Assembly (NCBI RefSeq): GCF_000616095.1 | Contig: NZ_BAMS01000001.1 | Span: 434,001 to 498,000 of the forward strand | Origin: Sneathiella glossodoripedis JCM 23214 | GTDB lineage: Bacteria > Pseudomonadota > Alphaproteobacteria > Sneathiellales > Sneathiellaceae | Reading direction: 5' to 3' | Length of the DNA stretch: 64,000 nucleotides | Shown here: in pieces, positions 1 through 64,000 of the stretch | How positions within the stretch are numbered: the stretch's first letter is position 1 | How the letters are laid out: every line of letters begins with the position of its first letter | The notes under the pieces: generated by a model | What the model was told of the DNA's origin: nothing | Seen by the model: the letters and a program-made list of their open reading frames with translations, nothing else | Databases searched by the model: none | Made by a program: the position numbers and the translations under genes

Positions 1-2064
1 TTTCACCTGAGCGAATTTCAGCGATGCGAGCATTTGCCTTGTCAATCAACCTTGCAGGGTCTTCGCGGCATTATCCATTCCCTTGTCGATCATGATCTGG
101 ATCCGGCTTTTCGCGATTTCCAGCGACTCGATCAGGGTTTCATCTTCAGAAATACAAATGGATGCTTTCGCCTTCATTTCAGCGGTCCAGTCCGTAAAGG
201 TAAAGGCCTGATCCGCCAGCAATGTTCCGATGTGAACCTCAATAATACGGCCCTGGAACACGTTTTCACCAAACTGTTTAAGCATCTGCGCCTGTGTTGC
301 ATGCACAACATCGCGGAAATCCATATGCGGTTTCATGCCACCTTTAAAGGTCACCTTCACAGATTCCGGGATCGGCATCGTCGCCTCGCCCGTTGCAAGG
401 GCTAACGCCACTGTTCCTGAATCTGCACCGAACGCAACACCCTTTGACATGCGGGTATGGGAATCACCACCGATAATGATGGCCCAGTCATCCACCGTAA
501 TGTCATTGAGAACTTTATGAATAACGTCTGTCATAGGGTGGTAAACGCCTTTAGGGTCCCGCGCCGTAATCAGACCGAACTTGTTCATAAAGCTCATAAG
601 TTTTGGGATATTTGCCTGAGCCTTGCTATCCCAAACAGATGCTGTATGACAACCTGACTGATACGCCCCATCAACAGTTGGCGAAATAACAGTTGCTGCC
701 ATTGCCTCCAGCTCCTGAGCTGTCATCAGACCTGTTGTATCCTGCGATCCAACAATATTGACTTTCACACGGACGTCTGATCCCGCATGCAGGACTTTGC
801 CTTCCGCGACACCCACTGCATTTCTGTTGAAAATCTTTTCAACCGCAGTAAGACCTTGACCTTCATGCGAGATTTCAGTGGACGGAGCAAATACTGCCGG
901 CATTTGGACTCCGAGCGTCTGAGCCGCAAAAGTCTGCAATTTCTTGCCAAAAACAACAGCGTAAGATCCACCAGCCTTAATGAACTCCAGTTTCTGAGGC
1001 GTCAAGGCAGATGAAATATCGACCAATTCCTTATCACCGTTATACAGTTTTTTGGTTTTGGTATTTATCGTGAGAACTGTGCCCGTATCTACAGAATAGA
1101 CCTGTTCCAGAACTGGATCACCAGCATCGTTCAGTACTGGATTGCCATCAGCATCCGTTTTCTTGACCCAGTTTTTCAAATCAATACCAATGCCGCCGGT
1201 CACACCTACAGTCACCTGAAAAATTGGGGAAATACCGTTGGTTCCGCCAACGATCGGGAAAATATTCACAAATGGCACATAAGGACTGGCTTGTTTACCA
1301 GTCCAAAGAGCCACATTGTTCACCCCGGACATCCTTGAAGACCCTACGCCCATTGTTCCTTTTTCAGCGACAAGCATAACACTCTTGTCAGGATGAGCTT
1401 CTTTAAGAGCTGTAATTTCAGCCTGTGCTTCTTCTGAAATCAGGCATTTCCCGTGCAGTTCCCGATCGGAGCGTGAGTGAGCCTGATTACCCGGGGACAA
1501 AAGGTCTGTTGAAATATCTCCCTCAGCCGCAATATAGGTCACAACCTTGATTTCTTCTGCCACGTCTGGAAGTTTTGTGAAAAACTCAGCTTTCGCATAG
1601 CTTTCCAAGATGTCTTTGGCAATTTCATTGCCCGCTTCATAAGCTGCTTTCAAACGGTCCGTATCCGCCTCATACAGAAAAACCTGAGTTTTCAGAACGT
1701 CCGCGGCGGAAGAAGCAATACCACTATCATCACCCAGCGCCAGATCTAGCAACACCTCAATTGAAGGCCCTCCTTTCATGTGGGAGAGCAACTCGAAGGC
1801 AAATTCAGGAGAAATTTCGTCGACAACTTCGTTGCCCAAGATAATCTCTTTTAAGAACTTGGCTTTTACACCTGCCGCACTGGTAGTTCCGGGAATAACA
1901 TTGTAGATGAAGAAATCAAGACAGTCCTTGCGATGCTCACTGCCGCTATTTTGGATATGTGAAATGATCTCCTGAACCAGCGCACCATCCTCAACCGGCT
2001 TGGGATGCAGACCGTTGGCCGTGCGAAGTTCAATCTCGTTCAAGTAATCTGTATAATAGCTCAT
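1..2064 (-). CDS. acnB: Aconitate hydratase B / 2-methylisocitrate dehydratase, C-terminus off the left edge, frameshifted at the edge
   Basis: TCA-cycle enzyme that isomerises citrate to isocitrate; the AcnB family can also dehydrate 2-methylisocitrate. The N-terminus (residues 1-160) matches the HEAT-like domain of AcnB, followed by the swivel domain with GVGSSRMSGVNN (about residue 240), then VGSQDTTG, SGCHTAS and GGDSHTR active-site segments. The open frame stops after 672 residues at position 46, but the next bases continue the family sequence in another frame (LIDKANARIAEIRSGE), so one base is missing near 49-53. The usual AcnB length is about 865-930 residues, so the [4Fe-4S] cysteines should lie beyond the window. 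Start is the ATG at 2064, giving an AcnB-like N-terminus. Monocistronic as far as visible; 264 bp of noncoding DNA separates it from the divergent kinase gene. Confidence 0.93.
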
Positions 2065-2328
2065 GACTTTCCCGATACTTTTATAATTGAATTAACTTAA
2101 CACCGGGCGGCAGATATTTCTGGCAGGCCGGGAAAAGCTTGCTGCGCGCAGTAGTAATTTATCCCTCATTAGCTTGCAAGGTGTTTCAGCATTTTTAGTG
2201 CGGAAAAACCTGAAAAATTGCCATTTAGCAGACCATTTTATCCAATGTTTGCGGCACTCCACCAAGATTTTAATAATAGTGGGATTGCATATTCATGACA
2301 TTACATATACAGAACCGCTAAAGTATTT

Positions 2329-4736
2329 ATGTATATGGCTCGTTTCATGAAGTTAATCCAAATAAAAGCACCTGTATTTCTGTCTCTCACAGTTGTGTTT
2401 TTTATTCTATGGGGTAGTGCAGCATGTTCAGCCAATTCTGATGTCATACCAACAGCCAACCAAGGAGTCCTGGATCTTCGTGACTGGGATTTTAAAAAAG
2501 CGGCACTCTGGAAATTACAGGGGATCTGGAATTTTTCTTCGGCCACTTTTTAAACCCGAACCAAAACACACCTGTGCCTAATCGGACAGGATTCCTTCAA
2601 ATACCGGGGACATGGCTGGGTTATAAAGCTAAAGGCACGTTCTTGGATAAATATGGATTTGCCACCTTTCGCCTGAAAATTCTGCTTCCCGAAGATCATG
2701 GAAATTTAGCCTTTTATTTAAAACGCGTGCAGGATTCCTATCGGATTTTCGTTAATGGGAAACTCTGGATGCAAGCGGGTAACCCCAGTAACAGCCAACC
2801 CGGCTCCGTTGCAGAAATCACCCGGGAGTTTGCCAGTCTTAAGGGTGTTAAGGGTGATCTGGATCTGGTTTTCCATATCTCAAATCATTCAAGTTATGCT
2901 GGCGGCGGCTTTTTCAACGCTTTTACCATGGCCGAACGAGATCAATATCTTGCCTATCTTGGCGATATCGCACTGGATCTGTTTTTATCTGGATCGTTAG
3001 TTTGTCTCGGTATTTTTCTGGTTACCTTGCATGCAGGCCGGTTTCGCGAGAAAGCCTATTTCGTGCTGTATGTCATGGCTTTCAGCGCTGCGACTTATGT
3101 CATCACGTCAAATGCGACGCTTGTAACGCTCTTTCCCGCTCTGTCTTACCACTGGAATGAGAGGATCGCCTATATTGGCGGCACTTTTCTTATCGCTTTG
3201 GCTTTTGAGTTCATTTATCAGGTGAACCCTCAATCAAAGGGCCACTTTTTCTCTTCTTTGATAATCTATCAAGCAGCATTGATTTCAGCCGCAGTAATAT
3301 TCTGGCCAACAGGACTTCCTGTGGAATTAATCTACGCACTTGGCGCTCATCTGCTAATTGTAACCATCGCCTGCATCTTTGAAATACGCCAGATCCTAAA
3401 GACCAAACTTCCTGGTCGCTGGTTTGTTATCGTTGGAATTGGTACGCTTGTTGTCTCCGCAATAAACGACCTTCTATATGCCAATGGCCTCATCAGATCC
3501 GTATATATTGGCCAGTTTTCGATATTATTACTTTTGTTTTGTTATGGCGCAATTCTGGCACTTCGGGTCAACAAAAGCATTCAGCAGAATGATCGGCTGG
3601 CACAGGCTATTTCGGCAATGAATGACAGCGTCGCCATTTTTGACAGTAAAGATCATGCCGTTCTATGGAATGAAGCGTACGAAAAGCACCTACCGGAAGC
3701 GGCACTAAAAATTCTAAGACCCGGGATTTCTTTTGCTGACCTGGTACGCGCAGATGCCTATTCCGGAGAAATGCCAAATATTGTGGGTCGGGAACAGGAT
3801 TATATTCGCCAGCGAAAACAACAGCATTACCAAGCAAGCGAAGCATTTGAAATCCAGCGGCAATCAGGTTGGTATCTATACAGAGAAGCGAAAACTCCGG
3901 ATGGCGGGCGCATTATTCTGGCTTCTGATCTTTCTAAGCAGAAGACCAGAGAGCTTGAACTGATGAAAACCTATCAGGATCTGATGGCAGCCAACCAGTC
4001 TAAAAACAGCTTTCTTTCCAATATGAGCCATGAACTCCGTACGCCGCTAAATGCCATTAATGGTTTCTCCGAAATGATGGCAAAGCAGGTACTAGGGCCG
4101 TTGAACGAAAAATATCAGGAATATTCCGAACATATCTATCGATCAGGCCAACATTTATTGGGTTTGGTGACGGATATGCTGGATGTCGCCCGTATTGAAA
4201 CAGGCCGTCTGCAGGTATCTCCTGAACATGTCGATCTTGTGAAGTTGCTTGAGGGGTGTGCCCGTATGGTCAGTGACAAAATGAAGCGCGCGTCCCTTGA
4301 TTTTCACTTGAGCATTCCTGATGAATTTCCATCCCTCTATGCGGACCCGGTCCGAATCCGCCAGATTGTGCTAAACCTTTTAGACAACGCCATTAAATTT
4401 ACGGATAAAAACGGCCAAATCGACTTAGGCGCCACAGTAGATATAGATGGAACAACACGTATATTTGTTCGCGATACCGGTATCGGAATTGCAGAAAAAG
4501 ACTTTGAAATAGTCATGCAGAAATTCGGGCAGGCCCGATCAACTCATCTCAACACCCACGAAGGTCTTGGCCTTGGTCTCTCTATCGCACAGGTTCTTAT
4601 GCAGTTACAGGGCGGCACGTTGGAACTGAAAAGCAAACCTGGCTCCGGCACTGAAGTCACCGCTGTGTTTCCACCCAAAGAAAAAGCACAGCAATTCTTC
4701 GCACTAAACGCCACCCTTGGTGAAAAAGGCCAATAG
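2329..4736 (+). CDS. 7TM-sensor hybrid-type histidine kinase (7TMR-DISM, PAS, HisKA, HATPase), frameshifted near its N-terminus
   Basis: Membrane-bound sensor histidine kinase of about 802 residues when repaired. A signal/anchor segment (residues 10-35) precedes a periplasmic 7TMR-DISM extracellular domain, then a block of about seven membrane helices (roughly residues 210-415), a PAS-like region, an H-box (SHELRTPLNAI), an N-box (NLLDNAIKFT), and G boxes (DTGIGIA, GLGLGLSIA). There is no receiver domain, so it needs a separate response regulator, and none is adjacent. The reading frame breaks at a run of five T at 2547-2551: ATF-stop becomes ATFLNPNQNTPV if one T is added, which joins the 74-residue leader ORF to the 720-residue remainder. 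That places the break in a homopolymer and suggests a sequence error. The 3' end overlaps the convergent hydrolase gene by 33 bp. The signal it senses is unknown. Confidence 0.85.
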
Positions 4737-5576
4737 CCTTTTGGCAACCTCTTGAGGTTGATCTTCTTGTGAAAAATGCCCCGCTCCCTTGAGTATTGTA
4801 AGCATTGATCCAGGAATGGCAGAATGTAGCTTTCTTCCCCATTCGCAAGGAAGCCATTCATCATTATCCCCCCACAGGATCTGAACCGGTATCTCTTGCA
4901 GTTCTGCCAGTCGATTAGAAACTTCCATCATATGCTTCTTATCGTAATGTCTGGCTTGATGCTGAAAATAGCTGGCTTGTCCAACAGGACCACAAATCAT
5001 ATCCAGATAAGTCTCTAAAACTTCACGGGCAAATTTGTCTTTGTTCTGTACAGCGTTCAATATCCAGTTTCGAAAATGGGCCCTATGTTCCGCCGCAGGA
5101 ATTCTAATCATTTGCTCAAGGCCGGCATTAAGCTGCTTTTGGGCCTGTTCTGATGGAGAGCTATCAAAACAAACCGTATCTATGAGCGAAAGCGTGCGAA
5201 TCCTGCCCGGAGAAAAAATAGAAAATCGCTGGGCAATACCGCCCCCATAATCATGTCCAACCAGATGTACCCTGCCAAGACCCCAGTGGTTTAGCATTTT
5301 CTCAAGAATGGGCACCTGAGCGGAGATAGAAGTATCAATCGCTGGATTGACAGGACGTTCCGATGCTCCATATCCCAACAAATCGTATAAATGAACCTGA
5401 TAACCCGCATCACAAAGCTTCGGTATTACATTGCGCCATACAATGGAAGATGCAGGTGTCCCATGAAGAAGAACAACAGGTTCTCCCACTCCATGAATGC
5501 CGTATGCAATTCGGTTTTCCTCAACGATTACGTGTTTGTTCAATATCTGTGTCATGTCGGTTTCCGTATCTAGCAA
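4704..5576 (-). CDS. Alpha/beta hydrolase with an aspartate nucleophile (haloalkane/haloacetate dehalogenase or epoxide hydrolase type)
   Basis: Cytoplasmic alpha/beta-hydrolase-fold enzyme of 290 residues. HGTPASS (about residue 39) is the oxyanion-hole HG motif, and GHDYGGG (about residue 107) is the nucleophile elbow with Asp instead of Ser, typical of haloalkane dehalogenases, haloacetate dehalogenases and epoxide hydrolases. ILWGDNDEW supplies the acid loop and GAGHFSQED the catalytic histidine. The substrate cannot be read from sequence. An in-frame ATG seven codons downstream (5555) is an alternative start. It is divergent from a LysR-type regulator, and a palindrome lies in the gap, so control by that regulator is a reasonable inference. 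Its 3' end overlaps the histidine kinase gene by 33 bp tail to tail. Confidence 0.85.
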   Translation of the reverse strand: MLDTETDMTQILNKHVIVEENRIAYGIHGVGEPVVLLHGTPASSIVWRNVIPKLCDAGYQVHLYDLLGYGASERPVNPAIDTSISAQVPILEKMLNHWGLGRVHLVGHDYGGGIAQRFSIFSPGRIRTLSLIDTVCFDSSPSEQAQKQLNAGLEQMIRIPAAEHRAHFRNWILNAVQNKDKFAREVLETYLDMICGPVGQASYFQHQARHYDKKHMMEVSNRLAELQEIPVQILWGDNDEWLPCEWGRKLHSAIPGSMLTILKGAGHFSQEDQPQEVAKRLLAFFTKGGV

Positions 5577-5618
5577 TATTGGTTAATCATAGATCGATCA
5601 AATAAATGACAAAAATGA

Positions 5619-5632
5619 ATGATATTGATCAT
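5619..5632. promoter_or_regulatory. Candidate LysR operator (ATGAT-N4-ATCAT)
   Basis: A 14-bp inverted repeat with 5-bp arms and a 4-base spacer sits between the divergent hydrolase and LysR genes, 28 bp before the ATG at 5660. It has the size and symmetry of a T-N11-A LysR box. Function is inferred from position and symmetry only. Confidence 0.4.
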
Positions 5633-5659
5633 CTGATTAGTTTATGTCATATATTGCTC

Positions 5660-6520
5660 ATGACTCAGAAACTGGACTTGAATGCCCTGAACGCCTTATG
5701 TGCAATCCAGGATTATGGTGGTGTAACTCGAGCAGCCTCAAAGCTTAATTTATCTCAATCCGCCGTATCCCATAAAATTCGGCGCTTGGAAAAGGCACTT
5801 GGCTGCACCTTGCTAGACAGACGCTCCGGTCACCCGCTCTTTACCAACGAAGGAGAGCGTCTGCTCCAATATGCCCGGCGCATGTTGAGACTGAATGATG
5901 AAGCTGTCTACGGGTTAAGCTTGCATCCTCTTAGTGGCAAAATTCGTTTAGGATTAACCGAAGAGACGACCCACAGCGCTTTAATCAATGTGCTCGGTCG
6001 TTTTTCTCGCCAGCAGCCAAATGTCACCGTAAGCACGGAAGTCTCACAAGGCCTGAAAATAGCCCGGCAACTTGAAAAAGGTGAAATTGACATTGGTATC
6101 TTTCAAGTGTTTCGCGAACATCAAGTTTCAGATGATGTAATCCTGTCCGAAAACAAATTATGTTGGGTAAAATCCGTTGATTTCCAACTCAACTGGAATG
6201 AACCCATTCCCTTTCTGGCCTTTGACGATAGTTGTTTTTATCGCAATTGGGTCTTTGACAAAGCCGCAATTCCAGCGCATGGATATGTTACAGTTTTAAA
6301 ATGTGCTAGCCTTGCCGGGCTTCTATCAGCACTCAGATCTGGCCTTGGCATTACACTGATCAGCTCAACCCATATTACTGATGATCTGGAAGAAATTACT
6401 GAAGGATTTGAATCTCCACCTCCTGTGTCAACAATTGTCCGAACAAGCCCCCATAACAAAAGCTCTGCAGTGAAAGAAATGCTCAGGCAGATTTCTCTCG
6501 AAGAGGGATATAAATCATAA
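5660..6520 (+). CDS. LysR-family transcriptional regulator
   Basis: DNA-binding regulator of 286 residues. An N-terminal winged helix-turn-helix (LNALCAIQDYGGVTRAASKL, then LSQSAVSHKIRRLEKALG) is followed by the LysR substrate-binding domain (GKIRLGLTEE onward). An upstream in-frame ATG at 5606 would add 18 residues, but the inverted repeat at 5619-5632 would then be coding and LysR proteins normally begin a few residues before the helix-turn-helix, so I chose 5660. The arrangement head to head with the alpha/beta hydrolase is the classical LysR-target layout. The inducer is unknown; a substrate or product of the hydrolase is an inference. Confidence 0.9.
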   Translation: MTQKLDLNALNALCAIQDYGGVTRAASKLNLSQSAVSHKIRRLEKALGCTLLDRRSGHPLFTNEGERLLQYARRMLRLNDEAVYGLSLHPLSGKIRLGLTEETTHSALINVLGRFSRQQPNVTVSTEVSQGLKIARQLEKGEIDIGIFQVFREHQVSDDVILSENKLCWVKSVDFQLNWNEPIPFLAFDDSCFYRNWVFDKAAIPAHGYVTVLKCASLAGLLSALRSGLGITLISSTHITDDLEEITEGFESPPPVSTIVRTSPHNKSSAVKEMLRQISLEEGYKS

Positions 6521-6620
6521 ATCCTTTCAGTCTTCAGTTTGACCCAAGGCTAATTTTGCCTTTGCGTAAACGCCCATAGAGACTATGGTCTTAAAAATTT
6601 TGCAACAAGGACATGTTACA

Positions 6621-7034
6621 ATGAAAGTTCAGGCAAAGTGGGTGGAAGGATACCGCTTTATTGGCAGTAATGAACAAGGCCATGGGTTGGTTATGGATGG
6701 CTCCGGCGGGGAAACTCGTCTCGGTAACAGCCCGATGGAACTACTGCTTCTCAGTCTCGGAGGCTGCTCCGGCATTGATGTCGTTCACATTTTAAAAAAA
6801 TCTCGACAAGATGTTGTGGATTGCGTAGTGGAAGTCACTGGCACACGCGCAGACACTGAGCCAAAGGTCTTTACCGATATTCATATGGTGTACCGGGTAA
6901 TTGGAAATAACCTGTCCATGGATAAGGTCGAAAGGGCCGTAGAACTATCTGCCGAAAAATACTGTTCCGCATCCGTAATGGCCGGAAAAGCCGCCAATAT
7001 CACCCGAGAAATATTCGTGCAGGAAGCTGAATAA
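6621..7034 (+). CDS. OsmC/YhfA-family redox protein
   Basis: Small cytoplasmic protein of 137 residues in the OsmC/Ohr superfamily, thiol proteins that reduce organic hydroperoxides or have related redox roles. The two family cysteines are visible: one in GGCSGIDV on the long helix (about residue 54) and one in YCSASVM (about residue 114). The PMELLLLSLGGCSG segment and lack of Ohr-type features put it nearer YhfA than Ohr. Start is the ATG at 6621, preceded by AAGGA; a longer frame from 6585 adds 12 unlikely residues. It is convergent with the IMPACT-domain gene three bases away. Confidence 0.88.
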   Translation: MKVQAKWVEGYRFIGSNEQGHGLVMDGSGGETRLGNSPMELLLLSLGGCSGIDVVHILKKSRQDVVDCVVEVTGTRADTEPKVFTDIHMVYRVIGNNLSMDKVERAVELSAEKYCSASVMAGKAANITREIFVQEAE

Positions 7035-7037
7035 CTA

Positions 7038-7496
7038 TCATAGCTTTTCAGCTTCCAGGTAATATCGCACGTAATCCTGTACACGGCGGAAACGGTCACC
7101 ACCCAGTTTAACCCCTCCGAACCAACGGGTAACAATAATCACGTGATTTCGGATATTGTTACCCTCCAGCATTTGCAGAATTACCTGACCAGCACCCCCT
7201 TCACCGTCATCATTTTTAACGGGCCCTTCATCTTCGAAAATAACGGCCCAAGTATTATGGGTTGCTTTAGCAAATTTTTTATCCTTTTTCAAAGACTTGA
7301 TCAAATCCGCGACTTCTTTGCGATTGCGAACGTCGGCCCCTGAAACCGCATATTTCGAACCCCGGTCATTTATAATATTCTTGTAAATTCTCATCACCGG
7401 AACTGATCGTGCACCGCAACCAGCGTCAAGAGAAAAGGGCGCCGCAATTAAACGGCACCCCAGTGTCAGGCGAGGAAACGATCGTGCTGGTGTCAT
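7038..7496 (-). CDS. Short IMPACT/YigZ-domain protein (UPF0029)
   Basis: Protein of 152 residues containing one IMPACT-type domain: ATHNTWAV, then NDDGEGGAG, then VTRWFGGVKLGGDRFRRV, matching the conserved H-N, DDGE-GTAG and RYFGG-KLG blocks of the YigZ/IMPACT family. The family is linked to translation control in eukaryotes and is of unknown function in bacteria. It lacks the C-terminal ferredoxin-like domain of E. coli YigZ (about 204 residues). Start: the ATG at 7496 has a good ribosome site (AGAGG), but the first 34 residues are unusual and the ATG at 7394 would give a compact 118-residue domain. It lies 12 bp downstream of the secreted CARDB gene and may be cotranscribed with it. Confidence 0.8.
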   Translation of the reverse strand: MTPARSFPRLTLGCRLIAAPFSLDAGCGARSVPVMRIYKNIINDRGSKYAVSGADVRNRKEVADLIKSLKKDKKFAKATHNTWAVIFEDEGPVKNDDGEGGAGQVILQMLEGNNIRNHVIIVTRWFGGVKLGGDRFRRVQDYVRYYLEAEKL

Positions 7497-7508
7497 GCAC
7501 CTCTACCT

Positions 7509-9290
7509 TTATTTAAACCGATGTTGACGCTTGTTATTGCCTTCATTTGTTTCCGCAACTTTTTTATCAGGGTCAATATACACAACAGAGGTGGAAGATT
7601 GTTTGGGCAAGCGTAATGTCACCCATTTTTTCTGCCCCTTCTTTAAGGCGGGTAACGGTTTAGTCACCTGATTTCCCTTACTGGCGGTAAAAGAGATGGA
7701 TGTCGCAGCCGATGGGCCAACACCTTTATTTTTCACCAAAACCTTGATCCGCTGCTTTCCGGTCTGCTGAATTTTCTGGATGGCCAAATCTGGTAGCAAA
7801 GCGCTTGCGTTCATCATCACAGAGCTTGATAAGCTTGGTGCGTTTGTTGCGGGATCCGTCGACGTCACTGACGTTGCCGCGCCCGCAGCAACCGGCGCGG
7901 TTTGCACGATCACGCATTTCAAATCAATAGCCTTTTCCGTCAGAACTCCGGCGCCCGTCTCACCTTCCCTCAACAGCGCAAGAGTGTAGTTCAATTTCTG
8001 CTCACGAGGCTCTTCCTGATTGATCTGGTTCGCAAATCCGGTAGGTGCAGATCCCCAAGTTACATTATAAGGCATTCCAAAAAAGGCGGTTCCACTTGCA
8101 CTAAGAGAAACATCATGATTACCCGTTGAATGCAGCTCACCAGCCTCATTTCGCACAGTTAGTCTGGCAATACCCTCAAACGGAGTACCGGAGCCTTTTA
8201 GAATGATGACCATGTGCCCGGCTACCGGACAGACCTGATCGGCAAATTTTTGTGTTTTGTTCTGTTCAAATTTAACAATCTTTTCAATGGGCTTTTTCGC
8301 CTGCACGCTAAGGTTTGGGGAACATTCCATTTCAAAGCTTTTGGCTGAGCTTTGCCGCACATTTGGACTGACGGATTCCACCCGGATGGATCCCGTCTCA
8401 GGTCCATCAACCACAGGGACATCAAAAACATCAGAAACCATCACAATTTTGCTGTGACTGGTTGTAGCATGTCGGGTGTCGCTGTAGCGATCCGGAGTAT
8501 TCGGATTGTTGTCCGAATATCTGTATCGGTAGCTCAGAGGCATGTTGATCTTGTTACTTCCCAGAACAGCCGATAGGCGCACACGGCAATAGCTGCCATC
8601 CATCGAAGCCTCCGGGAAGACAGCAACGGATGCTTGTGTAACTTCAGGCAAAGTACCAGGAACTGCGGCTACAGAATGATTTGTGGTTTTCGGCGTATAT
8701 TTCTTACAGGTTACAGCAATCTTTCGATTACCTAGTTCCCCAACACCAATAAACTGTGCGCCCGGTATTCCGGATATGTCATAATTCATTTCCGCGTCGA
8801 CAAGCAGATCATATGTCCGATCCTGCGACAGGATCCAATCTATTGATTTACCAGCTGTCAAATAATTACGCCGCATGGCATTACAATAGCTCTTGGCTAC
8901 TGTACCAACTTCATTTCCGGTTAGTATGAATGTAAAATGACGAGTTACCCTTTTGGGGCGCTGTCCCACAGGATAATTAGCGCTTACCTGATGGTTTTTA
9001 AAATCAATTTTCTCTCCTTCAAACCCAATTCCAATAATGCTCGGCCAGGCTTTCCAGCTTCTCACCCGCCCACTAAACTCGCCGTCCAACTCCATATTAG
9101 CGTTTACAAACAAAGCCGGTGCATTAACTGTGCTGTATGAACTACCATTCGATTCAACTTCAATGGAATTATAGGAAATCGAAGTTATATCGATTACAGC
9201 ATTATCTGCTGCCGCTGCCGCAGAGTAAAATGACACGAACAAGGCTGCTGCCATCCTTGCAGGTGTTCCCGTTGATAATTTGATAGGCAT
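7509..9290 (-). CDS. Secreted protein of unknown function with a C-terminal CARDB-like domain
   Basis: Exported protein of 593 residues. It starts with a clear Sec signal peptide (MPIKLSTGTPARMAAALF, cleavage near AAAA-D). The start at 9290 is fixed by an AGGGGA ribosome site eight bases upstream; the frame is open to 9347 but without such a site. The long middle part is beta-rich with scattered cysteine pairs and I do not recognise it. The last 90 residues (LLPDLAIQKI, KVLVKNKG, then DPDKKVAETNEGNN) fit a CARDB/Ig-like adhesion fold, whose terminal D-P-x-x-x-V-x-E-x-N-E-x-N-N strand is characteristic. A T/S/A-rich linker (about residues 480-510) precedes it. A surface or periplasmic role is inferred; no enzyme motif was seen. 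Confidence 0.75.
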   Translation of the reverse strand: MPIKLSTGTPARMAAALFVSFYSAAAAADNAVIDITSISYNSIEVESNGSSYSTVNAPALFVNANMELDGEFSGRVRSWKAWPSIIGIGFEGEKIDFKNHQVSANYPVGQRPKRVTRHFTFILTGNEVGTVAKSYCNAMRRNYLTAGKSIDWILSQDRTYDLLVDAEMNYDISGIPGAQFIGVGELGNRKIAVTCKKYTPKTTNHSVAAVPGTLPEVTQASVAVFPEASMDGSYCRVRLSAVLGSNKINMPLSYRYRYSDNNPNTPDRYSDTRHATTSHSKIVMVSDVFDVPVVDGPETGSIRVESVSPNVRQSSAKSFEMECSPNLSVQAKKPIEKIVKFEQNKTQKFADQVCPVAGHMVIILKGSGTPFEGIARLTVRNEAGELHSTGNHDVSLSASGTAFFGMPYNVTWGSAPTGFANQINQEEPREQKLNYTLALLREGETGAGVLTEKAIDLKCVIVQTAPVAAGAATSVTSTDPATNAPSLSSSVMMNASALLPDLAIQKIQQTGKQRIKVLVKNKGVGPSAATSISFTASKGNQVTKPLPALKKGQKKWVTLRLPKQSSTSVVYIDPDKKVAETNEGNNKRQHRFK

Positions 9291-9513
9291 GTGAAGTATC
9301 CCCTGATTTATATTAGAGTAGTTTAATTTTTGAACGAGTACAACCAAAACGCACCCTTCCTGATAAATTGGTCGGGCCGGAGGTCCATCTGGTTCAAAAA
9401 TAAATCACTCCTCCAAACACAGATTGCTTAAGGTCTTCTTCAATTTGCCTGTTGATCCAGCAGATCGGCGCGAATAGTATCGGCGGCACTAAGAACATTG
9501 CCGGAATTACCAG

Positions 9514-10128
9514 ATGACCATTTACCTTCACCATAATGATCTGCCTGACGATGTGGATCTTGGCCCCGAAATCGCAATAGATTCCGAAACCATGGGCCTA
9601 AACCCGCATCGGGACCGATTGTGCGTTGTGCAACTCTCTGCTGGTGACGGAGATGCCCATCTGGTGAAGTTTGACGGCAAGTCATATGATGCCCCAAATC
9701 TTGTAAGGCAGTTATCCGATCCGAAGCGCCTGAAACTCTTTCACTTTGGCCGTTTCGACATAGCCGTCCTGAAAAAATATCTTGGGGTTACTTGTACGCC
9801 CGTTTATTGCACAAAAATCGCCTCTCGCTTGGTGCGCACCTATACTGACCGGCATGGCCTCAAAAACCTCTGTCAGGAACTGATTGGGGTCGACTTGTCA
9901 AAACAGCAGCAAAGTTCGGACTGGGGAGCTGATGAACTCAGCACCGCGCAGCAGGAATATGCCGCTTCCGATGTCCTGTATCTCCATCAGTTACGCGACA
10001 AACTGGCCGTCATGCTTGAGCGCGAAGGACGCACAGAAATGGCGCAAAAATGTTTCGAATTTCTGCCCATGCGCGCCGAGCTCGACCTGGCCGGTTGGGA
10101 AGAGACTGACATCTTTGCCCATTCCTGA
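9514..10128 (+). CDS. rnd: Ribonuclease D, short alphaproteobacterial form
   Basis: 3'-5' exoribonuclease of the DEDDy family, acting on the 3' ends of structured RNAs including tRNA precursors. All four acidic positions are visible: AIDSETMGL (D, E), HFGRFDIAVL (D) and YAASDVLYLHQL (D with the Y four residues before the end of the motif). At 204 residues it is only the exonuclease domain, without the HRDC domains of the 375-residue E. coli enzyme, as is usual in this class. It stands at the head of the kdsD-lptCAB-rpoN block, a conserved alphaproteobacterial neighbourhood, but is 120 bp from kdsD. Confidence 0.9.
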   Translation: MTIYLHHNDLPDDVDLGPEIAIDSETMGLNPHRDRLCVVQLSAGDGDAHLVKFDGKSYDAPNLVRQLSDPKRLKLFHFGRFDIAVLKKYLGVTCTPVYCTKIASRLVRTYTDRHGLKNLCQELIGVDLSKQQQSSDWGADELSTAQQEYAASDVLYLHQLRDKLAVMLEREGRTEMAQKCFEFLPMRAELDLAGWEETDIFAHS

Positions 10129-10248
10129 CGATTAACATGGCTCTGCTAGTGAATACCCTTGTGGAAAAGCGGCCCCTTCCCTATATTCTAGCCGGTCCCT
10201 GCACAAAAATATTCAGCGACAATTTTATCAAATAACAGCGACAGACAG

Positions 10249-11250
10249 ATGACAGGCTCACAAGACACGGCAGCAAACAACGCGCAAGATAACCCTGATC
10301 TTGTATCCGCAAGGCGGGTTTTGCAAATTGAAGCAGATGCGCTTGTCGCCTTGAAATTGTCTCTAAACGGCGATTTTATCAAAGCCCTTGATCTTATGAG
10401 CGCTGCCAAAGGCCGTGTGGTTATATCAGGCATGGGAAAAAGCGGCCATATTGGCAAGAAAATTGCTGCAACCCTTGCCTCTACTGGAACTCCATCGCAT
10501 TTTGTCCATCCAGGCGAAGCCAGTCATGGCGATCTGGGCATGATCATGACTGATGACGTGGTGGTTTGTTTGTCCAATTCCGGCGGCACAAAAGAATTAT
10601 CCGATATCATTGCCTATACCAGACGGTTCAACATTCCGCTGATCGCCATTGTCGGCAAAGCAGACAGCACTCTTGCCCGCCGTAGCGATGTAGCGCTGAT
10701 TTTGCCCGATGCCCCGGAAGCCTGCTCAATCGGGCTTGCACCAACGACCTCAACGACCCTGACCCTCGCATTGGGAGATGCCCTCGCCGTTGCGTTACTT
10801 GAGCGAAAAGGGTTTTCTGCGGATCAATTTCATGTCTTTCATCCGGGCGGCAAACTTGGCGGTTCTCTGATCAAGGTGAGCGATTTGATGCATACGGGTT
10901 CAGAAATGCCGCTCATCGACGAAAACGTACTGATGGAACAGGCCTTGCTTGAAATGACAACGAAAGGCTTTGGTACAGTTGGATTGACCAGAGCTGATGG
11001 AAGCCTGAGCGGTATAATCACGGATGGCGACTTACGCCGTCACATGGGCTCTGACCTGCTTAGCAAAAAAGCCTCTGAGGTCATGACAAAGAACCCGCAG
11101 ACAATAAGCCCAAAATCGTTGGCGGCTGAAGCTCTGGCCCAGATGAACAACAAGGGAAATAATGGCATTACCTGCCTGCTGGTCGCCGAAGACAACAGGC
11201 CTGTTGGAATTCTTAGCGTTCACGACTGTTTGCGCGCTGGTGTGATGTAA
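10249..11250 (+). CDS. kdsD: Arabinose-5-phosphate isomerase (KpsF/GutQ family)
   Basis: Converts ribulose 5-phosphate to arabinose 5-phosphate, the first step to KDO in lipopolysaccharide synthesis. An N-terminal SIS sugar-isomerase domain (GMGKSGHIGKKIA near residue 65, HPGEASHGDLGM, LSNSGGTKEL) is followed by two CBS domains (about residues 215-333, with GIITDGDLRRH). Length 333 matches the family. The gene begins the lptC-lptA-lptB operon two bases before lptC, so KDO supply and LPS export are co-expressed. Confidence 0.95.
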   Translation: MTGSQDTAANNAQDNPDLVSARRVLQIEADALVALKLSLNGDFIKALDLMSAAKGRVVISGMGKSGHIGKKIAATLASTGTPSHFVHPGEASHGDLGMIMTDDVVVCLSNSGGTKELSDIIAYTRRFNIPLIAIVGKADSTLARRSDVALILPDAPEACSIGLAPTTSTTLTLALGDALAVALLERKGFSADQFHVFHPGGKLGGSLIKVSDLMHTGSEMPLIDENVLMEQALLEMTTKGFGTVGLTRADGSLSGIITDGDLRRHMGSDLLSKKASEVMTKNPQTISPKSLAAEALAQMNNKGNNGITCLLVAEDNRPVGILSVHDCLRAGVM

Positions 11251-11252
11251 TA

Positions 11253-11939
11253 ATGCAAAAGCCTCGGGATAATTCGGCCACGAAGGGTTCTACTCCATCA
11301 GAGCAGGATAAGGCTTTTCACATTAATTCCCAGATGGATGCGTTTCGCAAACATGCCCTTCATTCTGGTCGCCATACCCGTTTCGTTTCCGTTATGAAAT
11401 GGATGCTACCTACCTTGGCCCTTCTGCTTCTTGGTGTCGCTTTCATCATGCCGGGGCTGAAAGACCAGAACGATGAAATAACCCTGGAATATTCCAGCAT
11501 CAACCAGCAAGATAGCAAGCTAACGATGACCAACCCCAGATTTCTCTCCAGCGATCAGGGAAATCAGCAATATATGGTCACCGCGGACAGTGCCTCACAG
11601 GTGGATGCTGATAGCAACCGCATTGAACTTGTAAATCTGCAAGCGGATATTACCCTTTCCACCGGACAGTGGTTTTCAGTTTCTGCACCAAAAGGCTGGC
11701 TTGACCAATCACAGGAAACGCTCGATCTGGTTGGTGGAGTTGAAATTTTTTCCGACGATGGCAATCAGATTTATGCCAAAACTGCACGTATTCTATTGAA
11801 TGAAAAGCGGGTGCTGAGCCCCGATGGCCTTCAAGGCCACGGACCTTTGGGCGAATTGTCCTCTGACAGCTTTGTTGCCAACCAGCTAACAGGTACGCTA
11901 AAGTTCGAAGGAAATGTAAAAATGACCCTGTATCCATAA
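11253..11939 (+). CDS. lptC: LPS export protein LptC
   Basis: Inner-membrane anchored periplasmic component of the Lpt machine that passes lipopolysaccharide from LptB2FG to LptA. A cytoplasmic N-terminal tail of about 50 residues is followed by one membrane helix (MLPTLALLLLGVAFIM, residues 50-66), then a beta-jellyroll with repeated short strands. Sequence similarity to enteric LptC is low, as usual in alphaproteobacteria; the assignment rests on topology, length (228) and position between kdsD and lptA. Start at 11253 follows the kdsD stop directly, so translational coupling is likely. Confidence 0.88.
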   Translation: MQKPRDNSATKGSTPSEQDKAFHINSQMDAFRKHALHSGRHTRFVSVMKWMLPTLALLLLGVAFIMPGLKDQNDEITLEYSSINQQDSKLTMTNPRFLSSDQGNQQYMVTADSASQVDADSNRIELVNLQADITLSTGQWFSVSAPKGWLDQSQETLDLVGGVEIFSDDGNQIYAKTARILLNEKRVLSPDGLQGHGPLGELSSDSFVANQLTGTLKFEGNVKMTLYP

Positions 11940-11954
11940 AGCGCACGGACTATT

Positions 11955-12518
11955 ATGACACTGATCAACTTTTTTCGGACAGCTTCAAAGGTATTCACAG
12001 TCCTGTTTGCGCTGCTATTGCTGACCTCCGTGACGAAAGCCCAGTCAGCACTTTCCGGTGGTGGCTTTGACACTGACCAGCCAATTGAAATTCTTGCAGA
12101 TTCCCTGGAAGTCCAGCAAGAACAACAGATTGCGACATTTGCAGGAAATGTACAGGTCATTCAGGGTGAAATTCGCCTCAAAGCAGCCCGCCTGCAGGTC
12201 CATTATTCAACAGATGATACACCTCAGAAAACGGTGGACGGCGAAGACGCACCTAAAATAAAGCGAATTGACGCAACGGGTGATGTTTTCCTCTCAAGCC
12301 CGAGGGAAACTGCAAAAGGTGATCGCGGAACTTACGATGTACTTAATAAACAGATCAATTTGCAGGGAAATGTGGTATTAACTCAAGGTCAGAACGTATT
12401 GCGCGGTGAGCGAATGGTACTGGATCTGGTGTCGGGACGCAGTCGAATTGATGGCAGCGGAACAGGAAACAGCAGCGGACGTGTCCGCGGCATTTTCGTA
12501 CCACAGAAAAAACAGTAA
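11955..12518 (+). CDS. lptA: LPS transport periplasmic protein LptA
   Basis: Periplasmic bridge protein of the Lpt system (187 residues). Signal peptide at residues 1-29 ([18 protein letters not shown]), then an OstA-like beta-jellyroll domain: [65 protein letters not shown], the usual repeated strand pattern. It is fifteen bases downstream of lptC and just upstream of lptB, the standard order. Confidence 0.93.
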
Positions 12519-12537
12519 CCCTTGGGGGCGGGGCAAC

Positions 12538-13311
12538 ATGTCAAACATAACAAATGCTGAAGAAAATGGCCCTCGTCTGATTGCCGAAAACACAGGACTG
12601 TCAGCTCGGAATATCGGTAAATCTTTCAAAAAACGCCCTGTGTTGCGCGGCGTGGATGTATCTGTACATCGAGGTGAAGCCGTTGGTCTTTTGGGACCAA
12701 ATGGTGCGGGTAAAACGACCTGCTTCTATATCATGTCAGGACTTCTGAGCGCAGATTACGGCAGTATAACCCTTGATGGAGTAGACGTAACCCATCTTCC
12801 CATGTACAGACGGGCGCGTCTTGGCGTTGGATACCTACCTCAGGAGGCCTCGATTTTCCGAGGGCTTTCAGTAGAACAGAACATCCGATCAGTTCTTGAA
12901 CTTATTGAACCAATCCGTGAAAAACGGGAAAATATGCTTGAAGAACTCCTCGCCGAATTCTCAATTAGTCATTTGCGCCGGACACCGGCAATTGCTCTAT
13001 CGGGTGGTGAGCGCCGTCGGGTGGAAATTGCTAGGGCACTTGCCGGCAAACCCGGCTACATCATGCTCGACGAACCCTTCGCTGGTATTGATCCCATTGC
13101 CGTGGGCGATATTCGGGACCTGATTTCCCATTTGAAAGATCGGGGGATTGGGGTTCTGATTACCGAGCATAATGTTCGCGAAACGCTGGAAATAATCGAC
13201 CGGGCCTATATCCTTAATGATGGACATGTCATTAAGGAAGGTAACCCCTCTGAAATCATCGAAGATGAAGGTGTTCGGCGGGTTTACTTGGGAGACCGTT
13301 TTAACCTTTGA
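12538..13311 (+). CDS. lptB: LPS export ABC transporter ATPase LptB
   Basis: Cytoplasmic ATPase that powers extraction of lipopolysaccharide from the inner membrane with LptF and LptG, which are encoded elsewhere. Visible motifs: Walker [11 protein letters not shown]-loop LPQEASIF, signature LSGGERRR, Walker [11 protein letters not shown], and the switch histidine ITEHNV. The ATG at 12538 is preceded by a G-rich ribosome site; the open frame extends to 12406 inside lptA but the extra residues are not family-like. 257 residues, slightly longer than E. coli LptB at the N-terminus. Confidence 0.95.
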
Positions 13312-13353
13312 TTTGCAAACTATGTGTAACATCAAAGAAAACCGGGAGTGATT

Positions 13354-14895
13354 ATGGGTTTAGCCCCCAGACTGGACATAAAACAGAGTCAGCAGCTTGT
13401 CATGACTCCACAACTGCAACAGGCAATCAAACTGCTGCAACTGTCCAATTTGGACCTTGCAAACTATGTCGAACAGGAACTTGAAAAAAACCCGTTGCTA
13501 GAGCCGGCGGATGCGGATCTGCAAACCGACACCCCAGCCGAGATTGTTCGAACGGATACTGAAGGCTTTGGAGAGGAAACTCCAAATAGCGAAGGGCTTG
13601 CCGACCTGTCACTGACCGAAGGTGCGGCGGTTGAGTATGAAAAAGACTCACCTCTCGATACAGACTACGACAATCTGTATAACAACGACGCTGACAGCGA
13701 TGCTCCGCAACCTCAGAATAGCCCAGAGCAGGATTATATATCCGGCTCTATGTCAGGTACCGCTTCGGGTTTTTCCGATTATTCTTTTGAAGATTCCCTA
13801 ACGGAAGAAAAAACTCTGCAGGATCATTTAACGGATCAATTGCAGCTAATGAATTTGCCTGTCACCACAAAGTTTATTGCTGCCTACCTCATCGACCTGA
13901 TTTCAGACACTGGCTATTTTACTCATCCCATCGAAGAGGTCGCCAACTCGCTGGGTTGCGAGAGGGAACTGGTCGAAACCACCCTTGAAATTCTTCGCGA
14001 CTTTGAACCTGCCGGTGTTTTTGCCCGAGATCTGGCGGATTGTCTCGCTTTGCAGCTCAAGGAGAAAAACCGTCTGGACCCGGCCATGCAGGCATTTCTT
14101 GAAAATCTTGACCTGTTGGCAAAACGCGACTTGAAGTCCCTGATGCAGATTTGTGCCGTCGATCAAGAAGATCTCACGGAAATGATTTCAGAAATCAAGG
14201 AGCTCGACCCAAAACCCGGCCTGCAATTTCAATCAGCCGAAGCTGCAACACTCATTCCTGATGTCTTTATCAGCCAAAATCCGGACGGGACATGGAATAT
14301 TGAACTCAATAGCGAAACTCTGCCAAAAGTCCTTGTAAATAACAGATACTATGCCCAGATATCTGGTAAGGGACTGAAAAAAAATGAGAAAGAGTTCATC
14401 TCCGAATGTTTGAATTCCGCAAACTGGCTGGTGAAATCACTCGACCAGCGAGCCAACACCATCCTGAAAGTCGCCACAGAACTGGTTCGCCAGCAAGAAA
14501 TGTTTTTTCGCTATGGGATCGCCCATCTGCGCCCCTTGAACCTCAAAGCCATTGCCGATGCAATTGAAATGCATGAAAGCACTGTCAGTCGTGTTACCGC
14601 CAATAAATACATGGCAACACCCAGTGGTGTGTTCGAGCTTAAGTATTTCTTCACTTCTGCCATTAATTCTACAGGTGGAGGAGATGCTCACGCAGCAGAA
14701 TCTGTCAAATTTAAGCTTAAGCAGCTTATTGACGAAGAGAAGCCAAACGCTATCCTGTCTGATGACAAGATTGTTGAACTCATGAAGAAGGAGGGAATCG
14801 ATATTGCCCGGCGCACCGTAGCCAAATATCGGGATGCTTTGAAAATCCCGTCCTCGGTAGAGCGCAGGAGACAAAAGAAACTACTGACAACCTGA
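13354..14895 (+). CDS. rpoN: RNA polymerase sigma-54 factor
   Basis: Sigma-54, which directs RNA polymerase to -24/-12 promoters and needs AAA+ activators. Region I is glutamine-rich (LDIKQSQQLVMTPQLQQAIKL), region II is long and acidic (about residues 50-150), the core-binding domain follows, and the RpoN box near the C-terminus reads ARRTVAKYR, identical to the consensus. The ATG at 13354 (513 residues) follows a GGGAG site; a GTG two codons earlier is also in frame. Position after lptB is conserved in Proteobacteria. A good sigma-54 promoter is present elsewhere in this window at 39243. Confidence 0.96.
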   Translation: MGLAPRLDIKQSQQLVMTPQLQQAIKLLQLSNLDLANYVEQELEKNPLLEPADADLQTDTPAEIVRTDTEGFGEETPNSEGLADLSLTEGAAVEYEKDSPLDTDYDNLYNNDADSDAPQPQNSPEQDYISGSMSGTASGFSDYSFEDSLTEEKTLQDHLTDQLQLMNLPVTTKFIAAYLIDLISDTGYFTHPIEEVANSLGCERELVETTLEILRDFEPAGVFARDLADCLALQLKEKNRLDPAMQAFLENLDLLAKRDLKSLMQICAVDQEDLTEMISEIKELDPKPGLQFQSAEAATLIPDVFISQNPDGTWNIELNSETLPKVLVNNRYYAQISGKGLKKNEKEFISECLNSANWLVKSLDQRANTILKVATELVRQQEMFFRYGIAHLRPLNLKAIADAIEMHESTVSRVTANKYMATPSGVFELKYFFTSAINSTGGGDAHAAESVKFKLKQLIDEEKPNAILSDDKIVELMKKEGIDIARRTVAKYRDALKIPSSVERRRQKKLLTT

Positions 14896-14914
14896 CAAAA
14901 AAGGAGCTTGGAAA

Positions 14915-14962
14915 ATGAAACCACCTCACTGTTCACTCAGTTTGAAATGGTTACGAGACTGA
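14915..14962 (+). other. Candidate 15-codon small ORF between rpoN and hpf
   Basis: Twenty bases after the rpoN stop an ideal ribosome site (AAGGAG) stands eight bases before an ATG that opens a 15-codon frame (MKPPHCSLSLKWLRD). No homolog can be judged at this size. It may be a leader peptide for the downstream hpf gene, or chance. Codon use is unremarkable. Confidence 0.3.
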
Positions 14963-14979
14963 CCGAATCAGTCCAGGTC

Positions 14980-15009
14980 GCAATCGTCATACGATAGACT
15001 AACGATTGC
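14980..15009 (+). promoter_or_regulatory. Inverted repeat in the hpf leader
   Basis: Perfect 8-bp arms (GCAATCGT and ACGATTGC) flank a 14-base loop that ends 31 bases before the hpf ATG. No T-run follows, so it is not a terminator. It could be an RNA hairpin controlling hpf translation or a protein-binding site. Confidence 0.35.
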
Positions 15010-15040
15010 CAAGTATCACTTTTAAGAATTGGGTCAAAAT

Positions 15041-15628
15041 ATGCATGTAATTGTCAAAGGAAAACAAGTTGATGTCGGTGCTGCTCTTACAGAGTATGTA
15101 GAAGCCACCCTGAATGAAAGGGTTTCAAAATATTTTGACAATGCGGTGGATGCGACCGTGACACTCAGTCGTCGCGGGCATGATTTCCACATAGAATGTA
15201 ACGTTCACCTAAGCTCAGGCATTACCGTCGCGGCCTCAGCGGAACATAATGATGCACACAGTTGTTTCGATGCAGCAGCAGAGCGCATTGACAAACAGCT
15301 CAGAAGATATAAAAGACGGCTCAAAGATCATCACAGCAAGGAGCGGGTAAAGGCAAAGCAGCTTATGGCAGCACAGTCTTACGTCCTTGCCGCTGAACCA
15401 GAGGAACCGGAAGAAGAGGTTGCCAATGATGACTGGCAACCCATGATCATTGCAGAGCGCAGTGAATATATTCCCGAATGTTCTGTAGGTGAAGCCGTGA
15501 TGCGGATGGATCTGGCAAATTTGCCAGCAATGATGTTCCACAACTCTGGAACGAAAGGACTTAATGTTGTATATCGTCGTGCAGATGGTAATATTGGCTG
15601 GATAGATCCAAAACTGGATAACGGCTAA
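15041..15628 (+). CDS. hpf: Ribosome hibernation promoting factor, long form
   Basis: Binds the 30S subunit and drives 100S ribosome dimer formation in stationary phase. The N-terminal HPF/YfiA domain (MHVIVKGKQVDVGAALTEY, then AAERIDKQLRRYKRR) occupies residues 1-100, followed by an acidic linker (EEPEEEVANDDW) and the C-terminal dimerisation domain (SVGEAVMRMDLANLPAMMFHNS). Length 195 marks the long type. Start ATG at 15041; an upstream TTG at 15029 is also in frame but less likely. The rpoN-hpf-ptsN order is conserved. Confidence 0.93.
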   Translation: MHVIVKGKQVDVGAALTEYVEATLNERVSKYFDNAVDATVTLSRRGHDFHIECNVHLSSGITVAASAEHNDAHSCFDAAAERIDKQLRRYKRRLKDHHSKERVKAKQLMAAQSYVLAAEPEEPEEEVANDDWQPMIIAERSEYIPECSVGEAVMRMDLANLPAMMFHNSGTKGLNVVYRRADGNIGWIDPKLDNG

Positions 15629-15681
15629 GAAACCCAAATTGATCCCACGGCGCGAGCGATTGGACAACTAGTTAGAGACTC

Positions 15682-16139
15682 ATGGAAATAGCTGATATTG
15701 TCAGCCCTGAAGCTGTATTTACTGATATCAAGGCAACCAGTAAAAAACAGGTATTGCAGGAGCTATCCCGTCGGGCAGCAGCCCATATCAATTGTGATGA
15801 GCGGGAAATTCTAAATGTGTTGATTGAACGCGAACGCCTCGGCACAACAGGTGTCGGTCAGGGGATCGCTATTCCTCATGGCAAACTGGAATCCCTGAAA
15901 ACTGTTCAGGGATTCTTTGCCAAGCTTGAAACTGCGGTCGATTATGACTCCATGGACGATATGCCGTGGATCTCATCTTCCTTCTTTTGGCACCGGCTGA
16001 AGGCGGAGCGGATCATCTCAAAGCCCTCGCGCGTGTCTCAAGGACTCTCCGCAATGCTGAACGCTGTGAGCGAATTCGCGGCACTGAAAATACGGATGCG
16101 CTCTTTGCCATTCTGACAGACGACGCGCTTGCAGCCTGA
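15682..16139 (+). CDS. ptsN: Nitrogen-regulatory PTS enzyme IIA, frameshifted
   Basis: EIIA-Ntr, a phospho-accepting regulator in the PTS-Ntr pathway. The EIIA fold begins MEIADIVSPEAVF, with the phosphorylated histidine in GIAIPHGK (about residue 71). The open frame goes wrong after DSMDDMP at about 15965: adding one G (CCG TGG to CCG GTG G) restores VDLIFLLLAPAEGGADHL, then ALARVSRTLRN and NTDALFAILTDDALAA, ending with TGA at 16137-16139 (152 residues, normal size). The uncorrected frame stops at 16116. Likely a one-base sequence error. Confidence 0.9.
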
Positions 16140-16242
16140 CTACCCTTTTTGCAAACCGTGTCAAATGTGAAGGACTGCACAGCTGCGAGGATTAAAATCT
16201 GATAGTTTTCAGAATACACGATTTCAATTGTTAGGGCGCTCC

Positions 16243-17265
16243 ATGAATAAACTTTGGCAACTGTCACTAAGTGTATTTTTCGGGATTCTAATCACTTTCA
16301 GCATGGCATCGGCCCAGAAAGGCCGACCTCCCCAGTTGGATTTTCCCTTGAAATGTACACTGGGAATGGACTGCCACATACAGCATTTTATGGATATTCA
16401 AGCTGGACCTGGTGCTGCTGATTTTAACTGCGGATCACTAACCTACAACAATCACAGCGGGACAGATTTTCGCATCCTGACACTGAAGCAGATGGAAAAA
16501 GGCGTTCCTGTTGTGGCCGCAGACGATGGCGTCGTCTTTAACCTTCGCGATGGAGTTCCAGATCAATATTTTAGTGAATATTCTAAAAAGAAACAGAAGG
16601 AAGTATATAGCAAAGGGCGTGGAAATGTTGTCGTCATTCAGCACGGGGGTGGCTGGAATACCTTTTATGCCCATCTGAAAAAGGGATCCATTCGCGTGGT
16701 AAAAGGACAACGCGTCTCCAAAGGGCAGGTACTTGGACTTGTTGGTATGTCCGGATTAACAGAATTTCCCCACCTGCATTTCGAACTGCGCCATCGCAAC
16801 TCCAGAATTGACCCCTTCACAGGCCTGGAGGCGCAAAGTGATTGCGGAAAATCTGATAGAACGTTCTGGAGCGAAGCGGCCTTACGCCAAATGCCCTACA
16901 AAGAAACTTTTTTTGTTAATACAGGATTTTCAGAAACTCGGCCTGCAGATCGCAAAGATCTTGAAACGGGCCGTAAAAAAGTGGCTGATTTTTCCGCAAT
17001 TGCCCCAACAATATATTTCTGGTCCTACTATATTGGCAGCCGTATGGGAGATAAGACAAAAATCGAAATTATCGGGCCCGATGGCAGCGTCCTCAGGTCT
17101 CACACATCCAAACCTGCGGGTAACAACCAGATCAGCCGCACCATGTTTATTGGTATGAAAAAACCGGCAACGGGTTGGGAGTCGGGAACATATGTGGGGA
17201 AAATCACCATCAGGCGAACCGATGGGTCTGTATTTGAAGACAGCGCCAGCATTAACATGCGGTAG
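16243..17265 (+). CDS. Secreted M23-family (LytM-type) peptidase
   Basis: Probable zinc metallopeptidase or LytM-like protein acting on peptidoglycan cross-links in the periplasm. Signal peptide at residues 1-25 (FFGILITFSMASAQ). The M23 metal-site motifs are complete: HSGTDFR (H-x3-D, about residue 72) and HLHFELR (about residue 177), with FYAHLKKGSIRV and KGQVLGLVGMSG of the lysostaphin fold. The last 120 residues form a second, beta-rich domain of unknown role. Start ATG 16243; five earlier codons are in frame. Six cysteines suggest disulfides. Confidence 0.88.
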   Translation: MNKLWQLSLSVFFGILITFSMASAQKGRPPQLDFPLKCTLGMDCHIQHFMDIQAGPGAADFNCGSLTYNNHSGTDFRILTLKQMEKGVPVVAADDGVVFNLRDGVPDQYFSEYSKKKQKEVYSKGRGNVVVIQHGGGWNTFYAHLKKGSIRVVKGQRVSKGQVLGLVGMSGLTEFPHLHFELRHRNSRIDPFTGLEAQSDCGKSDRTFWSEAALRQMPYKETFFVNTGFSETRPADRKDLETGRKKVADFSAIAPTIYFWSYYIGSRMGDKTKIEIIGPDGSVLRSHTSKPAGNNQISRTMFIGMKKPATGWESGTYVGKITIRRTDGSVFEDSASINMR

Positions 17266-17332
17266 GCGCTGCCTATCAGATTATTTATTCAGCTTACCAA
17301 AAAAGCGTCCAGATCATTTTGACGAGCGATGA

Positions 17333-17506
17333 TCAGGCGACTTCCGCACTGTCTTCCTCACCAAGACGCTGACCGTCGGCCGAGTAAATCGCGTAGACGA
17401 TATTTCCATCCTCTTCGACTTCCCGGACATAAGCTGTGTCCATCGATCCCAGAACTGCGAGGGCCGCCGGACTAATTTGGCGTAACGTCGCTTCCTGATA
17501 CTGCAT
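17333..17506 (-). CDS. DUF1150 family small protein
   Basis: A 57-residue protein beginning MQYQEATLRQISPAALAVLG and ending GQRLGEEDSAEVA, which fits the DUF1150 family, short proteins found next to Hsp20 genes in alphaproteobacteria. An AGGAG site lies 6 bases before the ATG at 17506. It follows hsp20 by 35 bp on the same strand and is probably cotranscribed. Function unknown. Confidence 0.8.
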   Translation of the reverse strand: MQYQEATLRQISPAALAVLGSMDTAYVREVEEDGNIVYAIYSADGQRLGEEDSAEVA

Positions 17507-17541
17507 TACTTAACTCCTGTTACCCCATCTGGGGCCGCCCA

Positions 17542-18003
17542 CTATTCTGTTGACCGGCTAGAACCGATCGTTTTCATACTTTTCTCACCGTTTTTGTCGG
17601 TGATCTCAATTTCCTTAACGTCAGATTTCTCAATCGGTAGACGTAAATCAATATGCAATAGGCCGTTGTCCATCTCTGCACCGGTAACTTTCACACCTTC
17701 GGCCAGCACAAATTTCCGTTTGAACTGGCGTGATGCAATCCCGCGATGAATGTAGACGCGCCCCTGCTCCTCATTCTGCTTACCATGAATGATTAGTTGG
17801 TTTTGTTCCAGCGTTATCTGCAAATCTTTCTTAAAAAATCCGGCTACAGCCAGGGTTATGCGCAAATCACACTCTGAAATCTGTTCAATATTATAGGGGG
17901 GATAGCCTTCACCGTTGGATTTCGCCAATTGCTCAAGCATATGCTCAAAGCGGTCGAATCCCAACAAAAGAGGACTGTTAAATACAGACATTGTCGACAC
18001 CAC
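17542..18003 (-). CDS. Small heat-shock protein, Hsp20/alpha-crystallin family
   Basis: ATP-independent chaperone that binds unfolding proteins (153 residues). The N-terminal FDRFEHML segment is typical of IbpA-like proteins; the alpha-crystallin domain spans residues 38-128 (YNIEQISECDLRITLAVAGF, GIASRQFKRKFVLAEGVKV, GLLHIDLRLPI). The short C-terminal tail carries IEI in place of the usual I-x-I/V anchor. Start is probably the GTG at 18003, five bases after AGGAG; an ATG at 17991 is in frame but too far from that site. A ROSE-like hairpin covers the ribosome site, implying translation control by temperature. Confidence 0.92.
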   Translation of the reverse strand: MVSTMSVFNSPLLLGFDRFEHMLEQLAKSNGEGYPPYNIEQISECDLRITLAVAGFFKKDLQITLEQNQLIIHGKQNEEQGRVYIHRGIASRQFKRKFVLAEGVKVTGAEMDNGLLHIDLRLPIEKSDVKEIEITDKNGEKSMKTIGSSRSTE

Positions 18004-18079
18004 GTATTCTCCTCGGTTGAGCGAGTAAAACTGAAGCCCAAAATTGGCGCTTCCGTGACAGCCACTATGGCACTGTCAC
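18004..18079 (-). promoter_or_regulatory. ROSE-like RNA thermometer upstream of hsp20
   Basis: In the hsp20 leader (minus strand) CTCGCTC, the complement of 18019-18025, faces GAGGAG at 18009-18014 across a four-base AACC loop, pairing CUC and CUC with the ribosome site around one bulged G. This contains the U-Y-G-C-U anti-ribosome-site core of ROSE elements. Further upstream (18055-18079) a perfect 7-bp stem GTGACAG/CTGTCAC with an inner CCA/TGG pair gives a second hairpin, as ROSE leaders have. Thermal opening is inferred. Confidence 0.6.
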
Positions 18080-18129
18080 TGACTTTAATGTAGGTTGCCT
18101 TGTCATCTTCATCAAGGAGCCAATTGAAG

Positions 18130-18149
18130 AAGATGTAAAAAGACATCTT
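18130..18149. repeat. Inverted repeat upstream of the 3-hydroxyacyl-CoA dehydrogenase gene
   Basis: Perfect 7-bp arms (AAGATGT and ACATCTT) separated by six bases, 44 bp before the ATG at 18194. A possible operator; no direct evidence. Confidence 0.3.
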
Positions 18150-18193
18150 TTCTGGGCTCCGCAACGAGAAAAACAAGCAGGAAACTGAAGAAA

Positions 18194-19704
18194 ATGAGTA
18201 TTGACCCACATAAAGAGAATCTGAAAGTCGGCGTAATCGGTGCCGGCGCCATGGGCCGCGGAATTGCACAAGTTTCCGTCACAGGCGGAATGCAGGCGCT
18301 GATTTTCGATACTGCAGATGGGGCAGCGCAGAAGGCATGCGACTTTATTGGCGGTATGATTGACCGCTCCGTCGAAAAAGGACGCCTTTCTGAAACCGAT
18401 GGTTCAAATGCCAAAAATAATCTGATTGCAGCGGAAAAACTGGAAGATCTATCTGACTGCGACCTCGTCGTTGAAGCTATTGTTGAAAATCTGGACGTTA
18501 AGCAAAAAGTCTTTCAGCAGATCGAATCGGTCGTACGAAAAGAAACGATTATTGCTTCCAACACATCCAGCATTCGCATCGCTTCAATTGCATCCGCTTG
18601 TACCCACAAGGATCGTATTGCTGGTCTGCATTTTTTTAACCCTGTTCCCCTGATGAAACTGGTCGAAGTCATTAATGCGACTGAAACATCTGCGGAAACG
18701 ATCGAAGCCCTGAACGTTATTGGGAAAAGAATGGGCCGAGTTCCTGTTGTCGTAAAAGACGCTCCAGGCTTTTTGGTTAATCTTGGCGGCCGAGCCTACA
18801 CAACAGAAGCTATGCGCCTCGCGGCGGAAGGCGTTGCGCAGCCACATGAAATTGACGCTATTATGCGCGATGCCTGTGGTTTCAGAATGGGACCTTTTGA
18901 GCTGGCGGACCTTACCGGGATTGATGTGAACTTCCCGGTTAGTCAGATCATCTACAGCGGTTATTTTTACGACAAACGCCTTGCGACAAGCCCAATCCAT
19001 GAATCCATGATGGAAGCAGGGCGTCTGGGCCGTAAAACAAAAGCCGGTTTCTACGATTATGATGATAACGGACAGATCATCTATCCTGACCTTGATCCCA
19101 AAATCAAAGATAATCCCGCTGCACGAGCCTATGTCCCAGAAGACATCGAAGGCCTGGAGCCCATTGCTCGTGATATCGGCCTCTCTATCCTGAAAGAAGA
19201 CGACGGAATCTCTCCGATACTTGTGGCTCCTGTAGGTGAAGATTGTACAAGCGTTGTTCATCGGCTTGGCTTGATGTCAAAAGAACCGTAGCCGTGGATA
19301 TGCTGAGCGGCATTTATCAGCATACCACTGTCATGGCAGCGCCAGGCGCCGACGACGCCGTTGTAAGGTCCATCATGGCCGCGTTCCGCAAGGTTTCCAA
19401 CCGTGTCACTCGTATCAAGGACAGTCCAGGATTTGTCGCACAGCGGCTGCAGGCAATGATTGCCAACCTTGGCTCTGAAATGGCGCAAATAGGAATTGCC
19501 AGCCCTGAGGATATAGATAAAGGAATGAAGCTGGGCCTGAATTACCCTCACGGTTCAGTCGAGCTGGCAGAACATCTGGGAGTAAAAAACACCCTGAAGA
19601 TTCTTGAAAACCTTCAACAGATTACAGGTGAGGAACGTTACCGCCCCAGTCTGTGGCTTCGCCGCCGGGCACTGCTCAACCTGCCAATCCACACTCCAAA
19701 TTAA
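18194..19704 (+). CDS. 3-hydroxyacyl-CoA dehydrogenase, two-domain PaaH/PaaC-like, frameshifted
   Basis: NAD-dependent oxidation of 3-hydroxyacyl-CoA to 3-oxoacyl-CoA. Rossmann motif GVIGAGAMGRGIAQ at residues 13-26, then LVVEAIVENLDVK, the catalytic histidine region LHFFNPVPLMKLVEV, and APGFLVNLGGR. After the usual first C-terminal domain, a second copy (VTRIKDSPGFVAQRLQAM, then PEDIDKGMKLGLNYPHGSVEL) makes about 503 residues, as in PaaH-type enzymes of phenylacetate degradation. The frame breaks at about 19274: TTGATG should read TTG GAT G, restoring RLGLDVKRTVAVDML. Without the fix two ORFs overlap at 19243-19291. There are no paa genes nearby, so the physiological substrate is open. Confidence 0.9.
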
Positions 19705-19710
19705 CGGTCT

Positions 19711-19736
19711 GGGCGCCTTCGGGCGCCCTGCCTTTT
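19711..19736 (+). terminator. Rho-independent terminator after the hydroxyacyl-CoA dehydrogenase gene
   Basis: Perfect 7-bp GC stem (GGGCGCC/GGCGCCC) closed by a TTCG tetraloop, followed after four bases by TTTT. It lies six bases after the stop and ends five bases before the convergent gene. Confidence 0.75.
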
Positions 19737-19740
19737 ATGG

Positions 19741-20016
19741 CTAGTTACTTTGTTCTGCTTCTCTTTCCGCCTGCAAAGAGGCAATTTCCGCCATTTGATG
19801 AAGAGCGCCGGCAACTGCAGCCGATCCACCCAAGCTGGTTTCCATAGCCTGCATCAGGGTTGCAACCACACCGGCATTGAAATAATCGCGCTCAAGTCCT
19901 TCCTCAACGCATTTCTCCAGCGCCTTATCCAGATGCTCCGTAATAATCTGGGCGGCTTTGTCCAGTTTCTCCTTGGTTTCCATATCTGGCATGGAAAACG
20001 AATTTGACTCGCTCAC
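19741..20016 (-). CDS. Unknown small protein, last gene of the nitrile hydratase operon
   Basis: About 91 residues from a GTG at 20016; the frame is open to 20070 with only a TTG. I do not recognise it. It is helical and charged, with a long predicted helix (METKEKLDKAAQIITEHLDK), a single cysteine (EKCVEEG), a hydrophobic segment (GVVATLMQAMETSLGGSAAV) and an acidic, Q-rich end (SLQAEREAEQSN). It follows the nitrile hydratase accessory gene on the same strand, 67 bp after its stop by the GTG start, so cotranscription is likely. No metal-binding cluster is visible. Confidence 0.55.
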   Translation of the reverse strand: MSESNSFSMPDMETKEKLDKAAQIITEHLDKALEKCVEEGLERDYFNAGVVATLMQAMETSLGGSAAVAGALHQMAEIASLQAEREAEQSN

Positions 20017-20083
20017 AATACTATCCAATCCTTGAGTTTTGCTGGCCCACACATAAGGTGATTTGAGCAAAGAGGCAAAGAAA

Positions 20084-20451
20084 TTATTCTCGTCCCTTCA
20101 GCATCACCGGCTCGCCATGTGGTGTATGAAGATGTGCGTCTAGCCAATCCTGTTTGCGTTTATTTCTTTCAGGCTCAGAAACAAATTGCTTTTCATTCAT
20201 CAATTTTTCAAATGCTGACAACCAGCACATATAGTAATCGCTATTGCCACATCCACGGCCTTGCCGGGTTGCTTTTTCGATCTCTGCACCGAAGATGTCC
20301 GCCCATTCTGCCCATTCAAAATAACCCGCTTCATGCATTTGAACTGTCATGGCAAAGGCCTGAGCCTGCCAGGGTTCATCAAATACGGGACCGTCCTCAT
20401 CCATCGGGATTGGCGTATTAGCAAGGCGTCAATCATGGCTTGATCTGTCAC
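20084..20451 (-). CDS. Nitrile hydratase accessory (activator/cobalt-delivery) protein, frameshifted near its start
   Basis: Small chaperone-like protein related to the P14K/NhlE activators and to the beta-subunit N-terminal domain, needed to insert cobalt into the alpha subunit. FDEPWQAQAFAMTVQMHEAG and FEWAEWADIFGAEI are characteristic. The uninterrupted frame begins at 20404, but a GTG at 20451 overlaps the beta-subunit stop (GTGA) and reads [10 protein letters not shown]; adding one G near 20422 joins ALANTPIP to MDEDGPVF. The full protein is then 122 residues, as expected. So the start is moved and one base is probably missing. Confidence 0.85.
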
Positions 20452-21113
20452 GATAAAGCCTCCAAATGGTCATCCCATAAATCCAAATGAATATAGTCAC
20501 CTGCAGTTCCATCTTCCCCCCATAACTCTATGGAAGAAAAACGGACACAATATAAATGCTGGTGTGCTTCACGGCCATGGGCACTGGCATCGGCAAAGAC
20601 CTGAATTCCATAATCAGCGATGATTTCACCCTGCTTACCCCTTGCATACCGAGGTAGTCGGGTATGGCCCGGCGGATGGATGTTTTTCGCTCGGACCTGA
20701 TCGCCCACAGTGAAGCTGGCTGGCTTTCCCTCGTCTCGATAAAAATATCCACCGCGGGCCAGAAACTCATCTACCTTTTCCGGTGTCAACTTGGGACCAT
20801 GCGGTATGGAAACCGGTTGCGCAGGAACGTTTCCTTTCAACTCATCTATCGAAAACAAACCCTTTTCCGCCAATATCCTCTCCAGCGCATCCAGCCAAAT
20901 TTGATAATAGCTACTCGTCATATATTTCCGGGGGTCCATACGTTCGCGGGCATGACGTGATTCATCAATATTACGTATTTTTAAGGGGCCAACTGCATTA
21001 TTAACGGCAAAAACCCGCTTCTCCCATTCGGCATGGAATACTTCACGTTCATCTTCATTCACATCAATGGGACCCATACCATGCATTCCGCCCATGTCGT
21101 GCACACCGTTCAT
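20448..21113 (-). CDS. nthB: Nitrile hydratase beta subunit
   Basis: Partner of the alpha subunit in the cytoplasmic enzyme that hydrates nitriles to amides. Starts [12 protein letters not shown], the family hallmark, with the helical N-terminal domain ([30 protein letters not shown]) and the C-terminal SH3-like barrel ([40 protein letters not shown]). Length 221 is standard. The ATG overlaps the alpha-subunit stop (ATGA), so the two are translationally coupled. Confidence 0.95.
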
Positions 21114-21736
21114 GACGCACCTCCCGTATTTGGCTGTCCAGCGCCAGCCAAGCGGACCCCGATCATACTATCGCGGCTGATCAACTCCTTAAGTTGCTCT
21201 TCACTCATGCCTTCTGAACCAAGAGGAGGCTTTGGTATGACAAGATAACGAGTTTCCGCTGTGCTATCCCACACACGGACCTCCACATCCGCCGGTATAT
21301 GAGTTCCAAACTCTTCCAACACTTTGCGCGGCTCACGAACAGCACGTGCCCGATAGGGGGCCGATTTATACCAGACGGGTGGCAAACCCAATACAGGCCA
21401 CGGATAACAGGAACACAGGGTGCAAACGACCATATTATGAACCCGATCCGTATTTTCCACAGCAACGATCGTCTCACCGCCAGCGCCCGAATAACCAAGC
21501 TCGGCAACTGCCTTTGTGCCATCCTCAAGCAACCTCGCCTTGTAGTCGGGGTCCCGCCAGGCTTTAGCAACTACGGCTTTTCCGTTTTGGGGTCCTATTC
21601 GGTTTTCAAACCGATCCACCAATGTATCCAACGTCTCTGGATCAACGAGACCCTTCTCAACAAGCAGACTCTCCAGCGCCTTTACTCGTAAAACCGTATC
21701 TGACGGGGGGTCATTGTGATCATGATCGTGGGCCAT
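21110..21736 (-). CDS. nthA: Nitrile hydratase alpha subunit, cobalt type
   Basis: Catalytic subunit. The metal site [10 protein letters not shown] (about residue 106) holds three cysteines, two of which are oxidised in the family to sulfinic and sulfenic acids. CTLCSC, with Thr, is the cobalt form; iron enzymes have [23 protein letters not shown] and [20 protein letters not shown] are also family segments; 208 residues. First gene of a four-gene minus-strand operon (alpha, beta, accessory, unknown). No amidase or aldoxime dehydratase gene is adjacent, so the amide product must be used by genes elsewhere. The histidine-rich start (MAHDHDHND) is normal for this family. Confidence 0.96.
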
Positions 21737-22018
21737 GGTAGTCTCCTGCAGCGAATAGGCTTTAACACTTTATATCAAGCCAAGCGAAGAACAAGAGTGC
21801 CACGGTTCAATTTTACATTTTCAACTATTTAGTGATTATTTATGCTACCATAATAAGAAAATTCTTACTCTATTTTGAAACACGACTGATTGGATATCGG
21901 TTTTTTATAAAGCGCGGGGTTCATTTCTAACCTAAACAACGGATAACAGGGTTTTCCGTTTTGAGCGCCGACAATGAATTGTTTTTTATGGATTTCTTTA
22001 GTAGAGGATCGTTGAAGG

Positions 22019-22393
22019 ATGAGCGCTGAAGATTACATACAACAAAACTTTATTGAGTATAATTTAGTGATAATATTAATAGCGAGCATTCTTTGCTACA
22101 GGCTAGGAGCTCGAACCCGACGACAGATCACAAAAATTATTTTCTATTTGCCGGCCGCGCCAATTATAGGCCCGCTTGTTTCAAGCGTTGCTCTTTGTGT
22201 CCTTTCTATTTTATTTACTTTTTCTGGCGTTTTATATGCTGTTTCAGAGGATCTTCTAGGTACTGTTCTCTATTTTTTAGAAACAGGCGTAGAGTATTCC
22301 GCCCTTTCAATGGTTTTTGGGATTATTTGTTATTGTGTTGGATGTTTTAAGGCTGAAAAAGTTAAGGTTGTGAAGAATTGGCAAGCTCAATAA
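22019..22393 (+). CDS. Small membrane protein, unknown
   Basis: A 124-residue protein with three likely membrane helices: YNLVIILIASILCYRL (residues 14-29), IIGPLVSSVALCVLSILFTF (about 49-68) and SALSMVFGIICYCVGCF (about 94-110). No family recognised. The gene and its flanks are more AT-rich than the neighbours, which hints at acquired DNA. GAAGG stands directly before the ATG. The 282 bp upstream, back to the nitrile hydratase start, shows no other gene. Confidence 0.55.
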   Translation: MSAEDYIQQNFIEYNLVIILIASILCYRLGARTRRQITKIIFYLPAAPIIGPLVSSVALCVLSILFTFSGVLYAVSEDLLGTVLYFLETGVEYSALSMVFGIICYCVGCFKAEKVKVVKNWQAQ

Positions 22394-22621
22394 CCGCCGT
22401 AAATAAATACTTTAAATTTAGGGTACTAACTCAGGTTTCACATCGGAGGTTTTGACTACATTCGATAGTCATCCTTCCGCTAAACCAACCAACTAAAGAT
22501 CCTTTGAATGGAAATATCTCTTTCAGTTATTCAATCTTTAGTTTAGATTTTTCTTTTTCGTCACATAAAACATATCAAACTGTTCTCGTGAAGAATTCAC
22601 GTCATTGTAAAAAGGATCCTT

Positions 22622-23125
22622 ATGCGCCGACAAACTCCTTCTTTCCTTACCGCTGTTTTTCTTCTGCTTTTTACTCTCCCACCTGCTACAGCCGACACCG
22701 CGGAGGATAGTAAAAAATATGCAGTGATTTATGAATTGTTTGAAGTGACTGGCCTGCAGCACAATATGATTACCGTCACGCAGGATCTGATTGCAAAGGA
22801 GATAAAGAAACAACTAGGGAAAAACCCTCAGATTTCCGCTAGTGATCTTCAGTCAGTTACGCGCATTTTCCAGCAAACCTTTGAGGAACGGTCCAGTGAG
22901 GTTTTACAACCCATTGCGAATCTCTATGCAGAAAATTTCACCACTGAAGAATTGATTGCCATTCTGGAATTTCAAAAAAGTCCAGCAGGGCAAAAAGCAA
23001 ATCGCCTGTTTCCATCCCTCTTTCAACAGGGAATTCTACTAGGTCAAAGGTGGGGACGGGAAGTCGGCCAAACAGCCTTTGAACGAATTAAGAAGCATTT
23101 CACCGACAAAGGCATCGATATCTGA
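22622..23125 (+). CDS. DUF2059 domain secreted protein
   Basis: Exported protein of 167 residues with a signal peptide (FLTAVFLLLFTLPPATAD). The mature part is helical; the final third (NLYAENFTTEELIAILEFQKSPAGQKA) is the DUF2059 signature. Function of the family is not established. A clear AAGGA lies six bases before the ATG. The 228 bp upstream contain no further gene. Confidence 0.8.
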   Translation: MRRQTPSFLTAVFLLLFTLPPATADTAEDSKKYAVIYELFEVTGLQHNMITVTQDLIAKEIKKQLGKNPQISASDLQSVTRIFQQTFEERSSEVLQPIANLYAENFTTEELIAILEFQKSPAGQKANRLFPSLFQQGILLGQRWGREVGQTAFERIKKHFTDKGIDI

Positions 23126-23330
23126 TATCGGTCAGTGACACTACTGGCCAAAAAGTCTTACAGGTTTTTCAATCTGGCTTTAGTCTCAGGTAGCCGTGCC
23201 AGAGAACGCTCCAGTCTTTCTTTTCTAACTAGCAGCCCGTCGGACCCGCACCGGCTTTCCTTGAATGCCTTTGTAACAAGCCAGCCTTATGTTCAACAAA
23301 AATCAATTTCGTTGAACATCGCAGCTCACA

Positions 23331-23360
23331 AAAAAAACCCCGGCATCAGCCGAGGTTTTT
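23331..23360 (-). terminator. Rho-independent terminator after tRNA-Ala
   Basis: On the minus strand a 9-bp stem with one G-U pair (AACCTCGGC / GCCGGGGTT) around a TGAT loop is followed by seven T. It starts ten bases after the tRNA 3' end. Confidence 0.8.
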
Positions 23361-23369
23361 CTAAAATTC

Positions 23370-23445
23370 TGGTGGAGCCAGACGGGATCGAACCGACGAC
23401 CTCTTGAATGCCATCCAAGCGCTCTCCCAACTGAGCTATGGCCCC
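23370..23445 (-). tRNA. tRNA-Ala (anticodon GGC)
   Basis: A 76-base cloverleaf: acceptor GGGGCCA pairing with TGGCTCC, D arm GCTC...GAGC, anticodon stem CTTGG/TCAAG around loop ATGGCAT (anticodon GGC, reading GCC), T arm with GGTTCGATCC, discriminator A and an encoded CCA end. Decodes alanine codons GCC/GCU. Confidence 0.97.
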
Positions 23446-23547
23446 ACAAAATAAAGACAGTGCGTCTTTAATGCGCGGAAACTAAGCTGAACCTTTCACA
23501 AATTCAAGTCAAAAATTCAGCCTGCCGCGCGATTTTTCATGGCCCTG

Positions 23548-23886
23548 TTACAGGTCCTCATCATCCTTACCGCGAACGACAACGCCCAGATCACCGTCAT
23601 CATCATCGTCATCCGCCAGATCCACATCGTCCTCGGAGAGGATTTCATCATCATCCAGCAACAGATCAACGTTTTCCTCGTCATCGTCGTCACCAACAAC
23701 CGGCTTCACAGGCTTTACCTTTGGCTTTTCAGCAGGAGCCGCTTCGGCCTTTGATGGTTTCAACAGTTTTTCGGGAACATGTTCCGTGCCACAGGACGGA
23801 CAAACGATCGGGTCACGCTGCATATCATAGAAAGCTTTACCACAAGATTTACAGCGATGCTTTGCACCCCATTCCGGTTTCGCCAT
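23548..23886 (-). CDS. TIGR02300 family protein, zinc-ribbon with acidic tail
   Basis: Protein of 112 residues: a four-cysteine zinc-ribbon-like N-terminus (CKSC and CPSC, with KAFYDMQRDPIVCP, the FYDLN-type motif), a K/P-rich linker, then a long Asp/Glu tail. This is the TIGR02300 family, found divergent from aroA in alphaproteobacteria; function unknown. Start ATG 23886; the frame is open to 23964 without a better start. Confidence 0.88.
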   Translation of the reverse strand: MAKPEWGAKHRCKSCGKAFYDMQRDPIVCPSCGTEHVPEKLLKPSKAEAAPAEKPKVKPVKPVVGDDDDEENVDLLLDDDEILSEDDVDLADDDDDDGDLGVVVRGKDDEDL

Positions 23887-24094
23887 TTTTTCCTCACACC
23901 GAATTAAAGGAATAAAACTTGTAAAATTTTTTGCTCGTTTGCCAGAAACGATCCCGCCTGTCAAAAGTTTCTTGCATCGTAGACCTACGAATATGTGACA
24001 AATGTTTAAAAGCTTGTTAAAACCGGGATTATTTTCAACCGATTAAGTAAAACGCCTGCTATTTGATCAAGGGCGAGACAAAATTCAGATTTCA

Positions 24095-25443
24095 ATGACA
24101 TCGAACCAAACAAAAGCTGGCCCGGTTAGCTCCCACGCCTGCAAAGCAATCGCGGGCAAGGTTACCGTTCCGGGCGACAAATCCATTTCCCATCGTTCCC
24201 TGATTTTAGGGGGGCTTGCCTTGGGCACGACGCGCGTATCTGGCCTGCTGGAGGGCGAAGACGTTCTGTGTACTGCAGAAGCCATGCGAAAGCTCGGCGC
24301 CCAGATTGATAAAAAGGAAAATGGCGAGTGGCATGTAACGGGTGTGGGTGTTGGCTCGTTAAGTGAGCCGGATGCCGTTCTGGACATGGGAAACAGCGGA
24401 ACTGCCGCGCGTCTGTTAATGGGTCTGGTTGCCAGCGCACCGTTTAACACTTTCTTCTGTGGTGATGCTTCTTTACACAAGCGCCCCATGAGACGGGTCT
24501 CCCAACCGTTAGAGCAAATGGGCGCAGTTGTCACAAGCCGTTCAGGTGATCGTTTTCCCTTATGCGTTAGCGGTCAGAACCTGATGCCAATCACCTATGA
24601 ATTACCCGTCGCGTCAGCGCAGGTTAAATCCTGTATTTTACTGGCAGCACTTGACACCCCGGGAGAGACAACCGTGATCGAGCCCAAACCCACGCGCGAT
24701 CACACGGAAAACATGCTACGCCATTTCGGAGCCGAAATATCTGTCACCCAACCCGATGATGGAAGCCGTACAATTTGCTTACAGGGGCAGCAGGAACTGA
24801 AAGCCGCGGATATTCTGGTTCCCGGCGATCCATCTTCGGCTGCATTTCTGGCTGTTGCGGCGGCGATCCTGCCAGGATCAGAAGTAACAATCGAAAATGT
24901 CGGACTTAATCCTTTGCGCGATGGCCTGTTTGAGACATTGGGCCAGATGGGCGCAGATATCAGTATAAATAACCTTCGCGATCAAGGAGGCGAACAGGTT
25001 GGAGATATTCGGGTCCGTGGAGGCCTGTTAAAAGGGGTTGTTGTCCCACCGGAGCGGGCCATTTCCATGATTGATGAATATCCCGTTCTGTTTGTCGCCG
25101 CAGCGTTTGCGCACGGTACGACAACCATGCTCGGGCTAGAAGAGTTACGGGTCAAGGAAAGCGACCGTATAGCAGTCATGGCCGAAGGTTGAAAGCTTGC
25201 GGTGTAAATCTGGAAGAGCGTGAAGACGGACTGATCATTCATGGACGCGCCGTTCCTCCAAAAGGGGGGGCTGTTGTCAAAACCCACCTTGATCATCGCA
25301 TCGCCATGAGTTTTCTGGTTATGGGAATGGGGTCGGAAGATCCTGTTACGGTTGATGACGGCTCGGTAATGGAGACAAGTTTCCCCGGCTTCACTGAGCT
25401 CATGAACAGTCTCGGCGCAAAAATCGGGAGTACGATTGACTGA
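24095..25443 (+). CDS. aroA: 3-phosphoshikimate 1-carboxyvinyltransferase (EPSP synthase), frameshifted
   Basis: Sixth step of the shikimate pathway: joins phosphoenolpyruvate to shikimate 3-phosphate. [40 protein letters not shown], the second-domain [13 protein letters not shown] and [13 protein letters not shown] are all present, and the family's LRVKESDRI motif comes just before the break. GNSGTAARL with the alanine/leucine pattern is of the class II type common in alphaproteobacteria. The frame stops after VMAEG at about 25189; one extra T or G (GGT TGA to GGT TTG A) restores [15 protein letters not shown] and the normal C-terminus with LDHRIAMSF (about 449 residues). It overlaps cmk by one base (TGATG). 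Confidence 0.94.
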
Positions 25444-26060
25444 TGATTATCGCTGTAGACGGACCCGTTGCCGCAGGAAAAGGAACCCTCGCCAGGCGAA
25501 TCGCTGAACGATATGGCCTGAAATATCTGGATACAGGCGCCCTTTATCGGGCCGTTGGTCTTCTAGTGTTGCGCCGCGCTCAGGATCCAGCGGATGAGGC
25601 AAACGCCATTGCCGCGGCACTTGATGTGGACCAGATTGACCTGACCGATCCCGAGCTGAGAGACGAGCGCACCGGCAATGCAGCCTCCACTGTTGCGTCC
25701 ATACAGGGCGTGCGCGATGCATTGCTTGATTATCAACGAAACGTAGCAAACTCAAGGCCTGGCGCCGTGTTGGATGGCAGGGACATAGGAACTGTCGTAT
25801 GCCCTGACGCCCCCGTGAAGCTATTTGTCACTGCCAGCGCAGAAGTACGGGCCATGCGCCGTTTCGAAGAGCTCAAGGCCAAAGGTGTGGCTACAACTTT
25901 TGAAGAAGTCTATGCCGATTTACAGGCCCGGGATGAACGTGACAGCAACAGGGCGTCGGCCCCACTTGTGGCTGCAAAAGACGCACACTTGCTTGATACA
26001 ACAAAATTGGATATAGAAGCGGCACTTGAAAAAGCCTACGAAATTATAGATGCCCGATGA
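25443..26060 (+). CDS. cmk: Cytidylate kinase
   Basis: Phosphorylates CMP and dCMP with ATP. P-loop GPVAAGKGTLA at residues 7-17 (one residue type differs from the usual GPSGSGKGT), LDTGALYRA, LDGRDIGTVVCPDA, and RDERDSNR of the NMP-binding and lid regions. Length 205 is typical. Start ATG overlaps the aroA stop, so coupled. The order aroA-cmk-rpsA is widely conserved. Confidence 0.95.
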   Translation: MIIAVDGPVAAGKGTLARRIAERYGLKYLDTGALYRAVGLLVLRRAQDPADEANAIAAALDVDQIDLTDPELRDERTGNAASTVASIQGVRDALLDYQRNVANSRPGAVLDGRDIGTVVCPDAPVKLFVTASAEVRAMRRFEELKAKGVATTFEEVYADLQARDERDSNRASAPLVAAKDAHLLDTTKLDIEAALEKAYEIIDAR

Positions 26061-26087
26061 GGTAAATTTCCACGGCTCGTTTTGGGC

Positions 26088-26183
26088 GATCACGCTCACG
26101 CAGTGATCATTCGTAAACAGCGTTTTCCAAGCGTGAACAGAAAACTGGAAAACAAGTGGCCATCGATCCACCGGAACGCCGGT
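26088..26183 (+). promoter_or_regulatory. Structured 5' leader of rpsA (three hairpins)
   Basis: The 159-base gap before rpsA holds three clear inverted repeats: GATCAC/GTGATC (26088-26108), GTTTTCCA/TGGAAAAC (26122-26153) and ACCGG-AACG-CCGGT (26170-26183). None has a T-run, so they are not terminators. S1 represses its own translation in other bacteria, so an autoregulatory leader is a reasonable but untested reading. Confidence 0.45.
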
Positions 26184-26219
26184 TTGGCCTGATACTGGAT
26201 CAATTGAGGAATTCAAAAT

Positions 26220-27932
26220 ATGTCAGATACCAAAATTGCCGAAGAAGGCATGCCAGCAATGGAAGATTTTGCAGCATTGCTGGAAGAGTCCTATGGGACA
26301 AATGATAGCCTTGAGGGAACAGTTCTCAAGGGTACAGTCGTCAGCATCGAAAACGACTTTGCCGTCATCGATGTCGGACTGAAATCAGAAGGTCGTGTAC
26401 CTTTGAAAGAATTCGCAGCTCCTGGTCAGGACGCCGAGTTGAAAGTTGGCGATACAGTAGAAGTATTCCTAGAGCGCATTGAAAACTCTGCTGGTGAAGC
26501 TGTTCTGTCTCGCGACAAAGCTCGCCGTGAAGAAGCATGGGAAAAACTCGAAGTTGCCTTCGATGCAAACGAACGTGTGGATGGTGTTATCTTTGGTCGT
26601 GTCAAAGGTGGCTTTACAGTTGACCTTTCCGGCGCTGTGGCTTTCTTGCCAGGCAGCCAGGTAGACGTTCGCCCAGTTCGCGACATTGCACCACTTAAAG
26701 GTATTCCACAGCCATTCCAGATTCTGAAAATGGACCGCCGCCGCGGTAACATTGTTGTCTCTCGTCGTGCTGTTCTGGAAGAAAGCCGTGCGGAAGCTCG
26801 CGCTGAACTGATCGGAACTCTTGAAGAAGGCCAGACACTGGAAGGTGTGGTCAAGAATATCACCGATTACGGTGCATTCGTTGATCTTGGCGGTGTTGAC
26901 GGCCTGTTGCATGTCACTGACATTGCATGGCGCCGTGTCAATCACCCATCAGAAGCTCTGACAATTGGTGAGACTGTACAGGTTCAGGTTATTCGCCTGA
27001 ACAAAGATACACAGCGCATCAGCCTGGGTATGAAACAGCTTCAGACAGATCCTTGGGATAGCCTTGAAGCCAAATACCCACTACACGCCAAATTCACTGG
27101 CCGTGTCACAAATATCACTGATTACGGTGCATTTGTTGAGCTGGAACCAGGTGTTGAAGGTCTTGTCCATGTCTCCGAAATGAGCTGGACCAAGAAAAAC
27201 GTTCATCCAGGTAAAATTGTTTCTACTTCTCAGGAAGTTGAAGTCATGGTTCTGGAAGTGGATGAATCCCGCAGACGGATCAGCCTTGGTCTGAAACAGT
27301 GCCTTGACAATCCTTGGGAAAAATTCGCTGAAACAACTCCTGTTGGCAGCACCATCAAAGGTGAAGTTAAGAACATCACTGAATTCGGTCTGTTTGTTGG
27401 ACTCGAAAACGATGTTGATGGCATGGTTCACATGTCCGATATCGACTGGAGTGAGCCTGGCGAAAAAGCAATCCAGAACTACAACAAAGGTGATGAGGTA
27501 ACTGCAAAAGTTCTCGATATCGACATCGAGAAAGAGCGCATCAGCCTAGGCATCAAGCAAATGAGTGAAGATCCATTTGCAGGCGCAGCGGAGCTGAAAA
27601 AGGGCGCTGTTGTTACTTGTACTGTTACCGCAGTTCAGGATGCTGGTGTTGATGTAGAAGTTACCGACGGTGTTGTTGGCTTCATCCGCAAGGGTGATCT
27701 GAGCCGTGATCGTGCAGAGCAACGCCCTGACCGTTTCGCGGTTGGTGACAAGCTGGATGCGAAAATCACATCGATTGACAACAAGACACGTAAAGTTTCT
27801 CTGTCAATCAAAGCCAAGGAAGTTGCGGAAGAAAAAGAAGCTGTTGCACAATACGGTTCTTCTGACGCAGGTGCATCTCTTGGTGACATTCTCGGCGCCG
27901 CAATGCGTAAAGCAGAAGGCTCTGACGACTAA
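26220..27932 (+). CDS. rpsA: 30S ribosomal protein S1
   Basis: Binds mRNA near the ribosome site and helps start translation. Six S1/OB domains are visible in tandem; the central ones repeat VKNITDYGAFVDLG, VTNITDYGAFVELE and VKNITEFGLFVGLE, each ending in RISLG(M/L)KQ. Length 570 is typical of alphaproteobacteria. Codon use looks strongly biased, as for a highly expressed gene. It is preceded by a structured leader and followed by a perfect terminator hairpin at 28015, which overlaps sppA. Confidence 0.97.
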   Translation: MSDTKIAEEGMPAMEDFAALLEESYGTNDSLEGTVLKGTVVSIENDFAVIDVGLKSEGRVPLKEFAAPGQDAELKVGDTVEVFLERIENSAGEAVLSRDKARREEAWEKLEVAFDANERVDGVIFGRVKGGFTVDLSGAVAFLPGSQVDVRPVRDIAPLKGIPQPFQILKMDRRRGNIVVSRRAVLEESRAEARAELIGTLEEGQTLEGVVKNITDYGAFVDLGGVDGLLHVTDIAWRRVNHPSEALTIGETVQVQVIRLNKDTQRISLGMKQLQTDPWDSLEAKYPLHAKFTGRVTNITDYGAFVELEPGVEGLVHVSEMSWTKKNVHPGKIVSTSQEVEVMVLEVDESRRRISLGLKQCLDNPWEKFAETTPVGSTIKGEVKNITEFGLFVGLENDVDGMVHMSDIDWSEPGEKAIQNYNKGDEVTAKVLDIDIEKERISLGIKQMSEDPFAGAAELKKGAVVTCTVTAVQDAGVDVEVTDGVVGFIRKGDLSRDRAEQRPDRFAVGDKLDAKITSIDNKTRKVSLSIKAKEVAEEKEAVAQYGSSDAGASLGDILGAAMRKAEGSDD

Positions 27933-27985
27933 AATACAACATTTCGGTTGAGGAAAAATGATGTTTAACGAAAGTAGGAAACACC

Positions 27986-28891
27986 GTGACGACTGAAACC
28001 GATCTGATACTCGACAGGCGCCGTTTGAAACGGCGCCTGTTTTTTTGGCGAATACTGACTGTAATCGCAATCCTTGTCGCGATCGCTTTTGGGACAATGA
28101 AGCTTGTTCCCGACCAAGCAGAGCCACATGTTGCGAAGCTGAATATTGAAAATGTCATTGTTGAAAATGACCGTCGTCAACAGGTCATCAGTGATATTGC
28201 CCAAAATGATAATGTGAAGGCACTTATCGTTTATATCAACAGCCCCGGTGGCTCCACCTACGGAAGTGAGCGCCTTTATCATGCGCTCAAAGATGTAGCC
28301 CAGAAAAAGCCCGTTGTAACAGTGATCGGAACGGTAGGCGCATCCGGTGGATATATTACTGCCCTGGCAGGGGAGCGGATTTTTGCCGGCGAAACTTCCA
28401 TCACCGGATCCATTGGTGTCATTGTTCAATTTACGGAAATCTCCAAATTACTGGATCAAATCGGCGTTCGCGCTGACGCGATAACATCAGGCCCCCTTAA
28501 AGGTGAACCTTCACCACTTAAACCCCTCTCAAATGCCGGGCGGCGCAATCTTCAGGAGATGGTCCTGCAAACTCATGAATGGTTTGAAGATTTGATTGTT
28601 CAAAACCGTCCCCTGTCAGAAGCCGAAGTTGAAGCCATTTCTGATGGACGCATTCTGATCGGAAAATCAGCGATATCTGCGGGACTGATTGATGAGCTTG
28701 GTGGCCTCAAGGAAGCACGGATTTGGCTGGAATCGAACAGGCAGATTCCCCGTGACCTGCCCCTCATACAGGCCGACTATAGTGAACCAAAAGGTCTAAT
28801 TCAGGAGCTTATTCAAGGAATATTGGGGAAAAGCGTTATATCTGAAAGACTTACACTTGACGGACTGATTTCTCTTTGGCACCCTAATTAG
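27986..28891 (+). CDS. sppA: Signal peptide peptidase SppA, short (36K) type
   Basis: Inner-membrane serine protease that clears cleaved signal peptides. One N-terminal membrane helix (ILTVIAILVAIAFGTM, residues 23-38) follows a basic tail (DRRRLKRRL). The Ser-Lys dyad is visible: GTVGASGGYITALA (Ser, about residue 118) and TSGPLKGEPSP (Lys, about residue 172). 301 residues. The GTG at 27986 has a GTAGG site. A perfect terminator hairpin (28015-28046) lies inside codons 10-20; the N-terminal basic motif it encodes is family-like, so coding here seems real. Confidence 0.92.
   Translation: MTTETDLILDRRRLKRRLFFWRILTVIAILVAIAFGTMKLVPDQAEPHVAKLNIENVIVENDRRQQVISDIAQNDNVKALIVYINSPGGSTYGSERLYHALKDVAQKKPVVTVIGTVGASGGYITALAGERIFAGETSITGSIGVIVQFTEISKLLDQIGVRADAITSGPLKGEPSPLKPLSNAGRRNLQEMVLQTHEWFEDLIVQNRPLSEAEVEAISDGRILIGKSAISAGLIDELGGLKEARIWLESNRQIPRDLPLIQADYSEPKGLIQELIQGILGKSVISERLTLDGLISLWHPN
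28015..28046 (+). terminator. Perfect terminator hairpin inside the sppA 5' coding region
   Basis: A 12-base arm (CAGGCGCCGTTT) and its exact complement (AAACGGCGCCTG) are separated by one base and followed at once by seven T (28040-28046). Sterically the loop would be three to five bases. This is a strong intrinsic terminator for the upstream rpsA transcript, yet it lies 30 bases inside sppA. Confidence 0.8.
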
Positions 28892-28954
28892 AGAAAATTT
28901 GTTTAAACAAGTATCGAACACATAATTCGTAGAATTTATTGGGGGCCTCTCAGG

Positions 28955-29233
28955 ATGATTAAGTCGGAGCTGATTGCAATTCTCGCAGAAAAAAATCCTC
29001 ATCTTTATCTGCGAGATGTGGAGCGGATTGTCACAACCATATTTGACACTATTTCGGATGCTCTGGCGAACGGGGATCGTGTTGAGCTTCGTGGTTTTGG
29101 GGCCTTTTCAACCAAAGAGCGATCTTCGCGCATCGGTCGGAACCCTCGCACCGGAGAACAGGTTTCTGTGGACGCAAAACTTGTTCCCTATTTTAAATGT
29201 GGCAAAGAAATGCGCGAGAACCTAAATAAGTGA
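28955..29233 (+). CDS. ihfB: Integration host factor beta subunit
   Basis: DNA-bending protein of the HU/IHF family (92 residues), acting as a dimer with Ihf[20 protein letters not shown] and the C-terminal [12 protein letters not shown] are diagnostic. IHF often assists sigma-54 promoters, relevant to the rpoN-type promoter in this window. Conserved position after rpsA/sppA. Confidence 0.95.
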
Positions 29234-29268
29234 GATAATAACTCTCCCTTTTTCAGGCGGATATATCA

Positions 29269-29619
29269 GTGAAACTCATTTCTTGGATTTTTATCGCAGC
29301 CCTTGCGCTTGTTGTCATTATATTGAGCGTGGGAAACAAGGCGCCGGTCGTATTTTCGCTATATCCACTGCCTTTCGAAATGGAACTCCCCCTTTACATC
29401 CTGATTCTTGCAGGAGCCTTTATCGGTGTTTTGCTGGGCTCAGTTCGAACCTGGATCGCTGACGGGAAAGCCCGCAGTGAAAACCGAGCCCATAAACAGG
29501 AAGTCCTGCGCCTCAAGGCAGAATTGGCAAAGCTTGAGGCGCAGCAGTCTGAAAATCGATCAACTGACGAAGACAGCCGGGAGCGAATGCTTAAGATAAC
29601 CGAAGTCAAGCAGACTTAA
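29269..29619 (+). CDS. LapA-domain (DUF1049) membrane protein
   Basis: A 116-residue inner-membrane protein with two helices (residues 4-22 and about 43-61) and a cytoplasmic coiled coil (KQEVLRLKAELAKLEAQQSE). This is the LapA/YciS layout, which in E. coli works with LapB to control LpxC and LPS level. Start is the GTG at 29269. It overlaps the convergent GST gene by 14 bp. Confidence 0.85.
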   Translation: MKLISWIFIAALALVVIILSVGNKAPVVFSLYPLPFEMELPLYILILAGAFIGVLLGSVRTWIADGKARSENRAHKQEVLRLKAELAKLEAQQSENRSTDEDSRERMLKITEVKQT

Positions 29620-30385
29620 GTTGCGAGATTATCTCTGTTTCAAGAGGCTCAAAAGAAATCTGGTCGCCTCCGCCTCTCTCACTATCCCTGAAATACATCT
29701 CTTTTAATCGTTTTACATAACCAACCAGATTATCAAAACTCCGCAAACTCCGTTGAAGCTGACCTTCATCCGGCTGATAGTAAATATTAGCCAGCAATCC
29801 ATATAATGACGCATCCGTTAATCCGGGCATCTCTCCATGTATAAACGCCTGATTACCAAGCATTATTGAAAGTGCTTCAAAGTCCCGCTCCGCCTTGGCG
29901 TATATTTCCTCCGAAGTGTGCCTTGAAATTCCTTGAGCATGAATAGCTTTTCGAACGGATTTTTGAGCACTCGCTTTCACAAACCCGCGCATAACAAAAG
30001 GCACTCCGGAAAAAACCCGTTGTGAAAATTTTGGCCAGACCTCCATGTCCTGCCACCTCGAATACAGCAAAATAAAATACAGCTCTTCTTCTACTAGCCT
30101 GCGGATTAAAATGCCTTTGGCCCGTTCCTGCATATTCAATTGACGGTCCGGATCCCTATCAGTCCTTTCAGCCAGAATTTGAACAATCAGTTCACTATCC
30201 CCTATTTTCTGTCCATCCAGTGTGATGAAGGGAACCTTTCCTTTCGGCCCCAGCTGTGTGAATGACCAAATCTGTTCGTAAGGCAATCCGGCTATTCGAA
30301 GCCAGGTTTCCAGCTTTAGCCCAAACGGGCTGGGTTGCATTCCAATTACGCAAGGAAAATTGTGAACTTTCACTGTGTCTGCCAT
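29606..30385 (-). CDS. Glutathione S-transferase superfamily protein (metaxin/FAX-like)
   Basis: 259 residues. The thioredoxin-like N-terminal domain (PSPFGLKLETWLRIAGLPYE, then GPKGKVPFITLDG and DSELIVQILAE) and a helical C-terminal domain (MPGLTDASLYGLLANIYYQP) match the Tom37/metaxin-like GST group. Catalytic activity and substrate are unknown. It is divergent from a YafY-type regulator with a perfect palindrome between them, and so is probably that regulator's target. Confidence 0.82.
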   Translation of the reverse strand: MADTVKVHNFPCVIGMQPSPFGLKLETWLRIAGLPYEQIWSFTQLGPKGKVPFITLDGQKIGDSELIVQILAERTDRDPDRQLNMQERAKGILIRRLVEEELYFILLYSRWQDMEVWPKFSQRVFSGVPFVMRGFVKASAQKSVRKAIHAQGISRHTSEEIYAKAERDFEALSIMLGNQAFIHGEMPGLTDASLYGLLANIYYQPDEGQLQRSLRSFDNLVGYVKRLKEMYFRDSERGGGDQISFEPLETEIISQLKSA

Positions 30386-30429
30386 CTGCAGTCTCCATCA
30401 TGTAGTTGAAATGGCTTGATAACACCCCC

Positions 30430-30453
30430 CTACTGACAACATACTGTCAGTAG
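30430..30453. promoter_or_regulatory. Candidate operator between the GST and YafY-type genes
   Basis: Perfect 9-bp arms (CTACTGACA and TGTCAGTAG) separated by six bases, centred 34 bp before the regulator ATG and 57 bp before the GST ATG. The spacing of the arms, about 15 bp centre to centre, suits a dimeric winged helix protein. Confidence 0.6.
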
Positions 30454-30475
30454 TCTTTAGCTCAGGATCCTATTC

Positions 30476-31183
30476 ATGCGCCGTGCAGATCGCCTTTTTC
30501 AGATTGTTCAGATACTCCAGCGAAAGAAAAACGCAATTACCGCGCAGATAATCGCTGAAGAGCTGGAAGTTTCAGTCCGTACGATCTATCGCGATATACA
30601 GGACCTGATCAAAAATCATGTCCCCATTTGCGGTGAGCCCGGTACAGGGTATTTATTGCAAGGTGGTTATGATCTTCCCCCCATGATGTTCTCAGATGAG
30701 GAAATTGAGGCCATTATGCTGGGCGTTGAATGGGTGAGAGCAAACGGTGATACACAAATTCAGCGAGCGGCGGAAGACGTTCTGGTGAAAATCGGAGCTG
30801 TTCTACCCAAAAACCGACAGGCTCTTCTCTCCTCCCTTACCCACATCATCCACCGTCCAGATGAAGCAAAGAAAATCACCGTCTCTATGCCGGAAGTTCG
30901 TCGCGCCATCCGTCATCATCTCAATGCAGACACTACATATCTGTCTTTGGCTGGCGAACTCACAGATAGGCGCCTTAGCCCCCTCATCATCGTATTTTTC
31001 GAAAATATTCAACTACTTGTTGCCTGGTGTCATCTCCGTCAGGATATCCGCAATTTCCGAATGGACCGTTTTCAATCATTTACGGTCTCGGATGAAACCT
31101 TCCCCAGTAGTTATGTAAAACAATTACACGATCATATGAAATCCGAAGCCCAGCAGATGCAAAATAGCAAGAGCCAGAAATGA
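30476..31183 (+). CDS. YafY/DeoR-type helix-turn-helix regulator with WYL-like domain
   Basis: 235 residues. N-terminal winged HTH (RLFQIVQILQRKKNAITAQ, then ELEVSVRTIYRDIQDL) is followed by the linker GEPGTGYLLQGGYDLPPMMFS and a C-terminal WYL-type ligand domain, in which the WYL motif itself is not well kept (LSPLIIVFFE, LLVAWCHLR). Divergent from the GST-like gene across the palindrome at 30430, so autoregulation and control of the GST gene is the likely arrangement. Ligand unknown. Confidence 0.87.
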   Translation: MRRADRLFQIVQILQRKKNAITAQIIAEELEVSVRTIYRDIQDLIKNHVPICGEPGTGYLLQGGYDLPPMMFSDEEIEAIMLGVEWVRANGDTQIQRAAEDVLVKIGAVLPKNRQALLSSLTHIIHRPDEAKKITVSMPEVRRAIRHHLNADTTYLSLAGELTDRRLSPLIIVFFENIQLLVAWCHLRQDIRNFRMDRFQSFTVSDETFPSSYVKQLHDHMKSEAQQMQNSKSQK

Positions 31184-31321
31184 ATAATCTCTCAAAACTG
31201 GTCAGCTTTTTCTCATAAAGCAGAAAATTGACAAAAACCGCTTCTATCACTTCACTTTCGTGCAAAAAAGGCTATTATCCACTGCTTTTCTTCCACAATT
31301 AGCGGAAAAAACTTGGACATC

Positions 31322-32029
31322 ATGACCCGACTGAACCCGAAAAATCCGATTTTAACTGCCATCGACAAAAATAATCTGTCGGAGGCGGAAAATCTGGTGA
31401 GCGAAGTCGGAGCTGCCAGTGGTGGAATCAAGCTTGGCAAGGAATTCTTTACGAGCTTCGGCCCACAAGGCATACAACAGGTCGCCGGAACACAAACCCC
31501 GTTGTTCCTCGATCTGAAATTTCACGACATCCCAAACACGGTTGCCGGTGCTGTTCGGGCCGCAACCCGTGCGCTGGCGCCCAATATGATGACCATTCAC
31601 GCGAGTGGGGGCGCGGCCATGATCCGAGCAGCCAGTGACGCTGCCTCTGAATTTGAAAGCTCCCCCTGGATTTTAGCTGTTACGGTCCTGACCAGTATGG
31701 ATGACAGTGACCTCACATCAGTTGGTGTAAATTCAACAGCTTCGGATCAGGTTCTACGTTTGGCTCGACTGGCTCAGGAAAATGGTGCAGATGGTGTCAT
31801 CTGCAGTCCTCATGAGATCACAACCTTGCGCGCAGAATGCGGCCCTGACTTTAAGCTGGTTGTCCCGGGAATTCGGCCCACCGGAAGTGATCATGGGGAT
31901 CAGAAACGGGTAAAAACACCCGCAGAGGCTGTGGCTGACGGAGCAGATTATCTTGTCATTGGACGGCCCATTACCGCTCATGAAGCACCCGCCACCGCTA
32001 TTCAGAATATCCTCGAAAGTCTGAATTGA
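31322..32029 (+). CDS. pyrF: Orotidine 5'-phosphate decarboxylase
   Basis: Last step of UMP synthesis. The active-site segment LDLKFHDIPNTV carries the D-x-K-x-x-D triad, and VVPGIRP is the phosphate-binding loop, followed by VIGRPIT. 235 residues from the ATG at 31322; a TTG three codons earlier is in frame. It sits directly before trpF, two bases apart. Confidence 0.95.
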   Translation: MTRLNPKNPILTAIDKNNLSEAENLVSEVGAASGGIKLGKEFFTSFGPQGIQQVAGTQTPLFLDLKFHDIPNTVAGAVRAATRALAPNMMTIHASGGAAMIRAASDAASEFESSPWILAVTVLTSMDDSDLTSVGVNSTASDQVLRLARLAQENGADGVICSPHEITTLRAECGPDFKLVVPGIRPTGSDHGDQKRVKTPAEAVADGADYLVIGRPITAHEAPATAIQNILESLN

Positions 32030-32030
32030 A

Positions 32031-32684
32031 ATGACTGCTATTCAGGTTAAAATCTGTGGATTGAACGAGAGAGCATCTATTGCCGCAGCGCTTGATGCCG
32101 GTGCAGATTTTATTGGAGCTGTATTTTATCCACGTAGCCCCCGCTCCATCACAGCCGAGCAAGCCAAAGATCTCTTTGCGAAAATGGATCATAGCCAAAC
32201 AAAACTGGTCGGGCTTTTTGTTGATCCGTCAGACGATCTGTTGCGTACAGTTTTGGAAAATGTAGATCTTGATCTGATCCAGCTACATGGCAAGGAAACA
32301 CCGGAGCGGGTTGCAGAAATTCGCGAAAATTTCAAACGACCTGTTATGAAAGCCCTCGCCATTGCGCAAAAAGAAGATCTGTCTGCGGTGAATGCCTATG
32401 AAAGCGTGTCGGACATGTTGCTGTTTGACGCAAAAGCCCCTAAAAGCATGAAGGATGCATTGCCCGGCGGAAATGGCCTGAGCTTTGACTGGAATATGCT
32501 GGCGGATTTTAAATGCGCTCGCCCGTGGATGCTCGCCGGGGGATTGAATGTGCAAAATGTGACAGAGGCGGTCAGGATCAGCGGTGCAACGATGGTGGAC
32601 ACCTCCTCAGGTGTTGAAATCAAACCGGGACACAAGGATCCCGCTGCGATTTCGAGCTTTATTGAAGCTGTTCGCCAGATTTAG
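32031..32684 (+). CDS. trpF: Phosphoribosylanthranilate isomerase
   Basis: Third step of tryptophan synthesis (Amadori rearrangement). VKICGLNE near the N-terminus carries the general-base cysteine, LIQLHGKE follows, and LFDAK with LAGGLN supply the acid aspartate and phosphate loop. 217 residues. Operon with trpB (24 bp apart) and trpA. Confidence 0.95.
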   Translation: MTAIQVKICGLNERASIAAALDAGADFIGAVFYPRSPRSITAEQAKDLFAKMDHSQTKLVGLFVDPSDDLLRTVLENVDLDLIQLHGKETPERVAEIRENFKRPVMKALAIAQKEDLSAVNAYESVSDMLLFDAKAPKSMKDALPGGNGLSFDWNMLADFKCARPWMLAGGLNVQNVTEAVRISGATMVDTSSGVEIKPGHKDPAAISSFIEAVRQI

Positions 32685-32708
32685 AATGAAGGTTGAATTG
32701 GAAAACCG

Positions 32709-33920
32709 ATGACGCAGTTAAATACATACCGTTCAGGTCCGGATGATACCGGACATTTTGGGATTTTCGGCGGTCAGTTCGTGGCCGAAACCCTGATGCC
32801 GCTTATTCTTGAGCTGGACGAAGCCTATGAAGACGCAAAAAAGGATCCGGACTTCTCCCGCCAGCTCGACGGCCTGTTAAAGCATTATGTTGGCCGAGAA
32901 AGTCCCCTGTATTTTGCAGAGCGTCTGACCGAACATTTTGGCGGTGCTAAAATTTATCTGAAACGCGAAGATTTGAACCATACCGGTGCTCACAAAATCA
33001 ACAACTGTATGGGACAAATCCTTCTCGCCCTTCGGATGGGTAAAAAGCGCATCATTGCAGAAACCGGTGCGGGTCAGCATGGCGTTGCTACAGCAACAGT
33101 TGCGGCCCGTTTTGGCCTGCCCTGCACAATCTATATGGGCGAAACTGACATAGAACGGCAAAAGCCCAACGTGTTTCGCATGAAATTGATGGGCGCTGAG
33201 GTAAAACCTGTTACTTCGGGATCGCGAACCCTCAAAGATGCAATGAACGAAGCGCTTCGCGACTGGGTTACCAATGTCGATGATACCTTTTATATCATTG
33301 GAACTGTTGCCGGACCTCACCCATACCCCACTTTAGTTCGCGATTTCCAGAATGTGATAGGTGACGAAGTTCGCGCACAAATTATGAAAGCTGAAGGCCG
33401 CCTTCCAGACACCCTGCTGGCATGTATTGGGGGTGGCTCCAACGCAATGGGTCTTTTTCATCCTTTCCTTGATGACGAAAATATCAAAATCGTAGGAGTG
33501 GAAGCCGCGGGCCATGGGTTGGATACAGATAAACATGCTGCATCCCTAAAGGGAGGACGTCCTGGTGTCCTCCACGGAAACAGAACATATCTTCTACAAG
33601 ATGGTGACGGCCAGATTATCGAAGCCCATTCCATTTCCGCAGGACTGGATTATCCCGGCATTGGCCCTGAACATGCATGGCTTAATGATGTAGGCCGGGT
33701 TGACTATGTTAGCGCAACCGACGAAGAAGCACTGGAAGCGTTCCAGTTGTGCTGCAAGCTTGAAGGCATCATTCCGGCGCTGGAATCCAGTCATGCCCTC
33801 GCTTATCTGAAACATTACGCACCATCCTTGCCCAAGGATCATATCATCGTGGTCAATCTGTCTGGTCGTGGGGACAAGGATATTTTTACAGTTGCTGACG
33901 CTCTGGGAGTGGAACTCTAA
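32709..33920 (+). CDS. trpB: Tryptophan synthase beta chain
   Basis: PLP enzyme that condenses indole and serine. The Schiff-base lysine is in HTGAHKINN (about residue 98), with [10 protein letters not shown] and the phosphate loop GGGSNAMG (about residue 241). 403 residues, standard. The stop overlaps the trpA ATG by one base (TAATG). Confidence 0.97.
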
Positions 33921-34731
33921 TGCAAACCCGTATTGATCGTCGCTTTGCGGCCCTGAAAGCTGAAGGCCGGGCAGCCTTTGTTACTTTTGTCATGGCCGGG
34001 GATCCCAACAGGGAAACGTTCGAAAAGATAATCAGTGGCCTTCCAGCCGCAGGCGCAGATGTCATCGAAATCGGAATGCCTTTTACAGATCCGATGGCAG
34101 ACGGACCTGCCATTCAACAGGCCGGCCTACGGGCACTCGCATCAGGAACCACACTCAGATCAACGCTGGAATCAATTCGCAATTTTCGGCGCGAAAATGA
34201 CGATACCCCGATTATTCTCATGGGGTATTATAATCCGATTTACAGCTATGGTGTTGATGCGTTTCTCAAAGATGCGAAAGACGCCGGTATCGATGGCCTC
34301 ATCGTAGTTGATCTGCCCTCCGAAGAAGACAACGAGCTATGCTTGCCTGCGCAGGCTGCTGGTCTTAATTTTATAAGGCTTGCGACGCTACAACAGATGA
34401 CAAACGCTTGCCATCCGTATTGAAAAACAGCTCCGGTTTTCTGTATTATGTTTCCATCGCGGGAACGACCGGTGCTGCAGCCCCAAAACCTGAGGATGTG
34501 GCTGTGGCCCTTGAAAGAATTAAAGCGGCAACGGATCTTCCCATTGCTGTTGGTTTTGGTATACGAAGCGGTGCACAGGCTGCTGAAATCGCTAAAATCG
34601 CAGATGGTGCTGTCGTCGGAAGTGCTCTTGTAGAGTGCATTGCAAACGCCACTTCAGACGCAGAAGCCGTCAAAGCTGTACATACACTAGCCTCTGAAAT
34701 CTCTGCAGGTGTGCAGAGCGTTTCAAAATAG
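33920..34731 (+). CDS. trpA: Tryptophan synthase alpha chain, frameshifted
   Basis: Cleaves indole-glycerol phosphate and channels indole to TrpB. Catalytic Glu in VIEIGMPF and Asp in IVVDLPSEE are present. The frame breaks at about 34389: GCG ACG CTA lacks a C; GCG ACG CCT restores the hallmark [15 protein letters not shown] and continues to [15 protein letters not shown] and GFGIRSGAQ (total about 270 residues, normal). The uncorrected halves end at 34423 and begin at 34408. As the rest of the trp operon is intact, a sequence error is likely. Confidence 0.93.
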
Positions 34732-34747
34732 GAAACAGGAATCCCTT

Positions 34748-35740
34748 ATGAACTGGCTGACCAATAAAGTTCTTCCAAAAATCCGCAACCTGACTAAAGC
34801 GGCAGATACACCAGATAATTTGTGGGTGAAATGCCCAGAATGCGGCCAAATGCTGTTTCACAGTGAGTTAGCTGCTAATCAGAATGTCTGCAGCCATTGT
34901 GAACACCACATGCGTATCGGACCCAAGGACCGCTTTAATGCACTGTTTGACGACGCTCGCTATGACGTCATCGAACTGCCAGAAGTACAGGTTGACCCAC
35001 TCAAATTCCGGGATTCCAAAAAATATCTGGATCGTCTGAAAGACGCTCGAAACAAATCCGGTGATCGCGACGCTATGGTCGTAGCCCATGGCAAGCTTGC
35101 TGGAAATGCAGCTGTTGTTGCTGTTCAAAACTTCAACTTTATGGGCGGATCTTTGGGTATGGCTGTTGGTGAAGCCATTATTGCCGCTGCAAAGCTTGCA
35201 ATATTGCAAAAAGCACCCTTAATTCTGTTCGCTGCGGCCGGTGGTGCCCGCATGCAAGAAGGGATTCTTTCCCTCATGCAGATGCCGCGCACAACGGTGG
35301 CCATCCAACGGCTGAAAGAAGCCCGTTTGCCATTTATTGTGGTCCTCACAGACCCGACAACAGGTGGTGTTACAGCTTCTTATGCCATGCTCGGTGATAT
35401 TCAGATTGCTGAGCCCGGCGCTCTAATCTGCTTTGCTGGCCCTCGCGTCATCGAAGAGACGATCCGTGAAAAACTGCCAGAGGGTTTCCAACGCGCAGAG
35501 TTTCTGCTTGATAAAGGTATGCTGGACATGGTGGTGCATCGCCATCAGATGAGAGAAACTCTTGCGCGGATCGTTGACTTAACGACCAACAAATTCAGGG
35601 AAGCTGATAAAAAACCTGCCAAAAAAGCCAAACCTTCGCCCCAAGCTACGGCAGAAAAACCAGCTGTAGCAAAGGTGGATGACAAGGCTAAAAAATCCCC
35701 AGCTAAACCAACAACAACTGAACCTGAAGCCAAAGGGTAA
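34748..35740 (+). CDS. accD: Acetyl-CoA carboxylase carboxyltransferase subunit beta
   Basis: Transfers the carboxyl group to acetyl-CoA in the first step of fatty acid synthesis, with AccA. The N-terminal zinc ribbon (CPECG and CSHCE, residues 30-52) and carboxyltransferase core ([40 protein letters not shown]) are complete. A Lys/Pro/Ala-rich tail of about 45 residues after position 285 is an extension seen in some alphaproteobacteria. The trpA-accD-folC order is conserved. Confidence 0.96.
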
Positions 35741-35744
35741 TTCC

Positions 35745-37049
35745 TTGCACGAGCTTAAGAGTGACGCGATCCTGAAGCGCCTGATGGCGCTTCACCCCAA
35801 GGTTATCGACCTGTCGCTGGATCGTATGCATGAGATCCTTGAAAAGCTGGGCCATCCGGAACGTAAATTGCCACCTGTTGTTCATGTAGCCGGAACAAAT
35901 GGCAAAGGCTCCTTACTGGCTTATTTGCGCGCTATCCTCGAAGCTGCAGGCTATCGCGTACATGTCTACACCTCTCCGCATCTTGTCAGTTTTGCTGAAC
36001 GGATTGTCCTTGCAGGAGAGATTATTTCGGAGCAGAAACTATCAGAATTTCTTGAGCATTGTGAAGCCGTAAACGGTTCTGAGGCGATTACATATTTTGA
36101 AATAACAACAGCGGCTGCTTTCAAGGCATTTGCTGAAACACCAGCAGATATTCTACTTCTGGAAACTGGTCTTGGGGGCCGGCTGGATGCAACAAATGTG
36201 GTTGATCAGCCTGCAGCCGTCGCAATCACACCTGTCAGCCATGATCATGAACAGTTTCTAGGGAGTGATCTAGGTGGTATTGCTCGGGAAAAAGCGGGCA
36301 TAATCAAACAAGGTAGCCCGCTTGTCATTGGCCCTCAATCTGAAATTCCTCTGAAAGAACTCAAAAAAGTCGCCGCTCGGCTGAAAATTGAACCTTTTAC
36401 CTTTTCGGAAGATTGGTCATGCCACCGCACCGGCAACACCCACTGGCAGTATGAAGGAAAATTCCTGTCAGGAACCTACCCCGCACCAGCGCTTCACGGT
36501 CTTCATCAGGTGCCCAACGCAGCAACAGCTCTGGCCGTACTGGAAACTCTGGACGAATTCACAATCACACCGGAACATTTAGAAAAGGGCCTGAGTTCAG
36601 TAACCTGGCCCGCCCGTATGCAACCACTGACCAAGGGAAATCTGGTCCGGCGAGTTCCATCTTCTGTTGAAATTTGGCTTGATGGGGGGCACAACGCTGC
36701 GGCCGGCGCACAAATCGCAGCCTGCTTTAACGAGTGGGAAAAAGAGGATGACCGCCCAACCTATCTTATTGCCGGTATGCTCTCTACCAAAGATCAGCTA
36801 ACCTATTTCCGCCATATGCAGACTTTCGTTCAAAAAGCGGTAATGGTTCCCATCCCTGGCGAAGATGCCTCAACTCCCGCAGAAGCGCTGGCAAAGGAGG
36901 GTCGTGCCGCCGGAATAGACTGCATCACAGCCCCTACCGTCGAAGAAGCCGTTGATATGCTGATGCCCTATCTGGTTAGGAAGTCTTGCAGATTGTTAAT
37001 CGCTGGCAGCCTGTATCTTGCGGGCCATGTTTTGCGCACCAATTCTTAA
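35745..37049 (+). CDS. folC: Bifunctional folylpolyglutamate / dihydrofolate synthase, TTG start
   Basis: Makes dihydrofolate and adds glutamates to folates. P-loop HVAGTNGKGS (about residue 47), HLVSFAERI, ETGLGGRLDATN, ITPVSHDHEQFLG and LDGGHN are all family motifs. The frame is open into accD, but the likely start is the TTG at 35745, four bases after the accD stop and about eight after AAGGG, giving 434 residues. The 3' end overlaps the convergent response-regulator gene by four bases. Confidence 0.93.
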   Translation: MHELKSDAILKRLMALHPKVIDLSLDRMHEILEKLGHPERKLPPVVHVAGTNGKGSLLAYLRAILEAAGYRVHVYTSPHLVSFAERIVLAGEIISEQKLSEFLEHCEAVNGSEAITYFEITTAAAFKAFAETPADILLLETGLGGRLDATNVVDQPAAVAITPVSHDHEQFLGSDLGGIAREKAGIIKQGSPLVIGPQSEIPLKELKKVAARLKIEPFTFSEDWSCHRTGNTHWQYEGKFLSGTYPAPALHGLHQVPNAATALAVLETLDEFTITPEHLEKGLSSVTWPARMQPLTKGNLVRRVPSSVEIWLDGGHNAAAGAQIAACFNEWEKEDDRPTYLIAGMLSTKDQLTYFRHMQTFVQKAVMVPIPGEDASTPAEALAKEGRAAGIDCITAPTVEEAVDMLMPYLVRKSCRLLIAGSLYLAGHVLRTNS

Positions 37050-37735
37050 GGAGCGAGACGGTATCCACCCGTTTCTGTAACCAGAATAGCCGCAGACGAA
37101 GGGTCTTCCTCAATTTTCTGACGGAGCCGGTAAATATGTGTCTCCAGCGTATGCGTTGTAACTCCCGCATTATACCCCCAAACCTCATTCAACAGAATAT
37201 CGCGGGAGACAACCTTCTGCCCTGCCCGATAGAGATATTTCAGTATTGAGGTTTCCTTTTCGGTAAGGCGAATTTTCTCGTCCTTGATTTCGTTGAGGAG
37301 CAGTTTTTTGGCGGGCTGAAAACTGTAGGGCCCGATGGCGAACACGGCGTCCTCGCTTTGTTCATGCTGGCGGAGCTGGGCGCGAATTCGTGCCAGAAGG
37401 ACACCAATCCGAAATGGTTTGGAAACATAATCATTCGCACCAGATTCCAGCCCAAGGATCTGGTCGCTGTCACTGTCCTGCGCAGTTAACATGATGATAG
37501 GAGCCCTTGAGCCGTTTCGCCGAATAATCTTGCAAGCTTCACGGCCATCCATGTCAGGCAGACCTACGTCCAGTAAAATCAGATCAAAATGACCGGATTT
37601 AATCAGCTCCATTCCCTCGCTTGCTGTTCCGGCCTGAACAGTTTCAAACTCCTCATGAAGATCGAGCTGCTCTGCCAATGTTTCGCGCAGGCTCTCGTCA
37701 TCATCTACCAAAAGAATTTTTTTTGATCCTGACAT
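37046..37735 (-). CDS. OmpR/PhoB-family response regulator
   Basis: 229 residues. Receiver domain with acidic pocket (VDDDE), phospho-acceptor Asp in LILLDVGLPDMDG (about residue 57), switch Thr in MLTAQ and Lys in YVSKPF; C-terminal winged helix (LTEKETSILKYLYRAG, then TTHTLETHIYRLRQKIEEDP). No kinase gene adjoins; the nearest in the window is the 7TM kinase at 2.3 kb, and no link can be claimed. An inverted repeat 35 bp upstream (37770-37785) could serve autoregulation. Confidence 0.9.
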   Translation of the reverse strand: MSGSKKILLVDDDESLRETLAEQLDLHEEFETVQAGTASEGMELIKSGHFDLILLDVGLPDMDGREACKIIRRNGSRAPIIMLTAQDSDSDQILGLESGANDYVSKPFRIGVLLARIRAQLRQHEQSEDAVFAIGPYSFQPAKKLLLNEIKDEKIRLTEKETSILKYLYRAGQKVVSRDILLNEVWGYNAGVTTHTLETHIYRLRQKIEEDPSSAAILVTETGGYRLAP

Positions 37736-37769
37736 GGCTTTCTCCCAACAACCCCGTAAGCAAACCTTC

Positions 37770-37785
37770 TTGGAAAAATTTCCAA
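37770..37785. repeat. Inverted repeat TTGGAAA-N2-TTTCCAA upstream of the response regulator
   Basis: Perfect 7-bp arms with a two-base spacer in the 287-bp gap between the divergent response-regulator and ribA genes, 35 bp before the regulator ATG. Possible operator. Confidence 0.35.
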
Positions 37786-37923
37786 TAACTCTGCATAGAT
37801 TGAATTTCTTTACCTGTTATCAAGTGAAATTCACAGTACCACGCTCACACCTCACGCAGATTTTATCAAATGAGAGCACTTTTGTCCGCTTTACACCTAA
37901 ACAAACACCATTTGAGGAAAAAA

Positions 37924-37940
37924 TTGTTATAAAATAACAA
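37924..37940. repeat. Inverted repeat TTGTTAT-N3-ATAACAA upstream of ribA
   Basis: Perfect 7-bp arms with a three-base spacer, 83 bp before the ribA ATG, in AT-rich DNA. I found no FMN riboswitch in this gap, so another form of control is possible. Confidence 0.35.
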
Positions 37941-38022
37941 TACTGTATGATTACAGATAGTCAAAACAGTGTATGCCTGCTAAAAACATATAAAAACACC
38001 TCCGTAATCGGGCCTTGTATCT

Positions 38023-39144
38023 ATGAAGAACCCCTATTCACCTACAGAGAAAAACCTGTCGCTTCGCAATGTGGATCGTGCCATTGCCGACTTACGCCGT
38101 GCCTTATGTGTTATTGTGCAGGCCCCAGATAGCGCAGTTCTGGCTCTCTCAACTGAAATGGCGTTTGAAGACGCTAAACTCAGAATGGAAAGCCTCGCGC
38201 AAACTTCGGCTATTCTCGCGCTTACAGCGCATCGCGCGAACGTGTTACACATTCTGCCTACAGGGGATGAAACCATTCAGGTCGAAATCGCCGATTGGAT
38301 GAAAACAGACTTATTGCGCGCTCTTGCTGATGCGACCCATGATCTGGACCAACCGTTCAGGGGGCCTTTTAATCGCATCAAATCATCGACCCCTAAAACA
38401 GTGACTGCCGCGATTAAAATGGCCAAGCTGGGTCGGCTCCTGCCATCCGTACTATTCTGTGAAATTGATCCAGCGAATGTTGAAAGCCTGAAACAAAACG
38501 AAGACTTGTTGAGTGTCACTGCCGATGAAATCCTCACCTATGATGATGACGCGGCTGCCGAGTTAAAACCGGTCGCCATTGCCAAGGTCCCTTTGCAGGC
38601 TTCAGAAAACACCAAAATTCAAGCCTTTCGGCCCATGGATGGGGGCATTGAGCATCTCGCGATTATCATTGGTGACCCACCAAGACACGAACCTGTTCTG
38701 GCGCGTCTGCATTCGGAATGCTTTACCGGTGATCTTGTCGGCTCCTTGAAATGCGACTGCGGTGAACAACTGCGCGGTGCCATAAAAGCCATTGCTGATG
38801 AAGGCGGGGGTGTACTGTTATACTTGGCGCAAGAAGGGCGAGGCATCGGCCTGATCAACAAATTACGGGCATATAAACTGCAAAGTGATGGATTTGATAC
38901 CATCGATGCTAATGAACGTTTAGGATTTGATGCCGATGAACGTGTCTTCAGGCCTGCTGCGGAAATGCTCCGGCATATGGGATTTTCAAGCGTCCGACTC
39001 ATGACCAACAATCCGGAAAAAATTGAAGGAATGACCCGGTGCGGCATCGAAGTTACCGAGCGGGTTTCACATAAATTTCCCTCCAACACGCATAACGAGC
39101 TATATCTGGCCACCAAGCGGAAAAAAAGCGGGCATTATCTGTAA
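38023..39144 (+). CDS. ribA: GTP cyclohydrolase II, with an N-terminal domain of unclear role
   Basis: First committed step of riboflavin synthesis. The C-terminal half has the zinc cysteines (ECFTGDLVGSLKCDCGEQL), the catalytic EGRGIGLINKLRAY, and LMTNNPEKI. The first 170 residues resemble a degenerate DHBP-synthase-like region but lack the acidic active-site motif of RibB that I would expect, so the protein is probably monofunctional, as in other alphaproteobacterial RibA enzymes of about 370 residues. Monocistronic. Confidence 0.9.
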   Translation: MKNPYSPTEKNLSLRNVDRAIADLRRALCVIVQAPDSAVLALSTEMAFEDAKLRMESLAQTSAILALTAHRANVLHILPTGDETIQVEIADWMKTDLLRALADATHDLDQPFRGPFNRIKSSTPKTVTAAIKMAKLGRLLPSVLFCEIDPANVESLKQNEDLLSVTADEILTYDDDAAAELKPVAIAKVPLQASENTKIQAFRPMDGGIEHLAIIIGDPPRHEPVLARLHSECFTGDLVGSLKCDCGEQLRGAIKAIADEGGGVLLYLAQEGRGIGLINKLRAYKLQSDGFDTIDANERLGFDADERVFRPAAEMLRHMGFSSVRLMTNNPEKIEGMTRCGIEVTERVSHKFPSNTHNELYLATKRKKSGHYL

Positions 39145-39242
39145 AGGGATAGCCTTTCCCATATCTGGTAAAATTTGCCCAGCTGACACCGACAAGCAAA
39201 AGAAAATAGTGGTGAAAGGCGCATAAAACCAAGCTGCTTAAC

Positions 39243-39258
39243 TGGCATGAACCTTGCT
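39243..39258 (+). promoter_or_regulatory. Sigma-54 (-24/-12) promoter
   Basis: TGGCATG, four bases, TTGCT: a full match to the sigma-54 consensus TGGCAYR-N4-TTGCW, with GG and GC at the right spacing. It ends 25 bases before the ATG at 39284, and AAGGAG lies between. RpoN and IhfB are both encoded in this window. Confidence 0.7.
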
Positions 39259-39283
39259 TACTTTTTAGCGAAGGAGATTTTAT

Positions 39284-40222
39284 ATGTCAGTCGGTATCGC
39301 TACTCAAAACCACTATGCCTATATGGACCAGCATGTAGAAGGCGGCGCAACGGTACAGTATCCTGGCGCTCGATCATCTCAAATAAACGCAGAAGCTTCG
39401 GCTGAGACATCTGGGCAGGAAACCGCGCAAAAAGACATAAACCTTTTTGGTGAGGATGGCTTTGGCTTTGATGATTTCCTCGATATCATAAACCCTCTTC
39501 AACATATTCCCGTCATTTCGACGTTGTACCGGGAAATCACAGGCGATCAGTTAAATCCGGGCGCCCGTATTATCGGTGGTGGGATATTCGGTGGTGGCGT
39601 GGGATTGGCGGCCTCCGTGGTCAATACAGTCATCGAAGTGGAAACCGGCAAGGATATTGGTGGGCATGTTGCAGCCTTGGTAAGCGGCGAGGAAATACCT
39701 GATGAGACGATGCTAGCTACAACATCATCCGCGCCGCAATCACCCACACCCGCAGTTACCCCAACATCAACGCCTCAAATAATCCCGGCAAGCTTTAACG
39801 CTCCAAAGCCCACAGTCCTCGAGCCAAAACCGCAGGCATCAGCCCCAAATTCAGCATCAACGCCAGTTCAAAGCAGATCATCTAACCAAGAAAAATCACC
39901 CGCACAACCGCCACTGATGATGGGACTGGAGTGGAAAACCCAGCCTCCTAACCTGCACAAAAACATTGATAATATCCGCGCTGCACAAGGTGAAAACCTA
40001 ACACCCGAACAGTTGGCCCGCATACTGGGTGCTTTCAATCAAGCTCCTGCTGCAAGAGCTACAACTGTTGATACAAAAGCTCAGACCAGCGAGCCTGATC
40101 AGGTTGGGCGCGCATCTCCTGGCAATCCTGGTGAAATCACCACAAACGCAATACGGAATTCAAATTTAGCGAACCTAACATCACAGACCGACCAATTTGG
40201 CCTCACCGTCACGTTGCGCTAG
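39284..40222 (+). CDS. Unknown 312-residue protein behind a sigma-54 promoter
   Basis: Not recognised as a named family. Three parts: residues 1-60 polar, low complexity; residues 60-135 a compact hydrophobic and glycine-rich segment (DDFLDIINPLQHIPVISTLY, ITGDQLNPGARIIGGG, FGGGVGLAASVVNTVIEVET); residues 140-312 Pro/Ser/Thr/Ala/Gln-rich and disordered. No signal peptide is seen and the glycine-rich stretch is not a normal membrane helix. A good ribosome site (AAGGAG) and the sigma-54 promoter support expression. Sigma-54 control often marks flagellar or nitrogen genes, but the sequence does not decide. The 3' end overlaps the EamA gene by four bases. Confidence 0.65.
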   Translation: MSVGIATQNHYAYMDQHVEGGATVQYPGARSSQINAEASAETSGQETAQKDINLFGEDGFGFDDFLDIINPLQHIPVISTLYREITGDQLNPGARIIGGGIFGGGVGLAASVVNTVIEVETGKDIGGHVAALVSGEEIPDETMLATTSSAPQSPTPAVTPTSTPQIIPASFNAPKPTVLEPKPQASAPNSASTPVQSRSSNQEKSPAQPPLMMGLEWKTQPPNLHKNIDNIRAAQGENLTPEQLARILGAFNQAPAARATTVDTKAQTSEPDQVGRASPGNPGEITTNAIRNSNLANLTSQTDQFGLTVTLR

Positions 40223-41127
40223 GTCTCTCTGCGTTTTTTTACAAGCTTGGGGAATTTGATCTGGGTGATCACCATTCCCCCTAAAATCAGTGCAAGCCCA
40301 ATATAGGTCTGAACACTTGGTATCTCACTTGCAAACAGATATCCCCACAAAATCCCCAGCATCGGGTTCAGATAATTATTGAGGGCCACAAATGTTGCTC
40401 CAACCCGCATAATCACGAAATACAATACTACCGTCGCAATCGCGGTCGGAAACACTCCCAGAACAACAAGTGCTCCCAGCGATTCCTGACTTGGTGACAA
40501 GGTCCAGGGCTGATCTACAAACAGACAGATGGGTACAGCGATCATGCTCGCAACGATCAGTACGCCAGCCGCTCTGGAAAAGGCGTCCATATCTGGCATA
40601 TTACGCGCAACAAAACCACAGGCGACATAACAGGCAGCGCCGGCGACAATAGCAAGCTGACTTATCACATTATTTCCAAGCTCCAATATGGCGTTAGGCC
40701 CTATCAAAACCACAAGACCACCAAAACCGATTGTTACGCCGACCACCCTCTCAGTGGTAAGCTTTTCATCCTCTGTCAGAAGATGACCCAGCACAAATCC
40801 GATTAATGGTGCTGTTCCGATCAGAATAGCCGCTATAGAGCTATCGACCGTAAGTTGCGCCCAACTGATCATATTAAAGGGCAGCACGTTACCAAATACG
40901 CCCAAAATCAGAAAAAATATCCAACTCCTGCGATCTGCTGGTAACCTCGCACCGCTGAGGCGCATCACCACATATAAGACGATTGCAGCGATCAAGATAC
41001 GACCCGCAGCAACCGATTGCGGCGGCAATGTTTCAACGGCAAACTTGATAAATAGAAAGCTGGAACTCCACATTAATGACAATGATAAGAGTGCCAAAAA
41101 ATCTAATGTTTGAGGTTTGTTGGACAT
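40219..41127 (-). CDS. EamA-family (DMT) transporter
   Basis: Inner-membrane permease of the drug/metabolite transporter superfamily, 302 residues and about ten helices in two repeated EamA units (LSLMWSSSFLFIKFAVETLP and LGVFPTAIATVVLYFVIMRVG mark each half). Substrate unknown; the family includes exporters of amino acids and other metabolites. C-terminal basic tail KLVKKRRET. Convergent with the preceding gene. Confidence 0.88.
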   Translation of the reverse strand: MSNKPQTLDFLALLSLSLMWSSSFLFIKFAVETLPPQSVAAGRILIAAIVLYVVMRLSGARLPADRRSWIFFLILGVFGNVLPFNMISWAQLTVDSSIAAILIGTAPLIGFVLGHLLTEDEKLTTERVVGVTIGFGGLVVLIGPNAILELGNNVISQLAIVAGAACYVACGFVARNMPDMDAFSRAAGVLIVASMIAVPICLFVDQPWTLSPSQESLGALVVLGVFPTAIATVVLYFVIMRVGATFVALNNYLNPMLGILWGYLFASEIPSVQTYIGLALILGGMVITQIKFPKLVKKRRET

Positions 41128-41178
41128 TATGGGGACTTTTTATATGACAGAGTGATCAAACAGGAATACACCGTTCAT

Positions 41179-41694
41179 ATGTATATTCAAGTAAAAGCAA
41201 CCGACGGCCATTTAGGCCAATTGGAAATGGCAGGAAAACTTTTCCCCTGCGCCCTTGGAAAAGCGGGTGTTACCGCTGATAAAAAAGAAGGGGATCATGC
41301 CAGCCCGTTGGGATGCTTCCCATTACGTGAAGTTTATTATCGCCCGGACAGGGTCAAAAAGCCTGAAACCTTCCTTCCCTGCTATCAAATTCAACAACAG
41401 GATGGCTGGTGTGATGACCCAGCGCACCCCAGCTATAATCAAAAAATCCAGCGCCCCTTTACGGCCAGACATGAAACCCTCTGGAGAGAAGATCATTTGT
41501 ACGATGTCATCGTTGTTCTTGGATATAATGACGACCCACCTGTCCCTGGCAAGGGAAGTTGTATTTTCATGCATGTCGCCAAAGATGAATACGAAGGCAC
41601 AGAAGGATGTATCGCCCTGTCTATACAAGACTTACTAATTGTCCTTACAAGTTTGGACAAGGATACTTTAATTGAAATTAATGCGGGTGATTAA
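41179..41694 (+). CDS. L,D-transpeptidase (YkuD) family protein, cytoplasmic-looking short form
   Basis: About 171 residues of a YkuD-type domain: CIFMHVAKDEYEGTEGCIALS carries the family His and the catalytic Cys six residues before the end of the motif. Upstream GDHASPLGCFPL resembles the L,D-transpeptidase entry segment. No signal peptide is seen from the ATG at 41179, nor in the longer frame from 41110. The family forms 3-3 peptidoglycan cross-links or links lipoprotein to peptidoglycan; role here unproven. Overlaps the open frame of the MATE gene by 23 bp if that gene uses its upstream TTG. Confidence 0.78.
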   Translation: MYIQVKATDGHLGQLEMAGKLFPCALGKAGVTADKKEGDHASPLGCFPLREVYYRPDRVKKPETFLPCYQIQQQDGWCDDPAHPSYNQKIQRPFTARHETLWREDHLYDVIVVLGYNDDPPVPGKGSCIFMHVAKDEYEGTEGCIALSIQDLLIVLTSLDKDTLIEINAGD

Positions 41695-41785
41695 AACGGC
41701 TTTTTTTCTAGCCATTGGCGCTGCGTGTATTTACTCTAGCCATCTTCGTACCTTATATAATCCCCTAGCAACTGACCCTACTTTG

Positions 41786-43183
41786 ATGTCTGACGCCCAA
41801 TCGAACTCCACCAACGTGTATCTGACAACCCCTCTCGCATCTCTGTATGCAAAAACGGCGGGGCCTATCATTCTGGTGACCTTTAGCAATGGCCTGTATA
41901 CGGTTGTAGATGGTTGGTTTATCGGGCGCTATGTGGGGCCAGAGGCTCTTTCCGCCGTTACCATGGTTTTCCCCCTGTTTATGATGCTGATTGCGCTTGG
42001 AACACTTGTCTCCAGCGGGTTTTCAAGTGTTTTTGCCCGTTATTACGGTGCCGGAAAAAAGGAACTGGGTGAACAATCCATGTCCAGTGCGGCTGTCCTC
42101 TCGGTTTTCATATGCGCCTTGTTGGTCGGGCTTTATGAAATTTGGGGATTTCAGGTTGTCGAACAGATTGCCAATGGATCAGTATCTCTTGCACAGATGG
42201 GTGACACCTATTTTTCCCTGACCATATATTTCAGTCCGTTGTTTTTTATTATTGCCCTGCTATCTGATAGCCTGCGATGTCAAGGCCACCTAGCCTTCAT
42301 GAGCCTGATGGCTATCTCGGCCAATATCTTTAACATGATCTTCAATTACCTGTTGATCGTGGAACTAGATATGGGTGTTGCCGGATCTGCATATGGCACC
42401 GCCCTAGCCCAAGGGACAGCTGCTATTCTGGTATTAGCCTATCTTTATCTCCGCCGCGATACCGCCCGCTTCCGGTTTGCCGGATTCTTTAAACTCACCC
42501 TTAACTGGGGACAATATCTGGCGCTTGGCGCACCAACCAGCCTGACCTATGTGGGTGTTTCTGCGATCACGGGTGCGACCATTTACCAAATTCAGACCTG
42601 GAATGCTGACACATACGAAGTCACAGTTGCAGCTTATGGCATTATCACCCGCATTCTGTCTTTCGGATATATGCCAATTCTAGGGATGACAATGGCACAG
42701 CAGGCTATCGTTGGAAACAATTTTGGGGCCCAAAAATGGGATCGGGCCACTGCTGGCCTGAAATTCTCCATGTGCGTGGCATTTCTCTATTGCACAACCT
42801 TACAATTCATCATGATTGCCTTTCCAGGACAAATCGCGGCGCTTTTCGTTGACAGTGTCGCTGTTCAACAGGAAACAGCCCGTATTCTTCCCTATATTGC
42901 GGCTCTGTATTTGCTCTTTGGCCCCTTACTTATGTTTCCGGGCTTTTTCCAGTCAGTTGGTGATGCTCGCCGGGCGGCTCTTTTGGGCCTGACGAAAGTC
43001 TATCTGATCAGCTTGCCCTTGATCCTGTTTTTGCCTTCCTTTTTTGGTGAGGTCGGAATTTGGTATGCTGCCCCCATAACTGAAGTCGCCGCGCTGATTT
43101 TAACCGTTTTGGTCGTTGGACGAATTTTAAAGCGGCAGGGAAATTTGGCGGATTGGATGGCAGGGCGGCCACAGCAGAGCTAG
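41786..43183 (+). CDS. MATE-family multidrug/Na+ antiporter
   Basis: Inner-membrane efflux protein of about 465 residues and 12 helices. TAGPIILVTFSNGLYTVVDGWFIGRYVGPEALSAV is split across helix 1-2 in MATE style, and GMTMAQQAIVGNNFGA marks the start of the second half. The start is uncertain: ATG 41786 gives the usual 20-residue lead before helix 1; ATG 41681 or TTG 41672 would add an extra hydrophobic segment (AFFLAIGAACIYSSHL). Substrate not predictable. Confidence 0.87.
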   Translation: MSDAQSNSTNVYLTTPLASLYAKTAGPIILVTFSNGLYTVVDGWFIGRYVGPEALSAVTMVFPLFMMLIALGTLVSSGFSSVFARYYGAGKKELGEQSMSSAAVLSVFICALLVGLYEIWGFQVVEQIANGSVSLAQMGDTYFSLTIYFSPLFFIIALLSDSLRCQGHLAFMSLMAISANIFNMIFNYLLIVELDMGVAGSAYGTALAQGTAAILVLAYLYLRRDTARFRFAGFFKLTLNWGQYLALGAPTSLTYVGVSAITGATIYQIQTWNADTYEVTVAAYGIITRILSFGYMPILGMTMAQQAIVGNNFGAQKWDRATAGLKFSMCVAFLYCTTLQFIMIAFPGQIAALFVDSVAVQQETARILPYIAALYLLFGPLLMFPGFFQSVGDARRAALLGLTKVYLISLPLILFLPSFFGEVGIWYAAPITEVAALILTVLVVGRILKRQGNLADWMAGRPQQS

Positions 43184-43184
43184 C

Positions 43185-43850
43185 TTAACCGCGCTCTCCA
43201 AATATGGCAGAGCCAACCCGTACAGAGGTCGCTCCAAACTGAACTGCATATTCGTAATCACCGCTCATTCCCATAGACAGTTTTTCCAGTCCATTGCGTT
43301 TGGCAATTTTTGAAAGAAGAGCAAAAAACGGCGCTGGCTGCTCCTCCAACGGGGGAATACACATCAAACCCTCAACCTGCAGCCCATATTCCTTTCTGCA
43401 TTGCTCAATAAATGCGTCAGCATCTTCAATAGCAACACCTGCCTTTTGGGGTTCTCCGCCAATATTCACCTGAATGTAGACAGGGATCTGGCGGTCTGCT
43501 TTTCGCATTTCCTCCGCAAGGGTTTTAGCGATTTTAGGACGGTCCACTGTCTGGATAACATCAAACAACGCAACCGCCTGCGCCGACTTGTTGCTTTGCA
43601 GGGGGCCAATTAAGTGCAGTTCAATATCGGGATATTGACTTCGAAAATCAGGCCATTTGCTTTGAGCTTCCTGAACGCGGTTTTCACCAAATACGCGATG
43701 TCCCGCTTGCAAAGCCGCCTCGACCCGCTCAAGCGGCTGTTGTTTGGAAACCGCTATCAACTTGACCTTGTCAGGGTCTTGCCCCCATTTTAAGGCACGT
43801 TTTTTGATTTTTTCCTGAACATTGGCCAAATTAGCCGAGACATCTGTCAT
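43185..43850 (-). CDS. YggS-family PLP homeostasis protein
   Basis: 221-residue PLP-binding TIM barrel (PLPBP), no known catalysis, balances B6 vitamers. KLIAVSKQQP holds the PLP lysine (about residue 30), VFGENRVQE follows, and LSMGMSGDYEYAVQFGATSVRVGSAIFG at the C-terminus is the phosphate site. Divergent from the thiamine-phosphate-synthase-like gene. Confidence 0.93.
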   Translation of the reverse strand: MTDVSANLANVQEKIKKRALKWGQDPDKVKLIAVSKQQPLERVEAALQAGHRVFGENRVQEAQSKWPDFRSQYPDIELHLIGPLQSNKSAQAVALFDVIQTVDRPKIAKTLAEEMRKADRQIPVYIQVNIGGEPQKAGVAIEDADAFIEQCRKEYGLQVEGLMCIPPLEEQPAPFFALLSKIAKRNGLEKLSMGMSGDYEYAVQFGATSVRVGSAIFGERG

Positions 43851-43865
43851 TGATCCTGATCCTGT

Positions 43866-44516
43866 GTGCTGCAGAAACTCAATTCCTATGGCATAGCAGA
43901 AACCGTCCTGAAGGAAAAACCCTTTGAGCTTTTTTTGCGCCCAGTGCTAAAACAGGTCATGCAGTTACCAGATGCCTTTTATTTTACTGATCAAAACAGA
44001 ACTCATTCCGCTATCGAAACAATAGCAGATCTACCCCCAAATGTGGGAGTAATCTTTCGTCATTATGACACTAAAAATCGCGCTGAAATTGGTGAGAAAA
44101 TCGCCCATATTTGCCAAAAAGATCAACGGTTTCTGAGTGTTGCCAGTGACGCCAGACTCGCTTGCCACTTAAAAGCTGACGCCCTGCACCTACCGCAATG
44201 GCAACTAAGGCAACTTCCCTTGTTAAAACACCGTTATCCAAATCTTTTGATAAGCGCCGCTTGCCACCAATATCTCGGTCTAAAAACGGCAGATCGACTG
44301 GGAGCCGATTTTGCCTTCCTCTCCCCGATCTACCCGACCAAAAGCCACCCCGGTGCGGCCACGCTAGGCACCATTCGGCCCACCAGATGGCTTAATACCC
44401 TTTCAATTCCAGTCTATGCACTGGGCGGCATTGGGCAAAAACATTTCAACCAACTGGCATTTTCAGGCTTTGCTGGCTTCGCCGGAATTTCACTTTTTGA
44501 AAGAGATTTACCTTAA
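43866..44516 (+). CDS. Thiamine phosphate synthase / TenI family protein
   Basis: 216-residue TIM barrel: FYFTDQNRT, DALHLPQWQL, ISAACHQYLGLKTADRLGADFAFLSPIYPTKSHPGA (shortened form of the S-P-I/V-F-x-T-x-S-K motif) and YALGGIG. Several ThiE residues are changed, so it may be a TenI-like paralog, not a true ThiE. The GTG start at 43866 is uncertain. No thiamine riboswitch upstream. Its 3' end overlaps the convergent sulfotransferase by four bases. Confidence 0.75.
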   Translation: MLQKLNSYGIAETVLKEKPFELFLRPVLKQVMQLPDAFYFTDQNRTHSAIETIADLPPNVGVIFRHYDTKNRAEIGEKIAHICQKDQRFLSVASDARLACHLKADALHLPQWQLRQLPLLKHRYPNLLISAACHQYLGLKTADRLGADFAFLSPIYPTKSHPGAATLGTIRPTRWLNTLSIPVYALGGIGQKHFNQLAFSGFAGFAGISLFERDLP

Positions 44517-45349
44517 TATCCATCAGGGATGTAGTTGAAACGTTGCATTTGCTGACGGTTGGCATCAACGATCTGCCTGATTTGTGCCGCCGTCAGCTTA
44601 CTCTTCCACTGATCCGTTTTTCCACTTCTAAAAAAAGCTTTACTATGCCGGGACCGCTCCACAAACCCGTCCTTTTTCTCCATTGATTTTAAGGATTTAA
44701 AAGAGGATTGTTTAATCGCCTGTACCAGCTTTTTGCGGTCAATTTCTGCACCCAAAAACTGTAAAGCATTGCGCATTGTTCTCTCCGGTGAACTATGCAA
44801 ATCTTCATATCTAATTGTCCAGACCGGAAAAGGTGGCTGTGTAGTCCAACTTGCGACATTCATCGACCATGAACTGAAAATCTGTCTTACCATGGTCTCG
44901 TTGGGTGCAGTACTACCACTTCGGTTGTTCATAAATTTGATAGCCCGGTCAATATCCAACCCGAAATGATCGGCTACTGAAATTACAGTATCCAAAGGGT
45001 TGCGAACAACATAAAGCCCTGCTTTAGTAACATCCGCTGTTATAAGCGGTATCCCAAAATTGGTAGAAAGCAAATTATGTGTTTTCACGAAGGTGACTTC
45101 GGGGCGCAAGCTGGCGATATAGCGATGTGCTGCTGGCGTGAGTTGCATGACTTCATCGTCAGAAAGGGCTTCAACATCTTTTTTGGTGATTGCCCTATAG
45201 GAACTCATGCTTGAGCCGCCAAAGGTCGTCAGATCGAGACTGTTCAAATTCTGGCGTTTAACATCACCAAGAAAATAGTTGTTCAACAGCATCCGTACCC
45301 AAGTGTTTCCAGATTTGGGATAAGATGCCAACCACACTATGGCCCCCAT
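44513..45349 (-). CDS. Sulfotransferase domain protein (copy 1)
   Basis: PAPS-dependent sulfotransferase of 278 residues. The 5'-phosphosulfate loop IVWLASYPKSGNTWVRMLL is at the very N-terminus; the 3'-phosphate motif is VVRNPLDTVISVADHFG; the C-terminal RSGKTDQWKSKLTAAQI is the G-x-W-x-x-x-L motif of the family. Acceptor unknown; cytosolic, no signal. It follows a paralog in tandem; ATG overlaps the preceding stop by one base. Confidence 0.88.
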   Translation of the reverse strand: MGAIVWLASYPKSGNTWVRMLLNNYFLGDVKRQNLNSLDLTTFGGSSMSSYRAITKKDVEALSDDEVMQLTPAAHRYIASLRPEVTFVKTHNLLSTNFGIPLITADVTKAGLYVVRNPLDTVISVADHFGLDIDRAIKFMNNRSGSTAPNETMVRQIFSSWSMNVASWTTQPPFPVWTIRYEDLHSSPERTMRNALQFLGAEIDRKKLVQAIKQSSFKSLKSMEKKDGFVERSRHSKAFFRSGKTDQWKSKLTAAQIRQIVDANRQQMQRFNYIPDGY

Positions 45350-46187
45350 TAACTCTTAACCCCTTTCAGATACCCAAATTCCTCCATAAGTTCCCTATGG
45401 GCTTCAACCAGTTTATTCACCTGCGTGTCTGTTAGCTGCTCTTTCCAACCCCCTGCCTTACCCGATCTGAAAAACATGTCAGTTTTGTTGGATCTTTCGA
45501 GAAAACCATCTTTCTTTTCCTGGCTTTGCAATACCTTGAAAGACGACGCCTTAATCGCCTTGGCGAGCACTTTTTTAGGAGGCTTTAGCCCCAGAAACTT
45601 TGTGATCCCTGCAAACGCAACTCCGGCTTATGGAGTAAATCTTCATACCTCACGCGATGGATATATTGCGGATTGAACTTCTTCCAACTATTTGTGTGAT
45701 TTGACCAACTCCCATAAAACTGCGCGAGTTTATAGGCATCTTCAGGGGTCTGAGCATCAGGATTGTTCATGAAATCGATGGCTTCATCGATTGAAAATCC
45801 AAAGTGATGGGCTAGGCTGACACAAACGTCCCGCGGATCTCTGATAATGTGAATGGCACCGGCAGTGACTTCAGCCGTAATAAAAGGCACCCCAAAATTA
45901 TATCCCAGCCTATTGTGTGTTTTCACAAATACGGATTGCGGGCGAGAGCGGGCCATTACCTCCTGCGCTTTTGGGGTAAGTTTCATGACCTCTTCAGGAC
46001 TCATTCCCTCCAGTGAACCACCAGCTGCCTGTTCATACCAGAATTTCTGGCCATCCCCATAAGCAAATTGGGACAACTCATTAATATGAACGATACCTGT
46101 CGGGTTTGTGATCAAATTTTGAAGAAATGACCGCACCCATGTGTTTCCCGATTTAGGATAAGACGCCAGCCAGATAATTCCGCCCAT
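45349..46187 (-). CDS. Sulfotransferase domain protein (copy 2), frameshifted
   Basis: Paralog of the next gene with the same layout: IIWLASYPKSGNTWVRSFL, FVKTHNRLGYNFG, IIRDPRDVCVSLAHHFG, and C-terminal RSGKAGGWKEQLTDTQV. The frame breaks at about 45608 where GGG should be GGGG: this restores RLQGITKFLGLKPPKKVLAK and joins the 200-residue and 73-residue parts to about 279 residues, equal to the paralog. A run-length error is the simple explanation. Precedes copy 1 in one transcript. Confidence 0.87.
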
Positions 46188-46241
46188 TTCAAACTCCCTT
46201 TTAACTCTCCGTAATCTAGGTGAATTTATAGGCAGTTCAAC

Positions 46242-46270
46242 AAAAAAGGGGTGGCCGAAGCCACCCCTTT
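46242..46270 (-). terminator. Rho-independent terminator of the porin gene
   Basis: Perfect 11-bp stem (AAAGGGGTGGC/GCCACCCCTTT) with a four-base loop, followed on the minus strand by six T. It lies 32 bases after the porin stop. Confidence 0.88.
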
Positions 46271-46301
46271 CAAATCCTTGCGGACTAACTGTACCTTCAA
46301 A

Positions 46302-47342
46302 TTAGAAGGACAGGGAAGTACCCAGGAAGAAGACTGTTGAATCTTCGTTGCCACCGACAACTAGATCGTCTTCAGCATCCCAGAACTGAACACCACCAAA
46401 TGCAGTGATTCCTGGGCCGAGTGTGTATTGACCGCCAACAACGATTGCGTCCAGTTGTCCATCTGATGCATCGTCAAGAGTTACACCAGCATACTGGATA
46501 CCAACTTTCCATGGACCCTGACCGTAAGTCAGACCAATGTTGTAGTCATGACGTTCTTCGTCATCTACGTTTCCATCGTTGTCTGTCAGTTTGTATGCAG
46601 CACCGATTGAGAAACCAGCTACATCGAGACCAACACCAGCTGAGTATTCGTCTTGGTCTTCAGCTGTTGTGCTTTCTGAGTGTTCCCAACCCAAAGAAGC
46701 TTTGAAGCCTACTGAACCGAATTTGTGGTTGAAGTTTGCACCGAGTGAGTATGCCTCGTCTGTTGCACCTTCATCTTCGATGTCAGAGTAAACTTTAGCA
46801 CCAGCTGTTTCGCTGTCACCATCTGGAGTGTAAGACACACCAAACTGGAAACCACCAAAGCGTGGTGTGAAGTATGTCAGCTTGTCAGAGTCGCTGATGT
46901 CGTTTGTGTATGTAGACGGAGTTGTGAAACCAGATGCGTTTGCATTTGGTGATGCCAAGCCCCATGCAGGAACTGGTGATGGAGATGCATAGTGCATCAG
47001 GTATGATGAAGAGTTTTCAGAACCCATCAGGATACGACCGAAAGAACCATCAACATACATGTAAGTTTCGTCGACCTGGTCGCCTGATTCACGTGCTTCC
47101 AACTGGATGTTGACACCGAATGTCAAACCGTTGTCCAGTGTTGTGGAACCCATGAAGAAAACTTCGCCTTCGTGACGGATGTCATTTGAAAGCTGATCGC
47201 CTGTGTCGTAAGACGCAGCAACGAAAGAAGTCTGCAGGTAACCACCAAGACCGAGTTTAATTTTTTCAGCAGCAGAAGCAGTACCCGCTGTGAGTGCACT
47301 TGCAGCTACCAAAGCTGTTGTGCCCAAGATTACTTTTTTCAT
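46302..47342 (-). CDS. Gram-negative porin (16-strand, Porin_4 type)
   Basis: Outer-membrane channel of 346 residues. Signal peptide MKKVILGTTALVAASALTAG with AXA cleavage (TASA-A); start ATG 47342 (the frame runs to 47399). The mature part alternates short strands with acidic loops; it has EARESGDQVDETYMYVDGSFGRILMGSENS of the family, and ends in aromatic FFLGTSLSF, the BamA recognition end. Strong codon bias suggests high expression. A perfect TCAAGCGCTTGA palindrome lies 111 bp upstream. Confidence 0.92.
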   Translation of the reverse strand: MKKVILGTTALVAASALTAGTASAAEKIKLGLGGYLQTSFVAASYDTGDQLSNDIRHEGEVFFMGSTTLDNGLTFGVNIQLEARESGDQVDETYMYVDGSFGRILMGSENSSSYLMHYASPSPVPAWGLASPNANASGFTTPSTYTNDISDSDKLTYFTPRFGGFQFGVSYTPDGDSETAGAKVYSDIEDEGATDEAYSLGANFNHKFGSVGFKASLGWEHSESTTAEDQDEYSAGVGLDVAGFSIGAAYKLTDNDGNVDDEERHDYNIGLTYGQGPWKVGIQYAGVTLDDASDGQLDAIVVGGQYTLGPGITAFGGVQFWDAEDDLVVGGNEDSTVFFLGTSLSF

Positions 47343-47452
47343 TTTGTCTCCCCTCTGCTCATGAAAGCTAGAGAAATAGATTTGAAATAAACGACGCAAG
47401 GCACAGTGGCCTTGTTAGCCATGTGAAGTTAAAGGCCTATTACCCCAAATGG

Positions 47453-47464
47453 TCAAGCGCTTGA
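47453..47464. promoter_or_regulatory. Palindrome TCAAGCGCTTGA upstream of the porin, LacI-family operator-like
   Basis: Perfect 12-bp palindrome with the central GCGC/CG step and flanking AA/TT typical of LacI/GalR-family operators. 111 bp before the porin ATG. Confidence 0.5.
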
Positions 47465-47648
47465 ACGGTGGGCTTTTTCCTCTTTTGGAAACACTGTGCT
47501 CAAAAAGTCACAACCTGTTCGACCCGTTGTATAGATAACCATTTCGGCAAATCGATATTTCACACTACAAGCTGTAATAAAATCATCTAATCCCCCTATA
47601 TTTAGTAGAAACAGTCGTTAAATATCGGATTTCCAAAAATCACACCGT

Positions 47649-47672
47649 TTCAGTTGTTGTCGTACAACTGAA
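47649..47672. repeat. Inverted repeat upstream of the DUF3576 gene
   Basis: Perfect 9-bp arms TTCAGTTGT and ACAACTGAA, six-base spacer, 97 bp before the DUF3576 ATG. Could be an operator; no T-run. Confidence 0.45.
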
Positions 47673-47768
47673 CCTGCATTAGACTGGCGCAAAATTGAGG
47701 TTCACCGTTAAAGAACGCTTTGCTTACAGCGTTTCTTCAGATGACTTAGATCCAAAGGGATTTTCGGA

Positions 47769-48326
47769 ATGATTTTGCGAATTTTCAGTCGCACGACAAT
47801 TAGCGTAATTGCCAGTATTGCAGGGCTACTTGCTCTCACTGCTTGTGGCAGTAACCTTGGAACAGACTCTGCCTTTCCCGAATCTGGACCCTCTGGGCAG
47901 GTTTTCCCAGATGGTCGCCCAAAGGAGCGTGAAACAATATTTGGAGAAGGCGGTCTGTTTGGTGGAAGCAAATCACTTAAAGATGGTGAAGGCGGTGGCG
48001 GTATAGGTGTCAACAGCTATTTATGGCGGGCATCTCTGGATACATTATCTTTTATGCCCTTAAGCTCCGCTGACCCATTTGGCGGTGTGATCATTACCGA
48101 CTGGTATTCACCTGCAGAAAGTCCGGGCGAACGGTTTAAAGTAACCGTTTACATTCTGGATCGCCGATTGCGCGCCGATGGCATTAGGGTCTCTGCCTTC
48201 AAACAGAATCTGGATGCCACCAATAATTGGGTGCCAGTTCAGCTCACGCCCAAAACCATTACCAATCTGGAAAATGCCATTTTAAGGCGCGCCCGCGAGC
48301 TCCGTATTGCACGTGAAGGCGAATAA
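47769..48326 (+). CDS. DUF3576 lipoprotein
   Basis: 185-residue predicted lipoprotein: LLALTACGSN is the lipobox (Cys at about residue 26). A G-rich linker (GEGGLFGGSKSLKDGEGGGG) precedes the DUF3576 domain (VNSYLWRASLDTLSFMPLSSADPFGG, TDWYSP). It is found before leuS in alphaproteobacteria; function unknown, envelope-related by neighbourhood (lptE). Confidence 0.88.
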   Translation: MILRIFSRTTISVIASIAGLLALTACGSNLGTDSAFPESGPSGQVFPDGRPKERETIFGEGGLFGGSKSLKDGEGGGGIGVNSYLWRASLDTLSFMPLSSADPFGGVIITDWYSPAESPGERFKVTVYILDRRLRADGIRVSAFKQNLDATNNWVPVQLTPKTITNLENAILRRARELRIAREGE

Positions 48327-48378
48327 ATCACTAACCAATTGTAGTTAATAATCTTTTTAGAAAACGGTCCTGTAAATA

Positions 48379-50937
48379 ATGTCCCGCTATAATGCAAGGG
48401 AAGTTGAAGCCAAATGGCAGTCAACTTGGCAAAACCGAAATACTTTTGAAACGAAAACAGACACCAGCAAACCAAAATATTATGTGCTGGAGATGTTCCC
48501 ATACCCGTCCGGAAATATCCATATCGGGCATGTGAGAAACTATACCATGGGGGATGTTGTTGCCCGTTTCAAACGCGCACGCGGCTTTAATGTTCTGCAC
48601 CCGATGGGTTGGGATGCTTTCGGACTGCCGGCAGAAAATGCAGCACGTGATAAAAAGGTGCATCCGGCTGAATGGACATACGCCAATATAGCCAACATGC
48701 GAAAAGAGCTGAAATCCATGGGCCTCTCTCTTGATTGGAGCAAGGAGCTGGCAACTTGTCATCCCGGCTATTATGGCAAACAACAGAAACTGTTCCTGGA
48801 TTTTCTCGATAAAGGCTTGGTTTACCGAAAAGAAAGCTGGGTGAACTGGGACCCGGTGGATATGACTGTTCTTGCAAACGAACAGGTGATTGACGGCAAA
48901 GGCTGGCGCTCTGGCGCTCTGGTTGAGAAACGAAAACTCAATCAATGGATGTTCCGGATTTCTGACTATAGCGAAGAACTTCTTGAAGGGTTGCAAACAT
49001 TGGACCGCTGGCCCGAAAGGGTTCGCCTGATGCAGGAAAACTGGATCGGTAAATCCAGCGGTGCTCGGGTAAATTTCAAAATCAGCGATCGCAGTGATCA
49101 TCTTGAAATTTATACTACACGGCCTGACACCTTGTATGGGGCCAGCTTTATGGCAGTTGCAGCGGACCATCCATTAACGCAGGAACTTGCCAAATCAAAT
49201 ACGGCCATCGCTGATTTTGTAGCTGAATGCCATCGCATGGGTACAAGTGAGGAAGCCATTGAAAAAGCAGAAAAGAAAGGGGTGGATACCGGACTTTTTG
49301 CAGATCATCCTTTCATAGAAGGTAAAAAGCTTCCGATCTATGTCGCTAATTTTGTGCTGATGGAATATGGAACTGGTGCAATTTTTGGCTGTCCCGGCCA
49401 TGATCAGCGTGATTTTGACTTTGCCACAAAATACAAGTTGGAAATTTCCCGTGTAGTCGCCGGCCCCGGCGGTGAGGAAGGGCCGCTTGAAACAGAACCA
49501 TATATTGGTCCGGGCAAGATTATCAATTCTGACTTTTTAAACGATCTTGAGGTTGAAGAAGCGAAAAAAGCAGCAATTTCAAAGCTTGAAGAACTTGGTT
49601 TGGGATCCGAAACAATTAACTATCGACTACGTGACTGGGGCCTTTCCCGGCAGCGTTATTGGGGCTGCCCCATTCCAGTTGTTCACTGTGACAAATGCGG
49701 GACCGTTCCGGAAAAAGCGGAGAATTTGCCCATAGAATTACCGGAGGATGTAACCTTCGACAAACCCGGCAATCCTCTGGATCATCACCCCACATGGAAA
49801 CAGACGAAATGCCCATCTTGCGGTGCTGACGCTGTTCGCGAAACCGATACCATGGATACCTTTGTTGATAGTTCCTGGTATTTTGCCCGTTTCTGCTCTC
49901 CCCGTGCCGACGAAGCTGTAAGCCGTGAAGATGTCGACTACTGGCTCCCCGTAGATCAGTATATTGGCGGAATTGAACATGCGATTCTGCATCTTCTGTA
50001 TTCCCGCTTTTTCTCCCGTGCGATGAAAGTTACGGGCGCAGTTGATTTTGAAGAACCTTTTGCAGGCCTCTTTACGCAAGGAATGGTCACCCACGAAACA
50101 TATAAAAGCCAATCCGGTGAATGGCTTTTCCCTCAGGATGTAATTACCAATGATGCGGGCGAGCCGGTTCATATTGAAACAGGGGAAAAAGTGATTATTG
50201 GCGGCGTCGAAAAGATGTCCAAGTCCAAAAAGAACGTGGTCGATCCTGCTGAAATAATAGACAAATTTGGTGCAGATGCGGCCCGCTGGTTTGTTCTCTC
50301 TGACAGTCCACCTGACCGCGATATGGAATGGACGGATGCTGGCGCTACCGGTGCGTGGCGCTTCAAACAGCGCCTCTATAAATTTATCCATGAAAACCTG
50401 GAAAATGCAGCGGATTTAAATGCTGACGAACCGACTGAATTCTCTGGCGAAGCACTAGCGCTCCGCCGCGAAACGCATAAGACCCTAGCCTCGGTTACAG
50501 ACAGCATAGAAAAGCTTCATTTTAATACGGCAATTGCCCGTATTTACGAATTTATGAAGACTCTCTCTGAGTTTCGCAGTACCGGTGAAGACGGAGCCTG
50601 GGCCCTCAGAGAAGCGATGGAAGTCATGGTTTCAATTGTGGGACCAATGATGCCGCACCTTGCTGAAGAATTATGGGAATTACTGGGTCACACGGAAATC
50701 CTTGCAGACAGCCCTTGGCCAACCGTCATCGATGAACTTACAGTCGATGATACTGTGACAATCGCTGTTCAGGTAAAAGGAAAATTGCGTGGCACTATTG
50801 AAGTTCCCAAGGATGAAGACAAGGCTAAAGTCGAAGCCATGGCTCTCGCCGAAGAAAATGTAAAAAGATTTATCGGCGATGCCACAATTCGCAAAGTTAT
50901 TGTAGTCCCCAACAGGATTGTAAACATTGTTATATAG
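48379..50937 (+). CDS. leuS: Leucyl-tRNA synthetase
   Basis: Class I synthetase charging tRNA-Leu, 852 residues. HIGH signature in [10 protein letters not shown] (about residue 42), CP1 editing domain with [34 protein letters not shown] loop EKMSKSKKN (about residue 616), anticodon-binding and C-terminal domains complete. First gene of the leuS-lptE-holA operon. Confidence 0.97.
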
Positions 50938-51421
50938 AACACTGGCTTTATTTGGTATTCTCTTTCTGGTTGCTGCATGTGGCTTTCAGCCGCTCTATGG
51001 CCGCCAGACAGAGAATGCTAAAGTTACCTATGCTCTTGATCAAACCTATATATTGCCAATCGACGGGCGCGTTGGACAAATTGTCCGTAATCATCTGCTA
51101 GATAAAGTCAGCCCCAGAAGCCTTCCTTCAAACGCAGCATATCAACTTCAGGTCAGAATTCGTGAGGAAAAAGAAAATCTTGCTATCGATCGGAGCAACA
51201 GTTCCAACCGTAATAACCTGACGCTGAGAGCTAACTACCAACTACTGGACTCCACCGGAAAAAATATAGTTTATCAAGGATCTGCACAAGCAATTGCGTC
51301 TTTTAATATTGTTGATTCAGACTTCGCTAACCTAGCAGCTGAAAAAAATGCTCAAAAACGATCTGCCATAGTTTTATCCGAAGAAATCCACCGGCAGTTG
51401 TCTGTATATTTTTCCCGGTAA
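50927..51421 (+). CDS. lptE: LPS-assembly lipoprotein LptE, TTG start
   Basis: Outer-membrane lipoprotein that plugs LptD. Lipobox [13 protein letters not shown] with the conserved CGFQPLYG sequence (Cys at residue 18); 164 residues. The TTG at 50927 overlaps the last leuS codons by 11 bp, and no in-frame ATG could replace it without losing the signal peptide, so TTG is the start. AGGAT lies about ten bases upstream. Confidence 0.92.
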
Positions 51422-51426
51422 TTCCT

Positions 51427-52443
51427 ATGGAATTTCGTTCTGGTCAAATTAAAGCTTTTTTCAATACACCAGATAAAACACGACGAGTGTTTTTAATTTA
51501 CGGTCAGGATGAAGGACTTGTTCGGGAATATGGCAAAAAAATTGCGCTAACCGCTGTTGCTTCCCTTGATGACCCTTTTTGCTATAGCGAACTGGATGCA
51601 ACATCCTTAAGTGATGATCCCGCAAGGCTTCGTGATGAGATAGAAGCCATTTCCATGATGGGCGGTGAACGCGTCGTCCGCTTGAGAAATGTATCTAATG
51701 CACATGCAAAACTGATCACAAATGTACTGGACGCAGATTTTTCCAATACGCTCCTCATATGTGAAGCTGGAGACCTAAAAAAAACAGCCGCTCTGGTAAA
51801 GGCAGTAAATTCGCTGAATTTTGGTGCGATAATTGCCTGCTACCGTGACAAATCACAGGATATTCTGTCTCTAATCAATGAAATTCTGGGCGGCGCAAAT
51901 ATTCCCGTACCCACCGACGTGCTGGAGTATCTGAAATCAAGTCTGGGAAGTGACAGGGCAATCTCCCGACAAGAGCTTGAAAAGCTTCAGCAATACAAAG
52001 GCAACGACACCTCACCCCTCACCCTTCAGGAAGTTAAATCAATCGTCGGAGATAACTCTGCTGAAAGCGTTTTTGATGTCATAGATGCAACTTTGTTTGG
52101 TGACCTGCCCAAACTTGAATATGCCATTGATAAAGCATTCTTCGCTGGGGAATCAGCTATTACTTTTCTTCGCCTTGCCCAAAATCAGCTCAAACAACTC
52201 CACAAAGCCGCAGCTTTTATTTCAAAAGGCACACCCGCTAATATAGCTGTAAAAAAAGCAGGTATTGCTCCTTTTAATCAGCAGAAAGCACTTGCTCAAA
52301 TCGGCCGTAAAACGGCGGCTCATTTTGCACAATGCCTGGACATCATCCTGCAAGCTGAAATTGAATGTAAAAAAACGGGAATGCCCGCCGAAACTTTCTG
52401 CAGGCGTGCCCTCCTAAGGGTAGCCATGGCTAACCGGCGTTAG
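51427..52443 (+). CDS. holA: DNA polymerase III delta subunit
   Basis: Clamp-loader subunit that opens the beta ring. RVFLIYGQDEGLVREYGKKI at the N-terminus, LLICEAGDLKKTAALVKAV, and the C-terminal helical collar (FLRLAQNQLKQLHKAA, then CRRALLRVAMA). 338 residues, standard. Five bases after lptE; convergent with parB. Confidence 0.93.
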   Translation: MEFRSGQIKAFFNTPDKTRRVFLIYGQDEGLVREYGKKIALTAVASLDDPFCYSELDATSLSDDPARLRDEIEAISMMGGERVVRLRNVSNAHAKLITNVLDADFSNTLLICEAGDLKKTAALVKAVNSLNFGAIIACYRDKSQDILSLINEILGGANIPVPTDVLEYLKSSLGSDRAISRQELEKLQQYKGNDTSPLTLQEVKSIVGDNSAESVFDVIDATLFGDLPKLEYAIDKAFFAGESAITFLRLAQNQLKQLHKAAAFISKGTPANIAVKKAGIAPFNQQKALAQIGRKTAAHFAQCLDIILQAEIECKKTGMPAETFCRRALLRVAMANRR

Positions 52444-52456
52444 CTAAGCTATTGAT

Positions 52457-53406
52457 TTAATGGAAGTCTTCATCAAGAGCAGATTGGATACTTCCTTCAA
52501 AAGCATCCTCTTCTTCTTCTTGCTCTGTAACTTGACGAGAGATACGACGACATATTTCATCCAATTGATCGATGTGATCATAGGCAATCGATATTTGGCC
52601 GCAACCCTTTGATTTATCATGAGAAATCGAAACTTTCATCCCAATTGCCGCTGATAAATCCTGTTCTAGAGCGAGCGCATCCTGATCCTTCGTACTGCGG
52701 GGCGCTGAGGGCGCTCTATTTGAGGGTTTTTTAGAGACAATTTTCTCAATTTCTCGAACTGAAAGACCATCAATCAAAACACGGCGAGCCAGTTTATCGG
52801 GATTATCCGACATCAGGATGGCGCGGCCAGCACCTGCACTAATTGCTCCCGAGCTTACCAAACCTTTGACCGTTTCCGGTAGCGCGAGCAACCTTAGTGT
52901 ATTTGCAATATGTGATCGACTCTTACCAAGTTGTTTTGCTAATTGATCCTGTGTGTAAGAATATTCATCCATGAGCCGGCGATACCCTTCAGCTCTTCTA
53001 TGGGAGACAAATCCTCACGCTGAATATTCTCGATAATCGCAATTTCAAGACTATCCGTATCGCTCAGATCTTTAATAATGACAGGAACTTCATGAAGTTG
53101 AGCAATCTGTGCGGCCCGCCAACGGCGTTCTCCCGCAATTATCTGATAAGATCCATTGCCACTGGGATCGCGACGAACCAGAATTGGTTGCAAAACACCT
53201 TTATCCGCAATTGAATCAGCAAGACTTTCCAACGCTTCCTGATCCCAAAGCTGACGCGGCTGAAAAGGACTTGGATGTAGTTGGTCTATTGGAACCTCCT
53301 TGGAGGTTCTGACCCGATCCAGTTCCGAATAATCGGCGGCAACATCATCCCCAAGAAGAGCAGACAGGCCCCGTCCCAGTTTCTTTTTTCCAGTATCGTC
53401 AGACAT
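52457..53406 (-). CDS. parB: Chromosome partitioning protein ParB, frameshifted
   Basis: CTP-dependent clamp that loads at parS. N-terminal KKKLGRGLSALLG; the CTP site GERRWRAAQ (about residue 103) and IENIQREDLSPIEE; HTH with QLAKQLGKSRSHIAN. The frame breaks at about 52993: GAG CTG should be GAG GCT G, giving the canonical EEAEGYRRLMDEYSYTQ and total 316 residues. The uncorrected parts are 155 and 171 residues. ParB is usually essential or strongly required here, so an error is more likely than a broken gene. Four parS sites are in the window. Confidence 0.95.
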
Positions 53407-53436
53407 TTTCGTTTAACCGTTAGTAGCAGACTTGCA

Positions 53437-54240
53437 TCAGGCAGCAAACTGGCGTTTTTCACGCCGAATGACCTCACTTGCCAATTTAATATAGGCTTGG
53501 CTTCCAGCGCAACGATGATCATAAATCAATGCAGGCTTACCATGGCTGGGAGCCTCTGAAACCCTAACATTTCTGGGGATTACAGTCTGATAAACTTTAT
53601 CACCTAAATATTCTCTTACATCTTGAGCAACCTGATCGGAAAGCTTGTTTCGCTTGTCGAACATAGTCAGCACAACACCCTGAATTTCCAAGGAAGGATT
53701 TAATGTTGTCCGAACCCGTTCGATGGTTTTGATTAACAAACTCAATCCTTCAAGCGCAAAAAATTCGCATTGAAGCGGCACGATGACAGACTGCACAGCA
53801 ACAAGGGCATTTAAAGTCAGTAGATTGAGCGACGGCGGGCAGTCAAACAGAATATAATCATAATTCCCTTTGATTGGCGCAAGCGCTTCTACCAGCCTGT
53901 GGCTTCTTCGGTCCATTTCAATCAGCTCAAGCTCGGCACCTGTTAAATCAGGTGTCGAAGGAACCAGGTCCAGATTAGGAATAACACTCTCGCAGACCGC
54001 ATCAGCCATAGGAATATGGCCCATGATCACATCATATACGTTTTTCTCGCGATTAAATCGGTCAACCCCAAGTCCAGTGCTTGCATTTCCCTGTGGATCA
54101 ATATCAACAATCAAAACAGATTTACCGACAGCAGCCAAAGCTGTCGCCAGATTAATGGCTGTTGTTGTCTTACCAACTCCACCTTTTTGATTTGCTATGG
54201 CTAAAATTCTTGATGATCCAACAATGCGAAGCTCTTCCAT
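53437..54240 (-). CDS. parA: Chromosome partitioning ATPase ParA
   Basis: Deviant Walker A ATPase that moves ParB-parS complexes along the nucleoid. ANQKGGVGKTTTAINLA (residues 16-32), DIDPQGNASTGLG, DYILFDCPPSLNLLTLNAL are diagnostic of the chromosomal, short-N-terminus (Soj) type. 267 residues. Upstream of parB, 30 bp apart. Confidence 0.96.
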   Translation of the reverse strand: MEELRIVGSSRILAIANQKGGVGKTTTAINLATALAAVGKSVLIVDIDPQGNASTGLGVDRFNREKNVYDVIMGHIPMADAVCESVIPNLDLVPSTPDLTGAELELIEMDRRSHRLVEALAPIKGNYDYILFDCPPSLNLLTLNALVAVQSVIVPLQCEFFALEGLSLLIKTIERVRTTLNPSLEIQGVVLTMFDKRNKLSDQVAQDVREYLGDKVYQTVIPRNVRVSEAPSHGKPALIYDHRCAGSQAYIKLASEVIRREKRQFAA

Positions 54241-54253
54241 GATGCCCCCTCAC

Positions 54254-54859
54254 CTATAGCGGGCGGACATCCTTCAATTGCAGGACGCAGCCCTCAGAAC
54301 TGGATAGACTTGTATGCTTAACTGGGGTCATTCTCCAACATTTTGCGGCTTTGGTCAATTCCGCATCTACATCTTGTCCCTTTAAAAACAAAAAGGTTGT
54401 TTTTTCAGTCGCAAACGGATGCGCCAATTCCAGCAATTTTTCAAGAGATGCAAGCGCTCTTGCAGAAATTATATCAGCATTAAAAGGGTCAATTGCTTCA
54501 ATTCTTTTAGTATGAACTGTGATTTTGGTCGATGTTTCACGTGAAACTTCTCGCATGAACTGGCATTTTCTGAGGTCACTTTCGATGACATGCACGTCAT
54601 AATCTGATGCCATAGCAACCACTAGGGCCGGGAAACCGGCCCCACTACCAAGATCAACCCATGTACCCTTATCTTGCGGCGCATATTTTAATATCTGAAA
54701 ACTATCAAGAATATGCCTCTCCCACACATGAGGAAGAGTAGATTTACTAACCAGATTTATAGCCCGTTGCCACTTCTTGAGAAGCTCGACATAAATTCTT
54801 AGTTTATCCAGTGTTTCACGTGAAACACCGGTAAGGGATTGGAATTCCTGTTCCTGCAT
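54254..54859 (-). CDS. rsmG: 16S rRNA (guanine527-N7)-methyltransferase RsmG
   Basis: Methylates G527 of 16S rRNA using SAM; 201 residues. VDLGSGAGFPALVVA is the SAM loop, and HVWERHILDS precedes it. Two parS sites lie inside the gene and encode the VSRET tract seen twice: TGVSRETLDKL and REVSRETSTK. Between mnmG (9 bp) and parA (13 bp). Confidence 0.95.
   Translation of the reverse strand: MQEQEFQSLTGVSRETLDKLRIYVELLKKWQRAINLVSKSTLPHVWERHILDSFQILKYAPQDKGTWVDLGSGAGFPALVVAMASDYDVHVIESDLRKCQFMREVSRETSTKITVHTKRIEAIDPFNADIISARALASLEKLLELAHPFATEKTTFLFLKGQDVDAELTKAAKCWRMTPVKHTSLSSSEGCVLQLKDVRPL
54533..54548. other. parS: parS site 1 (within rsmG)
   Basis: TGTTTCACGTGAAACT, 15 of 16 bases of the consensus palindrome TGTTTCACGTGAAACA, inside rsmG. 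Confidence 0.9.
54812..54827. other. parS: parS site 2 (within rsmG)
   Basis: Perfect TGTTTCACGTGAAACA, inside rsmG near its 5' end. Confidence 0.95.
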
Positions 54860-54868
54860 ATTAATAGG

Positions 54869-56732
54869 TTATCCTGCCACTTTCCGGTGGTCCCCGCGCT
54901 TCACATAAGATAGCAAAGCGGTGAGTGCAGCGGGCGTAACACCTGAAATACGGGCCGCCTGCCCTAAAGTGTCTGGACGAGTATCTTTTAGCTTTTGGGT
55001 TACCTCACTCGACAACCCACCAATTTTTTCGTAATCAATGTCCGCTGGCAAAATCAGGGCTTCATCTTTTCGGAATTCTCTGATGTCGGCTTTCTGACGA
55101 TCCAGATACCCTTTATATTGGGCGTCAATTGCGATCTGTTCGAGAATTTCCTTGGAAAAAGATTCTGTTTCCGGCCATATGGCAGCAATTTCTGTAAGAC
55201 CGATATCTGGATAAGCCAAAAGGTCAGATGCAGAACGCCGAACACCATCCTGATTTACATTCAATCCTTTGGACCTGGCTTCATTCGGTGTCATATCCAA
55301 GCTATCAAACAGCTCTCTGGCACGAGTCAAATCAGCCTGTTTCTGATCAAAGGCACGTTTTCTTTCTTGTCCAACACAGCCAATTTCGATCCCAAGTCCA
55401 GTAAGGCGCGCATCTGCATTATCCGCACGTAGGATCAAACGATACTCAGCACGAGAGGTAAACATGCGATAAGGCTCCTTCGTCCCGCGGGTAACCAGAT
55501 CATCGATCATTACACCCATATACATCCGCCCGATCCAGAATGAAGGCGCCCTCTCCTCCTGCAGCTCGCGCTGCATTAATTCCGGCAAGCAGGCCCTGTG
55601 CAGCCGCTTCTTCATATCCGGTTGTTCCGTTTATCTGGCCTGCCAGATAAAGGTTTTTGAGTTTACGGGTCTCAAGTGTATGGCGAAGCTCTCTCGGATC
55701 CACAAAATCATACTCAATGGCATAGCCAGCTTGATAAAACTCTACTTTTTCAAGGCCTGGAATAGACCTTAAAAATTCTACCTGAACATCAGCTGGCAAA
55801 GATGTTGACATTCCGTTCGGATAGATCGTGTCAACATCCAACCCTTCAGGCTCCAGAAAGATCTGATGGCTCGTTTTGTCTGCGAAACGAACTACCTTGT
55901 CCTCTATCGAGGGGCAGTATCTTGGGCCAGTTCCTGTAATATCACCAGAATACATTGGGGCCCGATGTAAATTGTCACGGATCACCTGATGAGTGGCTTC
56001 AGTTGTATATGTAATATGACAGGGGATCTGTGGTGTGGTGATTTCCTTCGTCAGGAAAGAAAACGGAACAGGTTCTTCATCACCGGGTTGTTCTTCCAGA
56101 ACTGACCAGTTTATGGTTTTCCCATCCAGTCGAGCCGGAGTTCCAGTTTTAAGGCGTCCCAATTCAAAACCAGCCCGCTCCAAAGTAACGGAAAGTCCGT
56201 TCGACGGATCATCCCCTATCCGACCTGCCGGAATTTTAGTCTCGCCCATATGGATCAGGCCACGCAAAAATGTACCCGTTGTCAGGATAACCTTAGCGCA
56301 TTTGATGACTGTTCCATCGCCAGTCACAACACCGACAACCTCACCTTGCTCTACGATCAGATCTTCAACGGCACCGGCTTTGATCGTCAGGTTTTCCTGA
56401 TTGCCAAGAATGTCCTGCATGGCTGCCTTGTACAATTTTCGATCCGACTGAGCACGAGGTCCCCTTACTGCAGGTCCCTTACGCCGATTCAGCAATCGAA
56501 ACTGTATACCAGCCGCATCAGCCACACGACCCATCACACCGTCCAGAGCATCAATCTCTCGAACCAGATGGCCTTTACCCAAACCACCAATTGCGGGATT
56601 ACAGGACATCGCGCCAATTGTATCCAGCTTATGAGTGAGAAGGAGGGTATTAGCACCCATGCGTGCAGATGCCGCGGCCGCTTCACAGCCTGCGTGTCCT
56701 CCGCCAATTACAATTACGTCATATACAGTCAT
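54869..56732 (-). CDS. mnmG: tRNA uridine-5-carboxymethylaminomethyl modification enzyme MnmG (GidA), frameshifted
   Basis: FAD enzyme that, with MnmE, makes cmnm5U34 in t[20 protein letters not shown] is the FAD motif; [21 protein letters not shown] and SPFSF-like and [12 protein letters not shown] segments are standard. About 620 residues in all. The frame breaks near 55510: after DRADVY the family sequence [20 protein letters not shown] continues in another frame. Unlike the other broken genes this needs two bases added (or one removed), for example a lost GT of a GTGT pair. Start ATG at 56732. Confidence 0.95.
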
Positions 56733-56809
56733 GAGCGCCAATTTATGAATAGAAAAGAAAAAGTCAAAGCAATAATACAGTTGGTGAAAAATGGAGTTCT
56801 TATTGTCAG

Positions 56810-56825
56810 TGTTTCACGTGAAACA
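56810..56825. other. parS: parS site 3 (mnmG-mnmE gap)
   Basis: Perfect TGTTTCACGTGAAACA in the 106-bp gap between mnmE and mnmG. Confidence 0.95.
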
Positions 56826-56838
56826 CACGATTGATCCG

Positions 56839-58170
56839 CTATTTTCCGATACAAAAATCACCGAAGACAACGTCCAGAATATCTTCAACATCCACGCGCC
56901 CTGTGATTCGCCCTAAAGCCCGCACCGCCAGCCGCACATCCTCAGCCGCTAGTTCCGGGTCCCCCGCCAGCTCAAAACGATTTAGTGATTGAACACAATC
57001 CTCCAACGCCTGACGGTGGCGGACCCGTGTCAGGGAAGGTGCACCGGAAACATCCAGCTTCGAGACAACATCTTTTTCCAGTTGGTTCAGAAAGGAATCC
57101 AACCCCTCACCTGTTTTTACCGACAGTACAAACTCACGCGGGTTACCAGATACCTCAATGTCCTTGGACAGGCTGGTTTTATCTGCCTTATTATACAAAC
57201 GGTAAGAGCTAGAGCTGGCAAGATCTGGAAATTCAATAGCAGCATCAACCCCGTCAGCCGCGTCCGTCATGAAGATGAGAATATCCGCAGCCTCAGCTCG
57301 CGCCCGCGCGCGACGCACTCCCTCCTGCTCTATCTGATCGGTTGCTTCGCGAATTCCAGCTGTATCAGCGATAGTTACCGGGTATCCCGCAAGATCCAGA
57401 TGCACTTCCACAATGTCACGGGTGGTCCCCGCCTGATCAGAAACAATTGCCGCTTCTTTACGAGCAAGTTTATTCAGCAGGCTGGATTTTCCAACATTTG
57501 GCGCGCCTAGAATAACAACATCCAAGCCCTCGCGTATTTTCTCTCCCCGATGCCCATCCGCTAGATGTTTTTCAATTTCCTCCCGAAGAACTACTATTTT
57601 AGGAGCGATAGCGCCCGCTACCCCCTCCGGCAAGTCTTCGTCGGGAAAATCAATATCCGCCTCCAGATGGGCGAGACTGGCAATCAGCTCTTCTCGCCAT
57701 TTGGTATAAATTGCACCCAATGATCCGCGCATTTGACGAAGGGCCTGCTGATGTTGTGCGTGAGTTTCCGCATTCACCAGATCCCCGATCCCTTCTGCTT
57801 CAGTCAAATCCAAACGACCGTGTTCAAAAGCCCGGCGAGTAAATTCACCCGGCTCGGCAATTCGAAAACCGTCCAGTTTTGAAAGTTCCTCCATCAAAGA
57901 AGCAACAATGGCCGGGCCCCCATGCAAATGTATTTCCAGAACATCTTCGCCTGTAAAGCTACCCGGACCTTTAAAAGGAATAACAAGTGCCTCATCAATG
58001 AGAAACGACCTATCACATGAGTAAATATCCCGCACGGATGCCATCCTGTTAGCGGGTCTTGGCTTATCTGTCAGTTTATCAAGTGCGCTCAACGCCTGCG
58101 GTCCGGAAATGCGTATAACACAAATCCCTGCCCGGCCTCTACCGCTGGCGGTTGCGAAAATGGTATCCAT
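56839..58170 (-). CDS. mnmE: tRNA modification GTPase MnmE (TrmE)
   Basis: Partner of MnmG in tRNA wobble-uridine modification; 443 residues. Formyl-THF-binding N-terminal domain (MDTIFATASGRGRAG), then helices, G domain with GAPNVGKSSL, DTAGIREATD and NKAD, and the C-terminal CIGK with the conserved cysteine. Start ATG 58170; the frame runs further up, into the DUF6489 gene. Confidence 0.96.
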   Translation of the reverse strand: MDTIFATASGRGRAGICVIRISGPQALSALDKLTDKPRPANRMASVRDIYSCDRSFLIDEALVIPFKGPGSFTGEDVLEIHLHGGPAIVASLMEELSKLDGFRIAEPGEFTRRAFEHGRLDLTEAEGIGDLVNAETHAQHQQALRQMRGSLGAIYTKWREELIASLAHLEADIDFPDEDLPEGVAGAIAPKIVVLREEIEKHLADGHRGEKIREGLDVVILGAPNVGKSSLLNKLARKEAAIVSDQAGTTRDIVEVHLDLAGYPVTIADTAGIREATDQIEQEGVRRARARAEAADILIFMTDAADGVDAAIEFPDLASSSSYRLYNKADKTSLSKDIEVSGNPREFVLSVKTGEGLDSFLNQLEKDVVSKLDVSGAPSLTRVRHRQALEDCVQSLNRFELAGDPELAAEDVRLAVRALGRITGRVDVEDILDVVFGDFCIGK

Positions 58171-58183
58171 CAATGTACGGTGC

Positions 58184-58432
58184 CTAGTCTTTTTTGTCAG
58201 ACTTATCTTGAGTAAAAGAATTCCAGAACATGTTCTGCATCTGGTCAAACCCTTTCATACTCGCAGGCAGCCAGTTTTTCATCATATTTTCTGCATCCAG
58301 GTTATTAATATTTTCCATCATTTTTTTCTGGATTTCAGCCATTAACGCCTGTTGCATGGGTTCCACATCCGGAAGTCCAAAAAATTTCCTTGCTTCTTCT
58401 GGTGTACACTCAATATCAAGATTAATCTTCAT
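58184..58432 (-). CDS. DUF6489 family small protein
   Basis: 82 residues beginning MKINLDIECTPEEARKFFGLPDVEPMQ, characteristic of the DUF6489 family found before mnmE in alphaproteobacteria, with a helical end (MKNWLPASMKGFDQMQNMFW). Function unknown; possibly related to phasin-like helices. ATG 58432 chosen because the family starts there; 13 bp from mnmE. Confidence 0.8.
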   Translation of the reverse strand: MKINLDIECTPEEARKFFGLPDVEPMQQALMAEIQKKMMENINNLDAENMMKNWLPASMKGFDQMQNMFWNSFTQDKSDKKD

Positions 58433-58539
58433 GGATGCATTCCTTGTATTGTTCGCCATAGAACGATATTCAAGTTATGTGAAAATCACTGGTGGATCAA
58501 TCAGATGGATTGATTTCACATAAAATAATGGATTTAGTA

Positions 58540-60564
58540 ATGCGAAATGTCCTTGATCAGGAAACAAGCCCATATCTGCTGCAACATAAAGACAATCCCG
58601 TTCATTGGCAGCCCTGGGGACAGGACGCTCTGGATCAGGCCAAAAGAGAAGGCAAACCGATCCTGCTCAGCATCGGTTATGCAGCCTGTCATTGGTGTCA
58701 TGTTATGGCCCATGAAAGCTTCGAAGACGAACAGGTCGCGGCAGTAATGAACGATCTGTATATCAATATTAAGGTCGATCGGGAGGAAAGACCTGACATC
58801 GATAATATCTATCAAACGGCTCTCGCGTTGCTGGGAGAACAGGGCGGATGGCCACTGACCATGTTTCTCAACTCAAAAGGGGAACCCTTCTGGGGCGGTA
58901 CATATTTTCCAAAAGAAACCGCTTATGGTCGACCCGGATTTATCCATGTCCTGGAATCCGTTCATGGTATTTTCCAAAATGAACCCGAAAAAGTAACCAA
59001 AAACCGGGATATATTAAAAGCAGCGCTGAAAAAGCATAATTCGGTACCCGATGGCGACAGGCCCAAACTGAATTTGGACGTTCTGGACAGGATCGCTGCA
59101 CGTTACAGTGAAGAAGCAGATCAGGAACATGGCGGGATCGGATCAGCCCCTAAATTCCCCCAAACCTATGTTTTAGAAAATCTGTGGCGAAGCTATGTAC
59201 GGACAGGTCATGACATTCTGTCCGATATAACTGTTAAGGCCCTCACCCATATGTCTCAAGGCGGCATTTATGATCATCTGGGCGGCGGATATGCGAGATA
59301 TTCTACCGATGCAGAGTGGCTGGTCCCGCATTTTGAAAAGATGCTTTATGATAATGCGCTGATCCTGGATCTCTTGGTTCTGGTTCATCACGAAACCAAG
59401 AGCGAGCTTTTCAAAAGCCGTATTTATGAAACAATAGAATGGGTCCTTCGCGAAATGATTGGTGAAAACGGAGCGTTTTCATCCACAATCGATGCAGATA
59501 GCGAAGGTGAGGAAGGGAAGTTTTATGTATGGAGCATCGCTGAGCTGGAAGCCATTTTAGGGGACGAAGCTGCTCAGTTTTGTGAAATATATGGTGTTGA
59601 AGCCGAAGGAAACTGGGAAGGCAAAAATATACTTCACCGATTAAACTATCCAACCACCCTTGATCCGGAATTTGAAACGGCACTCGGGGCATTGCGCTCC
59701 AAATTATTTGAGGAACGCAAAAAAAGGGTAGCACCTGAGCTTGATGATAAAATATTGACCGACTGGAACGGCTTGATGATTGCCGCAATGGCCAAAGCCG
59801 GTGCCTATTTCAGCGAAGTCAGGTGGGTGGAGCAGGCGGAAAACGCGTTTACCGCCATCACAACACATTCTATGGAGGATGATGGACGGCTCTATCACAG
59901 CTATCGACTTGGATTAGCCAAACATACTGGTATTCTTGAAGATTATGCCAATATGGCCCGGGCGGCCTTAACCTTGTATGAAATAACCGGAAGGAATTTT
60001 TACCTGGAGCGCGCCAAAACCTGGTTTTCAATTCTAAACACGCATTTCTGGGATACAGAAGGTGGGTATTTCCAAACAGCAGATGATGCAGAAGCCCTGA
60101 TTGTCCGGAGCAAGAGTGCATTTGATAACGCGGTTCCCTCTGGTAATGGGACCATGCTCGAAGTTCTTGCCAAACTTCATTACCTGACCGGAGAGAGAGA
60201 ACCCTTTGAAAAAGCCACTGATATTGTTCGGTGTTTTTCAGCAGAACTGGGACGTAATTTCTTCCCCCTTGCCACTTTCCTCAATAATTTTGAGACTCTG
60301 ATTGAAGGAAAACAGATCATTATAGTGGGTGGACGGGACGAGCCTGAAACGCAGGATCTTTTAAACGAACTTCGAAATTTCAGTATTCCAAACAAGGTGT
60401 TGAATATTATTACGGATACGGAAGATTTGCCGTTTGACCATCCGGCAAAAGGGAAATCACGTGTTGATGATAAACCTACCGCCTATATTTGCACTGGGCC
60501 CGTCTGTTCCCTGCCCGCAACTTCACCACTGGATTTGCGAAAAATACTGGAGGGAGACCAATAG
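58540..60564 (+). CDS. Thioredoxin-domain protein, DUF255/YyaL (spermatogenesis-associated 20) family
   Basis: About 674 residues. N-terminal DUF255 thioredoxin-like domain with [22 protein letters not shown], then [20 protein letters not shown] (CHWC in place of the CxxC of thioredoxin), followed by an (alpha/alpha)6 barrel region resembling N-acylglucosamine 2-epimerases. Role not established. Starts at ATG 58540 or 58528. The methyltransferase gene follows after 1 bp. Confidence 0.9.
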
Positions 60565-60565
60565 T

Positions 60566-61045
60566 ATGCCGCAGCTCAGTATGCATAGTCCTGTGGGAGA
60601 TCTCACTGTGACTGAAGAAGATGGACAGATTATTTCGCTAGACTGGGGTTGGGTTCCCTCTGAATGGCAGGAAGAAACACCCTTACTTCTCACGGCAATT
60701 GAACAGCTGAACGACTATTTTGATGCTAAAAGACTAGAATTTGATTTACCACTAAATCCGCCGGGATCACAGTTTCAAAAAGCGGTCTGTTCAGCGATGA
60801 GTGCCATACCTGCAGGTCAAACACGATCATATGGTGAAATAGCAAAAGACCTTGATAGTTCCGCTCAAGCAGTGGGGAATGCCTGCGGGCTAAATCCCAT
60901 TCCTATCATAATTCCCTGCCACAGAGTTCTTGCAGCCAATCGAGAAATGGGCGGATTTTCCGGCCAAGGCGGCGTCGAGACAAAGAAGAAACTGCTTGCC
61001 CTCGAAAACGCTTTGCCACCACAACAACAAAGTCTAGATTTATAA
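60566..61045 (+). CDS. ogt: Methylated-DNA-protein-cysteine methyltransferase (MGMT)
   Basis: Suicide DNA repair protein that takes the methyl group from O6-methylguanine. The acceptor cysteine lies in IIPCHRVLA; SYGEIAKDL and GNACGLNPIPI are the HTH and active-site surroundings. 159 residues from the ATG at 60566, one base after the stop of the preceding gene. Called ogt/ada C-domain type; no Ada N-terminus. Confidence 0.92.
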   Translation: MPQLSMHSPVGDLTVTEEDGQIISLDWGWVPSEWQEETPLLLTAIEQLNDYFDAKRLEFDLPLNPPGSQFQKAVCSAMSAIPAGQTRSYGEIAKDLDSSAQAVGNACGLNPIPIIIPCHRVLAANREMGGFSGQGGVETKKKLLALENALPPQQQSLDL

Positions 61046-61091
61046 AATCAAACCTGATCAAGGGGCGCAACTCCTGACAAATGGGTAGATA

Positions 61092-62066
61092 ATGACAAAA
61101 GCAATTATATTTGAAGAATTTGGCGGACCAGAAGTGATGAAATGGTCTGATGTCGAAGTTGGAAAACCGGGACCCGGCGAAGTTCGTATCAAACACGCTG
61201 CCGTCGGCCTGAATTACATTGATGTCTATTTCAGAACCGGGCTCTATCCAAGCCCCCTGCCCGCCTCGCCAGGAATGGAAGCGGTCGGTATTGTTCAGGA
61301 AATTGGCGAAGGTGTGAAATTTGTCAAAGCCGGAGACCGAGTTGCATATGCAGGGCGCCCGATCGGAGCCTATTCCGAAGAACGTATTATGCCTGAGGAT
61401 AACCTGATCCAAATCCCGGAAAATATTGATGATGAAACCGCAGCTGCGATGATGCTGCAGGGAATGACTGTAGAATACCTCCTTCAGCGGACGTTTCACG
61501 TGAAACAAGGTGATACGATCCTATTTCATGCTGCAGCTGGCGGAGTTGGCCTTATTGCCTGTCAATGGGCAAAACATATTGGGGCGACCGTGATTGGCAC
61601 TGTTGGTTCAGAGGAAAAAGCTGCCCTTGCAAAAGAACATGGCTGTGATCACACCATTAACTATCGCACTGAAGATTTCCAAAAACGCGTAATGGAAATC
61701 ACTAACGGCGAAGGTGTTCCGGTTGTTTACGATAGTATTGGCAAGGATACTTTTGAGAAATCACTGGATTGCCTGAAACCCATGGGATTGATGGTGTCTT
61801 ACGGAAACGCGACAGGCCCTGTAAATAATGTTGATCTGGGAACCCTCGCTGCCAAAGGATCCCTTTTTGTTACTCGTCCCACTCTGATGACCTATAACGC
61901 AAAACGCGAAGATCTGGAAAAGTCAGCAGCGGATCTGATCAAGTTGGTCAGTAACGGCACTCTAAAAATAAATATCGGTCAAAGATATCATCTATCAGAA
62001 GCTGCCAAAGCCCATGAAGATCTGGAAGGTAGAAAAACAACAGGATCCACTATTTTTACCCTGTAA
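61092..62066 (+). CDS. qor: Quinone oxidoreductase (NADPH), zeta-crystallin-like
   Basis: MDR-family reductase of 324 residues without the zinc site. AAAGGVGLIACQWAKH is the NADPH loop; VKHAAVGLNYIDVYFRTGLY and PASPGMEAVG are standard. The parS site 4 at 61492 codes for FHVKQ inside the gene. Followed by a terminator. Confidence 0.92.
   Translation: MTKAIIFEEFGGPEVMKWSDVEVGKPGPGEVRIKHAAVGLNYIDVYFRTGLYPSPLPASPGMEAVGIVQEIGEGVKFVKAGDRVAYAGRPIGAYSEERIMPEDNLIQIPENIDDETAAAMMLQGMTVEYLLQRTFHVKQGDTILFHAAAGGVGLIACQWAKHIGATVIGTVGSEEKAALAKEHGCDHTINYRTEDFQKRVMEITNGEGVPVVYDSIGKDTFEKSLDCLKPMGLMVSYGNATGPVNNVDLGTLAAKGSLFVTRPTLMTYNAKREDLEKSAADLIKLVSNGTLKINIGQRYHLSEAAKAHEDLEGRKTTGSTIFTL
61492..61507. other. 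parS: parS site 4 (within qor)
   Basis: CGTTTCACGTGAAACA, 15 of 16 consensus bases, in the qor coding region 5 kb from site 3. Confidence 0.85.
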
Positions 62067-62083
62067 TCAGCGGTTATCTAAAT

Positions 62084-62118
62084 AAAAATGGCATCTCTTC
62101 GCGGGGATGCCATTTTTT
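62084..62118 (+). terminator. Rho-independent terminator of qor
   Basis: A long AT/GC hairpin (AAAAATGGCATC / GATGCCATTTTTT) 18 bases after the qor stop, with a T-run. The flanking A-run also makes it usable from the other side. Confidence 0.85.
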
Positions 62119-62139
62119 ATGAAAATATTTAACTGACAA

Positions 62140-62168
62140 GTTAAATTATTATAAATCAATAATTTAAC
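62140..62168. repeat. Inverted repeat in the AT-rich DNA beyond the toxin-like gene
   Basis: Perfect 11-bp arms GTTAAATTATT and AATAATTTAAC with a seven-base spacer, followed by a second pair TAGTAAT/ATTACTA (62171-62194). The stretch is over 80% A+T, unlike the rest of the window. Confidence 0.5.
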
Positions 62169-62239
62169 TATAGTAATTACATAAATTATTACTAAAAATT
62201 TCTGATAAAAATCCTAAAAATTTAGATATAAAATCTGAT

Positions 62240-62620
62240 CTAGAGCGGAATTGATTTTTGTTGAAAGAATCCAATAAGTGACTTTTCATTCATGCCACCT
62301 TTAGCGATGGAAGAAAAAAGTTTGAGAATATCGTCATTGGTCAAATCAAGCAAAAAGCCGTTTCGCCGTAATGTCATCATAACGAGTAGAATCGCCAGAG
62401 AAGCATTTCCTTTGCTGGCAGGCTGTTCGGAAATAACGCCAGTGAACAGAGACAAAACCACTTCAAAAATATCTGAGCTGGATTTTGAGGTAACCATCAT
62501 TCTCGGCCAGGCAAGTGCAGCCCGAATTTTGACATCATCAATCTGGCAATCACCATCCCCAAAATCCGAGGATAACCTTCTATAGGTTTCGCGAATAACG
62601 GCTCGAGTTGGTAGATGCAT
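62240..62620 (-). CDS. Doc/Fic-fold protein with a degenerate Fic motif, possible toxin of a TA pair
   Basis: 126 residues that follow the Doc layout: an N-terminal region, KIRAALAWPR matching the Doc ALAxP segment, IFEVVLSLFTGV, the Fic helix, then MMTLRRNGFLL. The Fic motif HxFx(D/E)(A/G)N(K/R)R reads here QPASKGNAS: His66 is Gln, the acid is Lys70, and the K-R pair is Ala-Ser; only Gly71-Asn72 remain. So AMPylation/phosphotransfer chemistry is unlikely. It ends SLIGFFQQKSIPL. Eight bases downstream of the AbrB-like gene. Confidence 0.7.
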   Translation of the reverse strand: MHLPTRAVIRETYRRLSSDFGDGDCQIDDVKIRAALAWPRMMVTSKSSSDIFEVVLSLFTGVISEQPASKGNASLAILLVMMTLRRNGFLLDLTNDDILKLFSSIAKGGMNEKSLIGFFQQKSIPL

Positions 62621-62628
62621 AAAATCCC

Positions 62629-62874
62629 CTATTTGAAGAGCCGTTTGAGTGAAGGGCGGTAATGAGTTTCAATTGGCTCATAAAGAGCCATGAACTCATC
62701 AAACTCAGGATCGATTTTTCGAACCTGCAGGCCATCTCCTTCAATTTTAACTCGCAAAGTATCCCCTATTTCATAGCCAAGATGGCGCAGAAACTCAGCC
62801 GGAATAGTCACGCCCGCTGCACTTCCCGTCTTTCTGAGTTTGGTCTCGAAAGGCTCAAGGTCTTTTTTAACCAT
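62629..62874 (-). CDS. AbrB/SpoVT-type antitoxin-like protein
   Basis: 81 residues. SpoVT-AbrB swapped-hairpin DNA-binding domain at residues 10-50 (KLRKTGSAAGVTIPAEFLRHLGY, GDTLRVKIEGDGLQVRKI), then an acidic to basic C-tail (DPEFDEFMALYEPIETHYRPSLK) which in TA systems would bind the toxin. First gene of a two-gene unit with the Doc-like gene; a perfect 18-bp palindrome lies 36 bp upstream. Confidence 0.85.
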   Translation of the reverse strand: MVKKDLEPFETKLRKTGSAAGVTIPAEFLRHLGYEIGDTLRVKIEGDGLQVRKIDPEFDEFMALYEPIETHYRPSLKRLFK

Positions 62875-62909
62875 AAAAAATAACCTGTAATATCAGATGT
62901 CTATACAAG

Positions 62910-62927
62910 TAATAACATATGTTATTA
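62910..62927. promoter_or_regulatory. Perfect palindrome TAATAACATATGTTATTA upstream of the AbrB-like gene
   Basis: An exact 18-bp palindrome, 36 bp before the AbrB-like ATG, in the position of an antitoxin autoregulatory operator. Confidence 0.65.
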
Positions 62928-62962
62928 TTAATTCTAAGGATTAAATCAAATGCCAGAAATAC

Positions 62963-62994
62963 AAAAAAAGCGCCACCTGGTGAGGTAGCGCTTT
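62963..62994 (-). terminator. Rho-independent terminator of rho
   Basis: On the minus strand a 12-bp stem with one G-U (AAAGCGCTACCT / AGGTGGCGCTTT), four-base loop and seven T, 24 bases after the rho stop. Confidence 0.88.
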
Positions 62995-63018
62995 AATGAA
63001 GGATATCATTTTAACCCA

Positions 63019-64000
63019 TCAGGTATTCATTGAATCAAAGAAGTCGTCATTTGTTTTGCTTGTCCGCAATTTATCGAGCAGGAATTCCATTGCATCCGTT
63101 GTTCCCATTGGGTTAAGGATACGGCGCAGAACCCACATTTTCTGCAAGGTGGCTTTATCCACAAGCAATTCTTCTTTTCGGGTACCTGACTTGGTAATAT
63201 CAATAGCCGGGAACACACGTTTATCAGAAAGTTTGCGATCAAGAATAATTTCAGAGTTACCTGTTCCTTTGAATTCTTCAAAGATAACTTCATCCATTCT
63301 TGAACCTGTATCGATAAGAGCTGTCGCAACAATAGTTAGCGATCCGCCTTCCTCGATATTACGGGCAGCACCAAAGAAACGTTTAGGTCGCTGCAATGCA
63401 TTTGCATCAACACCACCGGTCAAAACCTTACCACTGGATGGAACAACTGTGTTATAGGCGCGGGCCAACCGGGTAATACTGTCCAAAAGAATAACCACGT
63501 CACGTTTATGCTCCACCAGACGCTTGGCTTTCTCAATCACCATTTCTGCAACCTGAACATGGCGGGCTGCTGGCTCGTCAAAGGTAGAGGAGATAACCTC
63601 ACCTTTTACTGATCGCTTCATGTCCGTCACCTCTTCGGGGCGCTCATCAATCAGAAGGACAATCAGATAGACTTCGGGATTATTGGTTGTAATGGAGTTG
63701 GCGATATTCTGAAGAAGAACCGTTTTACCGGTACGCGGGGGTGCAACAATCAATGCACGCTGCCCTTTACCTTGCGGGGAAACCAGATCAATTACTCGGG
63801 CAGAACTGATTTCTTTTGTTGGATCTGGTGTTTCAAGCTTGATCCGTTCATCAGGATAAAGCGGTGTCAGGTTATCAAAATTGATTTTATGGCGCGCTTT
63901 TTCCGGCTCTTCGAAATTAATCTGCTGCACTTTAAGAAGTGCAAAATATCTCTCCCCATCCTTGGGACTGCGAATTTGTCCCTCTACCGTGTCCCCTGTT
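63019..64000 (-). CDS. rho: Transcription termination factor Rho, 5' part off the right edge
   Basis: Hexameric RNA helicase. Visible: the end of the RNA-binding domain ([14 protein letters not shown]), Walker [12 protein letters not shown], Walker [17 protein letters not shown]-loop GALQ-like [16 protein letters not shown]-loop [14 protein letters not shown], and FDSMNT end. The frame is open to the window edge. The usual length is about 420; about 327 residues lie inside. Confidence 0.96.

Follow-up and report, generated by a model that had tools for sequence, protein, structure and literature searches.

The gene and its surroundings

The window, by which we mean the whole stretch of 64,000 nucleotides of Sneathiella glossodoripedis that was analysed, contains a protein gene preceded by the control elements listed here, with the parts of its predicted product.

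39165-39182, + strand: candidate FlbD-type enhancer palindrome CTGGTAAAATTTGCCCAG, matching 7 of the 10 positions of CGGCA-N5-TGCCG, its first base 77 nt ahead of the sigma-54 promoter
39243-39258, + strand: sigma-54 (-24/-12) promoter TGGCATGAACCTTGCT, identified from the sequence and kept in 106 of 116 family loci
39270-39276, + strand: ribosome-binding site GAAGGAG, read from the sequence
39284-40222, + strand: protein gene, ATG start, 312 amino acids, undescribed family
39446-39685, + strand: conserved core, residues 55-134, DIINPLQHIPVVSTIYR..TGDEI.P.AR..GG.LFGGPIG....N...E..TGKD.G, from three alignments and column counts
39557-39646, + strand: 30-residue glycine-rich hydrophobic helix, residues 92-121, predicted by AlphaFold2
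39686-40219, + strand: C-terminal arm, rich in Pro, Ala, Ser and Thr, mostly disordered as judged from model confidence and composition

The gene probably forms a unit by itself. Upstream, a gene for GTP cyclohydrolase II (38023-39144, Pfam name) ends 139 bases before its reading frame; at the other side a gene for an EamA transporter (40219-41127, Pfam name), convergent to it, overlaps the frame by 4 bases with its own end. Further away in the window lie rpoN (13348-14895) and an IHF/HU-family gene (Pfam PF00216, 28955-29233) that we read as ihfB, in agreement with the sequence-only reading that preceded this work. Two genes of the window, trpA (33917-34728) and parB (52538-53406), are each broken into two frames as compared with their relatives, and flhA, ntrC and flgI appear split in other stretches of the same genome (L214, L216, L164); all these splits are probably indel errors of the assembly.

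A conserved core in an undescribed protein family

All 25 genomes of the family-level group contain a relative of the full protein, while the core was recovered in 112 of the 289 genomes sampled from the class, which places it in 84 of the 223 alphaproteobacterial genera sampled. There is one copy per genome, the second matches seen in four fragmented assemblies being other pieces of the query. The 80 named loci, taken from 108 found, include Sneathiella, Azospirillum, Kiloniella, Magnetospirillum, Ferrovibrio, Dongia, Micavibrio and many Rhodospirillales. Two core relatives (L120, L124) come from metagenome-assembled genomes labelled Mariprofundus and Deltaproteobacteria, which may be mislabelled bins or reflect transfer. 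Members vary widely in length and conservation is limited to the core of about 80 residues, in which D67, I68, N70, P71, Q73, H74, P76, Y82, D88 and G98 are invariant in 67 sequences; a C-terminal ALDKYE-like motif, sought with a crude pattern, occurs in 16 of these 67 members.

The core had no significant match in Pfam or NCBIfam at curated cut-offs, nor in profile searches of the PDB, and Foldseek returned nothing significant (best E 6.7). No relative was found in the plasmids, phages and viral contigs searched, and a literature search with the core peptide found no publication. Two weak matches to glycine/alanine-rich stretches were rejected: a 'minor tail protein' of the PHROG set, matched by 2 of 73 core sequences (best E 7e-5), and the SseD translocon model, matched by one member (E 0.0088). 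As far as such searches can tell, the family is an undescribed one, as had been surmised from the single sequence.

The AlphaFold2 model places helices at residues 76-86, 92-121 and 125-133, with a confidence of about 80 for the long helix, low values for the rest and a mean of 61.5; modelled alone, the core reaches a mean of 72. The glycine-rich hydrophobic core flanked by disordered arms, which had been proposed from the sequence, is recognizable in these models, where the arms have low confidence and are predicted to be mostly disordered. The best 19-residue hydropathy has a family mean of 1.44, and because this is borderline for a membrane span, membrane association is something that we infer. 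Reading of the sequence revealed no obvious signal peptide.

A sigma-54 promoter kept at the same place in relatives

The promoter TGGCATGAACCTTGCT is the sole exact TGGCATG-N4-TTGCT of the window and ends exactly 25 bases short of the ATG, which is what had been claimed at the outset, with the proviso that it carries one mismatch to TGGCACG-N4-TTGCW. The GG of the -24 element and the GC of the -12 element are there with the fixed spacing proper to a sigma-54-dependent gene. Transcripts made by this form of the polymerase start about 12 nt past the GC, a spacing from which we presume a start at about 39269.

Could this be a chance hit to the consensus? Sigma-54-like matches with at most two mismatches are not enriched in the window (11 observed, 11.8 expected), which is how things would look if it were, and we nevertheless hold this explanation to be scarcely credible, in view of what happens in other genomes. 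Promoters were scored against a consensus with weights modelled on the published one (maximum 23.5, threshold at least 20). Within 150 nt of the start of the reading frame a score of at least 20 out of 23.5 was reached in 70 of 117 relatives versus 17 of 1543 controls, which were the other reading frames of at least 200 amino acids in the same loci, with counts back-computed from fractions. Since many reading frames had been called from too early a start, a wider scan covered everything between a point 200 nt upstream and the core; it placed a strong site in nearly all non-redundant loci (106/116, the control comparison being that of the 150-nt stretches) and, after collapse at 60% core identity, ahead of the core in 51 of 58 clusters. 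It is because the site is conserved at the same place in relatives, and not because of the count in the window, that we take it as genuine on this comparative evidence, and the control by RpoN proposed earlier finds strong support in the comparison across genomes. Another near-consensus match, TGGCAAGAAAATTGCT at 10452-10467, lies inside the reading frame 10249-11250 and is probably fortuitous.

A palindrome common to the family and to flagellar promoters

A dyad scan upstream of 105 family promoters brought out GGCA-N5-TGCC ahead of 57 of them, where shuffled sequences led one to expect 0.8. In its longer form, CGGCA-N5-TGCCG, this palindrome, which we take to be the FlbD (ftr) site, is matched at 9-10 of its 10 positions in 67 of the 105 family loci versus 58 of the 1473 length-matched control stretches, and it mostly starts 54-128 nt ahead of the -24 element. 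The 8/10 level, passed by 475 of the 1473 controls, was dropped as evidence; its helical phasing was pronounced as long as related loci were counted, but weak after collapse (28 clusters, p about 0.02-0.04), and was set aside. The copy in the window, TGGTAAAATTTGCCC, is weak, 7/10, a level that discriminates nothing by itself (1280 of 1473 control stretches reach it), yet it stands at -77, where many relatives carry a strong palindrome. A relaxed composite pattern uniting palindrome and sigma-54 site occurs at five places in the genome of 3.63 Mb, the site of the window among them.

The same association is met at flagellar genes. In the flagellar clusters of the source genome, strong intergenic sigma-54 sites precede flaG, flgF, flgI and fliK (Pfam names), accompanied in each case by a palindrome of 7-8/10 lying 78-100 nt further upstream, while two weaker sites of the same clusters (score 20.5) have a match of merely 6-7/10. 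With an 8-10/10 palindrome, the pair precedes flgF-like genes in three other genomes (G083, G104, G217), a flgI-like gene in G104 and a flagellin-like gene in G082 (names by reading). No palindrome accompanied two other sites ahead of flagellar-looking genes in G082, nor two sites in G217, and the flagellar stretch of G051 yielded no sigma-54 site. A strict composite search of the 16 core-bearing genomes without FliM and of 24 chosen core-bearing genomes with it produced 36 loci: 10 belong to the family by their core motif, 7 are flagellar by Pfam (4 flagellins, 2 FlgK, 1 FlgF), 6 encode GGDEF proteins by Pfam and 13 are others, many of them probably chance matches. In the 25 genomes of the family-level group the composite search retrieved mainly the family gene, plus FlaG-like genes. 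The mark of a common regulon, an activator palindrome common to family and flagellar promoters, is there, the window having a weak copy of it.

The GGDEF proteins found behind the same pair are of the single-domain kind (L174, L175, L186, L194, L201, L207). Alike in regulation, they differ from the family in having a known enzyme domain, and such loci exist also in genomes without FliM or FlbD matches (G180, G277).

FlbD and the distribution of the family

FlbD of Caulobacter is described as binding ftr elements and as activating sigma-54-dependent middle and late flagellar genes (PMC3930126, PMC3096577); a further article (PMC12421884) cites Fumeaux et al. for FlbD binding sites, and a printed ftr sequence was not found in the passages of the literature searched. 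For Azospirillum brasilense, an rpoN mutant devoid of flagella is on record (PMC12826043). The source genome has four strong and two marginal matches to the sigma-54 activator domain. One of these proteins, encoded at 8820-10202 of stretch L214, is FlbD (NCBIfam NF050807, 788 bits for a cut-off of 750), its gene lying within a flagellar cluster as judged by reading the names of its neighbours. A DUF1153 protein, presumably SciP, is encoded at 15087-15383 of that stretch, in the fliF-flgE cluster.

Among the 112 core-bearing genomes, 108 have rpoN, 96 FliM and 89 FlbD (kinship uncorrected), FlbD being counted through its N-terminal 120 residues with matches listed down to E 3e-24. The core occurs without a FlbD match in 23 of the 112, some of which are probably assembly gaps, and without FliM in 16; conversely, 47 genomes have FlbD and no core. 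Among genomes with FliM, FlbD is present or absent in 86 and 10 of those with the core versus 44 and 20 of those without (Fisher p 0.0016, kinship uncorrected). A search for FlbD near FliM in the genomes without a FlbD match found none, which is uninformative, the FlbD of the source genome being also away from FliM.

Of the 112 genomes with the core, thirteen lack both a FliM and a FlbD match (G053, G090, G136, G147, G174, G180, G193, G218, G232, G239, G250, G261, G277), some of them rated 95-100% complete, and these may have lost their flagella, use another activator or be missing assembly. Twelve of them keep a sigma-54 score of at least 20 and seven a 9-10/10 palindrome. This retention would fit an envelope or surface protein, co-regulated with motility and switched on in the motile state, that would do its work independently of the flagellum, as would the GGDEF genes, which imply a regulon wider than the flagellum. 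The surroundings go the same way: the recurrent neighbours of the core loci are housekeeping genes in mixed orientation, and in 31 of 50 loci the gene for an L,D-transpeptidase follows downstream. Against it, a composite promoter of G147 stands before a flagellin gene, so that part of the absence of FliM and FlbD reflects missing assembly, and FliM is present in most core-bearing genomes. We regard this envelope reading as a possibility of some weight, if not the one to be favoured.

When the thirteen genomes were searched with full-length FlbD, solely NtrC/NtrX-like and other activators came up, and G136 has two activators only, both NtrC/NtrX-like by reading. One might then think of a gene of the nitrogen regulon, with NtrC or NtrX as its activator. 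The palindrome is, however, that of flagellar promoters and unlike the NtrC site, GCAC-N7-GTGC; the recognition helices of FlbD differ from those of the NtrC/NtrX-like proteins; and no nitrogen gene recurs next to the core. A nitrogen gene is for these reasons very unlikely.

A probable member of the late flagellar regulon

The regulation is well supported by comparison, through the promoter, the palindrome common to flagellar promoters and the presence of FlbD. We consider it likely, on these comparative grounds, that the family gene belongs, as a conserved member, to the late flagellar regulon of FlbD and sigma-54 and is not a nitrogen gene. As it appears to use the same two-part switch as late flagellum genes, its product would probably be made while the flagellum is being built. 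Once an early flagellar structure is in place, FlbD would bind the palindrome about 77 bases upstream, and the bound protein would contact the sigma-54 RNA polymerase at the -24/-12 promoter, switching on the gene alongside those for rod, ring, hook-length and filament proteins. The product, in which the hydrophobic, glycine-rich core is predicted to sit between long arms without fixed structure, would probably lie with this core on or in the inner membrane.

With the class III-IV flagellar genes that FlbD and sigma-54 control in Caulobacter crescentus, the family gene has in common a sigma-54 promoter, an upstream activator palindrome and the same activator family, whereas its product is no known rod, ring, hook, filament or regulatory protein and the gene stands alone among housekeeping genes. 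The genes flaG, flgF, flgI and fliK of its own genome resemble it in sigma-54 site, palindrome and spacing and differ by lying in flagellar clusters and encoding known flagellar parts. The window gene is outside such clusters, with housekeeping neighbours; clustering is usual for flagellar components and not obligatory. In the relatives, no flagellar or nitrogen gene, which had been suggested as worth looking for, recurs beside the core, and neighbourhood was dropped as a clue to function. In the early proposal of an envelope or flagellar component, the flagellar link agrees with the enhancer-like palindrome common to flagellar promoters, while a place for the protein in the structure of flagellum or envelope is a conjecture.

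What the protein might do is open to several readings. It could be one of the late substrates that the flagellar export apparatus handles, produced together with the axial proteins and sent out through the flagellum, since it would belong to their regulon, with a disordered N-terminus in the models and no evident signal peptide; its most conserved part is nevertheless a hydrophobic glycine-rich helix, unlike axial proteins, and none of the 67 members has a Pfam flagellar domain, which makes export improbable. PflI, TipF and the other proteins that place the polar flagellum in Caulobacter are alphaproteobacterial and linked to polar flagella, PflI being linked to early flagellar genes. Returning to the regulon membership that we favour, one may tentatively picture an accessory protein that associates with the membrane, at the base of the flagellum or at the flagellated pole, a rather unlikely guess. 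Somewhat less doubtful, and still short of even, is the broader idea that a part of the alphaproteobacterial flagellum, or of its membrane seat, has been overlooked although it is widely conserved; it would have a glycine-rich membrane anchor and long disordered arms, would be made in the late class and would be absent from many lineages, some of them with FlbD.

We are in the presence of a widespread nameless family, the control of which points at the flagellum. It suggests that the late flagellar regulon of Alphaproteobacteria has unrecognised members, single-domain GGDEF proteins included.

Follow-up and report, generated by a model that had tools for sequence, protein, structure and literature searches.

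Two adjacent genes on the minus strand are the subject of this analysis, the antitoxin-like gene lying upstream and the Doc-fold gene 8 bp downstream of it. They are located in the rho-qor region, with which the window ends, the window being the whole stretch of 64,000 nucleotides analysed here (G000:C12:434001-498000, its genome being labelled G000), from Sneathiella, a group of marine bacteria. The initial annotation had described a two-gene unit with an 8-bp gap and an AbrB-like partner, placed between the rho and qor terminators and preceded by a perfect 18-bp palindrome, and each of these points was recovered: both open reading frames are present, the AbrB-like protein matches PF04014 over cut-off, the palindrome TAATAACATATGTTATTA is found at 62910-62927, and terminator hairpins are located at 62967-62994 and 62084-62117. 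The features of the locus are listed below with the evidence on which they were assigned.

62967..62994, minus strand: terminator hairpin of rho, bordering the insertion spot on one side (module-free genomes have its equivalent)
62909..62928, unstranded: operator-like site 1, GTAATAACATATGTTATTAT, upstream of the antitoxin gene, with the perfect palindrome at 62910-62927 (conserved in relatives, genome-wide scan)
62629..62874, minus strand: AbrB/MazE-type antitoxin-like gene, 81 aa (PF04014, TIGR02609, AF2 secondary structure, 11-genome alignment)
62240..62620, minus strand: gene of the 126-aa pseudo-toxin with the Doc fold, its Fic motif no longer functional (AF2, Foldseek, TIGR01550, alignments)
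62384..62428, minus strand: eroded Fic loop, E65-Q-P-A-S-K-G-N-A-S-L-A-I-L-L79 (translation and comparison with 27 canonical relatives)
62173..62192, minus strand: operator-like site 2, GTAATAATTTATGTAATTAC, downstream of the pseudo-toxin gene, within the conserved AATTTTTAGTAATAATnTATGTAATTAC (dead-module comparison, shuffles, scan)
62084..62117, unstranded: qor-side terminator hairpin, the other flank of the spot

The Doc fold, its Fic motif and the antitoxin partner

Foldseek comparison of the AlphaFold model of the 126-aa protein (pLDDT 86.2, pTM 0.79) returned P1 Doc (3dd7) as its top matches (E 1.5e-4, TM 0.75), and a profile of 11 relatives compared to the PDB likewise retrieved P1 Doc (E 1.3e-8), so that the Doc relationship proposed by the initial annotation is borne out by both structure prediction and family profile. 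With TIGR01550 (DOC_P1) the window protein scored 25.3 bits (E 1.3e-5), below the cut-off of 38.65, and it had no match over the gathering score to PF02661 (Fic/Doc), nor any match to another Pfam family; the less eroded relative from G016 scored 30.4 with PF02661 against a gathering score of 24.

The canonical counterpart of the eroded loop reads N-H-P-F-x-D-G-N-K-R, of which F, D, G, N, K and R are retained by all 27 canonical relatives compared. The window loop, EQPASKGNASLA, is missing the TasAB toxin motif H(x)5NKR, and none of the clade's 8 copies, referred to here as the dead copies, has the full motif. Alignments establish that the loss of the His, the acid and K-R from the Fic motif had been correctly recognised. 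The proposed change of His to Q66 stands as regards the loss of the His, while a substitution at Q66 and a deletion are not separable by alignment, owing to a canonical Sneathiella loop (NRHPF) that is one residue longer than most (NHPF); loss of just the catalytic His codon was considered but not adopted, as loop lengths vary among canonical Docs. 'ALAWPR', previously taken to be a Doc motif, had to be given up, since canonical relatives read ALARP and the W is specific to the clade (8/8). As compared to the 27 canonical relatives, the dead clade has lost the GGxxGxRD loop, the Arg of ALxRP, the Tyr, the Asn preceding the His, the His itself and the Asp, and has newly fixed W38, R40, M42 and R85-R86 (8/8) together with E65 (7/8). 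The motif residue Asn72 is invariant in the dead clade, and is probably a structural residue.

The 81-aa protein matches PF04014 (MazE/AbrB) at 37.3 bits, and scores 37.6 bits with TIGR02609 ('doc_partner'), below the curated cut-off of 55.9. Its model displays AbrB-type strands N-terminally followed by a C-terminal helix at residues 56-80 (AF2, pLDDT 73, moderate confidence). The nearest solved relative is the 'addiction module antidote' of Enterococcus faecalis, an AbrB-type protein paired with Doc, whose DNA-contact residues K8 and R10 align with K/R12 and the invariant R14 of the Sneathiella family (PMC13034048). The antitoxin being AbrB/MazE (PF04014) and not of the Phd fold, the pair falls outside the P1 type. 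A terminal L-[AS]-[KEQ] is present in 21 of 21 canonical partners and in all three canonical Sneathiella antitoxins, as compared to none of the 8 dead modules, a loss which points to co-change of both proteins.

Distribution and erosion at the rho-qor spot

Composite AbrB/MazE-Doc modules were described in 2006 as TasAB, from 55 loci, the toxins being characterised by the motif H(x)5NKR (PMC1626090), and the structure of the AbrB-Doc module of E. faecalis has been solved (PDB 9VZC; PMC13034048). Toxin homologues were detected in 69 of 385 sampled alphaproteobacterial genomes, four of the 69 being Sneathiella. All 26 inspected homologues outside Sneathiella (the closest alphaproteobacterial ones) keep the canonical His...DGNKR, and for 21 of them the terminus of an AbrB-type antitoxin could be retrieved from the upstream sequence. 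The earlier view that the pairing was unusual, with Doc normally pairing with Phd, was therefore too narrow, TasAB being known and common in Alphaproteobacteria; the pairing is known, and what is new is a dead version with natural intermediates. No dead copies were found outside the genus in a search of genome contigs with the window toxin, in plasmids (tblastn) or in viral contigs, and a contig search with the antitoxin profile yielded one distant locus of clostridial origin besides six loci of the Sneathiella type, with no further dead copy among them. A second weak match in the genome of the window itself (C12:1574116), antisense to an MFS transporter gene, was rejected as chance.

Among the family genomes a homologue is present in 12 of 26, always together with the antitoxin gene. 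Relatives occurring as single genes without an AbrB partner, which the initial annotation had named as evidence against its proposal, were not encountered, both genes being found in 12/12 genomes with a match and orphans in none. Eleven of these 12 genomes carry modules of the rho-qor type, while G017, and a second pair in G010, represent distant canonical modules elsewhere. All 11 modules lie between convergent rho and qor, a spot that measures about 75-150 bp in module-free genomes with the exception of G011, where another gene is present. This gene (L021:2590-3492) specifies a DUF3800 protein (PF12686), and its presence at the same spot indicates that the spot is a small cargo site.

A canonical module, with HPF[AT]DGNKRVG, occupies the spot in G007, G014 and G023, and the dead version, having neither the His nor the acid in any copy, in eight genomes. 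K-R was lost in steps across the dead copies and is gone in four of the eight: the remaining motif reads GNRRM in G016, GNKRL in G021, NNRRT in G010, GNIRL in G002, GNPHL in G015, GNTAL in G009 and GNASL in G005 and the window. In a DNA tree of rho and qor the eight dead-module genomes fall within one clade of ten (100/100), of which the two module-free members, G018 and G024, are read as losses; canonical modules are patchy in the sister clade, being present in 3 of its 11 genomes. A tree of the two proteins from which the motif columns had been removed separated dead from canonical modules with full support and placed G016, one of the least eroded copies, as basal to the other dead modules; the species tree places G016 elsewhere, though not with strong support. 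The modules also differ in direction, canonical ones being oriented along qor and dead ones along rho, and these opposite orientations at one spot (L013-L015 canonical, L001 dead) may represent an inversion or a separate insertion.

Operator-like sites

Site 1 is conserved in the other module-bearing Sneathiella genomes for which the upstream region was available, and GTAATAACATATGTTATTAC is found with small changes upstream of the antitoxin gene in the modules examined, canonical ones included. The palindrome there fills the 17-bp spacer of TTGACA-17-TACATA, a putative promoter with the spacer read by eye; no sigma-70 promoter was detected at the operator when it was scanned for by consensus. 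Site 2, at 62173-62192, had been overlooked by the initial annotation. It is present at the same place behind the toxin gene in seven of the eight dead-module genomes (not in G015), within sequence that has otherwise diverged among them. Six of these seven copies have 0 mismatches, as compared to a minimum of 3-4 in dinucleotide shuffles, which almost never match as well. When the 3.63-Mb window genome was scanned with up to 2 mismatches allowed, sites 1 and 2 were the only matches, and a reversed control pattern gave no match in the same genome. With a site-2 profile, strong matches were confined to G017 and the genomes that carry a module, with none at E<0.01 in G018 and G024, the clade members without one.

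A number of additional elements were observed. G017 harbours a perfect site-2 element (L071:6489-6508) with no dead module found in a genome that is 56% complete. Next to the dead module of G005, two direct copies of site 2 flank a gene for a nucleotidyltransferase (PF06042; L073:3222-4029) in a cassette-like arrangement. Site-2-like elements occur in G002, G010 and G021 (L077:2945, L075:3397 and L078:1454) 3' of one conserved gene, which encodes a putative secreted protein with 'YPSYFL' and no Pfam family; they may mark an additional target of the AbrB protein or belong to a dispersed repeat. In G015 a perfect copy of the site-2 core occurs within a coding sequence resembling mnmE (L070:6813-6832) and may be due to chance; extra operator-like matches in G018, G006 and G005 (C1:667837), located in coding sequence or a terminator-like stem, were dismissed as chance.

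Retention of the pair and its likely role

The toxin-like reading frame is open in all eight dead lineages, with no pseudogene found, while under neutral drift the probability of an open frame per lineage would be 0.035 at 0.3 substitutions per site, falling to 0.002 at 1.0. In the same gene, differences at codon position 2 are half as frequent as those at position 3. Values of dN/dS were 0.15-0.48 for the toxin gene, 0.05-0.30 for the antitoxin gene and 0.03-0.15 for qor; these are rough, since dS is saturated, and come from NG86 only, saturation having made YN00 unusable for nearly all pairs. The toxin-like gene thus evolves faster than the antitoxin gene and than qor, which makes the constraint moderate; judged from these frame and codon statistics, the dead module is kept under purifying selection.

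The explanation that we favour, with moderate confidence, is that a TasAB-type AbrB-Doc module, the toxin of which is now a non-catalytic pseudo-Doc, has been selected in one Sneathiella clade as the regulatory partner of the AbrB protein. Sequence comparison suggests that an old toxin-antitoxin pair may have been kept as a gene regulator, and lends support to the regulatory role that the initial annotation had put forward for the protein. The fold, the loss of the motif, retention under purifying selection, the co-occurrence of both genes and the conservation of the operator are read from the sequence, while DNA binding, protein-protein binding and the direction of the regulatory effect are inferred. 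A dimer of the AbrB-like protein would bind the palindrome upstream of its own operon, repressing the operon at site 1, and would probably also bind site 2, downstream of the toxin gene. The pseudo-Doc, no longer an enzyme, is predicted to bind the C-terminal helix of the antitoxin and to modulate its DNA binding, most likely as a co-repressor bridging AbrB dimers at the two sites. A precedent for a dead toxin in such a role is the inactive CcdB of the Salmonella plasmid pSLT, which acts as a co-repressor (PMC5065971). The full AbrB-Doc complex of E. faecalis did not bind DNA (PMC13034048), and the pseudo-toxin could therefore instead relieve repression. It also counts against the regulatory explanation that the constraint on the toxin-like gene is moderate, that the module's own sites are the only known targets in the genome, pure self-regulation being of no obvious benefit, and that the homologous sites, some of them far from the module (G002, G010, G021, G017), could be other repeats. 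It is possible, if doubtful, that catalysis was lost once in the genus and the module then rebuilt into a stable regulator that loops DNA by means of two proteins and two operators, the pseudo-toxin forming the structural bridge and carrying new, clade-specific binding residues.

An anti-addiction function, whereby the antitoxin is kept to neutralise incoming canonical AbrB-Doc modules and the dead toxin merely stabilises or regulates it, is established as an idea for chromosomal antitoxins (e.g. PMC2654758 and PMC7354431). It would agree with the circulation of canonical modules in the sister clade, where three related genomes have one at this very spot, and with an antitoxin better conserved than the toxin. 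It appears unlikely, however, as the dead-clade antitoxin is without the L-[AS]-[KEQ] kept by every canonical partner examined and has only 46-52% identity to canonical Sneathiella antitoxins, and as the toxin gene, for which the idea has no need, is retained in every case. Plain decay, with a dead toxin on its way out and hitch-hiking with an antitoxin selected only for self-repression, could account for the faster evolution of the toxin and for the loss of the module from G018 and G024; it becomes improbable in the light of a frame kept open in eight divergent lineages (neutral P 0.002-0.035 for each), of the slower change at position 2, of the new invariant residues and of the finding of neither a pseudogene nor an orphan antitoxin. 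Least probable is that the protein is still toxic or enzymatic by another route, such as EF-Tu or ribosome binding without catalysis. In its favour are the continued presence of antitoxin and operator and the toxicity of Campylobacter fetus Fic2 despite a degenerate Fic motif; Fic2, however, retains and requires its His (PMC5651007), whereas here the His and acid are gone in 8/8 and K-R in 4/8, along with the GGxxGxRD loop and the ALxRP Arg.

What makes bacteria maintain toxin-antitoxin modules on their chromosomes has long been asked. At the rho-qor spot catalysis is gone, yet the pair, the operator and the fold are under selection, and canonical counterparts occupy the same site in sister species; with the intermediates GNRR, GNKR, GNIR, GNPH, GNTA and GNAS, natural variants are available in which it can be tested in what order the residues were lost and what function is left.

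Comparison with characterized systems places the regulatory pair proposed here as follows. TasAB modules (PMC1626090; TIGR02609 with TIGR01550) likewise comprise an AbrB/MazE-type gene followed immediately by a Doc-fold gene of equal size in a compact operon, while the Sneathiella dead module lacks H(x)5NKR, has an altered antitoxin C-terminus and a further operator-like site downstream of the toxin gene, and both window proteins fall under the NCBIfam cut-offs. The E. faecalis 'Phd-Doc' system (PMC13034048, PDB 9VZC) shares the AbrB-type DNA-binding domain with its C-terminal helix and a palindromic operator, but its Doc is an active enzyme in which the motif is intact, its operator is single and its complex does not bind DNA. 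The Doc fold is also common to P1 Phd-Doc, of which the solved H66Y mutant represents a man-made catalytically dead counterpart; there, however, the antitoxin is Phd and not AbrB, and P1 Doc possesses the full motif and phosphorylates EF-Tu. Degenerate Fic proteins, such as C. fetus Fic2 (PMC5651007) and E. coli FicT (PMC5033356), combine the Fic fold and a departed motif with continued pairing to an antitoxin or regulator, although Fic2 keeps its His and is toxic, the motif of EcFicT is only somewhat degenerated, and the antitoxins paired with them belong to the Fic inhibitory-helix type and not to AbrB. Finally, the ccdAB system of Salmonella plasmid pSLT (PMC5065971) differs in its unrelated toxin fold (CcdB), its single substitution and its location on a plasmid, but is likewise a case of a naturally inactive toxin kept with its antitoxin, and one for which the co-repressor role has been demonstrated.
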